Virus record (IMG/VR): IMGVR_UViG_3300003654_000037
Coordinates: 1 to 47,344 of that record
Length of the DNA stretch: 47,344 nt
Direction: 5' to 3' (one strand)
DNA from: a virus
Shown in pieces: positions 1-47,344 of this stretch (position 1 is its first letter; the number at the start of each line of letters is the position of its first letter). Made by a program: the position numbers and the translations under genes. The notes beneath the pieces were generated by a model, which worked only from the letters and a program-made list of their open reading frames with translations, was not told the DNA's origin and searched no databases.

Positions 1-1466
1 TGATGTGTTCCTTCATGGACAGTTGTAGATAATTTAGGCATCATTTTTCCAACTTGAGTATCTCCATAAATTATTCCTCCGTCTGGTCCTACTTTATCCC
101 AATTAGAATGAGACTTAAAAAAATAATCTGAGTTTGGATGGTTTATTCTAGTAACATCTTCTGGTGAAAATCTTTTATTTGGATATATATATTCTGAATA
201 TCTATTGACGTTAGTAGTACCAATAATATCATCATACTGTTGAAGATTTTTTATTTTTTCTATAGTTATAGGATGGTTGTACCAATCTTTTAACCATTTT
301 ACCCCTTCTTCTTTTTCTGTGTTTTTAAACATATCCTTCCAAATATCCCAATTTATTTTAGAATTAACTTTATTTTTTTTTAACACTCTAGTTCCTTTAG
401 CAATTTTACCTGCTTTTCCTAATAATCCTATACCAATTAAATTAACAGGATCTAATATTATATCTGTTGCTAATTTACCCCAATAATTTTCTATACCTAA
501 TGCTTCTGATGGATCTTGATATTTACCAGTTGCTAAATATGTAGCAGCTCTTGCTGGTGCAGACATTACATTACCAAATTTCTCTAGTGGACCAACATTA
601 GGTCTAGCATCTTTTAAGTGATCATCATATGTAGTACTTGTTTTATTTGTACTTGGAGCAAGTAATCCAGTTCCTATATAATTAGGATCCCATTCAGCAT
701 CTGGTAATGGTTCATCTATATTTTTAGTAGATATTCCGTTTTGAGCTTTAACTAAATTATCTTCATATTGATCTAACCATCCACCTATTTTATATTCATC
801 ATAAGCTTGATAAGCATCACTTCCTCTACCTAATTTAGGAGCTATATATCCTGCTGATTTAACAACCCCCGTAACAGTATTAAGATTTCTTGTCTGTCTT
901 GAAGCTCCAGCTACATAATTAAGCATCTTTGCTGCTTTACTTACTTTACCAATAAACGGTATTGAACCAAGTATTTCAAGGTTGGTTTGTGGGCCAATTC
1001 TCCCTTCTTTATTGTAAGCTCTTACAACATCATCCCACGAGGATATCCCTGTTGGATCAATTATTTCAAGTACATTTTCTACATTACTATCAGGTCTTTT
1101 GTACCAATTACCATCCATATATAAACCTTTAGCCATTTTTTTATCATTTGGCATTTGCAAAATTTTTGGAGCAAATTTATCCAGATTACTTATTTTAGGT
1201 AAAGGAACTTCTCTAACTACTTTTTCATCAAATTGATGTTGTCCTGAATAAGGAGGTAAATATCTACCATTAGCCATTAATGGAATTCCTGTTTGAGACA
1301 TATCAATTACCCCATTAGCAGTATTAATGTCTATAAAAGGTAAATGGTTATAAGGAGAATCATCTCTATATCCCATTTTACTTTTATGATTTGTGTCTTT
1401 AGGTTTAGCTGGTGCTTTAGCAATTGCTACAACTTTTTTACCAACTTCTTTTGAGTTTTTTGACAT
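1..1466 (-). CDS. Large virion protein with zincin-like HExxH motif (partial, 3' end outside window)
   Basis: The reading frame is open from ATG at 1466 to the window edge, giving 488 codons with no stop. The N-terminus is basic and Lys/Ala-rich, followed by a segment (roughly residues 30-90) containing YRDDSPYNHLPFIDINTANG and LPPYSGQHQF. Two hydrophobic or Ala/Gly-rich patches follow near residues 170-200 and 330-355. The last codons read STTVHEGTH, so an HExxH zinc-metallopeptidase motif sits at residues 484-488; the third zinc ligand would lie beyond the edge. The start overlaps the stop of the 1712-aa gene (ATG and TAA share a base), so the two are translationally coupled. By position, downstream of the tail genes, it is probably an internal or ejected virion protein (inference). 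Protease activity is not proven. Confidence 0.75.
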   Translation of the reverse strand, partial: MSKNSKEVGKKVVAIAKAPAKPKDTNHKSKMGYRDDSPYNHLPFIDINTANGVIDMSQTGIPLMANGRYLPPYSGQHQFDEKVVREVPLPKISNLDKFAPKILQMPNDKKMAKGLYMDGNWYKRPDSNVENVLEIIDPTGISSWDDVVRAYNKEGRIGPQTNLEILGSIPFIGKVSKAAKMLNYVAGASRQTRNLNTVTGVVKSAGYIAPKLGRGSDAYQAYDEYKIGGWLDQYEDNLVKAQNGISTKNIDEPLPDAEWDPNYIGTGLLAPSTNKTSTTYDDHLKDARPNVGPLEKFGNVMSAPARAATYLATGKYQDPSEALGIENYWGKLATDIILDPVNLIGIGLLGKAGKIAKGTRVLKKNKVNSKINWDIWKDMFKNTEKEEGVKWLKDWYNHPITIEKIKNLQQYDDIIGTTNVNRYSEYIYPNKRFSPEDVTRINHPNSDYFFKSHSNWDKVGPDGGIIYGDTQVGKMMPKLSTTVHEGTH

Positions 1467-4400
1467 TACCTTGGAGAATTAAGTAACTTATTTTGTGAAA
1501 TCATAACCATTATTTTCCTGCTTCCTGATATTAGTTTTCTAAGTAATACAGTAGTAGTATAATGTCTTATTTTCTTTCTCTGTAAATCAACTTTATTGTA
1601 ATTCATATTATTACTATTCAGTACTTTAGCATATCCATTATCAGGAGTATTCCATATAGTCTGTTGTGCAAATGAAGGAACTCCTGGTATACCTACATCT
1701 TGACCCCCACGTTCTCTTGTTATATCCCAGAACATATTAAATCTATATTTGTTCTCTGCTTTGCTGTAAAGAATCTGTATATTAGTAGGGTTTATAATAG
1801 GATATTGTAATAACAAAGATAAGTCATTTCTAGGTGTTAAATCAAGTCTTAATAATCCGGAGCATTGCTCTGTATTATATATTGTAGCTTCATCAAAGTT
1901 TTCATTTAAGACATGGTATCTATCATAGCAGTTTGGAGCATAGTTATACATCTCCATAATATATTCAATACTACGTACTGAATTTACATTCTGACCTGTA
2001 TTAACCATAAATTCTACTTCAAAAGGATAATCTCTACCATAATAATTACAATATAAATCACAGCGTTCATTATGAATCCATATTCCATTGTTTTGTAATG
2101 GATTGAAAGCATCTTTTGAGATTGACATAAACGTAGTCTTACTTGGTAGTAGTAAATCTGGGTGCCAGTCATGATATGATACAAAGCCACCAGTTTTAGG
2201 ATCATAACTTATTGTCCAGGAGGCATCATTAAAATAATTAGGATCTCCCGTCTCAATAGGAAATAAACTGTTTACCATAAAAGTCTGTATAGGTACTTCA
2301 TAAGTAACGATATCTAAGATATCTTTACGTAATGTATAGTCTTTTTTACAAAAATATATTAATCCGTTTAAATTATCATAGATAGATTGACATCCTATAC
2401 CAGAAACAGTATTATCTGTTAAATCAAAATCAGGAAAATCTTGAGTTAATTTATAAGGTAAGTATTGAGCAAACCACCATTTCATATCTTCACCACTAAT
2501 TTCTTTTAATCCTCCTGCGGTTGTAAATATTTTACCCTGGTTTTGACTAATCCAAAATGCTCCTACTGGTGTATTAATAACACTTAATCTATTTTGACAA
2601 CTAGCATATTCATAAGGGTCATCTGTATTAACCATACTTTGTAAAGGTTGATTAAATAACTTACCATCTCCAATAGTAAGTTTAGTACCAAGTCCTGTTT
2701 CTAATGTATCAGAGCCTTGAAATTCAATAGGACTAGTTGTTTCAAATAGAATTATTGCTCCATTTTTATTAATAGGTTTTATACACGTTACTTGATCTAT
2801 AAAATCTTTATAATTTAATGGTAAGAATATTCTCCAATAATCTTTCTTACTTTCAAAATTAGCTGGTAATGAATAAATTACACGTTTAGGTCTATGTTGA
2901 TAACATGTGTCTGCTAAATAAGGATCATAATGTGTTAATTGTAAGAACCCCCACGATACATAATTTATATAAATCTTTGATATACTTAAAGACTGATCAT
3001 ATTTATAATGATTTCCAGACTTGATAATAGATGTATCAAACAAAGTTTTAGTATCATTAATAGCTCCTCCAAATGAACTAAAATGTTTTTGTGAATCACT
3101 ATCTCCCCAATCTCTTTGATCAATATTAATTTCTGATTCTACAAAGAAATCTCTAACACCTGATTGAAATAAATAAAACCAAGCATTCTTAACTGCAAAT
3201 TGCCTATCATCACATACACGTCCATCTAATACAGCCATTCTTTCAGGTGGAATCCATGTTGAAGAATCAAATAAATTTGATATTGGCTCAAAAACACTTT
3301 TTACAAAATCTTGTGTTTCAAAACTTTCAAAATTAGCCCAATAAGTTGGTTGTAATAACATTCTATGTTTAAGATAATCAAATTCATATCCATCTGGTTG
3401 ATCATATAACCATTCATAGAAAAAGAAAAATGTATTTTTTTCTGTATATCTTCCTATATAAATATCTCCGTTAAACATTGAAATAGAAGAACCAAGAAAG
3501 ATTTGTTGATTTGGTAGAATAGGAGGTGGAAATGGATTTAGAATAGTTGGGGTAGGTAGATATTGTACACATGTTGTTACAGGCATCTGTAAAATACTAT
3601 TTAACTGACCATATTGATTTCTTATTCTTTGTTTTAAACCGACATAAGTACAATTACTAGTTGAATTAAATGAAGATTTAGTTGGTTCTGTTATAGTATT
3701 ACCTGCACCTAAAAATTGACCACTATTAACTTTAGCTTGTTCTCTACTATTATCTGTATTAACAATAGGAATCATAGGTAATTTTAAATCAATAGCAACA
3801 AAAGTAGCTCTATATTGATTATTGATTCTATATTGATTTGCAACAAAAGGACCTGCACCAAAATCTTGTATATTAGGTCCTATATAAGCACTACTATCAA
3901 TTTCTCTTCTTTGATGTCCAATAATAGGATCTGAAAAGTTATTATAAAAACAATGAGAATTATATTTTAAAGCAAAATCTCTATATCTTAAAATAGCTTT
4001 AATTAACCTCATTGTAGCATCAGTACCTTCTGATAAATAATATAAAAAAATAGGAATTGTTACTATTGGAAGTCTTAATAAATTTGGTATTTGATTAATA
4101 ACTCCTCCTGTACGACTAGTCTCTGGCATTCCTCCTCTACCACTACCACCAATTACATTAAAATATGTAGAAATTGTATCAGCAATTCTTTTAGCTGATT
4201 CTGAAGGTACACCTGCAACAGTAACTCCGGTTAATACAGCCATTAAATCTCCACCTAAAAAATGTGCAGCTGCAGAAGCACCAATACCTCCAAGAGACCA
4301 TGCTGTAGCAGTAGCACCAACAGCAGCTCCAGATACTCCTGGGGCATATCCTGTACCAACTACTGTATTAAATGCATAACCACCTGCACCAGCAGCTTTA

Positions 4401-6604
4401 AAATCAACTTTGAAAGTTCCTAATAATGCAGTATTAGCAATACCTAGACCAGCTATTAATGATGTAACAAAAGCAACATTAGTTACTAGTTTTGATTTTG
4501 GATGTTTCTCTGAATATTCAAATTTACCAAAAGGATTACCTTCATACTTTCCATATGATTTTAATTCTTTTATAGAAAGGAAAGGATGTGTAAAATTTGT
4601 ATCAGGAGAATGAAAACTAAATAAATTACTATTTGCTCCTAATCCTCCTCCACCTGTTGTATTAGAGAATTGATCTTGTCCTATATAATTACCTGGAGGA
4701 TCTGTTGGGGAGGGATTACCACCAAACATACCACATGATGTTTGTTGTGTTGGTAAAATATTTGTAGATAAAAAAGGATCAATATGTAAATCATTATATG
4801 GATAATTAGCATAAGCTCCCTTACGGGTTAATCCTATATCTGTTAATGAATAAACACCCATATTATTTATTATACCTTTTGCAATAATAGATCTATTTCC
4901 TTGACGAGATCCTCTTAATATTTCATACCCTATAATACCTGGAATAAGATTACCCTCATTATCTAATGGTGGTTTTATATTTTTAAATGCTATACCTAAA
5001 ATTCTAATATTATTTCCTCCTACATCAAAATGATGAGCAAGAGGATGAACAGCATTATCTGGCATCTTATGATGTCTAATGGCTTTACCACATAAATCAT
5101 AATCTAATATATTGGTTCCTATATAAGGAGGAGATAATATATTATAATTTTGAGCAAAACCAAAATTTAGAAAAGAATTGGTTGCTGAATTCCATATTTG
5201 AGGTTTATTATCAGGATATAATTCTGTTGATTCCCAATATCCCATATATCCTTCCATTAATATCGTTCCTACACCATCAGATGCAAGAGTTCCTGGGGGT
5301 AGAAAAGTAAAATTTGAAGCTGTATTAACTGTTTCAAATAGCATGGTATCTCCAGTTAAAGTATCAACACTTCCATAACCAGCAGTATCTTGAATACCAA
5401 GTGGACTATATATTTTAGTTGGTCTTCCTGGAATATGATAATCATTAGATTTATCACCTGTTGAATATACCCATCTTATAAAAAACGGATACACTTCATC
5501 TCTTAAATATCCTGTATTATTACCTCCTTTACGGTAATAATCTGCTGGATATTCTACTGATTGCCATACAGTAACTATTTGATTAGCAAAAGGTTGATAA
5601 TTAAAATCTAATTTATTATACGGTCCTACACGTATTAAATAATCTTGAACAGAAAACATACTATCTGCTCTTTCTATTACAGCATTAAGTAATGAAATTT
5701 GCTCAATAGGAACAGTAGTCCATGTATTATTTATTATATCTAAAGTAATCTTAGATTGACTAGTAGAATAAATACCTATTCTTCTAGCAACGGTTTGTTG
5801 ATTAATAGTAGATACTAATACTAATTCATATTCATCAAATCTAGGATCAGCAAAATCAACAAATATGTCCAATGATCCAGATACATTCTCATGTGAGAAT
5901 AATGACTGAATATTAGAAGGGGTAAAATAATCAGTTACTCTTAACTGATTTACAGTATAAGCAGCTACAACAAAGTAGGAACCATTTAATAATGTTCCTC
6001 CATTAACCCCTTTTGCTACTCTAAAACAGGGAGGATTTACTAATGGAGCTAATCTTATCTTATCACAATCTAATTTTAATGGTAAATCTGGTTGACAATC
6101 AATACAAGGTCCTGGTAATATATCCGTACATACATAAGGTACATATAAATTATAAGGAGCTTTATTATTAATTCTTAAAAATCTTGTTGGATTTCTAGAG
6201 TCATCCCAATAGGCATCAATTGTACAATCACCCGTTGGTTTAGATGTACCTATGATGAGATCTCTTGTATTAAATCCAAGACACTGATCATTAACAAGTA
6301 ATTCATAAGTGCATTGCTCTTGTCTAAAAATACCAATTTCAGAATCTGTATTATTAGTTGATAACATTAACCACATATCTGAATAAAGATGTATAGCTCC
6401 TATTACAGTATACGGCATCTTGGCACAAAATAATGTACCTGGCTCATTACCAAGTTTTCCTAAATCACCTGACTTACTATTATTAATTGCATTTCTGGCC
6501 TGTGTCCACTCATTAGTAGTTAAATGAAAATCATTTCTGTCTTCTACTAATTTAGCATCAAAAGTTTGAGGAGTACCTCCAGGAGTTTGATTCTGCTTTG
6601 CCAT
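1466..6604 (-). CDS. Giant tail structural protein (putative tail-stabilisation/muzzle type)
   Basis: 1712 aa, the largest gene in the window. The N-terminus carries FHLTTNEWTQARNAINN and GDLGKLGNEPG, which I recall as typical of crAss-like proteins called stabilisation protein (P22 gp10-like) or muzzle. Most of the protein is beta-rich with many aromatics, as expected of propeller or beta-sandwich tail proteins. A striking Gly/Ala-rich hydrophobic stretch at about residues 695-800, with a second near 840-860, could insert in a membrane. It lies 15 bp downstream of the 295-aa gene and is coupled to the HExxH gene that follows. Family placement is from memory of conserved segments, not a search. 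The role at the distal tail or cell-envelope end is inferred. Confidence 0.7.
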   Translation of the reverse strand: MAKQNQTPGGTPQTFDAKLVEDRNDFHLTTNEWTQARNAINNSKSGDLGKLGNEPGTLFCAKMPYTVIGAIHLYSDMWLMLSTNNTDSEIGIFRQEQCTYELLVNDQCLGFNTRDLIIGTSKPTGDCTIDAYWDDSRNPTRFLRINNKAPYNLYVPYVCTDILPGPCIDCQPDLPLKLDCDKIRLAPLVNPPCFRVAKGVNGGTLLNGSYFVVAAYTVNQLRVTDYFTPSNIQSLFSHENVSGSLDIFVDFADPRFDEYELVLVSTINQQTVARRIGIYSTSQSKITLDIINNTWTTVPIEQISLLNAVIERADSMFSVQDYLIRVGPYNKLDFNYQPFANQIVTVWQSVEYPADYYRKGGNNTGYLRDEVYPFFIRWVYSTGDKSNDYHIPGRPTKIYSPLGIQDTAGYGSVDTLTGDTMLFETVNTASNFTFLPPGTLASDGVGTILMEGYMGYWESTELYPDNKPQIWNSATNSFLNFGFAQNYNILSPPYIGTNILDYDLCGKAIRHHKMPDNAVHPLAHHFDVGGNNIRILGIAFKNIKPPLDNEGNLIPGIIGYEILRGSRQGNRSIIAKGIINNMGVYSLTDIGLTRKGAYANYPYNDLHIDPFLSTNILPTQQTSCGMFGGNPSPTDPPGNYIGQDQFSNTTGGGGLGANSNLFSFHSPDTNFTHPFLSIKELKSYGKYEGNPFGKFEYSEKHPKSKLVTNVAFVTSLIAGLGIANTALLGTFKVDFKAAGAGGYAFNTVVGTGYAPGVSGAAVGATATAWSLGGIGASAAAHFLGGDLMAVLTGVTVAGVPSESAKRIADTISTYFNVIGGSGRGGMPETSRTGGVINQIPNLLRLPIVTIPIFLYYLSEGTDATMRLIKAILRYRDFALKYNSHCFYNNFSDPIIGHQRREIDSSAYIGPNIQDFGAGPFVANQYRINNQYRATFVAIDLKLPMIPIVNTDNSREQAKVNSGQFLGAGNTITEPTKSSFNSTSNCTYVGLKQRIRNQYGQLNSILQMPVTTCVQYLPTPTILNPFPPPILPNQQIFLGSSISMFNGDIYIGRYTEKNTFFFFYEWLYDQPDGYEFDYLKHRMLLQPTYWANFESFETQDFVKSVFEPISNLFDSSTWIPPERMAVLDGRVCDDRQFAVKNAWFYLFQSGVRDFFVESEINIDQRDWGDSDSQKHFSSFGGAINDTKTLFDTSIIKSGNHYKYDQSLSISKIYINYVSWGFLQLTHYDPYLADTCYQHRPKRVIYSLPANFESKKDYWRIFLPLNYKDFIDQVTCIKPINKNGAIILFETTSPIEFQGSDTLETGLGTKLTIGDGKLFNQPLQSMVNTDDPYEYASCQNRLSVINTPVGAFWISQNQGKIFTTAGGLKEISGEDMKWWFAQYLPYKLTQDFPDFDLTDNTVSGIGCQSIYDNLNGLIYFCKKDYTLRKDILDIVTYEVPIQTFMVNSLFPIETGDPNYFNDASWTISYDPKTGGFVSYHDWHPDLLLPSKTTFMSISKDAFNPLQNNGIWIHNERCDLYCNYYGRDYPFEVEFMVNTGQNVNSVRSIEYIMEMYNYAPNCYDRYHVLNENFDEATIYNTEQCSGLLRLDLTPRNDLSLLLQYPIINPTNIQILYSKAENKYRFNMFWDITRERGGQDVGIPGVPSFAQQTIWNTPDNGYAKVLNSNNMNYNKVDLQRKKIRHYTTTVLLRKLISGSRKIMVMISQNKLLNSPR

Positions 6605-6619
6605 TATCTATTAAATATC

Positions 6620-7507
6620 TTAGTAACTTTTAAACATATTAAAATACTTTGAATATTGAGCACGTCTATTCATTTCCCATACCTTCTTCATCTCCCCAAA
6701 ATCAGGAGTATTAACCATACCTAATGCTTGATTACGTGCTGCTCTTAATCTTGCTTCTACTAATTGTAATTTATTTTGAGCCGGTTCATCATTCATTATT
6801 AAGTTCTCTAGTATACGAGCCTTTATAGCATATTCATAATATTCATTTAACATATCATGGTCTGGAAGTAGAAGGTTTCCCTCATCATCCTCTAATTGAC
6901 CTTGATAACTAATGTATATAATGGCATCTTTTAAAGTACTATATAAATAACCATCTCTAAGCCATGCTGAATGATGTGAATTAGTATATAAATTAGGACA
7001 TTCACAATCAATCATTTGTGGATTCTGAATCATCTTTATTGGAAAGGTTCTTTTATAAGTTCTAGAAACTCCCGTAGTAACTATCTGTACTAATTCATAA
7101 GTCTCACCTTTACAATTTAATATTAATTCTGGTTTAACACATGCATTGACTACAGGAGGCTCACATAAATCTATTGTCTCAGGTATAGTTTGGTAGGAAG
7201 GCGAGGTCACAGGACGTTCTTCTATCCAAGTTCCTTGTGGAACACTTTGATTTACAGTTACTTCATCACAAACCAAAGCATAATTTAATACATAGAAGTC
7301 ATCAGGTAATTTAACATTACCCTGGCATACTTCTAATAATACTTCTTTAGTTTTATTTATTTTTAACCCTAAATCATAATTAACTCTCTTAACTACTTTA
7401 ATAAGTTGTTGTGGTTCAATTAGACTCTCTAATGAATAAGCTTGAAAGTCTACTTGAATATCATCAAGTACTTGATCAAACCTACGATACTTTAAATATG
7501 TATTCAT
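6620..7507 (-). CDS. Conserved crAss-like structural protein (putative tail or ring component)
   Basis: 295 aa. Its N-terminal half is helical (RRFDQVLDDIQVDF, EVLLEVCQGNVKLPDDFYVL) and its C-terminal part has a helical region rich in Arg, Asn and Ala around residues 225-275. Six or so Cys residues lie in the middle (around CEPPVVNACVKPE and DCECPN). I recall this protein type next to the stabilisation protein in crAss-like genomes, annotated only as structural. It starts 12 bp after the 223-aa gene ends and is followed after 15 bp by the 1712-aa gene, so the three form one transcription unit. No enzyme motif is visible. A head-tail ring or adaptor role is inferred. Confidence 0.65.
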   Translation of the reverse strand: MNTYLKYRRFDQVLDDIQVDFQAYSLESLIEPQQLIKVVKRVNYDLGLKINKTKEVLLEVCQGNVKLPDDFYVLNYALVCDEVTVNQSVPQGTWIEERPVTSPSYQTIPETIDLCEPPVVNACVKPELILNCKGETYELVQIVTTGVSRTYKRTFPIKMIQNPQMIDCECPNLYTNSHHSAWLRDGYLYSTLKDAIIYISYQGQLEDDEGNLLLPDHDMLNEYYEYAIKARILENLIMNDEPAQNKLQLVEARLRAARNQALGMVNTPDFGEMKKVWEMNRRAQYSKYFNMFKSY

Positions 7508-7519
7508 TATATTTTAATA

Positions 7520-8191
7520 TTAAGTTCTCAAAGGTGATACCTTATCATCGGCTAATTCAACAGGTACTTGAATTAACATGCCTAAGTCTTTTAAAACAGC
7601 TTGTTCTATTTCAGCAAATAAATAATCTGGTATATGAGTTGGCTCATCTTGTTTTAATTTACAAGGATCTACATTGCATTTGAAATGAGATGTACTATCT
7701 TCCCATAATCCTTCTATTTTTACAGACTCCCAAATAATATTAGGAAAGTATAAATGTCCGTCAAGATACCAATAATACTTAAATTTATTATATATAAAAG
7801 ATGTAGTGTTTGTCATAGATACATATAAAGAAGGATGTGTTCTCCATACTTTCTGAGATCCGTCTATTGAAGAAATGGTTCTAAATAAAGGACCAAAAGA
7901 ACCCTCAAAGATAAGAGGTAATTTATCTTTAGTACGCATGATAGTACATTTAGATTTTATACCAGAACAACATGCTTCAATTTTATCTATTTCTATAAGA
8001 TCAACACAAGGAAGAGTTTCAAATAAGCTTTGAAATTTCATGATCTTATTCTCATTATCTAGTCTGCGTATGTATAATTTAGCATACTTTAAGATAATAG
8101 AATAGATGAACCTATCTGTTAGAAAGGCATCTTCTTTAACAGCCTTTATTGTATTTCTTACTCTGGATACGGTATCCCCAATTGTGGTCAT
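7520..8191 (-). CDS. Conserved crAss-like structural protein (putative connector or ring)
   Basis: 223 aa. It begins MTTIGDTVSRVRNTIKAV, a helical start that I associate with crAss-like connector proteins, followed by a mixed alpha/beta body with several Cys (ACCSGIKSKC, CNVDPC). It starts one base after the 194-aa gene ends and runs into the 295-aa gene after 12 bp. That tight spacing and the shared strand place it in the tail operon. No catalytic motif or membrane segment is seen. Size and helical N-terminus resemble phage neck adaptors, but that comparison is by eye. Confidence 0.65.
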   Translation of the reverse strand: MTTIGDTVSRVRNTIKAVKEDAFLTDRFIYSIILKYAKLYIRRLDNENKIMKFQSLFETLPCVDLIEIDKIEACCSGIKSKCTIMRTKDKLPLIFEGSFGPLFRTISSIDGSQKVWRTHPSLYVSMTNTTSFIYNKFKYYWYLDGHLYFPNIIWESVKIEGLWEDSTSHFKCNVDPCKLKQDEPTHIPDYLFAEIEQAVLKDLGMLIQVPVELADDKVSPLRT

Positions 8192-8192
8192 G

Positions 8193-8777
8193 TTAATCTA
8201 AATTAAATTCGTTATAATCATCACTAATTATTGTTGGAAGATCTCTTCCATAATTTTTATTTTGTGCTTTCTTATATAATTTTGAAATCAACATTGTGTT
8301 TTCTACAACAATATATTTTTTCCATTGTTCAGGATACGTTTTAGCTACTGTTCTTGTAAAGTCCCTTGTACCTTTAAATTCCCAAAGTTCTCTAAAAGCA
8401 AATTTATATTTAGATACACAGTTTGTATAAAATATCTTTGCTAAAAAGTTAGATGAATCATAATTCTTTAATCTGGTTAACATGTTATCCTTAATTGAAG
8501 AACCAAAATCACTATTATATCTTATCCTTGGGCTATCACAGGTTCCTACAAACATGTTACCTAATCTTTGTGGAAGTTCTATACCATCTCTATACTCTAT
8601 AGCACCATTCCAAAGTTGTATATTATATTCTCTAACAATGTCATTAATTTCTTTATCTGTTATCTTATGTTCTGGGTGTTTTAATCTAAATGATTTATAA
8701 AAAACTCTATTTAATAATCCAACACCTTTAACTCTAAACCTAGGTGCTTTTACATCGGGTTTCTTAAATTCCTTCAT
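8193..8777 (-). CDS. Conserved crAss-like structural protein, first gene of tail operon
   Basis: 194 aa, basic. Recognisable segments are FYKSFRLKHPEHKITDKEI and YRDGIELPQRLGNMFVGTC, the latter resembling a motif conserved in small crAss-like tail or neck genes. The C-terminal half is Lys/Tyr-rich and ends acidic (DDYNEFNLD). It is preceded by a 130-bp gap holding a terminator for the upstream adhesin gene and an AT-rich stretch with GTATATTAATAC on the minus strand, so it probably opens a new transcript. The start at 8777 is the only good ATG. The exact structural role is unknown. Confidence 0.65.
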   Translation of the reverse strand: MKEFKKPDVKAPRFRVKGVGLLNRVFYKSFRLKHPEHKITDKEINDIVREYNIQLWNGAIEYRDGIELPQRLGNMFVGTCDSPRIRYNSDFGSSIKDNMLTRLKNYDSSNFLAKIFYTNCVSKYKFAFRELWEFKGTRDFTRTVAKTYPEQWKKYIVVENTMLISKLYKKAQNKNYGRDLPTIISDDYNEFNLD

Positions 8778-8841
8778 AAGTGATTATATAGTATTAATAT
8801 ACGAAAAATAATCCAAAGTTATGCATTAAATATACATAAAG

Positions 8842-8869
8842 CAAAAACCCCAAGAATTTCTTCTTAGGG
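8842..8869 (-). terminator. Rho-independent terminator after the adhesin block
   Basis: On the minus strand a 9-bp stem (CCCTAAGAA pairing with TTCTTGGGG, one G-T wobble) with loop GAAA is followed at once by TTTTT. It lies 41 bp beyond the stop of the 181-aa gene and before the tail operon, so it separates the two. Confidence 0.85.
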
Positions 8870-8881
8870 CTCTTACCTGTC

Positions 8882-8910
8882 AGTCACGTTCAAACCAACA
8901 AATCGTGACT
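8882..8910 (-). other. Hairpin directly after the 181-aa gene
   Basis: A perfect 7-bp stem (AGTCACG and CGTGACT) with a 15-nt loop begins at the base next to the stop codon of the 181-aa gene. No T-run follows, so it is probably an mRNA-stabilising or processing hairpin in front of the true terminator at 8842-8869. Confidence 0.55.
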
Positions 8911-9456
8911 TTATGGGTTAGTTTTTACTAATATTGTTACTGAAAAACAACTGTTTGGTGGATTTACAGTATCTACTCTAAAATGATAGTCTGTATTAGG
9001 TAGTAATCCAGAAGCTGTTTGTGAAGGAAATGGTGTTAATGGTATTAAAGGTACTGATGTCCAAGGTCCAAAACCAGCTACTCTATAATTAAAAGTATAA
9101 TTAATAGCTGTTGGTTCGGCATCCCATTTAATAGTAATAGCCGTTTGAGTTATAGCTATTGACATTATGTTTAATGGAGCAAAAATAGTAGCAAAAGGAT
9201 TAGTATAATCTGTACATCCTGGATTTAATATCATTAATGTTAATTTTTGAGCTATTTCATTAAAATTATCTCCATATTGAATATCAGAATCAACAATAGT
9301 ATCTCCTGTATATCTAATACATTCTCCACTAAATACTTCAGCACATGCTTCAGGATCTGGACAAGATGGTGTATTCTGATTACATGGAGGTTGAGTAGTC
9401 AATCCTGTATCAGTACATCCACATTTTTTTGTTTTACATTTTTTTGAAGTAGACAT
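8911..9456 (-). CDS. Cys-rich virion protein with fibronectin-III-like C-terminus
   Basis: 181 aa. The first 35 residues are Lys/Cys-rich (KKCKTKKCGC, then six more Cys before residue 50). Residues ~95-181 read as an Fn3-like beta-sandwich: IAITQTAITIKWDAEP, then YNYRV-like strands and SGLLPNTDYHFRVDTV, a classic Fn3 end. It closes a run of extracellular-type genes (961, 210, 109, 390, 181 aa). Its 5' leader (ATAAATAAAAATG preceded by AAACAT) nearly matches the leader of the 210-aa gene. It probably decorates the virion or a fibre and binds the host surface (inference). Confidence 0.65.
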   Translation of the reverse strand: MSTSKKCKTKKCGCTDTGLTTQPPCNQNTPSCPDPEACAEVFSGECIRYTGDTIVDSDIQYGDNFNEIAQKLTLMILNPGCTDYTNPFATIFAPLNIMSIAITQTAITIKWDAEPTAINYTFNYRVAGFGPWTSVPLIPLTPFPSQTASGLLPNTDYHFRVDTVNPPNSCFSVTILVKTNP

Positions 9457-9483
9457 TTTTATTTATGTTTTTATAATTTATGA

Positions 9484-10656
9484 TTATGGAGCAGGAACAA
9501 CCGGCATAATACTAGTAGTTATACTATAGAACGAACAATTTGTTGATACATTTCCTACATTTACAATTAATCTTACTTTATATGATGTTCCTTCAGTTAA
9601 TCCTTCTATTGAACCAGATAATAATCCAGGTCCTGTTTCTTTAGTTGTTACTGAAGTTATTAACCTACTTCCAGTTGCATTCCAAACTTGAATAGTATAT
9701 TCAGCAGGACCTGATATGGTTGTAGTAGTATAAATAATACTTGTAAATAAAGGACTTAATAGTAATTCTGGACAAACTAGAGTATTATAAAAAGTTTCTT
9801 GTAGTGCGGATTGACAAGTTGCATTTGAATTGTTATTATAGAAACACGGTGTACCAATAACGATTAAGTCATTAAGTAAGTTTAATGGACTAGTTGATAA
9901 ATTTAAAGGTACTCCATTAACATCATTCATACCTGTTATTACATCTACAAACATATTAACTAATCCTCCTGATGTATCAGTAATAGTAAACATTGTACCT
10001 GCTGGGGCACATGATTGAAATCCTGAAGGTATATTACCTGTAAAATATAGTTTTAATATAGTTCCTGTAAGAGTTAATTGTAATCCAATTGTAATACCAT
10101 CACATCCCTTGGAAGAATAATTAAGTTTAAGGTTTCCTACAGCAGCTCTTACGTCACACATGGTTAGCCACATATTATTTATTGTATTTGCTAAAGTTGA
10201 AGGATTATTAGACCATCCTACAATACTACCCATAGAACAATCAACTGAACCTAATGCTTTTGATGTATTTAAAGCAACACATTGTTTTGTTAATGTTTGA
10301 TATATTAAGTCAGAATCTCCTGTTGCACTACGTAAAATACCAAATTGTTGCTCCAATGCTTGAAGTATAGTAACTATATCGGTTTCAATAGGTGGTAATA
10401 CTGCAGTAGGGGTGAACTTAGGCATAACAAATACAGGAACAGGTTTATTTTCTAATACTGTAACTCTATTATTTATAAGAGTTACTGCAGTTTGAAGAGT
10501 ATTAACCTGCCCAATAATTAAGCATAATCTATTTCCTATAGCAAGTGCATAATCTGATAACTGCATGGAAGTTACCTGATCACCAAATTGATTAGTGAAA
10601 TAAAAACATGGTGCTACAGGAACTATACAATCTGGACATCCTTTTATTGTTGCCAT
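9484..10656 (-). CDS. Putative tail or receptor-binding protein with C-terminal Fn3-like module
   Basis: 390 aa. An N-terminal Cys pair (GCPDCIVPVAPC) precedes a helical region with INNRVTVLENKP, typical of a short trimerising coiled coil in fibres (residues ~60-75). The C-terminal ~90 residues (YTIQVWNATGSRLITSVTT, GPGLLSGSIEGLTEGTSYKV) are plainly related to the C-terminus of the 961-aa adhesin, so the two genes share a module. It lies 28 bp upstream of the 181-aa gene. I infer a surface-exposed fibre or adhesin subunit; the exact partner is unknown. Confidence 0.65.
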   Translation of the reverse strand: MATIKGCPDCIVPVAPCFYFTNQFGDQVTSMQLSDYALAIGNRLCLIIGQVNTLQTAVTLINNRVTVLENKPVPVFVMPKFTPTAVLPPIETDIVTILQALEQQFGILRSATGDSDLIYQTLTKQCVALNTSKALGSVDCSMGSIVGWSNNPSTLANTINNMWLTMCDVRAAVGNLKLNYSSKGCDGITIGLQLTLTGTILKLYFTGNIPSGFQSCAPAGTMFTITDTSGGLVNMFVDVITGMNDVNGVPLNLSTSPLNLLNDLIVIGTPCFYNNNSNATCQSALQETFYNTLVCPELLLSPLFTSIIYTTTTISGPAEYTIQVWNATGSRLITSVTTKETGPGLLSGSIEGLTEGTSYKVRLIVNVGNVSTNCSFYSITTSIMPVVPAP

Positions 10657-10694
10657 AATAATTAATTTTATATATGTTTATTATAAATTAAACG

Positions 10695-11024
10695 TTATCC
10701 TCCTACTGGAGGGGTATCATTACAATCAGAAAGACATTCTGCATTACACTTTTCTAATGCACAAATACGTTTAATCAATAATTGTATTAATGCGTGAAAA
10801 TCTTCAGGAGAACAAGTGGTAAGACTAAAACAAGATAAGTCATAGTGTGTAACATCTAATGTTTCCATTATAGTACATACTTCTGTAGCTAATTTAAATA
10901 CTACATCACTTACCGTATCTCCTTTACAAAGATTAAGACACGGAATATCATTTCCTTGCCAAATTATACAGTTGGAACTTAATGTTGTACCACAACTTTG
11001 ACTATCTGCGTTTAGAGGTTTCAT
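10695..11024 (-). CDS. Small Cys-rich structural protein
   Basis: 109 aa with twelve or so Cys residues spread over its whole length, for example SCGTTLSSNCIIWQG, PCLNLCKGD and KCNAECLSDCND. The segment CKGDTVSDVVFKLATEVC is a mixed strand-helix motif that also occurs in reduced form in the 181-aa protein (YGDNFNEIAQKLTLMI), suggesting a shared domain. It sits in the adhesin block between the 210-aa and 390-aa genes. Its function is unknown; disulfide-rich extracellular folds are plausible only once released from the cell. Confidence 0.55.
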   Translation of the reverse strand: MKPLNADSQSCGTTLSSNCIIWQGNDIPCLNLCKGDTVSDVVFKLATEVCTIMETLDVTHYDLSCFSLTTCSPEDFHALIQLLIKRICALEKCNAECLSDCNDTPPVGG

Positions 11025-11072
11025 AATGTTTCTTTACTTATTAATATACAAAAAATATTCTTTATTATCTAA

Positions 11073-11705
11073 TTAAATATCAACACAAATACCATTGACA
11101 CATATTTGTCCTATTGGACAATCACAATTATCTGTACAAAGTATAGGTGGACAAATTGTTTTGCATAACTCAGGATCAAAGATAGCTCTTAAATCTAATT
11201 CTTGTTTTTTAATATCTAAAAGATCTATATCTGAATCACAACATATGTTAATACCATACTTTACTATACTCATTTGTTCAAATACAGCTTCAGCAAAGTT
11301 ACAATTAATTTTTTCAGTATATTCAGGAGAACACCCTGGAGTATTGTATCCTGGTTTTACAGTTCTTAACTTAAGAATTTCTACTGGAATTGGTATTATA
11401 GGAGGATCGCATTCATCACAAGTATTAAATACTAATTCTGTAGTAATATTATTTATAGTTATTGTACCAATTGGATCTCCAATTACACTGTTTGTACAAT
11501 CTTGTGATTGTTCTACTGACCAACAAGTATCACAACCTTCTAGTTTTATAATTTTACCTATGTACGTAGAAAAATTATTAGATACTAATATAGTATGTGT
11601 AGGATCTGCACAATCAGTTAATAAATAACAATATGGAGAACATAGACAGCATTTAGCAAAGCTATCTGTAATTTCTGAACCGTTCCATAATACTATTGTA
11701 GGCAT
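11073..11705 (-). CDS. Cys-rich virion protein with 'TDC...Y.GKII' module
   Basis: 210 aa, about 25 Cys. Residues ~27-70 (YLLTDCADP, YIGKIIKLEGC, CWSVEQSQDC) match a module in the 961-aa adhesin at residues 812-863 (YIITDCNPN, YDGKIIRF, ATVTKTLDC). The middle ends with CNFAEAVFEQMSIVKYGINI, which resembles helical parts of small phage structural proteins. The C-terminus is knottin-like (CTDNCDCPIGQICVNGICVDI is split across strands rich in Cys). It lies 28 bp after the 961-aa gene's start region in the same block. Role: surface protein, inferred. Confidence 0.6.
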   Translation of the reverse strand: MPTIVLWNGSEITDSFAKCCLCSPYCYLLTDCADPTHTILVSNNFSTYIGKIIKLEGCDTCWSVEQSQDCTNSVIGDPIGTITINNITTELVFNTCDECDPPIIPIPVEILKLRTVKPGYNTPGCSPEYTEKINCNFAEAVFEQMSIVKYGINICCDSDIDLLDIKKQELDLRAIFDPELCKTICPPILCTDNCDCPIGQICVNGICVDI

Positions 11706-11733
11706 TTTTATTTATGTTTTATAATAAAACTAA

Positions 11734-14619
11734 TTAACTAAAACTTGTAGTCCATACATCTTGAAATGGACAATCTAGTGTTTCTGTAGCTGTAATTATA
11801 ATTAATTTTACTTTATATAATGTTCCTGAAGTTAATCCGGCAATTAAACCTGATAATACTCCAGGACCTGTTTCTATACTTGTAACTGAATTTATTAAAA
11901 TACTTTCTGTAGAATCCCAAACTTCAATAGTATATGTTGCAGTTCCTACTAATAAACTAGTACTATAATTAATATCAGTATATGATGAAGTTATATTTAA
12001 TTCAGGACACTCAATAATTGGATCTTCTGTACAATCTAATGTTTTAGTTACTGTTGCACAATAACAATCATCTGGCCATGGAGTTAGTCCACTACAAAAT
12101 CTAATAATTTTACCGTCATATTCTGATAAATCAAAAGATGTAATAAACGGAGGTGGTCCATTAGGATTACAATCTGTAATTATATAGCATGCTATTATAA
12201 TAACATATACATCATGGGTAGCTACACAACCATTAGAATCAGTTATTTCTACAGTATACAGTCCTTCTTGTAATAAAGAAGTAATAGTAAAGAAAGGATT
12301 TTGTAATGTTGATGAAAAGGCATCAGGACCAGTCCATGAATATGAATAAGGACCAACACCATTTACTGGAATTGATGTTAATTGTAATACAGCACCTCCT
12401 GTAACAGGACTATTACTACCTGCAATTACAGTAGTGTCACAAGGTAAAATTTCAATCATTCTTGTTGATACCGCTGAACAATCTCCTAATGTAGCAGTTA
12501 CAGTATATAAACCACCCATTCCAGAAGTAGCATTAAGAATAATTGGATTTTGGAGAATACTAGAAAATCCAGGTCCTGTCCAACTATAAGTAGCTCCTAA
12601 AATACTAGTTGCGGTAAGAAATATAGAGGCTCCTAATGCAACAGGACTATTACCTCCTGCAGTTACTGTAAGATCACATAGTATAATAACATATATTTCA
12701 TCATAAGCCACACAATTATTAGCATCAGTTACTGTTACAGTATAAGGACCTGTTTGATTAGGAGTAGTAGCAAAAAATGGAAGAGGATCTTCTAAGAATG
12801 AACCATATAAAAGTGGACCACTCCACAAATAAGTAAATGGAGCAACTCCACCTGATGTGACGGATGATAAGTTTATTGAACCACCTATTGTAATTGGACT
12901 ATTACTTGATGCTATTATTGAAAGACTACAAGGAAGTATTATAACTGTTGTGGATGATGATTTTATACAACCTGGAAGTTGAATTAGAACATCATTAACT
13001 AATGCCCAAATTCCATCAAATGTTACAGTTACTGTATATAAACCACCCATTAATGCAACAGCATTTAATATTGATGGATTTTGAAGATTACTTATAAATC
13101 CGGGACCAACCCAACTATATGATAATGCTCCAGGAGATGTTACTGTTGTTAAATTAATAGTATCTCCTAATGCAATAGGACCATTATTTGATGCAGTTAC
13201 AAAATTATCACAAACATTAACAATATTAAAAGCCGAATCAGTACACCCATTACTATCAGTTACTACTACTGAATAACCTCCTGCTTGTAATATAGAAGTA
13301 ACAATAAAAGAAGGATTTGAAATTATAGATGTAAATCCATCAGGACCACTCCATAAATAAGTAAATGGAGCTGTACCACCTACAACAATAGCTGTTAAAT
13401 ACACTGTACTACCTATTGTAACCGGACTAGTGGTTGATACAGTTACTGTAACATCACATTCAAAAACAGTTAAATTTATTTCACTAGAAATTGAGCACTC
13501 TTCAGCATCAGTTACTGTTACAGTATATGGTCCTGTTTGGTTAATATTAGTAGCAAGAAAAGGAGTAGGATCTTCTAATGATGAAGTGTAAAGGTTAGGG
13601 CCAACCCATGAAAAAACAAATGGAGCGGTGCCACCTACAACAGTAGATGTTAAGGTTATTAAATTACCTACTAATACAGGAGTATTACTTGATGTTGTTA
13701 TTGAAATAGCACAGTCTGTTATTACTACTGTTGTAGTAGCAAAAGATACACAACCATCAGGATCAGTATATGTTACCGTATAAACTCCAGATTGATTAAT
13801 ATTAGTAGCAGTAAAGAAAGGATTCTGATCAGTTGATGTATAACTATTAGGTCCATTCCATGAAAATGTACCACCTACAAAAGTAGTGGCTACTAATGTT
13901 ACTACTCCTCCAATAGAAACTGGACTATTGCTAGTAGCTGAAACAGAAGAGGTAGAATCAGTAAGAGCTACAGAATCTAAAAAGTTACCACAAGCAGCAC
14001 CACCAACAGCATTAAATATTAAAGTATACGTACCAGGAGCTAATAGAGGAACGTTAACGGTATGAAAAGACCATAATCTAACATCTTTTATTGTAACACC
14101 ATCTAATTCATAATTAGCATCATATAAATTACCAGGTCTATTTCCTGGTGCTTGATAAATTAGTGGAAGACCATTTGGATCAAGTGTGTCAACTCCACTT
14201 CTAATGGTAACTTCCATTGTATTAGTTCCACCGCATCCCATTCTACCAGCATGAGCAAAAGATAATTGTATAACACTAGATGCTACAAGTAAAGTAAATG
14301 ATTGGAAAAAAGGAGCTGCACTATCTGCATTTAATTCAGCCCATTGTGTACCTGAAAATGCAACATTTGGTCCAACAACACCAGATCCAGTTCTCCAATA
14401 CTCAATTTCAGCTTGAGTAGTATTCCAACAAGGTACATCAGCTTTAGGAAATTGAAAAGTAAAAGATTCACCAGGAATTCTAGGGCATTCAAAATCAGTG
14501 TTACATAATAAGTTACACGGTTGTACAGTTACCCTAAAACATCCTTCTGTACAAGATAAAGGACATCCTTCAAGACAAGGATTAGCAGTACATTCTGCAA
14601 TAGTTGGTATATGAGCCAT
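11734..14619 (-). CDS. Adhesin-like virion protein with lectin-like N-terminus and seven PKD/Ig-like repeats
   Basis: 961 aa. Residues 1-45 are Cys-rich. Residues ~50-222 form a jelly-roll-like region (WAELNADSAAPFFQSF, FAHAGRMGCGG) resembling carbohydrate-binding domains. Seven tandem repeats of 79-94 aa follow at about 225-303, 304-388, 389-470, 471-564, 565-648, 649-727 and 728-811. Each has the pattern 'NSPV.iGg..L, sWsGP..f.S..qNP, GlYTVTVTD.nGC', typical of PKD-like/Ig-like domains of Bacteroidetes surface proteins. A 'TDC' module (812-870) and an Fn3-like end (871-961) complete it. p-crAssphage uses a BACON-domain protein in a comparable role. I infer binding to host glycan or mucus; the receptor is unknown. 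Confidence 0.8.
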   Translation of the reverse strand: MAHIPTIAECTANPCLEGCPLSCTEGCFRVTVQPCNLLCNTDFECPRIPGESFTFQFPKADVPCWNTTQAEIEYWRTGSGVVGPNVAFSGTQWAELNADSAAPFFQSFTLLVASSVIQLSFAHAGRMGCGGTNTMEVTIRSGVDTLDPNGLPLIYQAPGNRPGNLYDANYELDGVTIKDVRLWSFHTVNVPLLAPGTYTLIFNAVGGAACGNFLDSVALTDSTSSVSATSNSPVSIGGVVTLVATTFVGGTFSWNGPNSYTSTDQNPFFTATNINQSGVYTVTYTDPDGCVSFATTTVVITDCAISITTSSNTPVLVGNLITLTSTVVGGTAPFVFSWVGPNLYTSSLEDPTPFLATNINQTGPYTVTVTDAEECSISSEINLTVFECDVTVTVSTTSPVTIGSTVYLTAIVVGGTAPFTYLWSGPDGFTSIISNPSFIVTSILQAGGYSVVVTDSNGCTDSAFNIVNVCDNFVTASNNGPIALGDTINLTTVTSPGALSYSWVGPGFISNLQNPSILNAVALMGGLYTVTVTFDGIWALVNDVLIQLPGCIKSSSTTVIILPCSLSIIASSNSPITIGGSINLSSVTSGGVAPFTYLWSGPLLYGSFLEDPLPFFATTPNQTGPYTVTVTDANNCVAYDEIYVIILCDLTVTAGGNSPVALGASIFLTATSILGATYSWTGPGFSSILQNPIILNATSGMGGLYTVTATLGDCSAVSTRMIEILPCDTTVIAGSNSPVTGGAVLQLTSIPVNGVGPYSYSWTGPDAFSSTLQNPFFTITSLLQEGLYTVEITDSNGCVATHDVYVIIIACYIITDCNPNGPPPFITSFDLSEYDGKIIRFCSGLTPWPDDCYCATVTKTLDCTEDPIIECPELNITSSYTDINYSTSLLVGTATYTIEVWDSTESILINSVTSIETGPGVLSGLIAGLTSGTLYKVKLIIITATETLDCPFQDVWTTSFS
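12187..13947 (-). repeat. Seven PKD/Ig-like repeats inside the 961-aa adhesin gene
   Basis: Tandem coding repeats of roughly 240-280 bp with recurring protein landmarks (NSPV, GGTAPF, WSGP, YTVTVTD, NGC). Repeats 2 and 5 are closest to each other, as are repeats 4 and 6, suggesting growth by internal duplication of a two-repeat unit. Confidence 0.75.
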
Positions 14620-14630
14620 CTAATTAACTT

Positions 14631-14792
14631 TTAAGAATTTCCAGGAATTATTTTAGAAGCGGCTAGTTGCCTTAACTTCATATCATATATTCCTACACAT
14701 TTTGTACAACATACTTTACCATCAGAGGCATTTGTAAGTTTGGCACCGGCACATCCTACACAAGATATACCACAATTTGGACATGATTTCAT
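14631..14792 (-). CDS. Small zinc-ribbon-like protein
   Basis: 53 aa, too short for the usual ORF cut-off. Three CxxC pairs stand out: CPNC, CVGC and CTKC, the last preceded by another Cys (VCCTKC), followed by a basic helix (YDMKLRQLAASK). The pattern fits a small zinc ribbon, perhaps holding a protein partner rather than DNA. The start is supported by the leader AACCAACTAAACCAAC, the same kind found before several late genes here. It ends 12 bp upstream of the 961-aa adhesin gene and starts 31 bp after the 183-aa gene. No relative is recognised with certainty. Confidence 0.6.
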   Translation of the reverse strand: MKSCPNCGISCVGCAGAKLTNASDGKVCCTKCVGIYDMKLRQLAASKIIPGNS

Positions 14793-14822
14793 AATTTAGT
14801 TGGTTTAGTTGGTTTATTTATT

Positions 14823-15374
14823 TTAACAATTTGTACAGTTAAGTTTATTTAATAGTTTTAATGCATATCTATATAATTCTATGCCTTTTTCAGGTTCATG
14901 ACAGAATTCTACTTTAGCTTTAGCCGCATCTAAATATTGTCTAATAAGTCTTAATTTACTTAATTTAATTTTAATTTGCACTGAAGGATCACAATCACTT
15001 AATTCTAAATTACATAATACAGTTTGATATATTTTCATAGCTGTAGTAATTCTTAAGTGATTATACTCTACATATACTATATCATTGGGTGATACACTTA
15101 ATTTTATAATATATATACCATCGGGTAAATCATTAAATACAGTACCACATTGAGCAGTTTGTATTTCAAGTTCACATGCTGTAAGATTCAAGTTAAATCC
15201 TGGTGATATAGTAGCTTCTGTAAATTGAACAGGTCTTATAAATCCTGGTAAAGTTACTTCTAATAATATACACTTAACACCCAGCATTGAATTATACAAA
15301 CTAGTATCTACAATTCTCAATAAACAGCCGTTCATTGTATCAGGAGTTTCTAAACTTAAAACATGATTTGCCAT
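14823..15374 (-). CDS. Conserved structural protein of Bacteroidetes phages
   Basis: 183 aa. The N-terminal two thirds look like a beta-sandwich (GCLLRIVDTS, FNLNLTACELE, LPDGIYIIKLSVSP). The C-terminal third is helical with KIKLSKLRLIRQYLDAAKAK and a conserved-looking end (GIELYRYALKLLNKLNC). I recall this beta-plus-helix arrangement in tail or baseplate-like proteins of several Bacteroidetes phages, function unknown. It follows a strong hairpin at 15405-15440, and a TATATTTG box (15393-15400) lies 19 bp upstream of the ATG, so it may start its own transcript. Confidence 0.6.
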   Translation of the reverse strand: MANHVLSLETPDTMNGCLLRIVDTSLYNSMLGVKCILLEVTLPGFIRPVQFTEATISPGFNLNLTACELEIQTAQCGTVFNDLPDGIYIIKLSVSPNDIVYVEYNHLRITTAMKIYQTVLCNLELSDCDPSVQIKIKLSKLRLIRQYLDAAKAKVEFCHEPEKGIELYRYALKLLNKLNCTNC

Positions 15375-15392
15375 AGCGATTTATAATTAGAA

Positions 15393-15400
15393 CAAATATA
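15393..15400 (-). promoter_or_regulatory. Possible Bacteroidetes-type -7 box before the 183-aa gene
   Basis: TATATTTG on the minus strand matches the Bacteroidetes -7 consensus TAnnTTTG. It lies between a terminator and the next start codon, where a promoter is expected. No convincing -33 TTTG is visible. Confidence 0.35.
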
Positions 15401-15404
15401 ATAA

Positions 15405-15440
15405 AAAAAAAGGAGGAGAAACTTTCTCACTCCTTTTTTT
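15405..15440. terminator. Long bidirectional-type terminator hairpin
   Basis: AAAAAAAGGAG pairs with CTCCTTTTTTT and an inner GAGAA pairs with TTCTC around a 3-4 nt loop, with one mismatch, giving about 16 bp. Poly-A on one side and poly-T on the other allow termination in both directions. It follows the 437-aa structural gene, whose stop is at 15459. Confidence 0.85.
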
Positions 15441-15458
15441 ATAATTTAAAAATTAGTA

Positions 15459-16772
15459 TTAATCAGGTAATATAACACAAGCTGTACAACCGTGAACTTC
15501 TAATTCAACACAATTAGTACAAGCACCTAACCAGTCACTAACTAAAGTTTGAAAAAATAGATTTACTCCTGAAGAAATAATTTCAAGTAAATATTGATCA
15601 TTATCAAATACTCCGGTTGGGTTATTATAACGTGGAACACTATGTAAGATATAGTAACGTGTATATAATGCATTACGATTTACACTTCCTAAGATATTAT
15701 CACCTTGAGTAATCTCTCTGATACGAACATCAGTATGAACAAAGTTCTGTAAATAACTTTCTGAAAGAATAAGATCACGTAATACTGTTTCTCCAAATCC
15801 CATACCCTGTACTCCAAAACACTCTGTTACTACACATAGTCCTTCAAATACACAAACGTCTCCTGTTAAATCAACAAGTGAAGCTATTATTTTAAGCGGT
15901 TCTTTCTCATAGAAATCAGTTATACTAAATGAACAGTTACCAAATTTAGTTTCTACATAAGCACCAAATAAACGTAAACCAGCAGTAGCTCCAACAATAT
16001 GTCCTGGAGATACATATGCTGTCCACCATTGTGCTGGTGTTACAGCAGTGTTTGTTCCATCTAATGTTACAGTAGTTCCTGGTGCATACCAAGCAACCCC
16101 TGTTTCATCAAATACTACTGGCATAACTAATGAATTAAAAGTAATTGCATTAACTAATTGAGTAGCCCAAGCAATCATTACTAAAGTAGAATCTACTATA
16201 GTAAGAGGAGCACCTGTAGGACAACATCCTGTATAACCTTCTAAAGTTATATACGCATTATGATTAAGAGAACGTAATGCAGGAGATCCTTTAATATCAA
16301 CTCTTAAATAGTATGTTTCACCACATAAGAAATCAAAAGCACATACACTAGCTGGAGTATTACCTACACTAACAACAGCTTGTTGTGGTGTACACTGGTC
16401 AACTCTGTAAAAACTACGTACAAACTTAGGATTAATTAACTTAGACTTATTAGACTCTTTATATCCACCGTGGAAAGGTCCAATTTTATCATTAGCAAGT
16501 AATGATGCACTAGCTAAAATTAACGGACAGCAATCTGTTACATCACTTGGTACAGATACTGATAAATTAGTTTTAGCATTAAACAAACCATATGATCCTG
16601 GACCATAATTATTTGTTGTTGTTACAAGATCCGTATTTGCTAATACAGAAGTATGTAATCCTGTTACACTAATAAATCCATCACTCAAATTTGTATTTGG
16701 GTTTAATGGAAGTGGGCCAGTAACTTGTGTTCCTAAGAAGACTTTACTGAATGCGTGATTGAAATAGGCCAT
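15459..16772 (-). CDS. Abundant-type virion structural protein
   Basis: 437 aa, beta-rich, with paired Cys (DCCPLI, GCCPTGAP, GACTNCVE). It starts MAYFNHAFSKVFLGTQV and carries YRVDQCTPQQAVVSV and YLRVDIKGSPALRSLNHN. It has its own AT-rich leader and a strong terminator right after it, so it is probably transcribed alone, which suits a protein needed in many copies. I recall similar proteins in crAss-like and other Bacteroidetes phages annotated only as structural; auxiliary capsid and tail-tube roles are both possible. No catalytic motif is seen. Confidence 0.65.
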   Translation of the reverse strand: MAYFNHAFSKVFLGTQVTGPLPLNPNTNLSDGFISVTGLHTSVLANTDLVTTTNNYGPGSYGLFNAKTNLSVSVPSDVTDCCPLILASASLLANDKIGPFHGGYKESNKSKLINPKFVRSFYRVDQCTPQQAVVSVGNTPASVCAFDFLCGETYYLRVDIKGSPALRSLNHNAYITLEGYTGCCPTGAPLTIVDSTLVMIAWATQLVNAITFNSLVMPVVFDETGVAWYAPGTTVTLDGTNTAVTPAQWWTAYVSPGHIVGATAGLRLFGAYVETKFGNCSFSITDFYEKEPLKIIASLVDLTGDVCVFEGLCVVTECFGVQGMGFGETVLRDLILSESYLQNFVHTDVRIREITQGDNILGSVNRNALYTRYYILHSVPRYNNPTGVFDNDQYLLEIISSGVNLFFQTLVSDWLGACTNCVELEVHGCTACVILPD

Positions 16773-16859
16773 GATTTTTTGTTTTTTTAATTAATAAATA
16801 AATATATATAGGTAATATAGTAAAATTTTATTGTAAATGCAAATTATTTTAAAAATACT

Positions 16860-17561
16860 TTAATTATTAGCTTCTACTGAAGCTGCTGTTCTATTTACTT
16901 GATTTATAGATTCAATATCTCCAGCAATAATTTTAGCAGCTTCATCAATTAGTACTTCTATTAAATCATCTTTAAACTCACACTCAACCTCTACTGTAGA
17001 TATTAATTGTGTATAAGGATTAGTACAACCAATGATTTGTATTTTAACCGGTTGTCTATAGTAGGTAACTGTTGGATTTTCTACTGTAAACAACCCGTTT
17101 GTATATACCTGGATCTTATTATCCATCATTGTAGCAAACGTTTCTCCCCATTCAAAACTAGGTTGTTTGTTTTTATCACGTAATAATACATCCACATTAG
17201 CTTGTTCAGTTAAATAAATAACCATTGCTTTTGGTTTAGGGCAACAATCACTTTTAGCAGTAACTGATATTCTTTTCCATCTCATATATTCTGAAGGAGC
17301 TGATGCTTCAAAATAGGTTTGTTTATTTACCATTACTAATACCTGAGACGTTAATAATACTTCTAAATCATCAACTCTAGAAGTAGATTGTTCATCTCCT
17401 TCTTGTTTAGTATTAGAACCATGTAAATTTCTACGGCACCAATCAGACTGACCTTTATTAAATGCTTCTATTATTTGCCAACATTGGATGTTATCAAAAT
17501 CATTACTGGACAACTTGTTCAGTCGTTGTTTAATCTTTATCTGTATAGTAGCATTGTTCAT
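16860..17561 (-). CDS. Putative neck/tail-tubular (P22 gp4-like) protein
   Basis: 233 aa. The N-terminal helices (IKIKQRLNKLSSNDFDNI, then CWQIIEAFNKGQSDWCRR) are the hallmark of a crAss-like protein that I recall as a head-tail connector or tail-tubular protein. A beta-rich middle (EYMRWKRISVTAKSDCCP) and an acidic helical C-terminus (DLIEVLIDEAAKIIAGD) follow. It directly abuts the 122-aa gene, whose stop is one base upstream of this ATG, so the two are co-translated. The function is by family resemblance only. Confidence 0.65.
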   Translation of the reverse strand: MNNATIQIKIKQRLNKLSSNDFDNIQCWQIIEAFNKGQSDWCRRNLHGSNTKQEGDEQSTSRVDDLEVLLTSQVLVMVNKQTYFEASAPSEYMRWKRISVTAKSDCCPKPKAMVIYLTEQANVDVLLRDKNKQPSFEWGETFATMMDNKIQVYTNGLFTVENPTVTYYRQPVKIQIIGCTNPYTQLISTVEVECEFKDDLIEVLIDEAAKIIAGDIESINQVNRTAASVEANN

Positions 17562-17930
17562 TTAATACTTCTTTTTAGATTTAATTGAACCACCTGATTT
17601 CTTTGATAAAACCGGTTTATCCCATATATGTTTATATTTATAATCTCTAGCAGAATCTATATCTGTTCTAATTTTAGTTTCTGCGTTGGTTTCATTATAA
17701 GGACTATCCCATTTTTCATCCATAATTTTTTTCTCAACCATTTTGCGTATAACAGAAGCTCCTTGACTTACAGAAGCTCCTGTATTAGCAGGATTTCCAA
17801 ACATATCTCTAGGTATTGGAGGTGTTGGGGGAGGTACTGTAAACCCCATTTGAGCTTTCTGTAAAGCTTTTACTCTTGCTTCACTTTGATCATTGAAGAA
17901 CTTAAGTGGATTAGATTTTGAATGTGGCAT
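17562..17930 (-). CDS. Small basic conserved protein of the capsid/neck operon
   Basis: 122 aa, Lys-rich, little predicted fold. It contains NDQSEARVKALQKAQMGF, a Pro-rich stretch (PPPTPPIPRDMFGNPA) and a basic tail ending KSGGSIKSKKKY. It lies 2 bp after the 51-aa gene and abuts the 233-aa gene. The disordered, basic composition suggests a DNA- or scaffold-contacting internal protein, but this is a guess and I do not recognise the family. Confidence 0.55.
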   Translation of the reverse strand: MPHSKSNPLKFFNDQSEARVKALQKAQMGFTVPPPTPPIPRDMFGNPANTGASVSQGASVIRKMVEKKIMDEKWDSPYNETNAETKIRTDIDSARDYKYKHIWDKPVLSKKSGGSIKSKKKY

Positions 17931-17932
17931 AA

Positions 17933-18088
17933 TTACTTAGATTTAGGATTAACTGTAAATTTAGATGCATCATTTCCACCACCTTTAAATACAGTTGGTG
18001 TTTTATTAACTGTAACTTCTGCATTGGTACCACCAACACGTCCTCCTGGGACAGTTACTACATGGCAAATGTCTTTGTTATGTTTCAT
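17933..18088 (-). CDS. Tiny conserved-position protein
   Basis: 51 aa: starts MKHNKDICHVVTVPGGRVGG and ends FTVNPKSK. It fills the 155 bp between the 346-aa and 122-aa genes on the same strand with 2-4 bp gaps, which is good evidence that it is real. A short beta-prone region with Gly turns is followed by a Lys-rich end. No motif is recognised. Confidence 0.5.
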   Translation of the reverse strand: MKHNKDICHVVTVPGGRVGGTNAEVTVNKTPTVFKGGGNDASKFTVNPKSK

Positions 18089-18092
18089 GATA

Positions 18093-19133
18093 TTATTGAT
18101 TAAAATGTTTATCTGTTACTTTTTTAAGATCTATTAAAACATTATCATTGAGAGGATTCTTTAAGAATTCTACACAATCTGAAACATTACGTCCCATCAT
18201 GGTATTAGAAGCCATATGATAGATGAACCCATCAGACTTAGGCATTATGAGTTTATAAAAACCAGAATCTTTAATCAAAGCCTTCAATGTTAATGTTTCC
18301 ATATCAAGTGCTGCAATATCATTAAAGCTTTCTGCAGCACGTTTTAAACTACGTTCAATACCTTGACCAGTAATGTATTTGTCCATATTTTCATAAACAA
18401 TATCATTGGGGGTATTTTTCTTATATTGAACTGAATTAGCATCTACTACTTTAGCTACTAAGATAAGTTTATTCATATTCTTATCAAATAGTTTCTGTAA
18501 TTCAGCTAATGCTCTGTTTTTTAATTTAGTAACTTCGGTTTTTGTAGCTACTGTGTCAATATATTTATCTAAGTAAAACTTAGGAGATACTGCCCTTGCT
18601 CTGGCATCATCATATGATTTAGCAATAAGAGAGAACCCTCCTGCTTCAATAGCATATAACTTAATTACATCATATGGATTTTGTTTTGGCTCTAGAAATA
18701 CAGGTTGATTACCACATCTCATAGTAATTTTATTCCATAATACATCATTACTAGGATTAAGCATTTTAATCTTATTCCAAAAATCTTTATCTTCAGGATC
18801 TACAACATTAGCCGCTAGATCTTGTTCTAATTGTGCTACTACAATTCTGATTTCTCTAATCTTAGCTTCTCTAACTTCTATATCCTGAATAAGTTTTACA
18901 TCAGGAGCAAACTCATTAAGACCAGTAATATATCTTTTAATACCATTCATCTCTATACAAGCAAGTTGCTCTTCATGGAATACTCCATCAAATAAAGACA
19001 TTCCATATTTTTCTAATCCTAAGTTAGTAGCTTCAGGATTAAAATAAGGTTTAACTGTAATGGCACCAGTTTTACTAGACAATGTAGGTAATTCTACAAT
19101 TGTTAAAGGCATTGGTTTTTCTACTGTTTTCAT
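18093..19133 (-). CDS. Conserved structural/assembly protein downstream of capsid
   Basis: 346 aa, largely helical. Features include an N-terminal beta region (PMPLTIVELPTLSSKTGAI), a coiled-coil-like stretch at about 85-110 (EVREAKIREIRIVVAQLEQD), and conserved-looking FWNKIKMLNPSNDVLWNKI and LIMPKSDGFIYHMASN. The leader has two AACCAAC-type elements before the ATG. It lies in the capsid-to-neck part of the operon, and its size suits an adaptor or internal head protein. I recall homologues in crAss-like genomes without assigned function. Confidence 0.6.
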   Translation of the reverse strand: MKTVEKPMPLTIVELPTLSSKTGAITVKPYFNPEATNLGLEKYGMSLFDGVFHEEQLACIEMNGIKRYITGLNEFAPDVKLIQDIEVREAKIREIRIVVAQLEQDLAANVVDPEDKDFWNKIKMLNPSNDVLWNKITMRCGNQPVFLEPKQNPYDVIKLYAIEAGGFSLIAKSYDDARARAVSPKFYLDKYIDTVATKTEVTKLKNRALAELQKLFDKNMNKLILVAKVVDANSVQYKKNTPNDIVYENMDKYITGQGIERSLKRAAESFNDIAALDMETLTLKALIKDSGFYKLIMPKSDGFIYHMASNTMMGRNVSDCVEFLKNPLNDNVLIDLKKVTDKHFNQ

Positions 19134-19174
19134 GTTGGTTTATGTTTGTTGGTTTATTTTGTAAATGTAATAAA

Positions 19175-19208
19175 AATAATCTCACACTGTTTCTAATGTG
19201 ATATTATT
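19175..19208 (-). terminator. Hairpin with TTAGAAACAG loop, twin of the one after the capsid gene
   Basis: On the minus strand TCACA pairs with TGTGA, extended by AATAAT/ATTATT with one mismatch, around the loop TTAGAAACAG, followed by TATTTTTATT. It overlaps the stop codon of the 59-aa gene. The same loop sequence, one base changed, occurs at 19874-19901. Confidence 0.65.
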
Positions 19209-19361
19209 TATGATTTTTTTTTTTAATATTTTCTTTAATGTTTCTTCAACTTTTGATGAAGCATCAACACCTAAGTGTTGGTAAATACTTTCTAACTGTT
19301 TTTTAAGAGTTACTTCAGTAAAAACATTCAGTTTTTCTGGATTTGCTTTGCTATTTTCCAT
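19182..19361 (-). CDS. Small helical protein after the 149-aa gene
   Basis: 59 aa: starts MENSKANPEKLNVFTEVTLK. It is mainly helical, with Lys-rich ends (VEETLKKILKKKIINN). It lies 2 bp after the 149-aa gene on the same strand, and its stop codon lies inside a terminator-like hairpin. The tight fit between neighbours supports it. Function unknown. Confidence 0.55.
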   Translation of the reverse strand: MENSKANPEKLNVFTEVTLKKQLESIYQHLGVDASSKVEETLKKILKKKIINNITLETV

Positions 19362-19363
19362 AA

Positions 19364-19813
19364 TTATATATATATTTTAATTTCAAAAACACAAGGGAAC
19401 TCACCAGGTATTCCAAAACCTGTTCCCATAATATCGTCAGCTGATACACCATTCTCAAGAGATACAATAATTGCTAGATTATCAAACACAGGAACTGCTT
19501 GAAGTATAATTAAATCACCAGCTCCTGTATTATATGAACCACTAATAATTACATGCTCAGTAGGAGATGTAAATAAATTAATATCTGATGTAACAAGATA
19601 AACCCCAGGATTAAGATAAGTGTAAGTTATTACTGCTCCTAAAGTATTTTCTAATACCACATCTGTTGGAGCATTTGCTCCTAATTGAGTTAATAAAGCA
19701 GTATATACTTTATAAGGTCTTGCCATTGCATTAACGTGACCTACTCTTGCTAATGTAGCATCCCCATATGTTTTGAGGTATTTCTTAAAATTAAAAATGT
19801 CTATAAAATTCAT
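19364..19813 (-). CDS. Small virion protein downstream of capsid (putative decoration or structural)
   Basis: 149 aa. The segment YKVYTALLTQLGANAPTDVV, then NTLGAVITYTYLNPGVYLV, is a beta-rich pattern I recall in small structural proteins of Bacteroidetes phages. The N-terminal 25 residues are helical and basic. The leader includes TATATATTAATAAATAA. It is set between the two twin hairpins at 19874-19901 and 19175-19208 together with the 59-aa gene, so these two genes may be a separately expressed pair. Role inferred from position after the capsid gene. Confidence 0.6.
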   Translation of the reverse strand: MNFIDIFNFKKYLKTYGDATLARVGHVNAMARPYKVYTALLTQLGANAPTDVVLENTLGAVITYTYLNPGVYLVTSDINLFTSPTEHVIISGSYNTGAGDLIILQAVPVFDNLAIIVSLENGVSADDIMGTGFGIPGEFPCVFEIKIYI

Positions 19814-19873
19814 GATATTAAATTTAAATTATTTATTAATATATACAATTGATTTATTTTATAAAGATAATAA

Positions 19874-19901
19874 AATCCCACACTATTTCTAATGTGGGAT
19901 T
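19874..19901 (-). terminator. Terminator after the major capsid gene
   Basis: A perfect 9-bp stem (AATCCCACA with TGTGGGATT on either strand) around a 10-nt loop, TTAGAAATAG in minus-strand sense, followed by TTTTATT. It lies 8 bp beyond the capsid stop at 19909. Confidence 0.8.
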
Positions 19902-19908
19902 ATTATTT

Positions 19909-21537
19909 TTAGAAACTTCCACCAGTTATAGGGTTTCTCATTACAATCTTTAAAACTTTTGTCGGGTCTTTAACCCAAATTGCAGGCATTGTTTGACTCA
20001 TGTATACACGGTATCCATTAAATTGACCACTTGATTGGAACCCTTGAGTTCTTCCCATGTAATCCATAGTACCATTTTGATACCACCATTTCAATTGATT
20101 ATCCCAAGATAATTTCAACATAAAGATGTTATCATTACCAGTATCAGTGATATCAAAAATAACAAAGCTATAAGATGATAAAGGATGTCCATCAATGATT
20201 GGATTCTCAATATCATTTGTATGTAAGTTATCAAATGCTGGATTCAATACAAATTGAACATTAGCTAAGAAAGGAATAACATATGATGTAAATGCAAATC
20301 CAAAGTTCAAGTTCATACCTTGACCAGTGATAGCACCAATACCATTGTTAGAAGCTGCTTGCATTACTAAACCAGAAGCTACTGCTTCACGTTTGATAGC
20401 TTCATTTACAATTCTCATACCTCCCATACCTGTTTGTACAATTAATGTACGTTTAGGATCTGGACCTTGGAACTCAACACGTCCTGCATAGAAGTTATAT
20501 AATTCACCTCTGAATAACTCAAGAGAAAAATTAGACTTGTTATATACACGTTTGAATGAATTATCTAATTGCTTCCATAGACCAACTGACATTCTGATAT
20601 CATCTGGACCATCTTGTTTAACACGACCACCATGACCCCACATTAAGTAAGTTTCAATATCAGTTGCAATCTTTGTTAAGTGTGCAGATTCCATTGTAGT
20701 TAAGAAGGTACGTGTTAGAGAACCATTTGCAACAGCTTTCTTTACGTAATCTTTACCCATCATTGATACCATAGATTCAATCTTTGTAATAGAAGGATCA
20801 ATATTTTTATCAAAGTTTCTCCAGATTTCAGTTACAGGAACTGTACCATCTGCATTAAGACCTCCTTTGATCATTAAGTCAGCTCTTGAAGATACAGAGT
20901 AATGTACGTGAGCTTCAGAACCTCCTACAAAGTTATAAAATTCACGGAATCCAGCACGAGTTGTGATATCAGAGAATCTTTCTCCATATTCTCCACGGGC
21001 AGAACCTTTACGGAATATCTTAGTACCGTTTACTAAATATTTATTATCAAGAAATTTATAATTATCATTGTTCACCAATTGAACAGTATAGATGAAAGCA
21101 TCTCCCATTGGTAGGATATCCTCAGAAGGAACTATGTACATTTCACAACCATTATACTTATCATAAGTAATGATATCACCATGACCAAATTCTCTACGAG
21201 AAATTTTAATCTTGAAAGTTGATCCATCAATACCTTTTGTACTATTATTTGGTTCAATGTCTTCAAGGATATAAGGAAGTTCATTAGAAATAGGAGTTTG
21301 CCATTTATATTCTCCTTTAACATTATCAACATTAATAATGTTTTTACCACCAAAAGATGATAATTGATAAAGAGGCATCTCAACTTTTTGAGCCATAGCC
21401 CAGATATCCACTGGACCAAGATCCATAGGTTCTGCATTCTTTAACATGTTTGTCATGTGGTAAGAATCTACGTGTGAACTAGCAGTGTAGTTAGTATCAC
21501 GTAAGAAAATACCATTGTTTAATACCGGAGTTGCCAT
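19909..21537 (-). CDS. Major capsid protein, crAss-like (HK97 fold expected)
   Basis: 542 aa. Recognisable segments include DSYHMTNMLKNAEPMDLGPV near the start, FGHGDIITYDKY, EMYIVPSEDILPMGDAFIY, LTRTFLTTMESAHLTKI and the end VWVKD-like IWVKDPTKVLKIVMRNPITG. Together these are characteristic of crAss-like major capsid proteins, and the position after scaffold and portal agrees. The leader contains a run of AAAT repeats (21564-21585) just upstream, a common A-rich feature before highly expressed Bacteroidetes genes, and a strong terminator follows the stop. It builds the icosahedral head. Fold assignment is by family, not computed. Confidence 0.93.
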   Translation of the reverse strand: MATPVLNNGIFLRDTNYTASSHVDSYHMTNMLKNAEPMDLGPVDIWAMAQKVEMPLYQLSSFGGKNIINVDNVKGEYKWQTPISNELPYILEDIEPNNSTKGIDGSTFKIKISRREFGHGDIITYDKYNGCEMYIVPSEDILPMGDAFIYTVQLVNNDNYKFLDNKYLVNGTKIFRKGSARGEYGERFSDITTRAGFREFYNFVGGSEAHVHYSVSSRADLMIKGGLNADGTVPVTEIWRNFDKNIDPSITKIESMVSMMGKDYVKKAVANGSLTRTFLTTMESAHLTKIATDIETYLMWGHGGRVKQDGPDDIRMSVGLWKQLDNSFKRVYNKSNFSLELFRGELYNFYAGRVEFQGPDPKRTLIVQTGMGGMRIVNEAIKREAVASGLVMQAASNNGIGAITGQGMNLNFGFAFTSYVIPFLANVQFVLNPAFDNLHTNDIENPIIDGHPLSSYSFVIFDITDTGNDNIFMLKLSWDNQLKWWYQNGTMDYMGRTQGFQSSGQFNGYRVYMSQTMPAIWVKDPTKVLKIVMRNPITGGSF

Positions 21538-21586
21538 TGTTTTTTGAATTTAATTTAATTATTATTTATTTATTTATTTATTTGTA

Positions 21587-22837
21587 TTATCTTTTAAAAA
21601 AGTTTGGTTCTGGTCTTTTAATTCCAGATACTTGTTTCTTTCTAGTATTATCATCAGAATCATCTGATGTAGTAGAAGATATCTTTTTAGATTCTTCTGT
21701 CTTTAAAGCACGTACAGTTTCTTTTACTTTTTCTTTAACTGCAATATCTCTTACTTTTAATCTATATCCTTCTGGATCAGCAAGTAACCATAAAGCTTCT
21801 GCAATTAAAGCATGATTTGGTTCAACAAATTGATACTTTTCAAGTAAGTGTCCTAACAAATTAGTATTTCTACCGTTAATTGATGGATAATTTGGTTGAA
21901 TTAATCCTGCATATAACATACTTTGTGTACGTTTATCTAAAGTAATACCATTTATTTCAGCTGGCTCAAGTACTTTATATACGTTATCCATATAATGTTT
22001 TGCCTGAGCGTGTTGTTGTTTTAATGCATTTTCTTGTTGTATTAGTTTTTGTTCTACAACTTGTTCTTGCATTGCATCCAATCTTGGTTTAAACTTTAAA
22101 GCTTTAGCTTCTAATTTATCATCAGTTTTCCATCCGTCAATTTCTTCCTGGATATCTTCTGCTGTACCAAAATTAGTAGCTTGTAAATAGTTTCTTATGA
22201 TTAGTTCTTGATCTCTTTCATTCTCAGGATCTAAAGCTCTTGATTCTTCTACTTCAGCTAAAGCTCTAAACATACCTTTCATATCTTTACCACCATCAGC
22301 TTCATATTTTGCAATATACTGTAATTCAGGTGATAGAGAATCAAAGAATTCCATTGGTACAGCCGCTTTAATTTTTCTCTCTTTTTCTGAGAAATTAGCT
22401 GTGATCAATTCTTCAAAATCAGCTTGAGAATATTTTTCAATATCTTTATCTTCATCAAAAGGACTTATAATTCCTGCATCAATAAGTTTCTTAGCTAATT
22501 CAACTAAACCATTCTTATCTACTTTTTGACGACCTGAACTTTTCTTCTCATCTTCAAATTCATCAGGTTCTGTGATAATATTATCAAGAACTTTCTTAGA
22601 TGCTTCAGAAGATAAAGGAATTACCTTTCCTTCAGAATCTAACTTTGTTTTATCATCCTCCTCTGGAGGACTGTCAAGGAACGATGTATCAACTGCATTA
22701 CTTTTTGAAAATACAGTATCTTTTGGGGTAGCAATCATTACCTGATCTGCTCCCGGGATTACAAGGAAATTACTAATTTCATTTAAATCCATTTCTACTT
22801 CTTGTACAGATGTAGTATCTTTAGTTGTTTCTGGCAT
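21587..22837 (-). CDS. Putative scaffolding protein
   Basis: 416 aa, strongly charged and acidic in the first third (SPPEEDDKTKLDSEGK, EPDEFEDEKKSSGRQ). A long helical, coiled-coil-like middle follows (EQVVEQKLIQQENALKQQHA), and the C-terminus is basic (KRPEPNFFKR). Composition and position between portal and capsid genes are typical of phage scaffolds, and a basic C-terminal tail often contacts the capsid shell. No protease motif is seen. A homing endonuclease gene separates it from the portal gene. The leader carries AACCAAC. Confidence 0.7.
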   Translation of the reverse strand: MPETTKDTTSVQEVEMDLNEISNFLVIPGADQVMIATPKDTVFSKSNAVDTSFLDSPPEEDDKTKLDSEGKVIPLSSEASKKVLDNIITEPDEFEDEKKSSGRQKVDKNGLVELAKKLIDAGIISPFDEDKDIEKYSQADFEELITANFSEKERKIKAAVPMEFFDSLSPELQYIAKYEADGGKDMKGMFRALAEVEESRALDPENERDQELIIRNYLQATNFGTAEDIQEEIDGWKTDDKLEAKALKFKPRLDAMQEQVVEQKLIQQENALKQQHAQAKHYMDNVYKVLEPAEINGITLDKRTQSMLYAGLIQPNYPSINGRNTNLLGHLLEKYQFVEPNHALIAEALWLLADPEGYRLKVRDIAVKEKVKETVRALKTEESKKISSTTSDDSDDNTRKKQVSGIKRPEPNFFKR

Positions 22838-23022
22838 TTTGTCTTTTATTGTTGGTTTTAATAACTGACTTACAATTATAATATAAACAAAAATATATAA
22901 TTAAACTTTAAAAATTTGATTATTATTAAACATAAATAATGTTTTTTTGCAGTATATGGCTAAAAGAGTCAATCTGGAAACCCGTGTTATTTATTTTTTT
23001 CTTGTTTTTTGCTGTTGGTTTA
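22838..23022 (-). other. Intergenic region between homing endonuclease and scaffold genes
   Basis: 185 bp, AT-rich, apart from one balanced segment (22947-22987) containing TGGCTAAAAGAGTCAATC and AACCCGTG. No ORF reaches significance. The AT-rich part nearest the scaffold start has TATAATTG on the minus strand and could hold a promoter. The balanced segment may be left over from insertion of the endonuclease gene. Confidence 0.4.
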
Positions 23023-23766
23023 TCATATTTGTTCTAAAATATAATATTTAAATCTTATACCGTGAGTCATATTATGTTTAGATTTCCCCCGGCAAACTCT
23101 TGAAATATGGGTAGGTTGAATATTATAATATACACTTGCTTCAGTTACAGATTTAAAAATTAAATTTATTGTATTATCATCATTAAGAGATGCTACAGAT
23201 ACTTGTCTAGATTCAATGATAGATAATAATAATTTAGGATTGTTTTTACGAATCTCTTTCATTTTTATACTATGTCTATTACCAATTTCAATACGTCTTT
23301 CACTTGATAAATGAGCATATCCAAAAGTTGCTAATCCTTCTTTATGTTTATCTTTCATTATCTGAGAATGTCTTATATGTTTCTCTTTCCAAGATAATGA
23401 TGTTTTTAAAGAATTCAATCGTTTAATTTTGCTTTCTTCTGACTGTTTATAACCTCTTATTCCTTTTCCTCCTTCTGTATGATTAGTTAAATTAGCACCA
23501 ATACTCTTATATAATTTTATATATTGAACTTCTTTGTTATCAAGATTTTCATGATTTATATTATCTTCAATAAGTTCAATTACAGGTTTTAAATTTATAT
23601 TATTTAAAGATTTTATCCAACTATTAATATGAGTTAACTTACCAATAGTTCTTTTCCATTGATAAATATGTTGAGAATATCTTGATGAAAGCTTTACAAT
23701 GGTTTGACCAATGTATCTTACAGAATTATTTCTCGGATCTTTTAATATATAAATTGATCCCGTCAT
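23023..23766 (-). CDS. GIY-YIG homing endonuclease
   Basis: 247 aa. The GIY-YIG core is clear: SIYIL (Tyr6), VRYIGQ (Tyr18), Arg29 with His33, and a catalytic-type Glu79 in KEVQYIKL, ending near LTNHTEGGKG. A basic middle with SSERRIEIGNRHSIKMKE is typical of NUMOD3-like DNA-contacting regions. The C-terminus (KSVTEASVYYNIQPTHISRV, then CRGKSKH) is a helix-turn-helix of the NUMOD1 type. Its ATG overlaps the portal stop (ATGA), so it is translated with the portal gene. It is a selfish element between two core genes; no intron is needed to explain it. Confidence 0.9.
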   Translation of the reverse strand: MTGSIYILKDPRNNSVRYIGQTIVKLSSRYSQHIYQWKRTIGKLTHINSWIKSLNNINLKPVIELIEDNINHENLDNKEVQYIKLYKSIGANLTNHTEGGKGIRGYKQSEESKIKRLNSLKTSLSWKEKHIRHSQIMKDKHKEGLATFGYAHLSSERRIEIGNRHSIKMKEIRKNNPKLLLSIIESRQVSVASLNDDNTINLIFKSVTEASVYYNIQPTHISRVCRGKSKHNMTHGIRFKYYILEQI

Positions 23767-26516
23767 TTCTTTTTAGATTTTTTTACACCAGGAGAATATT
23801 GATTCTTATTTTCCTTGGCGATCTGTACATCCATTTGCTTCATTTGCATCTGATTTGACATCTTTTCTTTCTCTACTGCAATCTTTTGATCATTATTAAG
23901 AACTTTATTAGCTTCTTTACTTCTATCTAAAGACATAGTATCTTGAAACTGTTCTGTAGCTTGAATCTGACCTAAAGCATCCAGATAATCTGATTGTAAA
24001 TTTTGATCAATATCCTGCATAGCTCCATACCCTGCAGCTTTAATTTCAGCAACCAATACATCTCTTCTTCTATCTTTTTCTTTCTCCAAAGATTCATAAT
24101 CTTGTTGCATTTTCCTATCATTAACCTGAGCCTGAATAGATTCTTGTTGCATTTGTTGTTGATTAGCTGCTTCTTCTTGTCTAATGTTATTCATTTTGGT
24201 TTCAGTAGCTTTTAATACTATGTTCAGTTCTCCCATTGTATTAGCTGTCATTATAGTACCTAAATCATAGATAGATGCACCAGCTGTATTATTACTAATA
24301 GCCAGGTTCTTCATCTTTTCAATAATAGCTCTATAATTAGCCTTAGTCGTGCAATAGACATTAAGATCACGTAATAAAATATCTGTACCATTTATCTCAA
24401 AATTAACTCTCTCATCATTAGATGTCAGGTATTGTAATCTCAACGATGGTTTAGTTGACTGATAATATTGAGCTAAATCAGTTCTCATTTGATGTACTCT
24501 TGGCATTAGATAGTCTGAGTGTTGTATAAACAACATTTCAGTTTGTGCAAAAGAACCAGCAACAGCTTGTTCTATACCAGTTGCAGTATCTGTTTGTCCT
24601 ATTTGTTGTCCTAATCTTTGTGGGGTAACTCCTACAATTTCATAAGCTTGAGACTTAAAGTAATTTGCTAATTGAATCCGTGACATCATTCTATTAGTTT
24701 GGTCTAGATTCATCACTTGAAAATGGTTTTGTCCTAAAGCATTCTCTGTATTAGAAATAGATGTGTCCAATGGCAACATTTGAAAATTCTTCATTGCAAC
24801 ATATGCTTTAGCAAGATTGTTTTTACCCCAATCTTCTCCCATTGAATGTCTTGGTAATGAATTCTGATCAAATGCAATTATAGTACCTAATTCATCTATT
24901 AATATATCTTGTATTTGATTGTTTACAATATTATATCCTATTTGAAATGCCTTCATTAAATCTATTACACTTGTAGATCTTGTATTTCTATCAGAAAATA
25001 CAGCACCTTCAACTGGTAATTTACATCCATATAAACTATCATCACCTTTAAATTGAAACTTTAAACGTCCAATCTTATTTTGCTGAATGCCTAAATACAG
25101 TGGTGTTACTCCTCCTGGATTATTCATTCCCCAATAACTTGGTTGATTAGGACCTATCTTTACTCCTCCCATTACTTCATTTAACCATATCCAATCAATG
25201 TGTTCTCCAAAAATCAAAGTATCTTTTGTTTTATTTTTAAACAATACATTATTATATAATGGTTTATCAGTTATAATATATGACTCATCTACAATATCAG
25301 TAGTAACTACTCCTGCTTCATCTATTTTAGTTAAATGCCCCACTTTACGTTGGCTTTTCCAATAACCTGTTGTAGTACGTAGTAAAGAGTTCATACCTTC
25401 TCCGGCATAATCTTCAGATTGTCCATTAATCCAATTTACAATATCACCACCATTAGCAGCACTATCCCACATTGAAGTAAATTGTCTAAATCCTAATGAT
25501 GGCATATTAGTGTTCCAGTCATGTGATTTTGTAGCATCATAAAAAGAACCGTCATTTTGTTGTCCTCCTATTGTATATCCAGCAGACTTTATAGGGTATA
25601 TAGCTTCTAATGATTTGAGTTGATCTTCAGTCATTATATATCCATACTTATCTATAACATCAGCTACTGTCATCATCTCAATTTTACCTACCCAATTTCC
25701 TTGAGAGATATATCGTACTTCAGGAGATTTATGATAGAAGGTCAATACAGGATTCCATAATTCAACACCATAATCATCTTCTCCCATAATAAAATGCCAG
25801 AACTCTCTATCAGCAACAAGAGAATCTCTAAATCCTCTTTCTTCTAATTCATCCATAGAAAATCTATCAATATCAATCTCATGTTGATGAGAAGCCCATT
25901 GCTCAGATCCACTTCTATAATCTTTATTATAAAAGTTTTGAATTTCAGGTAATGATTTTAATTTTTCAGGAGATAGTTCTTCTTGCATTTCAGGATCTTC
26001 AGGATCCATACCTGCTTCTAATAATTTGGCTTTAAGTTTTAATTGAGCCTGAGATAATAAAACATGACCAACTTCATTATTTTTTTGTTCTAATAACTCA
26101 TTATAGGAATATTCGTCTACCCCTCTAAATGTTACTTTACTATTACGTTTAGCAAATTCACTAACTAATACATTGATAACATTTGGAATAATAGGATAAA
26201 ATTTAAGTTCTAATGCTGATATATCTTCTTGAGTTAAAGTTTCAACAAGATCTTTCATTTCATTATCTTCTTCAACAATATAATCAGATTTATCAATAAT
26301 ACCTTTGGCTAGTTTATAATTTTTCATTAATCTACGTGCATTTCTACGTAGTTGTTTTAAACCATTAAACTCCAGCCAATCTAAATTATTTGTAGTCCAT
26401 TCTTCATCTTTATCTTTTCTAGGTATAAACTGAATAGGTTGAGTTAATGATGTCATGCGTTTTATCTCAGATTTTTTACCTGACATAAGATCCATAGCGT
26501 TTAATACAAGTCCCAT
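23763..26516 (-). CDS. Portal protein
   Basis: 917 aa, within the usual size for crAss-like portals. The N-terminal region has a long helical clamp-like part (NGLKQLRRNARRLMKNYKLA). The middle is mixed alpha/beta, and a motif region QIGQTDTATGIEQAVAGSF is typical of crAss-like portals. The last ~130 residues are Gln/Lys-rich coiled coil (QQQMQQESIQAQVNDRK) ending in KKSKKK, which would form the barrel inside the head. It starts 8 bp after the terminase gene ends. It is the dodecameric DNA gate at the unique vertex (family knowledge). Confidence 0.85.
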   Translation of the reverse strand: MGLVLNAMDLMSGKKSEIKRMTSLTQPIQFIPRKDKDEEWTTNNLDWLEFNGLKQLRRNARRLMKNYKLAKGIIDKSDYIVEEDNEMKDLVETLTQEDISALELKFYPIIPNVINVLVSEFAKRNSKVTFRGVDEYSYNELLEQKNNEVGHVLLSQAQLKLKAKLLEAGMDPEDPEMQEELSPEKLKSLPEIQNFYNKDYRSGSEQWASHQHEIDIDRFSMDELEERGFRDSLVADREFWHFIMGEDDYGVELWNPVLTFYHKSPEVRYISQGNWVGKIEMMTVADVIDKYGYIMTEDQLKSLEAIYPIKSAGYTIGGQQNDGSFYDATKSHDWNTNMPSLGFRQFTSMWDSAANGGDIVNWINGQSEDYAGEGMNSLLRTTTGYWKSQRKVGHLTKIDEAGVVTTDIVDESYIITDKPLYNNVLFKNKTKDTLIFGEHIDWIWLNEVMGGVKIGPNQPSYWGMNNPGGVTPLYLGIQQNKIGRLKFQFKGDDSLYGCKLPVEGAVFSDRNTRSTSVIDLMKAFQIGYNIVNNQIQDILIDELGTIIAFDQNSLPRHSMGEDWGKNNLAKAYVAMKNFQMLPLDTSISNTENALGQNHFQVMNLDQTNRMMSRIQLANYFKSQAYEIVGVTPQRLGQQIGQTDTATGIEQAVAGSFAQTEMLFIQHSDYLMPRVHQMRTDLAQYYQSTKPSLRLQYLTSNDERVNFEINGTDILLRDLNVYCTTKANYRAIIEKMKNLAISNNTAGASIYDLGTIMTANTMGELNIVLKATETKMNNIRQEEAANQQQMQQESIQAQVNDRKMQQDYESLEKEKDRRRDVLVAEIKAAGYGAMQDIDQNLQSDYLDALGQIQATEQFQDTMSLDRSKEANKVLNNDQKIAVEKEKMSNQMQMKQMDVQIAKENKNQYSPGVKKSKKK

Positions 26517-26524
26517 AATGTGTT

Positions 26525-28729
26525 TTATTTTAAATTTTTAAATCCTGATCTTGGTGGTCTTTTAAATCCGTTTCTATTACCCATACCAATATGAGTAAAA
26601 GGTTGCACCTTTAATTTATACAAATTATTTGATTTATGCAAATTTATATCACTTTTATCTTCAAGTTTTTTTCTATGCCCTCTATTAGCATCTTGTACTT
26701 TTGCAAAAGCAATTAATGCTGCTAAAGCAACTAACCTATCCACATTGACATTAGTTCCATCACCATATCCTTCCATCTCAGTTATAGCCATGATATCAGG
26801 AATTCTTTCAATACCATATGTTGTTTTTACAATAGTACCATCTGGTTTTGTATCAACATCTATTTCTTCTTTAAGAAATTCAATTAAATAACTAAGTAAA
26901 TGAGCCTTAAATATAGTCCCTGTATTTTTCCAACCATATTCTTGATATACATTTGTATTAGCACCTATATCTTTTAAGAATACTATTTGACTTTTTGGTA
27001 CTAAATATCTCTGTCTTTTTTTAAGAATCATATAACCAATGAACAAAGATATATTATTTTCAATAATTCCCCAAGCATTATATATTTCTAATATCATTGA
27101 TAGTCTTTCATGAGTTTTGTTAATATCATCAAATCTACCACACCATGCCGCTACAATTTTATCTCTTTCTATATAATTTTCTATTACACCATGTCTATCT
27201 ATTCTAGTAACTTCTAATGGTGTTTTATAAATATATATAGAACATAATGATTCTGAAGTTGTAGTTTTACCCTCAGATACAGGATCTATTGAAGCATAAT
27301 ATGTACCAAATTCTATTTTTTCATCTGGTCTTTCATAAACTACAATAATTCCTGTTTTATCTTCAGTGTTCTTAGTAATTGGCCACTCTGAAATAGGAAG
27401 TTTATTACTCTTCTTAAATTCGGGTATTCCTACTGCATTTCTTTCTAGTTCTAAAAACTCATAAGCATATTCTTTTTCTTCTATTCTTCTTCTTTGAGCA
27501 GCCACTAAATTCATTGGAAATTTAGATACTTTTCTATGAGCAAAAGCCTCAGCTATATTTCTAGGATTCTGAGATATTCTATATTGATATTGTTCAGGAC
27601 TTAAATCTTTTTTTGCTTTCTTATTAGTCTCATCAATAGACAGTAATGCTTCTTCTACTAATGAATTACCAAACTCATCTATAAAAGGCATCATTGACCA
27701 TTGTTCTGGAATAAATAATCCAGATTCTCCTTCGGTTCCTTTATCATCTATAAGATTTGTAGTTACAGCATATATGTTGTTTTCTTTAGGGTGTTTTATT
27801 AATTGTTCTAAAGGTTTACATTGATCTAATTCACCTACAGAACCCCCGGCTATAAACATCCCAGTAACTATGTTACCCATTTTCATAGCAGGTAATAAAA
27901 ATTCTAAAGTAATATCCATACTAGGAGCCATACCTGCTTCTTCATACCAGAATATTGTAACTGGACCACCTACTCCACTTGCTGGATCTTTATCAAAAGT
28001 TAATCCTTGAATTACTCCTTTAAGTCCTACAAATTTACTTCTACCATTAGTTGTTTCTTCTATTTGTTGTTGCCACATTAAAACCTTACTAGGAGTCATA
28101 GGTCTATACCATGCAGTATGAGTATTTAAAAAAGATCTATATTCTTCTAGAAATTTCCAAGAACCTTTTTCATTAATCTTATCCTTTAAAGAACTTCCTA
28201 TTTTAAGTATAGGAGTTTCTTCAAACCATATTTGATTTATGAATTTAGCACAATGATAATACGAGAAACTTATTTGTCTTTTCTTGAGGATAGCACAATG
28301 TTGGAAATTCAATTCAGCTAGACATTCATATAGGGCCATATGATACTGAGTATCCCAAATATAAGGAAAAGTAAACTTCTTTTCCATCTTATTATTTAGT
28401 TGTAGAAAGTTTATCCAAAAATAGTAATCTCTAGGTAAATACCAAGTCTTTTCACCATTTTTGAATATTACACCTTTTCTAGATTTTAACTTTTGATCAT
28501 CCCAATATTTTCTAAAGTCTATACTCCCTTCTTTATAAGGACAATAGAATCCTCTGCTCTTAAAGATTAAAGCCTGAGAATTAAACTCATTAATAGTTTC
28601 ATCAAAAGCATACTTTCCAGGTATCTTAAATAGAGGTATTAAGAAATCTATAAAATCTTGTCTTGTGGTAAATTCGGTTATAGACCAATTATTATTTTCC
28701 CACGTAGGTACTTCTATAAAGTTAATCAT
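26525..28729 (-). CDS. terL: Terminase large subunit
   Basis: 734 aa. The ATPase half shows a divergent Walker A region near residues 148-158 (LKKRQISFSYY; no GK[ST]) as in other crAss-like terminases, and a Walker B with catalytic Glu in VTIFWYEEAGM (257-267). The nuclease half begins around 475 with YASIDPVSEG (Asp482), and EIYNAWGIIENN near 548-559 supplies a further acidic site. It packages DNA through the portal encoded just downstream (8-bp gap). It has a leader of AT-rich sequence and follows the 172-aa gene by 6 bp. The identification rests on motif order and context. Confidence 0.9.
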   Translation of the reverse strand: MINFIEVPTWENNNWSITEFTTRQDFIDFLIPLFKIPGKYAFDETINEFNSQALIFKSRGFYCPYKEGSIDFRKYWDDQKLKSRKGVIFKNGEKTWYLPRDYYFWINFLQLNNKMEKKFTFPYIWDTQYHMALYECLAELNFQHCAILKKRQISFSYYHCAKFINQIWFEETPILKIGSSLKDKINEKGSWKFLEEYRSFLNTHTAWYRPMTPSKVLMWQQQIEETTNGRSKFVGLKGVIQGLTFDKDPASGVGGPVTIFWYEEAGMAPSMDITLEFLLPAMKMGNIVTGMFIAGGSVGELDQCKPLEQLIKHPKENNIYAVTTNLIDDKGTEGESGLFIPEQWSMMPFIDEFGNSLVEEALLSIDETNKKAKKDLSPEQYQYRISQNPRNIAEAFAHRKVSKFPMNLVAAQRRRIEEKEYAYEFLELERNAVGIPEFKKSNKLPISEWPITKNTEDKTGIIVVYERPDEKIEFGTYYASIDPVSEGKTTTSESLCSIYIYKTPLEVTRIDRHGVIENYIERDKIVAAWCGRFDDINKTHERLSMILEIYNAWGIIENNISLFIGYMILKKRQRYLVPKSQIVFLKDIGANTNVYQEYGWKNTGTIFKAHLLSYLIEFLKEEIDVDTKPDGTIVKTTYGIERIPDIMAITEMEGYGDGTNVNVDRLVALAALIAFAKVQDANRGHRKKLEDKSDINLHKSNNLYKLKVQPFTHIGMGNRNGFKRPPRSGFKNLK

Positions 28730-28735
28730 ATTTTA

Positions 28736-29254
28736 TTAATTAGGACTATCATATGCAATGCGTTTATTACCACGAGCTCTACTTTTAAATTCATCTTGTT
28801 CTTGTTGAACTATTTTTTCTAATTCTTTAAATTCAGTAATAGTTTTACCAACAGATTTAAGTAATGATTGTAGAACAGTTGCACTACCATCCCGTCCTGC
28901 AGTAATAGGTTGTGTTCTAGCAAAGGTACCCATCTTTTCCATTAAAGATTTATTAGCTAAATAATACCTATAAGTAGGTGACATTGTTAATAACTCTAAT
29001 TTTGTCATAGCAAGTCTCATCACATCATCTTCTAAAGTATATACCCCAGGAAAATCAGCTAATAATATTTCTTCTTTATCTGTTTCTGGTACATTACAAT
29101 ATGCTCCTCTGGGAGAATATAAGAAATGTAAAAAAGAAAAAGCTGGAATAGCATTTTCATAAAAATCATGAACTGCTTTTAATTCAGGTATTAATAGACA
29201 TGTAGGATTAATCACTATATGTCCGTTGTCTATATCAAATATTTCTGGTATCAT
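28736..29254 (-). CDS. Conserved protein preceding terminase
   Basis: 172 aa from the Met at 29254 (MIPEIFDIDNGHIVINPTC). An in-frame upstream ATG at 29335 would add 27 hydrophobic residues but lies deep inside the previous gene, so I prefer the internal start; even so, it overlaps the 137-aa gene by 20 bp. The body is helical, with FLYSPRGAYCNVPETDKEE and a C-terminal helix (EFKELEKIVQQEQDEFKSRA). The position directly before terL is where a small terminase subunit could sit, but no helix-turn-helix is evident and this remains a guess. Confidence 0.6.
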   Translation of the reverse strand: MIPEIFDIDNGHIVINPTCLLIPELKAVHDFYENAIPAFSFLHFLYSPRGAYCNVPETDKEEILLADFPGVYTLEDDVMRLAMTKLELLTMSPTYRYYLANKSLMEKMGTFARTQPITAGRDGSATVLQSLLKSVGKTITEFKELEKIVQQEQDEFKSRARGNKRIAYDSPN

Positions 29255-29648
29255 ATGCTTTAAGTAATTTATTAATATACATTTTTCCAACAGGATTAGC
29301 AGAGTGTACGTGATATAAAGGTAGTTGCTTACCATTAGTAATACAATACTCTATTAAATACCTAGCACAATGGTATCCTGTTTTTTCTGAGAATGAATTA
29401 ATTAGCTTTAAATAATCTTCTTTAGAATTAAGTGTCATATTCATTAGTATTTCATCTTCATAGTGTTCTTCTGCTAAATCATGATCAAAACATATAGCAT
29501 CGGGTAATCCCCAAGCATTAATATATTTTTCAAATTCATTATAACTTTTAATCCATTTAACATCATAAGGTTGTTCTATTGGAGCAAATTGTAAATGATT
29601 ATTTATATGAGGATCTCTTATATCATCTAACCATATTAATATATTCAT
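29235..29648 (-). CDS. Cyclic-phosphate processing receiver-domain protein (cREC-like)
   Basis: 137 aa, single domain. The motifs are WLDDIRDP (Asp8, Asp9, Arg11), CFDHDLAEE (Asp55, His56, Asp57), GYHCARYLIEYC (about 91-102) and HVHSANPVGKMYI (113-125). This set matches the cyclic-phosphate processing receiver domains known from RNA-repair and related operons, which resemble response-regulator receivers but use conserved His and Asp residues. It overlaps the nuclease gene by 4 bp and the 172-aa gene by 20 bp. In a phage it could act on RNA ends with 2',3'-cyclic phosphates, for example after host tRNA cleavage (inference). Confidence 0.75.
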   Translation of the reverse strand: MNILIWLDDIRDPHINNHLQFAPIEQPYDVKWIKSYNEFEKYINAWGLPDAICFDHDLAEEHYEDEILMNMTLNSKEDYLKLINSFSEKTGYHCARYLIEYCITNGKQLPLYHVHSANPVGKMYINKLLKAYDTRNI

Positions 29649-30481
29649 TTTTTTGTAGGTATTAATTCTTTATTATCATGGATCCAATTGATTATTGCAA
29701 TTACTTCTGATTTAAGATATGGTATATCATAAGGAGTTACTTCTACTACAATAGGATTTCCTTGGTCATCTAATTTTGTTATAGGATATCCATACTTATC
29801 AACCCCTTCTACAGCAAAGGTAATGTGATGTAATGTGAGTTTACCTGGCTTTAATCTTGGATTATGTTTTAAAACCATATAAAGATACAAGCTTAATTGA
29901 ACTGCATAATGCCAATAATTACAATCATCTAAATGTGCAAGAGGCCCTGTCATCTTTTGTTTTACTCCATCCCATGAAGTATAACTTTCCATCTTAATTT
30001 CTTTGTTTGTTTTGTAGTCAATAATGTCTACTTTATCCCATACAACCTCTACTCTATCTGATTGACCACATATACCAGCAGACTTTAAATACATAAAGTG
30101 TTCTGGATATATACCTTCAGTTAAAGATTGATTTGGAGCGTGTTTGATATCATCATTATAAATAGGTCTTATAATAGGAATTTCTCTTCCCTCTCTCATA
30201 ATAGTTTCACAAGAGATTGTGTCTGCTTCTCTCTGGTCGTGGTAGAAAGTTCCTAATGTATTTGCTCTATTGCTTTCTCTACTCCAAATCTCTTGGATTT
30301 CTTCTGCAGGAATTCCATACCATTTAGACTTCTTATTCTTAGAAGACTTAATAGATTGAGATATAGGATCAAACTTTGGTTTAAATAGAGCAACTACTTT
30401 AGTAGAACTAATCCAATTAATACCATCTGCTTGATCAATACTTTGGTAATTATGATTTGTTACTTGAAAGGTTAGTGCCAT
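29645..30481 (-). CDS. PD-(D/E)XK nuclease (Cas4/RecB-like fold)
   Basis: 278 aa. The motifs follow the Cas4/RecB-type order: TLGTFYHDQRE (His81), an acidic helix region around Glu127, GQSDRVEVVWD (Asp142), VDIIDYKTNKE (Asp155, Lys157) and HYAVQLSLYLY (Gln195, Tyr199). These are the metal-binding and catalytic residues of PD-(D/E)XK exonucleases. No Cys cluster for an iron-sulfur centre is seen. A nuclease of this type is a regular member of crAss-like genomes. It may process replication or recombination intermediates before packaging. It overlaps its neighbours on both sides. Confidence 0.88.
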   Translation of the reverse strand: MALTFQVTNHNYQSIDQADGINWISSTKVVALFKPKFDPISQSIKSSKNKKSKWYGIPAEEIQEIWSRESNRANTLGTFYHDQREADTISCETIMREGREIPIIRPIYNDDIKHAPNQSLTEGIYPEHFMYLKSAGICGQSDRVEVVWDKVDIIDYKTNKEIKMESYTSWDGVKQKMTGPLAHLDDCNYWHYAVQLSLYLYMVLKHNPRLKPGKLTLHHITFAVEGVDKYGYPITKLDDQGNPIVVEVTPYDIPYLKSEVIAIINWIHDNKELIPTKK

Positions 30482-30755
30482 TTTCTAAGTTTTTTGATTT
30501 ATTTTCTAATATACATCTTGCTATTATATAATTTTCTTTATCTGCAGAGTTAATCATATCATGTAATCTAGAGTGTTCTTGTTTTTTAATTTCACCTTTA
30601 TTAAATAAAAAAGTCACAAAATCTCTATTATTTTCTTTTTCTAATGCTAAACTAAACATCTCCATACCAGCTAAATTTGTATGAAAAACCATAGGTATTT
30701 CAGATTGATATTCTTTAGTATGATACATAGCATTTTTAATATCTTCTAGTGTCAT
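30450..30755 (-). CDS. Small hypothetical protein
   Basis: 101 aa, helical and charged, starting MTLEDIKNAMYHTKEYQSEI. It overlaps the start of the nuclease gene by 32 bp in another frame, so the last ~10 residues are encoded twice over. No domain is recognised. The position within the replication/DNA-binding cluster suggests an accessory role, and the overlap suggests translational coupling. Confidence 0.5.
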   Translation of the reverse strand: MTLEDIKNAMYHTKEYQSEIPMVFHTNLAGMEMFSLALEKENNRDFVTFLFNKGEIKKQEHSRLHDMINSADKENYIIARCILENKSKNLENGTNLSSNKS

Positions 30756-30773
30756 TAGTATTTAAGATTAAGG

Positions 30774-31109
30774 TTAATTCGGTTTTCTGTTTTTAATATT
30801 ATTATATTCTTCAGAATGCTTTTTATGTAAATACTCTTTAACATTAGTATTAAGAGTATTTGTAATGGCTTCTGGCATATTACTATTTATAGCTCTTGCC
30901 CAAGCACTTTCTAAACTACAAAGTGATTCATCACATTCTCCAAATCTAGGAATTTTAATAAGCTTATCTGTATAAGTTCTAAATTCAAAAGTTCTGCCAA
31001 ATAGTTTAATTTTATAACTTTTACGTTCTAATATAAATTCTATTTTTCTAATATTATTAACTTGTAAATTTACCAAGTCTACATCATCTAATATGTTATC
31101 TGTTTTCAT
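30774..31109 (-). CDS. Small hypothetical protein
   Basis: 111 aa. The N-terminal half has strands (IRKIEFILERKSYKIKLFGR, then FEFRTYTDK) and the C-terminal half is helical and basic (VKEYLHKKHSEEYNN). Two Cys (GECDESLCSLESAWARA) sit in the centre. It overlaps the upstream 96-aa gene by 4 bp. Unrecognised. Confidence 0.55.
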   Translation of the reverse strand: MKTDNILDDVDLVNLQVNNIRKIEFILERKSYKIKLFGRTFEFRTYTDKLIKIPRFGECDESLCSLESAWARAINSNMPEAITNTLNTNVKEYLHKKHSEEYNNIKNRKPN

Positions 31110-31396
31110 TTTGATTTTGATTTAGTTATTGCATCCCATCTAGGGGTATATACGTTACCACATCCGCTACTTAGATCTCTAGTTTTAAAAGCAAGTGTAC
31201 ATCCACAAAATGTACAACATGGTTGTAATCCAGGAGTTAAACAATTATCTCCTTTTAAATCTATAGCAGGACATGCATTACAGATCTTCATTCTTTCTGC
31301 TGAGATCTTCTCAACATACTTATTTTTAAATAAAGTATTCCAAATACCATTAAAGATATTCTTTCTATTCTTCCAAATTTGTTTTATCTTTTCCAT
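31106..31396 (-). CDS. Cys-cluster zinc-binding protein
   Basis: 96 aa. A basic N-terminus precedes RMKICNACPAIDLKGDNC and then CCTFCGCTLAFKTR, with a final GCGNVYTPRW. Eight Cys in CxxC-type pairs make two zinc-binding knuckles likely. I recall this architecture in small Bacteroidetes phage and host proteins of unknown function. It overlaps the HU-like gene by 32 bp and the following gene by 4 bp, so all are translated together. It may bind nucleic acid or a polymerase component (inference). Confidence 0.6.
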   Translation of the reverse strand: MEKIKQIWKNRKNIFNGIWNTLFKNKYVEKISAERMKICNACPAIDLKGDNCLTPGLQPCCTFCGCTLAFKTRDLSSGCGNVYTPRWDAITKSKSK

Positions 31397-31751
31397 AGCG
31401 TTTTTCTTTTATAGATTCTTTCTTTAATTTTAAGTCAGCAAATTGAAGTACTAATTTATCAAGTGTTTCTTTTTTATCTTCATATTGTTTTAAAATCACA
31501 CATTTAGTAAATGTAGTAGGAGTTATATTATTACTAACAGCCATGTTTTTAATCATAGAGGTGTCTAATTTCCAAGGTTTTACACTAAATACTCCAAAGT
31601 CAGCTATTGTAATAGAAATATTTTGTGGTTTACTTAAAGCATCTCTTACAGATTGCCAATACAACATAACTACATCTTCTACAAGATCATCACTGTATCC
31701 AAGCTTTTTAGCAGTTGGAGAAATAAACTGTTTGGCTTTATGTGGTAGCAA
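31365..31751 (-). CDS. HU/IHF-like DNA-binding protein
   Basis: 128 aa. Residues ~10-45 form the helical dimer region (ADLV-like: SDDLVEDVVMLYWQSVRDAL), followed by strands with ITIADFGVFSVKPWKL, matching the 'GxFxvk' turn of HU/IHF. The DNA-binding arm is reduced, and a Lys-rich helical tail is added (KKESIKEKRYGKDKT). crAss-like phages regularly encode one or two such IHF-related subunits near the packaging genes. It overlaps the winged-helix-like gene by 14 bp. It probably bends phage DNA for transcription or packaging. Confidence 0.75.
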   Translation of the reverse strand: MLPHKAKQFISPTAKKLGYSDDLVEDVVMLYWQSVRDALSKPQNISITIADFGVFSVKPWKLDTSMIKNMAVSNNITPTTFTKCVILKQYEDKKETLDKLVLQFADLKLKKESIKEKRYGKDKTNLEE

Positions 31752-32109
31752 TATGTAAGAATTTATAATCTAATAATATATTTCCTGAAGTTTGGATATT
31801 TATATTAGGATTAAGATGAATGTTTTTCTTTTTACTAGAGTTGTCTTTTGATGCCTTTGCTATTAAGTCATGCTTTTCTAATCTCACCATACAATTTCTT
31901 GCTGATTGAGTATTCTTAAATATATAAGATGCTTTGATACAAAAATCAGCAAGATCATAGTTACCTAAAATACTTAATAGAGTAAGACACTCTAACTCAG
32001 AACTATTTAACTTAATTTTATGAATATAACAATGGGTAATTAATTGATATTTTATAACATCATTTAATTCCATGTTTACTTTTTTAGTAACTAGATTTAC
32101 TTTAGCCAT
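31738..32109 (-). CDS. Winged-helix-like DNA-binding protein
   Basis: 123 aa. The middle (SELECLTLLSILGNYDLADF, then NTQSARNCMVRLEKHDLIAK) has the helix-turn-helix-wing pattern in which the SARNCMVRLEKHDLI helix would be the recognition helix and the basic KDNSSKKKNIHLNP region the wing. crAss-like genomes carry a similar wHTH gene beside the IHF-like gene. The leader has AAAACCAAC directly before the ATG. It may regulate late genes or help packaging (inference). Confidence 0.6.
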   Translation of the reverse strand: MAKVNLVTKKVNMELNDVIKYQLITHCYIHKIKLNSSELECLTLLSILGNYDLADFCIKASYIFKNTQSARNCMVRLEKHDLIAKASKDNSSKKKNIHLNPNINIQTSGNILLDYKFLHIATT

Positions 32110-32124
32110 GTTGGTTTTGTTTGA

Positions 32125-32385
32125 CTATGCTACATTTACTTTATCCATACCTACACTTTTTTCTCCTGGTGTAGATACTTTATTTTCTTTAGGTTTTGTT
32201 GTCATTTGAGCCATTTTTATAATAGCCATCATTCTTCTAGCCTTTGCATCTTCTATATCTGCAAGTAGAGTTTCATATTCTTTTTGAACTTCAAGAACTG
32301 AAATTTGTTCTGAATAATACTCTATTAACTTGTTACGTGCTTGAAGTAATTCTACGGGTGTTTTAACTGCTTGTGTGTCTGACAT
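32125..32385 (-). CDS. Small coiled-coil protein
   Basis: 86 aa from ATG 32385 (MSDTQAVKTPVELLQARNKL). An in-frame ATG 60 bp upstream would place a hydrophobic stretch in front, but it lies upstream of a TATCTTTG -7 box and an AACCAAC leader, so the internal start is preferred. The helix EQISVLEVQKEYETLLADIE is a good coiled coil. The C-terminus is Lys/Thr-rich and disordered. It opens the DNA-binding gene cluster. Function unknown. Confidence 0.6.
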   Translation of the reverse strand: MSDTQAVKTPVELLQARNKLIEYYSEQISVLEVQKEYETLLADIEDAKARRMMAIIKMAQMTTKPKENKVSTPGEKSVGMDKVNVA

Positions 32386-32413
32386 AATATTAAGTTTGTT
32401 GGTTAAACTTTTA

Positions 32414-32421
32414 CAAAGATA
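32414..32421 (-). promoter_or_regulatory. Bacteroidetes-type -7 box for the 86-aa gene operon
   Basis: TATCTTTG (minus strand) fits TAnnTTTG and lies 28 bp upstream of the preferred ATG, directly after the terminator of the lysis genes. An exact -33 element is not clear. Confidence 0.45.
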
Positions 32422-32451
32422 CAATAATAAGTTAGATAAAAACATTTAAAC

Positions 32452-32479
32452 AAAAAAAATACATCTAAATTAGATGTAT
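32452..32479 (-). terminator. Terminator after the lysis genes
   Basis: ATACATCT/AGATGTAT with a 5-nt loop, then eight T in the minus-strand transcript. It lies 29 bp beyond the stop of the 77-aa membrane protein and ends the lysis operon. Confidence 0.88.
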
Positions 32480-32507
32480 CTTAAAATCAATTAGATTTAT
32501 ATTACTT

Positions 32508-32741
32508 TTATATTATAACAGTTTCTCCAGGTTTACTATTACCAATTTGATTTTCTTTCTCTTTTATAAAAGATACTATTTCATTAGCCAAGGCTCCTAT
32601 TGATAATACTACTATTGTAGCATATGGATGACCTTCTATTAAAATTAAACTACCCCCAACAACTCCTGTTACTGCTTGTATACAACGACCTATTAATTTT
32701 AATCTTTCTATTTTACTTAAACTGAATATATTAATAGTCAT
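32508..32741 (-). CDS. Putative holin (two membrane segments)
   Basis: 77 aa. Two hydrophobic stretches are visible: about residues 21-38 (AVTGVVGGSLILIEGH) and 42-60 (ATIVVLSIGALANEIVSF), with a basic N-terminal helix (KIERLKLIGR) and a charged tail (KEKENQIGNSKPGE). It follows the endolysin gene by 3 bp. Size and topology fit a small class II holin, though a phage superinfection or anti-holin role is also possible because another two-segment protein precedes the endolysin. Confidence 0.6.
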   Translation of the reverse strand: MTINIFSLSKIERLKLIGRCIQAVTGVVGGSLILIEGHPYATIVVLSIGALANEIVSFIKEKENQIGNSKPGETVII

Positions 32742-32744
32742 AGA

Positions 32745-33257
32745 TTATAAATTTAAGTACCCGGTTTGTTTAGTTAGCAACTGTTTCTTATGTAGTTCTT
32801 GTAATTGAGGAATTGAATAACCTAATGTTTTTTGAAAATGAGGGAAATCCCATCTTTTTCCATCAGCTTTATAAAGTCCTTTCCATCCGTGTAATTGAAA
32901 TACATAATCAATTTCATCAAAGTCTGCTTTACCATCTCCATCAAAGTCTTTTTTAAAATCCCATGAAGCTGTTTCATAAGTACCATTACCATCAGTATCA
33001 ACTAGTAGAACTATATCTATTGCTAAACCATAGTTATGATATGATTGACCTGCTTTTGCATAAGTTACAATTGAACCAGAAGTAGTTCTTCCTTGAGCAT
33101 ATATAGTATTCTGTTCAGCAAAAGTTCTTAATGTAGATGTAAATCTACAAAAAGCTTTACCAGTAAGCCTTTCACAAATCTCTTTATATATTACTTTTAC
33201 TTCTTCTCTTAACTTAGGATGTAGTAATTCAATTCTTTCCAGTGTCAGTTTGTCCAT
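32745..33257 (-). CDS. M15-family peptidoglycan endopeptidase (endolysin) with EF-hand loops
   Basis: 170 aa. The zinc site of M15 L,D/D,D-peptidases is visible as SYHNYGLAIDI (His74, Asp81) and DFPHF (His140). Trp136 is nearby. Two calcium-loop motifs lie between them: DTDGNGTYE (from 87) and DFDGDGKADFDE (104-115), the second a complete 12-residue EF-hand loop ending in Glu. Coliphage T5 endolysin is an M15 peptidase controlled by Ca2+ through such a motif, so calcium gating is plausible here (inference). It starts inside the upstream membrane-protein gene (29-bp overlap). It cuts the peptide stems of the cell wall at lysis. Confidence 0.9.
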   Translation of the reverse strand: MDKLTLERIELLHPKLREEVKVIYKEICERLTGKAFCRFTSTLRTFAEQNTIYAQGRTTSGSIVTYAKAGQSYHNYGLAIDIVLLVDTDGNGTYETASWDFKKDFDGDGKADFDEIDYVFQLHGWKGLYKADGKRWDFPHFQKTLGYSIPQLQELHKKQLLTKQTGYLNL

Positions 33258-33462
33258 TTTTCTTCATCCATTTTTTTAATTGAGTCATACCCTTTTCCCA
33301 ATTAATAGCTGTAAGTAATACAAATGAACAAATAGAAATTAATATTAATACTATTCTTCCTATTTGTTCAATATAATCTAAACTACTCATAGCTCCTGTA
33401 ATTACTCCAAAAATAGCCATGAGAGTATTATGTATTGTATCTATTTTTAAATGATTGCTCAT
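33229..33462 (-). CDS. Small membrane protein upstream of endolysin (holin or spanin-like candidate)
   Basis: 77 aa with two hydrophobic segments, about 11-28 (NTLMAIFGVITGAMSSL) and 36-53 (RIVLILISICSFVLLTAI), and a basic C-terminus (KKWMKKNGQTDTGKN). It overlaps the endolysin start by 29 bp. With the 77-aa protein on the other side of the endolysin, one is probably holin and the other antiholin or pinholin. Which is which cannot be read from sequence. Confidence 0.55.
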   Translation of the reverse strand: MSNHLKIDTIHNTLMAIFGVITGAMSSLDYIEQIGRIVLILISICSFVLLTAINWEKGMTQLKKWMKKNGQTDTGKN

Positions 33463-33471
33463 AAAATTATA

Positions 33472-33777
33472 TTATAAAGAATTTAACTTATCACTTAGTT
33501 CAACAAGATCTTTATGAATTTGAGCCCACTTAAATTTATCAAAAGATGCTTTTAAAAGAGCACTCTCTGATTCATTAAGTTTAATTTCACCATCTTTACT
33601 TTCTTCAATTGCACTAGCAATCTTAAGTCTTTCTCTGATATCTGCAATAGAGAATCCTTGTTCTGGAGCCATGTTAATTGTAATTAACAATAAATCACCA
33701 TAAGTAGCAAATACAGGTTTACCTTGTTCATCGTTTTTTAATACGATCTGTGTTGTTTTGTTGGTTAATGTTTTCAT
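33472..33777 (-). CDS. Small conserved hypothetical protein
   Basis: 101 aa, alpha/beta: IVLKNDEQGKPVFATYGDLL, then helical IADIRERLKIASAIEES and FDKFKWAQIHKDLVELSD. It has a clear 5' region: TATATTTG 24 bp upstream, and a leader with two copies of AACC(A)AAC. It heads the operon leading to the lysis genes. No function is recognised. Confidence 0.6.
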   Translation of the reverse strand: MKTLTNKTTQIVLKNDEQGKPVFATYGDLLLITINMAPEQGFSIADIRERLKIASAIEESKDGEIKLNESESALLKASFDKFKWAQIHKDLVELSDKLNSL

Positions 33778-33800
33778 AATTTAGGTTGGTTTGGTTGGGA

Positions 33801-33808
33801 CAAATATA
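33801..33808 (-). promoter_or_regulatory. Bacteroidetes-type promoter (-7 box) for the lysis operon
   Basis: TATATTTG fits TAnnTTTG. A TTG (33831-33833 complement) lies 22 bp further upstream, close to the expected -33 spacing of 19-21 bp. It lies between convergent-free genes on the same strand and directly before the AACCAAC leader. Confidence 0.5.
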
Positions 33809-33846
33809 TAAAATATTTATCATACCTAATCAATCTTTATATTATT

Positions 33847-34071
33847 TTATACAGATTTAGCTGTAAGTTCATTAACTTGAGATGGTGTACAACCACCAAC
33901 AAACCAATCTTTGGCTAACATAATCACAAGGTGCTCTTTGTTTCTACTTAATGTATCTGTTTCTTCAGTAGTTAAAACTGCTTTTGCTACTAATTCATTT
34001 ATCAAGTTCACACTATCATAAGCTGCGCTTACTGATTTTGCTACTTGTTCTGCTGTTAATTCCATTTCCAT
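33847..34071 (-). CDS. Small hypothetical protein after fibre gene
   Basis: 74 aa, helical: AEQVAKSVSAAYDSVNLINE and EETDTLSRNKEHLVIMLAKD. It starts 14 bp after the 760-aa fibre gene ends, so it is probably co-transcribed with the fibre. It could be a fibre-assembly chaperone by position, but the sequence gives no proof. Confidence 0.5.
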   Translation of the reverse strand: MEMELTAEQVAKSVSAAYDSVNLINELVAKAVLTTEETDTLSRNKEHLVIMLAKDWFVGGCTPSQVNELTAKSV

Positions 34072-34085
34072 TTGTTTATTATTTA

Positions 34086-36368
34086 TTAATCATTAGTTGT
34101 TTTTGCGTGTATATAATAAATTATGCCACCCACTGTAATAGCAATAGTACTATTAGGTGCTGTTGCCCCTACTGTTGTAACTGTTGGACCTGTTAATGTT
34201 AAAACACCAGCATTATCAAATTGTAATCTTTTCACTCCTGCTCCATCTGATATAATAATGTTATTGGTTAAACCAGATGCTAACCCTGTTATATTAGCAC
34301 CTATAATTGTATTACCACTACCTGTGGTTACACCTCTACCTGAATTGTGTCCTATATATGTATTATTAATACCCGTTGTATTATCACCTCCTGAAGTATA
34401 TCCAAGAGAACAATTATTTGAAGCAATTGTAAGAGCCCCTAATGCACTTAAACCTACTGCTACGTTTCTTACAGAAGCTGTATTATCAAGATTATTTAAT
34501 GCGTATTTTCCTACTGCTGTATTTTCAGATCCATTCCAACTATTGACCATAGCCCCAAAACCAACTGCTGTATTACTTGATTGTCCATTCTTTCTTAAAG
34601 TATCACTACCAAGTGCTGTATTATCGTGTCCATTTGTGTTATTACGAAGTGCTTGCCAACCTAAAGAAGTATTATTAGTTCCATCTGTATTAGCAAACCC
34701 TGCCTCATATCCTACAAATGTACCATTAACACCAGCTGTAGAATTTCCTGCTCTATATCCTAATGACGTTAAAAATGGAGTTGCTAATTGTGCTCTAGCA
34801 ACTCTCTCCCCACCACCTCTTATATCTAACAATCCACTTACTCTAACTATACCTGTAAAATAATTGTCTGTAATAGAACTATTACCAAATACCATTGTGT
34901 TGGATATACTAGTCTTTGCTCCATTGCCAATTGCTGTTGAGTTACTTAAAGTAGCAACAGTACAATCTGCCAAATATCCAATGTATGTATTCCTATTACC
35001 TGTTGTGTTGGTTAATCCTGCTTTTGAACCTAAAGCTGCATTCTCTACTCCTGTGGTGGTATTCCAGAGTGACTCAAAGCCATCTCCTGTATTATTACTT
35101 CCATTAGTAGAAAAATATAACGACCTTGAACCTGTTGCAGAATTTCTGACTCCTGATGAATTACTTACTAACGAATCAACACCAATTGCTATATTGTGTT
35201 CTCCTGATGTTTGATTTGCCATTGCACCAGAACCAAAAGCTGTATTATTAAAAAATTCGTTAGCTGCACTTGTCCCTCTTAAAGCACTATCACCAACAGC
35301 TGTATTTCTTGTGTTAAATACTCCTGCGTTATTACTTGATAACTGCATAGCATTATGTCCTATGGCTGTATTCCCTGTTCTTCCTACCGTTGAAGCACCA
35401 GCATTTTGCCCAAAAGATACATTAGCCTTTAGATGGTCTATTTTCCCAGCTTTAATATTATTTACTCTTATATTAAATGGAATGTTATCAGTAGTACCTA
35501 TGAAGTTTGTTCCATCAACTGTCCCTGCATTACCAGTTAAACCCCAACCACCACCAACAGTAGCAAAAGACAAAACACCAGAACCGTCTGTAATTAATGC
35601 TTGATTAACTGTTCCATCAGCAGAAGGTAAAGTAAAACTATTTCCTCTAAATTTCCAATTAGTTACGTTATTTGGTAAAGCAAATTCAAAAGATTGTGAT
35701 ACAGCACCATATCCAAGGGCTATGGCATTGGATACTACTGCTCCTGCTCCATTAGAGGAGCCGCCTATAAAAGTACATTGGTTAAAATCTGGATAATTAA
35801 ACATTCCTGCATTATGCCCAACAGCAACATTTTCACTACCTGTAATATTAAAATAAAGTGATTGGTAACCTATTACTGTATTCTGTATTCCTGTAGTTGT
35901 GTTCAATCCAGCACCATAACCAAAACCACTATTTTGATCTCCATCATTCATTAATAAAGACATACCACCAACGGCAGTATTACTTGTTCCTACTATATTA
36001 ACATTTAAAGCATTTGCTCCTAAAGCTGTATTAGTACTACCTATAGTGTTATTGACAAGTGCTTGAAAACCAATAGCGGTATTATCGGTACCTATAGTAA
36101 TTGTATTACCAGCAAAATAACCAAAAAAAGTATTGTTTAATAAATGGTCTATTTTACCTGCTTTCTCATTATTTACACGGATATTAAAGGGGATATTATC
36201 AGTTGTTCCAATGAAATCAATTCCATCAACTGTACCTGCATTTCCTGTTAAACCCCAACCACTACTTAATTCAGAAAGTGTTACAAATGGATTTCCAGCT
36301 GATGGTAAAACTCCATTTATTAAAGCTTGATAAATTGTATTAGAAACTAATTGTTTTATATCAGTCAT
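34086..36368 (-). CDS. YadA-head-like fibre protein 1
   Basis: 760 aa. A short helical N-terminus leads to a module (residues 37-75: GWGLTGNAGTVDG, IGTTDNIPFNIRVNN, AGKIDHL) that recurs at 274-313. Around and after it run many copies of 'GxxNTAIGxxAL' (left-handed beta-roll repeats as in YadA heads and hep/Hag repeats). Such fibres usually end in a self-cleaving chaperone (peptidase S74), but none is visible; the end is a short IRL-like strand region (NIIISDGAGVKRLQFDNAG, then TVGATAPNSTIAI). Probably a trimeric head or tail fibre. Antisense ORFs across the repeats are by-products. Confidence 0.8.
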   Translation of the reverse strand: MTDIKQLVSNTIYQALINGVLPSAGNPFVTLSELSSGWGLTGNAGTVDGIDFIGTTDNIPFNIRVNNEKAGKIDHLLNNTFFGYFAGNTITIGTDNTAIGFQALVNNTIGSTNTALGANALNVNIVGTSNTAVGGMSLLMNDGDQNSGFGYGAGLNTTTGIQNTVIGYQSLYFNITGSENVAVGHNAGMFNYPDFNQCTFIGGSSNGAGAVVSNAIALGYGAVSQSFEFALPNNVTNWKFRGNSFTLPSADGTVNQALITDGSGVLSFATVGGGWGLTGNAGTVDGTNFIGTTDNIPFNIRVNNIKAGKIDHLKANVSFGQNAGASTVGRTGNTAIGHNAMQLSSNNAGVFNTRNTAVGDSALRGTSAANEFFNNTAFGSGAMANQTSGEHNIAIGVDSLVSNSSGVRNSATGSRSLYFSTNGSNNTGDGFESLWNTTTGVENAALGSKAGLTNTTGNRNTYIGYLADCTVATLSNSTAIGNGAKTSISNTMVFGNSSITDNYFTGIVRVSGLLDIRGGGERVARAQLATPFLTSLGYRAGNSTAGVNGTFVGYEAGFANTDGTNNTSLGWQALRNNTNGHDNTALGSDTLRKNGQSSNTAVGFGAMVNSWNGSENTAVGKYALNNLDNTASVRNVAVGLSALGALTIASNNCSLGYTSGGDNTTGINNTYIGHNSGRGVTTGSGNTIIGANITGLASGLTNNIIISDGAGVKRLQFDNAGVLTLTGPTVTTVGATAPNSTIAITVGGIIYYIHAKTTND

Positions 36369-36383
36369 TGTCTTAGGTATTAA

Positions 36384-37007
36384 TTATATAACAGTTGTTA
36401 TTACTAATTCTGTTGTTAATGCATCATAAGCAAATGCTGCTAAAACATCATCTTCTCCACCAGCATTATAACTAAGTGATTCACCTTGTCTAATTGTTGC
36501 TCCTAACCACGACCCATCTGTAATACCTGCATTATATACTGATACAGATCTGGCTCCTGCGGCTATACTTGCAACACCTGCTCCTGAAACTCTAAGTAAA
36601 CTAGGAGTTCTTGTTACTCCTGTAAATTTAGAATTAAGAGAAGTTACTTGTGTTAGGATATTATTAAGTACTAACTGTGGATTTACAAGTTCTAATGGTC
36701 CAACAGGGACAACCAGGGCTCCAGATGCATTATAATAAATAGGAGCATTAAATACTGATGTATCTGTATCAAATATTCTTACTTGTAAATAAGTAGGAGT
36801 TCCTACTCCACCTAAATCTACTACAAGACTTTGTTCAAATTCTTTACCATTTTGTAGAGAAGCTAATACAGCAGCTAAAGTAACTTCAGTAGCTCCTCCT
36901 ACTGGTGGAGGCATTGCTACAAGAGCACTTAATAATTCAAGTACACTACGTTGATAAGGAAAATTATTTCCTTTATTTCCTAAATCTTTTGTATTTCCTA
37001 TTGACAT
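36384..37007 (-). CDS. Fibre-associated structural protein
   Basis: 207 aa starting MSIGNTKDLGNKGNNFPYQ, a start I recall in small structural proteins of Flavobacteriia/Bacteroidia phages. It has a helix with Pro (ELLSALVAMPPPVGG), then a beta-rich body (YLQVRIFDTDTSVFNAPIYY, SVSVYNAGITDGSWLGATI). It lies between two YadA-like fibre genes (26 bp and 16 bp gaps), so it may cap or anchor a fibre. Confidence 0.65.
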   Translation of the reverse strand: MSIGNTKDLGNKGNNFPYQRSVLELLSALVAMPPPVGGATEVTLAAVLASLQNGKEFEQSLVVDLGGVGTPTYLQVRIFDTDTSVFNAPIYYNASGALVVPVGPLELVNPQLVLNNILTQVTSLNSKFTGVTRTPSLLRVSGAGVASIAAGARSVSVYNAGITDGSWLGATIRQGESLSYNAGGEDDVLAAFAYDALTTELVITTVI

Positions 37008-37032
37008 GATATATTGTATTTAATGTTATATT

Positions 37033-39183
37033 TTATAATATTTCATATGTAAATGTAAACCCTGCTGTTACGGATATTATGGAAGTTGCTACAAATTGAA
37101 CATTAGCTCTATCACCTACTGAATCACCTCCTATAGCCATACCTTGACTAGAACAACAAGCTACATATCCTACTCCACCACATTGATAAGAGGTTGTAAA
37201 GTTACTTGGTATAGGTAAAGAAATATAAAGTACAGATGAAACAAGAGCTGTACATGTTACATCAAATAAACCACTTACAGTTACTGCATTACCAACTCTT
37301 AAATATGTACATTGACGAGGGGTTGATGATGTTATATTTGATTGATTTGTTAAAGTAGGAGTATAAGTTCCACTAAATACAGTTGTGTTTATACCCAGTG
37401 CACCAGTAGCATCAACTTCAACTAATCTATTTCCTATTCCAGCTAAATTTCCTATTGTACCTACACCTGCAGAATCAAATTGTAAACGTGTATTCCCTGA
37501 TCCATCTGCTAATATAATATTATTACTTAAATTAAAAACTAATCCTCCAACAAATGCTCCAATAATTGTATTAGAGTTACCTGTAGTAATACCTGCTCCG
37601 GTATAAGCACCTATATATGTATTGTTATTACCAGATGTGTGTAAGGTACCTGATTGTGTACCAACTGCAGTATTATTGTCTCCATTAATATCATAAAGAG
37701 CATTATGACCAACTGCAGTATTATAATTACCTATACTATTAAAATTAAGTGCACCTGCACCCATAGCAGTATTATTAATACCTACGGTATTATGTAAAAG
37801 AGCTGAAAATCCATTAGCAGTATTTAATACTCCATCAATATTATAAAAAAGAGAATTAAATCCAGTGGCTGTATTTTGAGTTCCATTAACATTGTCATGT
37901 AATGCATTAGTTCCAATAGCTGTATTACCACTTCCTGATAAATTATTACGTAAAGTACTTCTTCCAAAAGCTGTATTACGATTTCCTGTTATATTATTAA
38001 GCAGTGAATAATGTCCAACAGCAGTGTTAAATAGCCCTGTATTTACAATTCCTGCCTGATAACCAAAAAAAGTATTTGCAGTTATTAAAGCACTTTCTAT
38101 TCTACCTGCTTGAAAATTATTTACTCTTATATTAAAAGGTACATCATCTGTGGTACCAATGAAGTTAAGTCCATCAATTGTACTTGCATTACCTAATAAA
38201 TACCAAGCAGTTCCACCACCTCCTGGATTAACCCAAGACATTACTCCTGTTGTAGTAGATGATAATACAAAACCACTAGTTCCTGGGAATGTAGTAGGTA
38301 ATGCATAACTATCTCCTTGAAATTTGAAATTAGTTACAGCATCTGGTATAGCAAATTCTAATGATGCGGCTACAGCACCATATCCAAGAGCTATAGCTTC
38401 TGTAGTTGAATTAGTTGCTATATTAGAAAAAGCACCTATTATAGTATTGTTATTTCCTATTGTATTATTGCTACCTGAATTATACCCAACGGCTGTATTA
38501 TTTATTCCTGTTGAATTATTAGATAGTGCTGACATACCTATAGCAGTATTATTAGCTCCTGTTGTATTAATAAATAAAGTATAATTACCAACGGCTGTAT
38601 TTCTTAATCCTAAAGTATCAAATAAAAGAGCATATGCTCCTATTGCAGTGTTATCATTTCCTATGGTATTAAAATAAAGAGTTGCTGCTCCTATAGCTGT
38701 GTTAGCGTTTCCTGTGGTATTGGAAAAAAGTGCTTGTTGTCCATTAGCCGTATTATCAAGTCCATCACTGTTATTAAGAGCATATGAACCAGTTGCCGTA
38801 TTACCACCACCTATAGTATTAACCTTTCCTGCTTTAAAACCATAAAAAGTATTCCATAACAACTGATCTATTCTTCCTGCTGGCTGATTATTTACTCTAA
38901 AGTTTAAAGGTACATTATCAGTGGTACCTACGAAATCAGTTCCATCAACTGTACTAGCATTACCTAATAAAGCCCAACCAAATCCTCCAGGTGGTACTAA
39001 TGGTAAAATAGAAGCTATTATATCAGAAAATTCAATTATTCTATTTTCATACTTAATTTCATTTCCTGGAGGGCTAACTCTATAAAATGAAAACACATCA
39101 TCTGCCACTAATCCTAGAGGAAATGTAACAACTAAATCCGTTAAATATGTATATCTGGTATTAAATCTGCTGAATAGTGCCAT
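37033..39183 (-). CDS. YadA-head-like fibre protein 2 with tip domain
   Basis: 716 aa. The N-terminal ~65 residues (YTYLTDLVVTFPLGLVADDV) form a probable attachment domain. The module ALLGNASTVDG/IGTTDNVPLNF.VNN occurs at 69-107 and again near residue 330, each followed by many 'GNxNTAIGxxAL' repeats. The last ~110 residues (SGTYTPTLTNQSNITSSTPR, YLRVGNAVTVSGLFDVTC) are a beta-sandwich tip common in phage fibres. The protein is paralogous to the 760-aa fibre but keeps a different N- and C-terminus. A receptor-contacting role for the tip is inferred. Confidence 0.8.
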   Translation of the reverse strand: MALFSRFNTRYTYLTDLVVTFPLGLVADDVFSFYRVSPPGNEIKYENRIIEFSDIIASILPLVPPGGFGWALLGNASTVDGTDFVGTTDNVPLNFRVNNQPAGRIDQLLWNTFYGFKAGKVNTIGGGNTATGSYALNNSDGLDNTANGQQALFSNTTGNANTAIGAATLYFNTIGNDNTAIGAYALLFDTLGLRNTAVGNYTLFINTTGANNTAIGMSALSNNSTGINNTAVGYNSGSNNTIGNNNTIIGAFSNIATNSTTEAIALGYGAVAASLEFAIPDAVTNFKFQGDSYALPTTFPGTSGFVLSSTTTGVMSWVNPGGGGTAWYLLGNASTIDGLNFIGTTDDVPFNIRVNNFQAGRIESALITANTFFGYQAGIVNTGLFNTAVGHYSLLNNITGNRNTAFGRSTLRNNLSGSGNTAIGTNALHDNVNGTQNTATGFNSLFYNIDGVLNTANGFSALLHNTVGINNTAMGAGALNFNSIGNYNTAVGHNALYDINGDNNTAVGTQSGTLHTSGNNNTYIGAYTGAGITTGNSNTIIGAFVGGLVFNLSNNIILADGSGNTRLQFDSAGVGTIGNLAGIGNRLVEVDATGALGINTTVFSGTYTPTLTNQSNITSSTPRQCTYLRVGNAVTVSGLFDVTCTALVSSVLYISLPIPSNFTTSYQCGGVGYVACCSSQGMAIGGDSVGDRANVQFVATSIISVTAGFTFTYEIL

Positions 39184-39263
39184 GAGAAATATAGTTATAC
39201 TATTAATATACTAAACCTAGAGCAAATATACAACTATATTATAACATAATTTAAAAATAAAAA

Positions 39264-39286
39264 ATCCAGAGATGTTATCTCTGGAT
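39264..39286 (-). terminator. Intrinsic terminator between the 123-aa gene and fibre 2
   Basis: A perfect 10-bp stem (ATCCAGAGAT/ATCTCTGGAT) with a 3-nt loop, followed in the minus-strand transcript by TTTTTATTTTTAAA. It closes the upstream unit before the fibre operon. Confidence 0.9.
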
Positions 39287-39301
39287 CTTTTACCCTTAAC
39301 C

Positions 39302-39341
39302 AAAAAGTCCAAATACAATGAAAGTCTTGTATTTATAGGAC
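39302..39341 (-). terminator. Second, upstream terminator hairpin
   Basis: GTCC/GGAC and AAATACAA/TTGTATTT pair around an 8-nt loop with a 3-nt bulge, followed by TTTTTG in the minus-strand transcript. It lies 37 bp after the 123-aa gene stop and makes a tandem terminator with 39264-39286. Confidence 0.7.
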
Positions 39342-39378
39342 AAATGTAAGAATTATTTATTTATAAACCAAGTTTATT

Positions 39379-39750
39379 TTAATAAAAATCTCTCTTAACC
39401 GTTTTACTATTATTCATAGGATTCATTTGAACCAATTGTCTAGAAGTAACCCTTCCAGTAATCGTATCTGTAGTTTCTTCAATACACACCAGTGGGACAA
39501 AAGTCACGGCCTCGGCTACAGCATATGAAGTACCACCATCTACTAAATTATTTAATTGCTGAGTAGTAACTTGAACCACACAACCTACATAGTCTATTTG
39601 CATAGCTTTAGTAGATTTCATCCACCCCTCATCTTTAGAAGATGCTTTGCTGATTAACTTAAAGGTGTCTCCGTTACCCCAAAAGATAATATCTTTTACA
39701 TTGTCTTTGGCTTGACTAGCTGTAGTGTTACTTAATGTTTTAGTTTCCAT
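39379..39750 (-). CDS. Small conserved protein, unknown
   Basis: 123 aa from ATG 39750 (METKTLSNTTASQAKDNVKD). An upstream in-frame ATG (39834) overlaps the exported-protein gene, and its extra 28 residues look like translated promoter and leader. The body has IDYVGCVVQVTTQQLNNLV and AVTFVPLVCIEETTDTITGR. It has its own terminators after it and an AT-rich leader (ATCAACAAACTATG) before it. I recall similar short proteins at this edge of crAss-like late regions, with no function. Confidence 0.6.
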   Translation of the reverse strand: METKTLSNTTASQAKDNVKDIIFWGNGDTFKLISKASSKDEGWMKSTKAMQIDYVGCVVQVTTQQLNNLVDGGTSYAVAEAVTFVPLVCIEETTDTITGRVTSRQLVQMNPMNNSKTVKRDFY

Positions 39751-39799
39751 AGTTTGTTGATTTAATATAAGTGAGTTCTTATATAGTGTAAAGATACTA

Positions 39800-40063
39800 T
39801 TATTTTTGCTTTGGCATACTAAATCCATCCCCATCTACCTTATTCTTAGTTCTCAACCTTTTATTTCTTAAGTAAGAAGTACCATTACTTTGTATAAGTC
39901 TATCAGTATGCTGTCTACCAAAATGACGCATCTGTTTATGTTTATGATGTCTTACTTTAAAATTAAATCTAGAACCTCCTTTCTCACTACTACCTCTACC
40001 TGCAGTTTGAGAATAAGATATAGAAGATAAACATATGAGTATAGAAAGTATAATTTTTATCAT
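39800..40063 (-). CDS. Small exported basic protein (signal peptide)
   Basis: 87 aa from ATG 40063. Residues 1-18 (MIKIILSILICLSSISYS) are a good Sec signal peptide with cleavage after Ser18 (S-Y-S then QTAGRG); there is no lipobox. The mature part is short, very basic and His-rich (KVRHHKHKQMRHFGRQHTDR) and seems unstructured. A longer frame starting at 40168 covers a G-rich intergenic segment and is less likely. It is the last gene before the divergent switch. It would act in the periplasm or outside; function unknown. Confidence 0.6.
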   Translation of the reverse strand: MIKIILSILICLSSISYSQTAGRGSSEKGGSRFNFKVRHHKHKQMRHFGRQHTDRLIQSNGTSYLRNKRLRTKNKVDGDGFSMPKQK

Positions 40064-40392
40064 TGGCAAATATATAAATTTTTTATAAAATTTTTGGTAT
40101 ATTTTTTTTAGTGGAAGGAGGAGAGGGTTGGGGGTCTGTAGCGATTGAAAATCCAAATCCAAATTCACTGGGGGTACCCCACCTCTTTTCTAAACATGAT
40201 CTCAAATTCAGAGAAATATCCTATGAATTATTCATACTAGTATATTATTTATACTATCTATACTATATCTATACTATGATGTTGTTGTTGTTATTCATAC
40301 TACTATGTGTATGTATTATATCTGATGTCTTGTTCAATGCTATCTTATATATATGTATCTACTACATACATTGTTATACTATAAGCATTAAA
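40064..40392. other. Divergent intergenic region
   Basis: About 330 bp between the minus-strand late genes and the plus-strand early genes. It holds a G-rich segment on the plus strand (40113-40135: runs GG, GG, GG, GGG, GGGGG), a GC-rich palindrome GGGGTACCCC (40171-40180), a triplet of TATACTAT-type repeats (40243-40280) and further AT-rich sequence. A plus-strand 115-codon frame across it has a start inside the G-rich segment and no coding-like composition. It probably contains regulatory or replication signals. Confidence 0.5.
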
Positions 40393-40411
40393 ATAACACT
40401 CTTTATAATTG
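40393..40411 (+). promoter_or_regulatory. Early promoter motif, copy 1
   Basis: ATAACACTCTTTATAATTG. First of 15 copies of a 19-bp motif starting ATAACACT with TTA at positions 11-13. It drives a ~105-nt unit that ends in a terminator and has no clear ORF (candidate RNA gene). Confidence 0.75.
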
Positions 40412-40519
40412 CACATTATTTGGACTATGATACAGGAGGGACTGGATGTGCCACATGACAGTAGAAGATAGGGCTTCTGCAAAGACCAACAATCCTAACA
40501 GATTGTTGGTTTCTTTTTT
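40412..40519 (+). ncRNA. Candidate small RNA between early promoter copy 1 and a terminator
   Basis: About 75 nt lie between the promoter-like motif and a perfect 10-bp terminator stem (ACCAACAATC/GATTGTTGGT) followed by TTCTTTTTT. The longest ATG frames are 14 codons (from ATGATACAG) or run into the terminator, so it is probably not a normal gene. It lacks the CCYTAA leader element found before the coding cassettes, which also argues for RNA rather than protein. Confidence 0.5.
40485..40519 (+). terminator. Terminator of early unit 1
   Basis: Perfect 10-bp stem, 6-nt loop (CTAACA), then TTCTTTTTT. Confidence 0.9.
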
Positions 40520-40533
40520 AATACTATACTTAT

Positions 40534-40552
40534 ATAACACTCTTTATAATTG
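40534..40552 (+). promoter_or_regulatory. Early promoter motif, copy 2
   Basis: ATAACACTCTTTATAATTG, identical to copy 1. The 64-aa gene begins 19 bp after it. Confidence 0.75.
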
Positions 40553-40570
40553 AACCAATCTACACATACA

Positions 40571-40765
40571 ATGAACACACTTACTTACAAAATCAGCGAT
40601 TATGGAACTCCAGGAGATACCACTAATCATTCTCAAACATTTGAATCTATGGACAAAGCCAAATCAGCGGCTTATCAATTTCTCATTGGAGACTTTGGAT
40701 TTCAAATTTGGGACATCCAACTAAATGGAATTAAAATTACAGAATCAAACTTTAAAGGCTCATAG
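40571..40765 (+). CDS. Early small protein, unknown
   Basis: 64 aa from ATG 40571 (MNTLTYKISDYGTPG). A TTG 21 bp upstream is in frame but lies inside the promoter motif, so it is rejected. Alpha/beta: FESMDKAKSAAYQFLIGDFG and FQIWDIQLNGIKI. A short cassette with promoter copy 2 before it and a terminator overlapping its stop codon. No family recognised. Confidence 0.6.
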   Translation: MNTLTYKISDYGTPGDTTNHSQTFESMDKAKSAAYQFLIGDFGFQIWDIQLNGIKITESNFKGS

Positions 40766-40778
40766 CCTTTAAAGTTTT
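40751..40778 (+). terminator. Terminator overlapping the 64-aa gene stop
   Basis: TTTAAAGGCT/AGCCTTTAAA, a 10-bp stem with 3-nt loop CAT, then GTTTTATTT. The stop codon lies in the loop and stem. Confidence 0.85.
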
Positions 40779-40788
40779 ATTTACAACC

Positions 40789-40807
40789 ATAACACTCTTT
40801 ATATTTG
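40789..40807 (+). promoter_or_regulatory. Early promoter motif, copy 3
   Basis: ATAACACTCTTTATATTTG. The end reads TATATTTG, which also matches the host -7 consensus. Followed by leader AAACCCTTAATAC and ATG at 40836. Confidence 0.75.
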
Positions 40808-40835
40808 AATATAAACCCTTAATACATAAAAACAA

Positions 40836-41204
40836 ATGAAAAATGAAACAATAATGTATATGGTGGCCTATGGCCGTGATAGACAAAAAATGATGAATTC
40901 AGGTTGGGGATGTGGTTATCTTATGATACCTAATACACATCCTGTTATTATCAACTTCATTGCTGAAAAAGCAAAACCTCCTGTATTGGATGAAGACGGA
41001 TATGATTCAGAACAATATACAAGAAACTATCTTAATGTAAATGTTGGTAAAGAAATAACATATACAGCAGAAGAAACTGTAAATGGTATTACTTACACAG
41101 TCATTGGATTTGATACGGCTCAAGCATATCATAATGAAACTCACGATTTTAAATGGGTATTTAATGCAACAGTTGAAATGAAAAGAATAATTGACAGTTT
41201 ATAA
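40836..41204 (+). CDS. Early protein, unknown
   Basis: 122 aa. The N-terminus is MKNETIMYMVAYGRDRQKMM, then GWGCGYLMIPNTHPVI. The middle is acidic (PVLDEDGYDSEQYTRNY), and the C-terminal half is beta-rich (EITYTAEETVNGITYTVIGF). It is the third-longest gene of the cassette array. The coding start is set by the CCCTTAA leader element 22-28 bp upstream. No catalytic motif is visible, and I do not recognise the family. Confidence 0.65.
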   Translation: MKNETIMYMVAYGRDRQKMMNSGWGCGYLMIPNTHPVIINFIAEKAKPPVLDEDGYDSEQYTRNYLNVNVGKEITYTAEETVNGITYTVIGFDTAQAYHNETHDFKWVFNATVEMKRIIDSL

Positions 41205-41209
41205 ACAAA

Positions 41210-41235
41210 AAGGAGAGAAATCTCCTTATGTTTTC
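41210..41235 (+). terminator. Terminator after the 122-aa gene
   Basis: AAGGAGA/TCTCCTT with a GAAA tetraloop, then ATGTTTTCC. Confidence 0.8.
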
Positions 41236-41243
41236 CTTAAAGC

Positions 41244-41262
41244 ATAACACTCTTTATATTTA
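41244..41262 (+). promoter_or_regulatory. Early promoter motif, copy 4
   Basis: ATAACACTCTTTATATTTA, followed by TTAATCCTTAAACC and ATG at 41285. Confidence 0.75.
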
Positions 41263-41284
41263 ATAATTAATCCTTAAACCTATT

Positions 41285-41521
41285 ATGAAAAAACAACCTT
41301 ATTCAAACAGTAGAATGTTCATAGAATATATTCTAATAGCATTTTCAAGTTACCTATTACTTTCTCTTGTAATTGCTCTAATTGGAGATTACACTTATAG
41401 AGAAGTGTTAGCATCACCGTGTCAAATGATTGGTGTATTTACCCTTTATTGGTGGGTACCCATATTCAGAATGGTTGATATGGACTCTTATAATTGTGAA
41501 TGTATCATTAGGGGCAATTAG
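41285..41521 (+). CDS. Early membrane protein
   Basis: 78 aa with two hydrophobic segments, about residues 13-33 (IEYILIAFSSYLLLSLVIAL) and 42-58 (ASPCQMIGVFTLYWWV), separated by a polar loop (GDYTYREV). The ends are polar (MKKQPYSNSRM, and NCECIIRGN). An early-expressed inner-membrane protein could block superinfection or disturb the host membrane, but nothing in the sequence fixes this. Single-gene cassette. Confidence 0.6.
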   Translation: MKKQPYSNSRMFIEYILIAFSSYLLLSLVIALIGDYTYREVLASPCQMIGVFTLYWWVPIFRMVDMDSYNCECIIRGN

Positions 41522-41534
41522 CCCTTAATGTTTT
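41506..41534 (+). terminator. Terminator after the 78-aa gene
   Basis: CATTAGGGGC/GCCCTTAATG (one wobble), 5-nt loop AATTA, then TTTTA. It overlaps the stop codon. Confidence 0.8.
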
Positions 41535-41540
41535 ACTCAA

Positions 41541-41559
41541 ATAACACTCTTTATAATTG
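41541..41559 (+). promoter_or_regulatory. Early promoter motif, copy 5
   Basis: ATAACACTCTTTATAATTG, then leader AAAACCCTAAATAAAATG leading to the 64-aa gene. Confidence 0.75.
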
Positions 41560-41584
41560 ATATTGACCTAAAACCCTAAATAAA

Positions 41585-41779
41585 ATGAAAAATACTATTG
41601 TTGTAAACAAAAACACTAACAAGATATATTACGAAGGTGTTGACAGACAAGATTGTATGAATGCAATTAAATCTGATTTTATGAAACATATTGAAAGTGG
41701 TTTAGAAATGAGTTCCTTCCCTTACAAGGTAATTGAGGTAACTGATGATGAACTAATTAAAATGAGTTATCATATATAA
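41585..41779 (+). CDS. Early small protein, unknown
   Basis: 64 aa: MKNTIVVNKNTNKIYYEGVD then DCMNAIKSDFMKHIESGLEM and a beta end (KVIEVTDDELIKM). The beta-hairpin, helix and strand order suggests a compact alpha/beta fold. It is a one-gene cassette with promoter copy 5 and a terminator after it. No known family. Confidence 0.6.
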   Translation: MKNTIVVNKNTNKIYYEGVDRQDCMNAIKSDFMKHIESGLEMSSFPYKVIEVTDDELIKMSYHI

Positions 41780-41788
41780 ATATAAGAG

Positions 41789-41818
41789 AACAGGAGTAAT
41801 CCTGTTTTTTCTTTTTTT
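41789..41818 (+). terminator. Terminator after the 64-aa gene
   Basis: AACAGGA/TCCTGTT, loop GTAA, then TTTTCTTTTTTT. Confidence 0.9.
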
Positions 41819-41819
41819 C

Positions 41820-41838
41820 ATAACACTCTTTATAATTG
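41820..41838 (+). promoter_or_regulatory. Early promoter motif, copy 6
   Basis: ATAACACTCTTTATAATTG, directly after the terminator T-run, then leader CACTAATCCCTAATATAATG. Confidence 0.75.
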
Positions 41839-41861
41839 AATATTCACTAATCCCTAATATA

Positions 41862-42035
41862 ATGAACAATAAAATAGTTATTGAGAGCATACTTGCATCA
41901 GATGCAAAGGCTCTCACGCAAATGCAACAAAAAATCAATACCTGGATTACAACAGGGTTGTTGATTAAATATGAATTACATACAACATCAGACCGTGTTG
42001 TGTTTAATATTTGTATGAAGAAAGAGGCTTCATAG
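41862..42035 (+). CDS. Early small protein, unknown (below usual length cut-off)
   Basis: 57 aa: starts MNNKIVIESILASDAKALTQ and continues with QKINTWITTGLLIKYELHTT and ICMKKEAS. The promoter copy 6, the CCCTAA leader and a terminator that overlaps its stop codon make it a full cassette like its neighbours, which supports it despite the short length. It is helix-rich, then beta. Unrecognised. Confidence 0.6.
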   Translation: MNNKIVIESILASDAKALTQMQQKINTWITTGLLIKYELHTTSDRVVFNICMKKEAS

Positions 42036-42045
42036 CCTTTTTCTT
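42018..42045 (+). terminator. Terminator overlapping the 57-aa gene stop
   Basis: A 12-bp stem, AAGAAAGAGGCT/AGCCTTTTTCTT (one wobble), loop TCAT, continuing ATTACT. The stop TAG lies at the loop. Confidence 0.75.
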
Positions 42046-42057
42046 ATTACTACTTGC

Positions 42058-42076
42058 ATAACACTCTTTATAATTA
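42058..42076 (+). promoter_or_regulatory. Early promoter motif, copy 7
   Basis: ATAACACTCTTTATAATTA, then leader AAACCCTAAAACTTAAAC and ATG at 42108. Confidence 0.75.
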
Positions 42077-42107
42077 AATTAATATAAACCCTAAAACTTA
42101 AACAAAA

Positions 42108-42398
42108 ATGATAACATTAACTCTTACAGAAGAACAACTAACAGCAGGTCTTCAAGTTCATTTAAATAGTATATTAGATGAAAAGAATTACAATAATCCA
42201 ATCAAATCTCTATTGGAGAAACAAATTGGTGGTAGTTATACAAGAGGTATACTCACTGATGAAATTGACCAAGCCATAACCCTAAAAACAAGAGAAATAA
42301 TGGCTTCTCCTGAATTTAATACAATGTTAGGACTTGCAATAGTTCAACAAATGGCTAAAATTCAAGTTGAGAAAATGGAGAAAAAGAATAAATATTGA
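42108..42398 (+). CDS. Early small protein, unknown
   Basis: 96 aa, mainly helical: MITLTLTEEQLTAGLQVHLN, then NNPIKSLLEKQIGGSYTRGI, and AIVQQMAKIQVEKMEKKNKY at the end. The amphipathic C-terminal helix may be a partner-binding or dimerising element. One-gene cassette with promoter copy 7 and a terminator of 10 bp. No known family. Confidence 0.6.
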   Translation: MITLTLTEEQLTAGLQVHLNSILDEKNYNNPIKSLLEKQIGGSYTRGILTDEIDQAITLKTREIMASPEFNTMLGLAIVQQMAKIQVEKMEKKNKY

Positions 42399-42402
42399 TT
42401 AA

Positions 42403-42432
42403 AACAAGAACCGTAATGGTTCTTGTTATTTA
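42403..42432 (+). terminator. Terminator after the 96-aa gene
   Basis: Perfect 10-bp stem AACAAGAACC/GGTTCTTGTT, loop GTAAT, followed by ATTTAAAC; the T-run is weak. Confidence 0.7.
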
Positions 42433-42452
42433 AACTACTTCACCTCTCCCCT

Positions 42453-42471
42453 ATAACACTCATTATAATTG
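42453..42471 (+). promoter_or_regulatory. Early promoter motif, copy 8 (upstream-box subclass)
   Basis: ATAACACTCATTATAATTG. The bases just upstream (TTCACCTCTCCCCT) resemble those before copies 14 and 15. No gene with a normal start follows within 170 bp, so this copy may drive an RNA. Confidence 0.7.
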
Positions 42472-42592
42472 TTAAGATAAATCTTAACAACTTACTCGGT
42501 CCAAAGGTAATCAGGACAAATGTTTGATACAATGTCATTACATCCTTATCTTATTAGAAAACACAAGACTAAGTCTTGTGGTATTCTAATCC
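42472..42592 (+). ncRNA. Candidate structured RNA downstream of early promoter copy 8
   Basis: The unit starts with a perfect hairpin (GTTAAGA TAAA TCTTAAC), contains a possible GTCC/GGAC pairing, and ends in a two-part hairpin at 42553-42590 (ATTAGAA/TTCTAAT enclosing CACAAGAC/GTCTTGTG). One 27-codon frame (MFDTMSLHPY...) overlaps the last hairpin and lacks the CCYTAA leader of coding cassettes. I favour an RNA, but a small peptide is not excluded. Confidence 0.5.
42553..42590 (+). terminator. Two-part hairpin ending the candidate RNA
   Basis: Outer 7-bp and inner 8-bp stems (ATTAGAA/TTCTAAT, CACAAGAC/GTCTTGTG), loop TAA. There is no T-run, so it is a weak terminator or a structural RNA element. 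Confidence 0.45.
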
Positions 42593-42599
42593 TATTAAA

Positions 42600-42618
42600 A
42601 TAACACTGTTTATATTTA
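42600..42618 (+). promoter_or_regulatory. Early promoter motif, copy 9
   Basis: ATAACACTGTTTATATTTA; G replaces C at position 9, as in copy 12. Leader TTAATCCTTAATACATAA follows, then ATG at 42650. Confidence 0.75.
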
Positions 42619-42649
42619 AATTAATATTAATCCTTAATACATAAATAAA

Positions 42650-42856
42650 ATGAACAAAATAGATAATAATGCTGAATTATGGTTGCATCAAACACAAAGA
42701 ATTATTAAAATATATTCTTCCAAACAAGCAACCAAAGAAAACCTGTTGTGGTTAGATAAGTGTTTACTTATAGTAAAGCGAAATGATATTTATTGGTTGG
42801 GTAATGATAGTCCTTATAGTATTTATTACCAAATTAAAAAAAGACCGTGTGCCTGA
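42650..42856 (+). CDS. Early small protein interrupted by a probable frameshift at an A7 run
   Basis: 68 aa as read: MNKIDNNAELWLHQTQRIIK, then LLWLDKCLLIVKRNDIYWLG and a short end KKRPCA. At 42836-42842 there is an A7 run; if one A is skipped, the frame continues DRVPEWLYVTSGEFNT to a TAG at 42891-42893, giving a natural-looking end and about 79 aa, like the neighbouring genes. The stop in the zero frame (42854-42856) is therefore probably caused by a one-base insertion, slippage or a sequencing error. Function unknown. Confidence 0.55.
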   Translation: MNKIDNNAELWLHQTQRIIKIYSSKQATKENLLWLDKCLLIVKRNDIYWLGNDSPYSIYYQIKKRPCA

Positions 42857-42893
42857 ATGGTTGTATGTAACATCAGGAGAATTCAACACATAG
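42836..42893 (+). other. Probable frameshift and displaced 3' end of the preceding gene
   Basis: The A7 run (42836-42842) is followed in another frame by DRVPEWLYVTSGEFNT and TAG. The peptide composition (Trp, Pro, Glu, aromatic strand) looks coding, unlike a random shadow frame of this AT-rich DNA. The intergenic tail up to the terminator at 42949 carries nothing else recognisable. Confidence 0.5.
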
Positions 42894-42948
42894 CATACTG
42901 CTTAAACCTGCAACACGGTAAAGTAAGGTTAACTTAATCCTTGCAAAG

Positions 42949-42976
42949 AGAACTGAAGAAATTCAGTTCTTTTTTA
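42949..42976 (+). terminator. Terminator after the frameshifted gene
   Basis: AGAACTGAA/TTCAGTTCT, loop GAAA, then TTTTTTATA. Confidence 0.9.
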
Positions 42977-42983
42977 TACTTAC

Positions 42984-43002
42984 ATAACACTCTTTACATT
43001 TA
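42984..43002 (+). promoter_or_regulatory. Early promoter motif, copy 10
   Basis: ATAACACTCTTTACATTTA (C at position 14), then TTAACCCCTAAACCC and ATG at 43032. Confidence 0.72.
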
Positions 43003-43031
43003 ATATAATATTAACCCCTAAACCCATCATT

Positions 43032-43265
43032 ATGCAAACAACATTAGAACTACCTGATATCATCAATGCTATTAGCACTGATAATCAAAAAGAACGTTCA
43101 TGTCTTATACAAGTCATCAGTGACTTAGGTAAGGCTATGAATATGAAACCATTAACTACAAATCAATTGGACGAATTTTGTGATATGTCTATTGAAAGAT
43201 TAGAAGTCTTTATAGAACAAGGAGAAAATGCCTATAGGCTTTATCTAACTTATAAGAGATTTTAA
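43032..43265 (+). CDS. Early small protein, unknown
   Basis: 77 aa, helical throughout: MQTTLELPDIINAISTDNQK, then CLIQVISDLGKAMNMKPLTT and FCDMSIERLEVFIEQGENAY. The pattern of short amphipathic helices could be a small helical bundle or helix-turn-helix-like, but no motif is firm. One-gene cassette. Confidence 0.6.
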   Translation: MQTTLELPDIINAISTDNQKERSCLIQVISDLGKAMNMKPLTTNQLDEFCDMSIERLEVFIEQGENAYRLYLTYKRF

Positions 43266-43270
43266 CAAAG

Positions 43271-43292
43271 AACAGGAGAAATCCTGTTTTTT
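43271..43292 (+). terminator. Terminator after the 77-aa gene
   Basis: AACAGGA/TCCTGTT with GAAA tetraloop, then TTTT; nearly the same stem as at 41789-41818. Confidence 0.88.
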
Positions 43293-43303
43293 AAACTTTA
43301 AAC

Positions 43304-43322
43304 ATAACACTCTTTATATCTG
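43304..43322 (+). promoter_or_regulatory. Early promoter motif, copy 11
   Basis: ATAACACTCTTTATATCTG, then TTAACCCCTAAAACTTAAAT and ATG at 43354. Confidence 0.73.
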
Positions 43323-43353
43323 AATTAATATTAACCCCTAAAACTTAAATAAA

Positions 43354-43611
43354 ATGGAAACAACTGTATTGTACACTGAACAACTTCAAATAGAACTTGG
43401 CTTTGTTAAAAAACTAAAAGGACAACATTGGCATTATGCTGCAATAGGAGGAGATATTGCTGATTACATTAAACACGGTGTTGCTAATAATGCTTATGAA
43501 ATTGTTCGTGAGGGCAGATATGCAGGTAAACCTCTTGTTATACTTAAAGAGGAAAGTAGATTTGAAACACTTTTATATCTTGACTCTTTTGATGTTTGGT
43601 TTGCTATTTAA
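43354..43611 (+). CDS. Early small protein, unknown
   Basis: 85 aa: METTVLYTEQLQIELGFVKK, QHWHYAAIGGDIADYIKHGV, YAGKPLVILKEESRF and a final strand. Alpha/beta with conserved-looking His and Gly. The reading frame has promoter copy 11 and the CCCCTAA leader, and a 12-bp terminator right after the stop. A second frame at 43457-43696 on the same strand is a shadow. Unrecognised. Confidence 0.6.
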   Translation: METTVLYTEQLQIELGFVKKLKGQHWHYAAIGGDIADYIKHGVANNAYEIVREGRYAGKPLVILKEESRFETLLYLDSFDVWFAI

Positions 43612-43614
43612 TAG

Positions 43615-43645
43615 AAAACAAGAACCTGTAATGGGTTCTTGTTTT
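43615..43645 (+). terminator. Terminator after the 85-aa gene
   Basis: 12-bp stem AAAACAAGAACC/GGTTCTTGTTTT, loop TGTAATG. The poly-T end of the stem is followed by AAAAA. Confidence 0.82.
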
Positions 43646-43651
43646 AAAAAC

Positions 43652-43670
43652 ATAACACTGTTTATATTTA
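43652..43670 (+). promoter_or_regulatory. Early promoter motif, copy 12
   Basis: ATAACACTGTTTATATTTA, the same as copy 9, then TTAACCCTTAATACTTAAAA and ATG at 43701. Confidence 0.75.
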
Positions 43671-43700
43671 AATTAATATTAACCCTTAATACTTAAAACT

Positions 43701-44120
43701 ATGTCTTATTTAGGATATGAATACAAAAAAGAATTGTCAATACTTGTCTCCCGATTGACTCTTAAATTTAATAAAGAAATCAAATTGCATTTCTTTGGAG
43801 AAACTGTCATTAACAATACAAAGTGTTTAGAAGGATTCACTTTTACAGAAGGTAATTGTGATATTGAAGAGTACGAATCATTAATTGTAGATTTAAAATG
43901 TATTTTTCTTAACAAGAAAGACACACATACTAAATCTGAAATATGTTTTATTATATGCAGTGAACCTGAAATAGTTCAGGAGTGGTATGATATGATGTAT
44001 GAGGGTAATGTAGCAATGTCTATTATTAGAAAATTTGGAGAAAGAATATCAAGAGAAACCGTTGGGTATCTTGAGTACAAAAAAGAAATGGAATCAAAAA
44101 TCACTCATCATTATGTGTAA
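43701..44120 (+). CDS. Early protein, unknown
   Basis: 139 aa: MSYLGYEYKKELSILVSRLT, then a beta-rich middle (EIKLHFFGETVINNTKCLEG, FTFTEGNCDIEEYE, LKCIFLNKKDTHTK) and ICFIICSEPEIVQEWYDMMY, ending helical and basic. Five Cys lie in or near strands. It is the second-longest array gene. No enzyme motif is recognised. One-gene cassette with promoter copy 12 and a following terminator. Confidence 0.62.
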   Translation: MSYLGYEYKKELSILVSRLTLKFNKEIKLHFFGETVINNTKCLEGFTFTEGNCDIEEYESLIVDLKCIFLNKKDTHTKSEICFIICSEPEIVQEWYDMMYEGNVAMSIIRKFGERISRETVGYLEYKKEMESKITHHYV

Positions 44121-44122
44121 TT

Positions 44123-44150
44123 AAGAACGGGAGAAAACTCCTGTTCTTTT
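44123..44150 (+). terminator. Terminator after the 139-aa gene
   Basis: AAGAACGGGAG/CTCCTGTTCTT (one wobble), loop AAAA, then TT before ACATAACACT. Confidence 0.82.
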
Positions 44151-44152
44151 AC

Positions 44153-44171
44153 ATAACACTCTTTATATTTA
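44153..44171 (+). promoter_or_regulatory. Early promoter motif, copy 13
   Basis: ATAACACTCTTTATATTTA, only 2 bp after the preceding terminator, then CTAATCCTTAAACCTATG. Confidence 0.75.
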
Positions 44172-44194
44172 AATTAATACTAATCCTTAAACCT

Positions 44195-44506
44195 ATGAAA
44201 TCAAATCCGTGGTATTACTATGAAGGTACTACCTTAATCAAAAAAGAGAAACCTTGTATGCCTGATAATTTAGTGCATATCATTACTTGGCAAGGTTGTT
44301 ACAAAGTAGTTGACGTATATATTGACCACTTCACTGTTATAAAACAAAGAACAGAGTACAAAATTCCGTGGAACCATTTCATATGTTTGAAAGGAGAAGG
44401 TAAAAGTGATACTACTTTGTTGAAACGTTATATTAAAACAACGTTGTGTAAAATTAACGTGTTAGCATATGAACTAACAAATGTATTACAAGACCTACGA
44501 AAGTAG
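44195..44506 (+). CDS. Early protein, unknown
   Basis: 103 aa: MKSNPWYYYEGTTLIKKEKP, VHIITWQGCYKVVDVYIDHF, then TEYKIPWNHFICLKGEGKSD and a basic helical end (LKRYIKTTLCKINVLAYEL). Rich in Trp, Tyr and Lys; it could bind nucleic acid or a sugar, but this cannot be told from the sequence. One-gene cassette whose terminator overlaps the stop codon. Confidence 0.6.
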   Translation: MKSNPWYYYEGTTLIKKEKPCMPDNLVHIITWQGCYKVVDVYIDHFTVIKQRTEYKIPWNHFICLKGEGKSDTTLLKRYIKTTLCKINVLAYELTNVLQDLRK

Positions 44507-44517
44507 GTTTTGTTTTA
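44489..44517 (+). terminator. Terminator overlapping the 103-aa gene stop
   Basis: CAAGACCTAC/GTAGGTTTTG (one wobble) with GAAA tetraloop, then TTTTATAT. The stop TAG is in the stem. Confidence 0.8.
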
Positions 44518-44539
44518 TATCCTAATTTACCTTTCTCCT

Positions 44540-44558
44540 ATAACACTGATTATCAGTG
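44540..44558 (+). promoter_or_regulatory. Early promoter motif, copy 14 (with palindrome)
   Basis: ATAACACTGATTATCAGTG. Positions 44544-44558 form a perfect palindrome, CACTGAT-T-ATCAGTG, overlapping the promoter core. The upstream box TTTACCTTTCTCCT matches that of copy 15. It drives the 82-aa gene. Confidence 0.7.
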
Positions 44559-44597
44559 ATATATTATTTTCAATATTAATCCCTTAAACCCATCATT

Positions 44598-44846
44598 ATG
44601 AAAGTATTTGACTCATCTCTTACAGATAGAGATACTAAACGAAAAAGAATCTACCTTACAGGTCAAGGAGATGTAAAATTAGCAAAGATAATTGCTTTTA
44701 AAGATATGCTTATTGATAAACAATATGAACAATCTAAACAAGTAATTATTACTCCATTTTATAGACCTCTTACTAATAAGGTTGGATATGACCGTCAAAG
44801 ACAAGAGTATGAAGATGCCTTAAAACAAGGATATGTTTTTGATTAA
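44598..44846 (+). CDS. Early small protein, unknown
   Basis: 82 aa: MKVFDSSLTDRDTKRKRIYL, TGQGDVKLAKIIAFKDMLID, VIITPFYRPLTNKVGYDRQR, EYEDALKQGYVFD. The N-terminus is basic and strand-rich, and the C-terminal region has Tyr-rich helices. The long leader (44559-44597) ends in TTAATCCCTTAAACCC. One-gene cassette driven by promoter copy 14. Unrecognised. Confidence 0.6.
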   Translation: MKVFDSSLTDRDTKRKRIYLTGQGDVKLAKIIAFKDMLIDKQYEQSKQVIITPFYRPLTNKVGYDRQRQEYEDALKQGYVFD

Positions 44847-44853
44847 ATCATTA

Positions 44854-44900
44854 GGGACGGGAGTTAGAACTGTAATGGTTCTTTCTCTTGTTCTTTTTTA
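44854..44900 (+). terminator. Composite terminator after the 82-aa gene
   Basis: An inner stem AGAAC/GTTCT with loop TGTAATG sits inside an outer stem ACGGGAG/CTCTTGT. It looks like the stem type at 44123-44150 with an insert resembling the one at 43615-43645. TTCTTTTTT follows. Confidence 0.65.
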
Positions 44901-44922
44901 AATCCTAATTCACCTTTCTTCT

Positions 44923-44941
44923 ATAACACTGATTACCTGTG
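44923..44941 (+). promoter_or_regulatory. Early promoter motif, copy 15
   Basis: ATAACACTGATTACCTGTG. Last copy in the window. It has the upstream box TTCACCTTTCTTCT and a long leader (44942-45030) with repeated CAATTA and AACAGTTT runs before the 158-aa gene. Confidence 0.68.
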
Positions 44942-45030
44942 TAACGATTTTCAAACAGTTTAACAGTTTACCGTTTCAACAATTACACAATTAAACAATT
45001 AATCAATTAACCAAAAAAACCAAAAACACA

Positions 45031-45507
45031 ATGAAAAAAGTAAAAATTGTATTTACAGGGGTTTACGTGAAGTTCACACCTGCAACAGAAACAACGTCAG
45101 CAACACGTAAAGTGCTATACAACTATGTAGTTGTAGACGGAGATATTGCACAGTACAGTGCTGATAAAGAGGCAAGTGGTCACTTATCATTACAAGACAC
45201 AGGAGAGTACACTGATGCTCCACGTTATGTTAGTAGAAAAAACCTACAACAAGAAAATGAACTTACCCGTATTCAGAAAAAGGACGGTACATTTGACTGG
45301 TACACTGATGATATTGAGGCAATGTTAATGTCATCAGAGGTAAACGAAATGTCAGATGCAGGTAAACAAGCACACGGTCAAAAAGAAGTTGCAGATGCAA
45401 CTGCACGTGTAAAAGCAACTGCAAAACTACACCGTGACCTTAAAGCAAAAGAGTTTGCTGATGCAGAGTTGTTTAAAAAACAGAACCCTGATTTAAAGGA
45501 ATCATAG
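45031..45507 (+). CDS. Early protein, unknown, last of the cassette array
   Basis: 158 aa. The N-terminal half is beta-rich (VKIVFTGVYVKFTPATETTS, ATRKVLYNYVVVDGDI), then acidic, with EMSDAGKQAHGQKEVADATA leading to a long Ala/Lys-rich helix (ARVKATAKLHRDLKAKEF). G+C-richer codons (for example CGT, CAC, GCA) than the neighbouring genes suggest high expression. The leader is A/C-rich (CCAAAAAAACCAAAAACACA). I do not recognise a family; ssDNA- or RNA-binding would be compatible but is not shown. Confidence 0.65.
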   Translation: MKKVKIVFTGVYVKFTPATETTSATRKVLYNYVVVDGDIAQYSADKEASGHLSLQDTGEYTDAPRYVSRKNLQQENELTRIQKKDGTFDWYTDDIEAMLMSSEVNEMSDAGKQAHGQKEVADATARVKATAKLHRDLKAKEFADAELFKKQNPDLKES

Positions 45508-45515
45508 TTCAAATT

Positions 45516-45547
45516 ACAGAGGAGGGAGTAATCCTCCTCTGTTTTTT
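45516..45547 (+). terminator. Terminator closing the cassette array
   Basis: Perfect 10-bp stem ACAGAGGAGG/CCTCCTCTGT, loop GAGTAAT, then TTTTTTAA. Confidence 0.92.
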
Positions 45548-45568
45548 AATTACATTACTGTGTATGAA

Positions 45569-45660
45569 ACAACAACAACAACAACAACAAAAACAACAAC
45601 AAAAACAACAACAAAAACAACAACAACAACAAAAACAACAACAACAACAACAACAACAAC
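45569..45660 (+). repeat. CAA/AAA triplet tract
   Basis: About 90 bp of CAA triplets with AAA at regular interruptions, so the plus strand is only A and C. Read as codons it would be Gln/Lys after an ATG at 45564, but the frame then degrades into unlikely sequence, so it is treated as DNA, not protein. Confidence 0.8.
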
Positions 45661-45729
45661 GATACCTTACTACGTGTTACGTACTGTGTTTTTGTCACAT
45701 TACTACGTATTCCTGTGTATATAACTTCG

Positions 45730-45793
45730 GCTGGGTAACTGGACTAAGCCTTACTGGATATTTTTACCCTGCTGGGTAATTGGACTAAGTCTT
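45730..45793. repeat. Direct repeat with 40-bp spacing
   Basis: GCTGGGTAACTGGACTAAGC at about 45730 and GCTGGGTAATTGGACTAAGT at about 45771 differ at two positions. The second lies next to a TTACCC-TGCT-GGGTAA hairpin. Confidence 0.7.
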
Positions 45794-45895
45794 GTTGAAA
45801 TTTATATGGATGTTCAGAGGTAGTAGTGAAAAATTTAGGTCTTGATACCATTGGGTTTAGTCAACTATGACCACCGTGTGGAGACCTGAATTAAT

Positions 45896-45931
45896 TTCTA
45901 CTGATTTTTCTACTGATTTCTCTACTGATTT
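45896..45931. repeat. Triplicated TCTACTGATTT
   Basis: Three copies of (T)CTACTGATT(T) at a 12-bp period, iteron-like. Confidence 0.6.
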
Positions 45932-46159
45932 ATAGATTAAGTGTGGATATTGGTTACTATATAGGTTATTTGTGTAGGCTTATATATACACTCTACTACA
46001 AACCCACAGTTAGTATACACTGTTAACCTTTATGGTTAGATGTGTTCTTTTAGTAGAGAATATATAGCCAACCCAGTATAATGTATTGGTAATGAGTTGG
46101 TTACAGAATGAAATGGAGGTTACTTGAAGTATTACTTTAGGTAATGTAGTGTAATGTGT

Positions 46160-46168
46160 TGATAATCA
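46160..46168. promoter_or_regulatory. Palindromic TGATAATCA site
   Basis: TGATAATCA, a 9-bp odd palindrome that recurs at 46671-46679 and 46865-46877 (TCTGATAATCAGA) and, as TGATTATCA, in promoter copy 14 (44547-44555). Possible operator. Confidence 0.35.
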
Positions 46169-46314
46169 GGAGGTTATGAGTGGTTAATTCACTCCATTCC
46201 CTCTTATTCTCATCCATTTTCCTCATTTTTGGGTATATAAAAGAGATTTCCTGGTCACAATCATATAGCTAAAAGAGTAAACAACGTATTAATCTCACCT
46301 TAAATTATAACAAC

Positions 46315-46641
46315 ATGATACATAAAAATCACAACAACATGATACAAACATATATTTACTTAGACAAAACATCATCTTTGTATAAAAACTTAAAGAAAAG
46401 GGGTATTATAGATGCTTTTGGTGAGTCATTATTCATCTGGTTAAAATATAAGCCTTCTATTGGAGAGTTAATTTCAATTGATGCTTGTACTATTGATGGG
46501 GAGTGTAAGTTAAAAACATTTTTAACTAATAGACATAAGAGTATAATACTTAGGATTACTGATTTATGTCAAGAGCGTATGTATAATTCAGATATTGATG
46601 TTCTACGTCTTAAGTGTTATGAGGATATTTTTATTAGATGA
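46315..46641 (+). CDS. Early small protein, unknown
   Basis: 108 aa from ATG 46315 (MIHKNHNNMIQTYIYLDKTS); the Met at 46339 is an equally possible start, since both ATGs are preceded by ACAAC. It is helical at the start, with GIIDAFGESLFIWLKYKPSI then ELISIDACTIDGECKL and a basic end (ITDLCQERMYNSDIDVL). The leader carries ATCTCACCTTAAAT, the second leader type of this region. Function unknown. Confidence 0.6.
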   Translation: MIHKNHNNMIQTYIYLDKTSSLYKNLKKRGIIDAFGESLFIWLKYKPSIGELISIDACTIDGECKLKTFLTNRHKSIILRITDLCQERMYNSDIDVLRLKCYEDIFIR

Positions 46642-46648
46642 GAAAACT

Positions 46649-46692
46649 AATAGCAACCAAGGCACCATACTGATAATCAATTAGTTACATAA
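46649..46692 (+). repeat. 44-bp direct repeat, copy A
   Basis: Matches 46845-46888 at 33 of 44 positions by hand alignment, including blocks CTGATAATCA and AGTTACATAA. It lies just before the 34-aa gene and may be its promoter or operator. Confidence 0.5.
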
Positions 46693-46716
46693 TTTCACCT
46701 TAAATCTCATATTTAT

Positions 46717-46821
46717 ATGAAGAAGCATATTAACTTCATTATCATTCTTGTTATTTCTTTTATTGTTATTGCTTATGTCTATTCTCTTTATGGTTGGGAG
46801 TCTATATATATGAGGAGATAG
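46717..46821 (+). CDS. 34-aa single-pass membrane peptide
   Basis: MKKHINFIIILVISFIVIAY followed by VYSLYGWESIYMRR. A basic start, about 17 hydrophobic residues (Ile/Val/Phe) and a polar aromatic/basic end make one membrane segment with N-inside topology likely. The leader TTTCACCTTAAATCTCAT with ATG 9-14 bp later matches the leader before the 108-aa gene. It could be a small host-membrane modulator; nothing proves it. Confidence 0.5.
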   Translation: MKKHINFIIILVISFIVIAYVYSLYGWESIYMRR

Positions 46822-47041
46822 AGTTAGTTCTTTTGTAGTAGAATAATAGTATCCGAGGCCGATGTCTGATAATCAGATAGTTACATAAAACAAGGTTGTA
46901 GGTTTGAGTCAAAAACCTTCTAGTGCAGCTAAACTTTGAATTGCTGTATGAAAACCATTTGTTATTTTAACAAATGCCATTGTTCATTGAGTAGGGTATT
47001 TTCCTACTATCCAAATAACTTCATCTTAAGTTGCAACTTAT
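46822..47041 (+). ncRNA. Candidate structured non-coding RNA region
   Basis: No ORF of note. Hairpins: TCTGAT-A-ATCAGA (46865-46877), AGGTTT/AAACCT with loop GAGTCAA (900-918 of 46 kb), CATTTGTT/AACAAATG with 5-nt loop (46956-46976) and AGTAGG/CCTACT with 7-nt loop (46990-47008). The segment ends in a TTCATCTTAAGTTGC leader and a 15-codon micro-ORF at 47042-47089 (MKSYERSVEKPIHWG), which I do not call a gene. The stacked stems suggest a folded RNA. Confidence 0.4.
46845..46888 (+). repeat. 44-bp direct repeat, copy B
   Basis: Second copy of the 46649-46692 element; here the TGATAATCA core is extended to the perfect palindrome TCTGATAATCAGA. Confidence 0.5.
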
Positions 47042-47213
47042 ATGAAGAGTTATGAGAGAAGCGTAGAGAAACCAATACACTGGGGATAACCTTGATGTAT
47101 GAATCGCCAAAACGAGGTAGTTGATTACTGAAAATAACAAGGGCTTATAATCCTTGACCAGTATTTAATGATTTATTTAATAACCAAGTACTTACAATTT
47201 AATCTTAATTACA

Positions 47214-47344
47214 ATGATACATGTAACAAGAGACGGAAAAGAAATTAAACTTTGTGATTTAGATATAGATCATTTAGAAAACATATTAAGACTAATTGAG
47301 AGAAGAGCAATTAAAGGTGTTAATGTGAGAATGGGTGGTGGTTC
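47214..47344 (+). CDS. Early protein, partial at the right window edge
   Basis: 43 codons: MIHVTRDGKEIKLCDLDIDH then LENILRLIERRAIKG and NVRMGGG at the edge. The frame is open to the end of the window. Leader TTTAATCTTAATTACAATG belongs to the second leader type. Helical after the first strand; too short to place. Confidence 0.6.
   Translation, partial: MIHVTRDGKEIKLCDLDIDHLENILRLIERRAIKGVNVRMGGG

Follow-up and report, generated by a model that had tools for sequence, protein, structure and literature searches.

The cREC domain (PF20274), described in jumbo and medium phages (Iyer et al. 2021, PMC7824862), is predicted to open RNA 2',3'-cyclic phosphates and ADP-ribose 1''-2'' cyclic phosphate in a metal-independent reaction (PMC9503650; the same activity is predicted in PMC7824862). 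The domain was called experimentally uncharacterised in 2022 (PMC9503650), and the literature searched yielded no cREC assay. 2H phosphoesterases (LigT/CPDase-like) would share the 2',3'-cyclic phosphate substrate (PMC9503650) but their fold is unrelated, a duplicated unit supplying the two conserved histidines.

Here, we describe a cREC gene in a crAss-like phage, located in a window that spans a whole IMG/VR record (47,344 bases). Its product shares the family, the DD-R, DHD and S-N motifs and the predicted fold with the jumbo and medium phage domain. In contrast to that domain, it is a stand-alone protein encoded among packaging genes, with no Nudix, Sir2, NAMPT, ligase or kinase to accompany it. 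The closest named relatives, 46% identical over 129 residues, come from Cellulophaga phi17:2 and phi4:1. These, too, are phages of a Bacteroidota host, but they encode cREC in a replication block, where uracil-DNA glycosylase/gp9 lies on one side and DNA polymerase on the other, and Macro and PARP genes occur at a greater distance. The cREC proteins encoded on Chryseobacterium chromosomes (about 36-44% identity) carry the same motifs, yet form a separate tree clade and occur in an operon with RNA ligase, phosphoesterase and RNase genes. The cREC family and its predicted role are already published, and the present gene adds another family member; no paper linking cREC with crAss-like phages was found in the literature searched, of which coverage was partial.

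Family, conserved residues and modelled fold

The cREC gene is a minus-strand ORF at 29235-29648 with an ATG start, encoding 137 aa with the motifs WLDDIRDP, CFDHDLA and HSANP. A preliminary description of this DNA had reported the ORF and its motifs at exactly these coordinates and had proposed the cREC family, and both claims hold. The product matches PF20274 at 66.7 bits (E 3e-18; curated cut-off 27 bits) over model positions 2-87 of 88, nearly the whole model, and no other Pfam family appears at E up to 1, including the 2H phosphoesterases. PHROGs assigns it to phrog_1479, annotated as unknown function. Against a profile built from 47 relatives with its own sequence left out, the protein scores 158 bits, whereas 1000 shuffles of it reach at most 10 bits and the other frames of the window at most 10.1 bits. 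At the sequence level, the product is thus a full-length cREC member and the family call is solid. An ordinary two-component response regulator was considered and rejected, with no classical receiver family match and no histidine kinase among the scanned phage proteins.

Alignment of 48 cREC sequences reveals that D8, D9, R11, D55, H56, D57, L58, G91, N118 and G121 are invariant. Motif 1 (D8, D9 and R11; 29616-29627, minus strand) lies at the end of strand 1, motif 2 (D55, H56 and D57; 29478-29486, minus strand) at the end of strand 3, and motif 3 (H115, S116 and N118; 29295-29306, minus strand) at the end of strand 4. Within motif 3, S116 is kept in 47/48 sequences and H115, the His of HSANP, in 35/48. 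The preliminary description had tied its reading to retention of the His and Asp residues among relatives: no change is seen at the Asp residues or at H56, but H115 is replaced by Gln in the other 13.

The AlphaFold2 model (pLDDT 88.4, pTM 0.79) predicts a receiver-like Rossmannoid fold composed of four strands (residues 2-7, 28-33, 51-54 and 111-114). Strands 1, 3 and 4 each bear a motif at their C-terminal end, and the Lys-bearing fifth strand of receivers is absent. The Foldseek hits to PDB receiver domains have marginal E-values (best 3.8e-3), among them the DesR receiver (prob 1.00, TM about 0.5, E 5.6e-3), while the nearest models in a viral library are cREC proteins (E down to 8.8e-10); a sequence search of solved structures returned chance matches only. 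From known receiver anatomy, we infer that cREC may be a receiver domain retaining the acidic pair, the acceptor Asp and the Ser/Thr, minus strand 5 and its Lys.

The variation of H115 and the lack of the Lys-bearing strand in the model are also what a degraded or non-catalytic receiver-like protein, binding only nucleotides or a partner, might display. We regard such a protein as improbable, given that every Asp is conserved, as are R11, H56, S116 and N118, and that the copy in a near-identical contig carries no sign of decay.

The slot between the PDDEXK nuclease and gp172-TerL

The near-identical contig IMGVR_UViG_3300003653_000052 (hereafter G001; 126,226 bases) matches the full length of the window at 99.7-100% identity and supplies most of the phage genome, although it may be incomplete. 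It encodes Crass_capsid, CrAss_Ring_1 and CrAss_Ring_2, placing the phage in Crassvirales, along with UDG, DNA ligase, DnaB, Toprim primase, dNMP kinase and DNA polymerase. The nearest named phages by TerL are crAss-like, at about 25% identity.

cREC and the neighbouring genes named here lie on the minus strand. Upstream of cREC is a PD-(D/E)XK nuclease of 278 aa (PDDEXK; 29645-30481; PF12705 23.4 bits, phrog_298 exonuclease), which is conserved in TerL relatives, and further upstream an IHF/HU-like DNA-binding protein (31365-31751; PF00216 20.3 bits, just below cut-off). Downstream are gp172 (28736-29254), a protein of unknown function found just upstream of TerL in relatives, the terminase large subunit (TerL; 26525-28729; phrog_6681) and the portal protein (23763-26516; phrog_6547). 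The ORF finder starts the gene before TerL at 29335 (28736-29335, 199 aa), but the true start is more probably at 29254, giving 172 aa, because that start is conserved and the relatives are mostly 170-172 aa. gp172 is itself conserved and is possibly a small terminase or part of the connector. The overlaps noted in the preliminary description are present on both sides: the PDDEXK stop and the cREC start share the 4 bases of an ATGA (29645-29648), and the cREC end, with the tail DTRNI, overlaps the probable gp172 start, as judged from relatives' starts, by 20 bases (29235-29254).

Comparison with 79 TerL relatives (62-76% identity) revealed a recurrent gene order, orf123-IHF-orf96-PDDEXK-[slot]-gp172-TerL, with both slot borders, PDDEXK and gp172, present in 65 of them. 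The slot is closed in 42 of these 65, mostly through a 4-base PDDEXK/gp172 overlap, nearly closed in one (111 bases), and occupied by other small genes in 22. None of the 65 carries cREC in the slot, and none was found elsewhere in 16 longer contigs of such relatives, using a search that does detect cREC in G000 and G001. Only in this phage, then, do the flanking packaging genes adjoin cREC; they are not its conserved partners. The preliminary description had placed cREC within a packaging and nuclease cluster, and the two overlaps could suggest that it works with the PDDEXK nuclease and terminase to package or process DNA. This functional tie is largely refuted, and we consider it very improbable: besides the 65 slots that are closed or otherwise filled, no other locus among the 80 viral cREC loci lies near TerL or this PDDEXK. 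cREC is thus a cargo gene in a variable slot, and its link to packaging is positional only.

The same overprinted tail, as NDTRNI or NDTRNS, closes the unrelated slot genes of L104, L111 and L123, and these shared gene ends, overprinted by the gp172 start, define a common 3' slot border. Other slot cargo includes a 91-aa protein that is GroES-like by eye, without a Pfam match, and WDGH-domain proteins (examples at L113:7033-7308, L110:4230-4688 and L116:7107-7502). Between the two near-identical contigs (the window against L002), differences cluster in the first part of PDDEXK (29645-30481) and the cREC start, and may mark a recombination tract.

Gene contexts of viral and cellular relatives

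We found cREC relatives in 81 phage records. In named phages, the neighbours include NAMPT, Sir2, Nudix, RNA ligase, PNK, NMNAT, PnuC and tRNA nucleotidyltransferase. Scanning of 80 viral loci, with the closer set of relatives as query, detected TerL or this PDDEXK near cREC only at the copy in G001 itself. Across 45 cREC-bearing viral contigs, many of which are fragments, an RNA ligase above cut-off occurs in 6, KptA in 1 and SAK in 9; the few contigs with SAK and KptA support no general rule. In the tree, the window protein clusters with sequences from phages and Bacteroidota (support 99/96), apart from Chryseobacterium. Within this clade, L031 encodes KptA (140 bits) about 430 bases upstream of cREC, and L073 encodes a SAK HAD phosphatase directly downstream. 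On the evidence of this one locus, the KptA neighbour would fit a cREC product bearing a 2'-phosphate.

In a second crAss-like group (L082, L094-L096), the early gene block has cREC at its end; the L096 contig encodes Crass_capsid (79 bits), and L082 has PDDEXK, PolB and dNMP kinase in common with G001. The cREC of this group falls in another clade, which suggests from the sequences that cREC entered Crassvirales at least twice.

Cellular cREC loci number 79 and are mostly from Chryseobacterium. An Rnl2 RNA ligase (PF09414 and PF18043) lies near cREC in 51/76 of them, at a median of about 0.5 kb downstream, accompanied by calcineurin phosphoesterase in 55/76 and RNase_T in 57/76; as the Chryseobacterium loci come from one genus, they represent far fewer independent events than 51. 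The kinship with RNA-repair neighbourhoods named in the preliminary description is therefore borne out among relatives, which adjoin RNA ligases, KptA, PNK, Nudix, Sir2 and NAD-salvage genes. The co-occurring RNA ligase or kinase that it sought in the rest of the genome was not found in G001. Its interpretation overall is partly supported, holding for the cREC family and the relatives' context, while the packaging tie is not supported and the ligase or kinase partner was not found.

Pfam scans of most G001 proteins (the largest outside the scan being 4555, 2095+, 1712 and 1547 aa), together with direct family searches, detected no RNA ligase above cut-off, PNK, KptA or SAK phosphatase, and thus no self-sufficient RNA-repair set was seen. 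The sole ligase observed is an ATP-dependent DNA ligase (PF01068 75.7 bits; RNA_ligase 22.5 bits, below cut-off), and the complete phage RNA-repair pair of PNK and RNA ligase is lacking from this possibly incomplete contig. Nudix, Macro, Sir2 and NAD-salvage genes were likewise not seen in G001. No RNA-repair or NAD/ADP-ribose gene context was thus seen for its cREC; such contexts are common among members of the family and are no condition of membership.

Predicted activity and candidate substrates

Our preferred reading, to which we give an even chance, is that an intact orphan end-healing cREC is carried as cargo and opens a five-membered cyclic phosphate, 2',3' on RNA first, with a host ligase finishing the repair. 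The crAss-like phage would have picked up cREC in the PDDEXK/gp172-TerL slot; metal-independent ribotoxins would leave 2',3'-cyclic phosphates on RNA; cREC would hydrolyse these first of all among five-membered cyclic phosphates; and host enzymes would then finish and ligate the opened end. We infer catalysis, substrate, reliance on a host ligase and any gain against tRNA-cutting defences. The PF20274 match, the invariant active-site residues, the fold, the slot, the RNA-end enzymes beside relatives and the published prediction of this activity count in favour of this reading. Against it count the failure to find RNA ligase, PNK, KptA or SAK in G001, the scarcity of RNA ligase, KptA and SAK in viral contigs, and the position of cREC in a structural gene block, whereas RNA repair is expected early.

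In a phage without its own RNA ligase, cREC would either supply host enzymes with its product or have a small-molecule substrate. The latter may be a cyclic phosphate, either of a nucleotide or derived from NAD (ADP-ribose 1''-2'' cyclic phosphate, cyclic ADP-ribose or a signalling cyclic oligonucleotide), making cREC a signal-degrading anti-defence enzyme, as proposed in PMC7824862 and PMC9503650. Such an orphan enzyme requires no ligase partner and fits this phage; Nudix, Sir2, NAMPT, NMNAT or PnuC genes adjoin cREC or are fused to it in named phages, and phi17:2, the closest named relative, encodes Macro and PARP. However, G001 shows none of the Nudix, Macro, Sir2 or NAD-salvage genes, and the cellular relatives are accompanied by RNA ligase, leaving a small-molecule substrate somewhat unlikely in our view. 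More speculatively, and at low probability, late-made orphan cREC in Crassvirales could be a stand-alone counter-defence that breaks down a cyclic-phosphate alarm signal or mends ribotoxin cuts via host ligase, with the PDDEXK-gp172 slot a general small-gene cargo site.

In this phage and in the second crAss-like group, cREC occurs alone, without ligase or Nudix partners, and therefore offers a clean test protein for the predicted activity. The Chryseobacterium operon supplies the cellular partner set for the same question, and more accessory genes of Crassvirales may be sought in the cargo slot next to TerL.

Two candidate RNA genes were observed in G001. A tRNA at L004:14479-14569 (RF00005 47.5 bits; 91-92 bases, unusually long) is called Lys-TTT by ARAGORN, but its anticodon stem pairs poorly by eye and its identity is unsure; a link to PrrC-type anticodon nucleases through this tRNA was considered and, given its length and poor anticodon stem, accorded no weight. 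The other is a candidate tmRNA at L004:5950-6338, uncalled by ARAGORN, which matches RF00023 at 59.7 bits (gathering 47).
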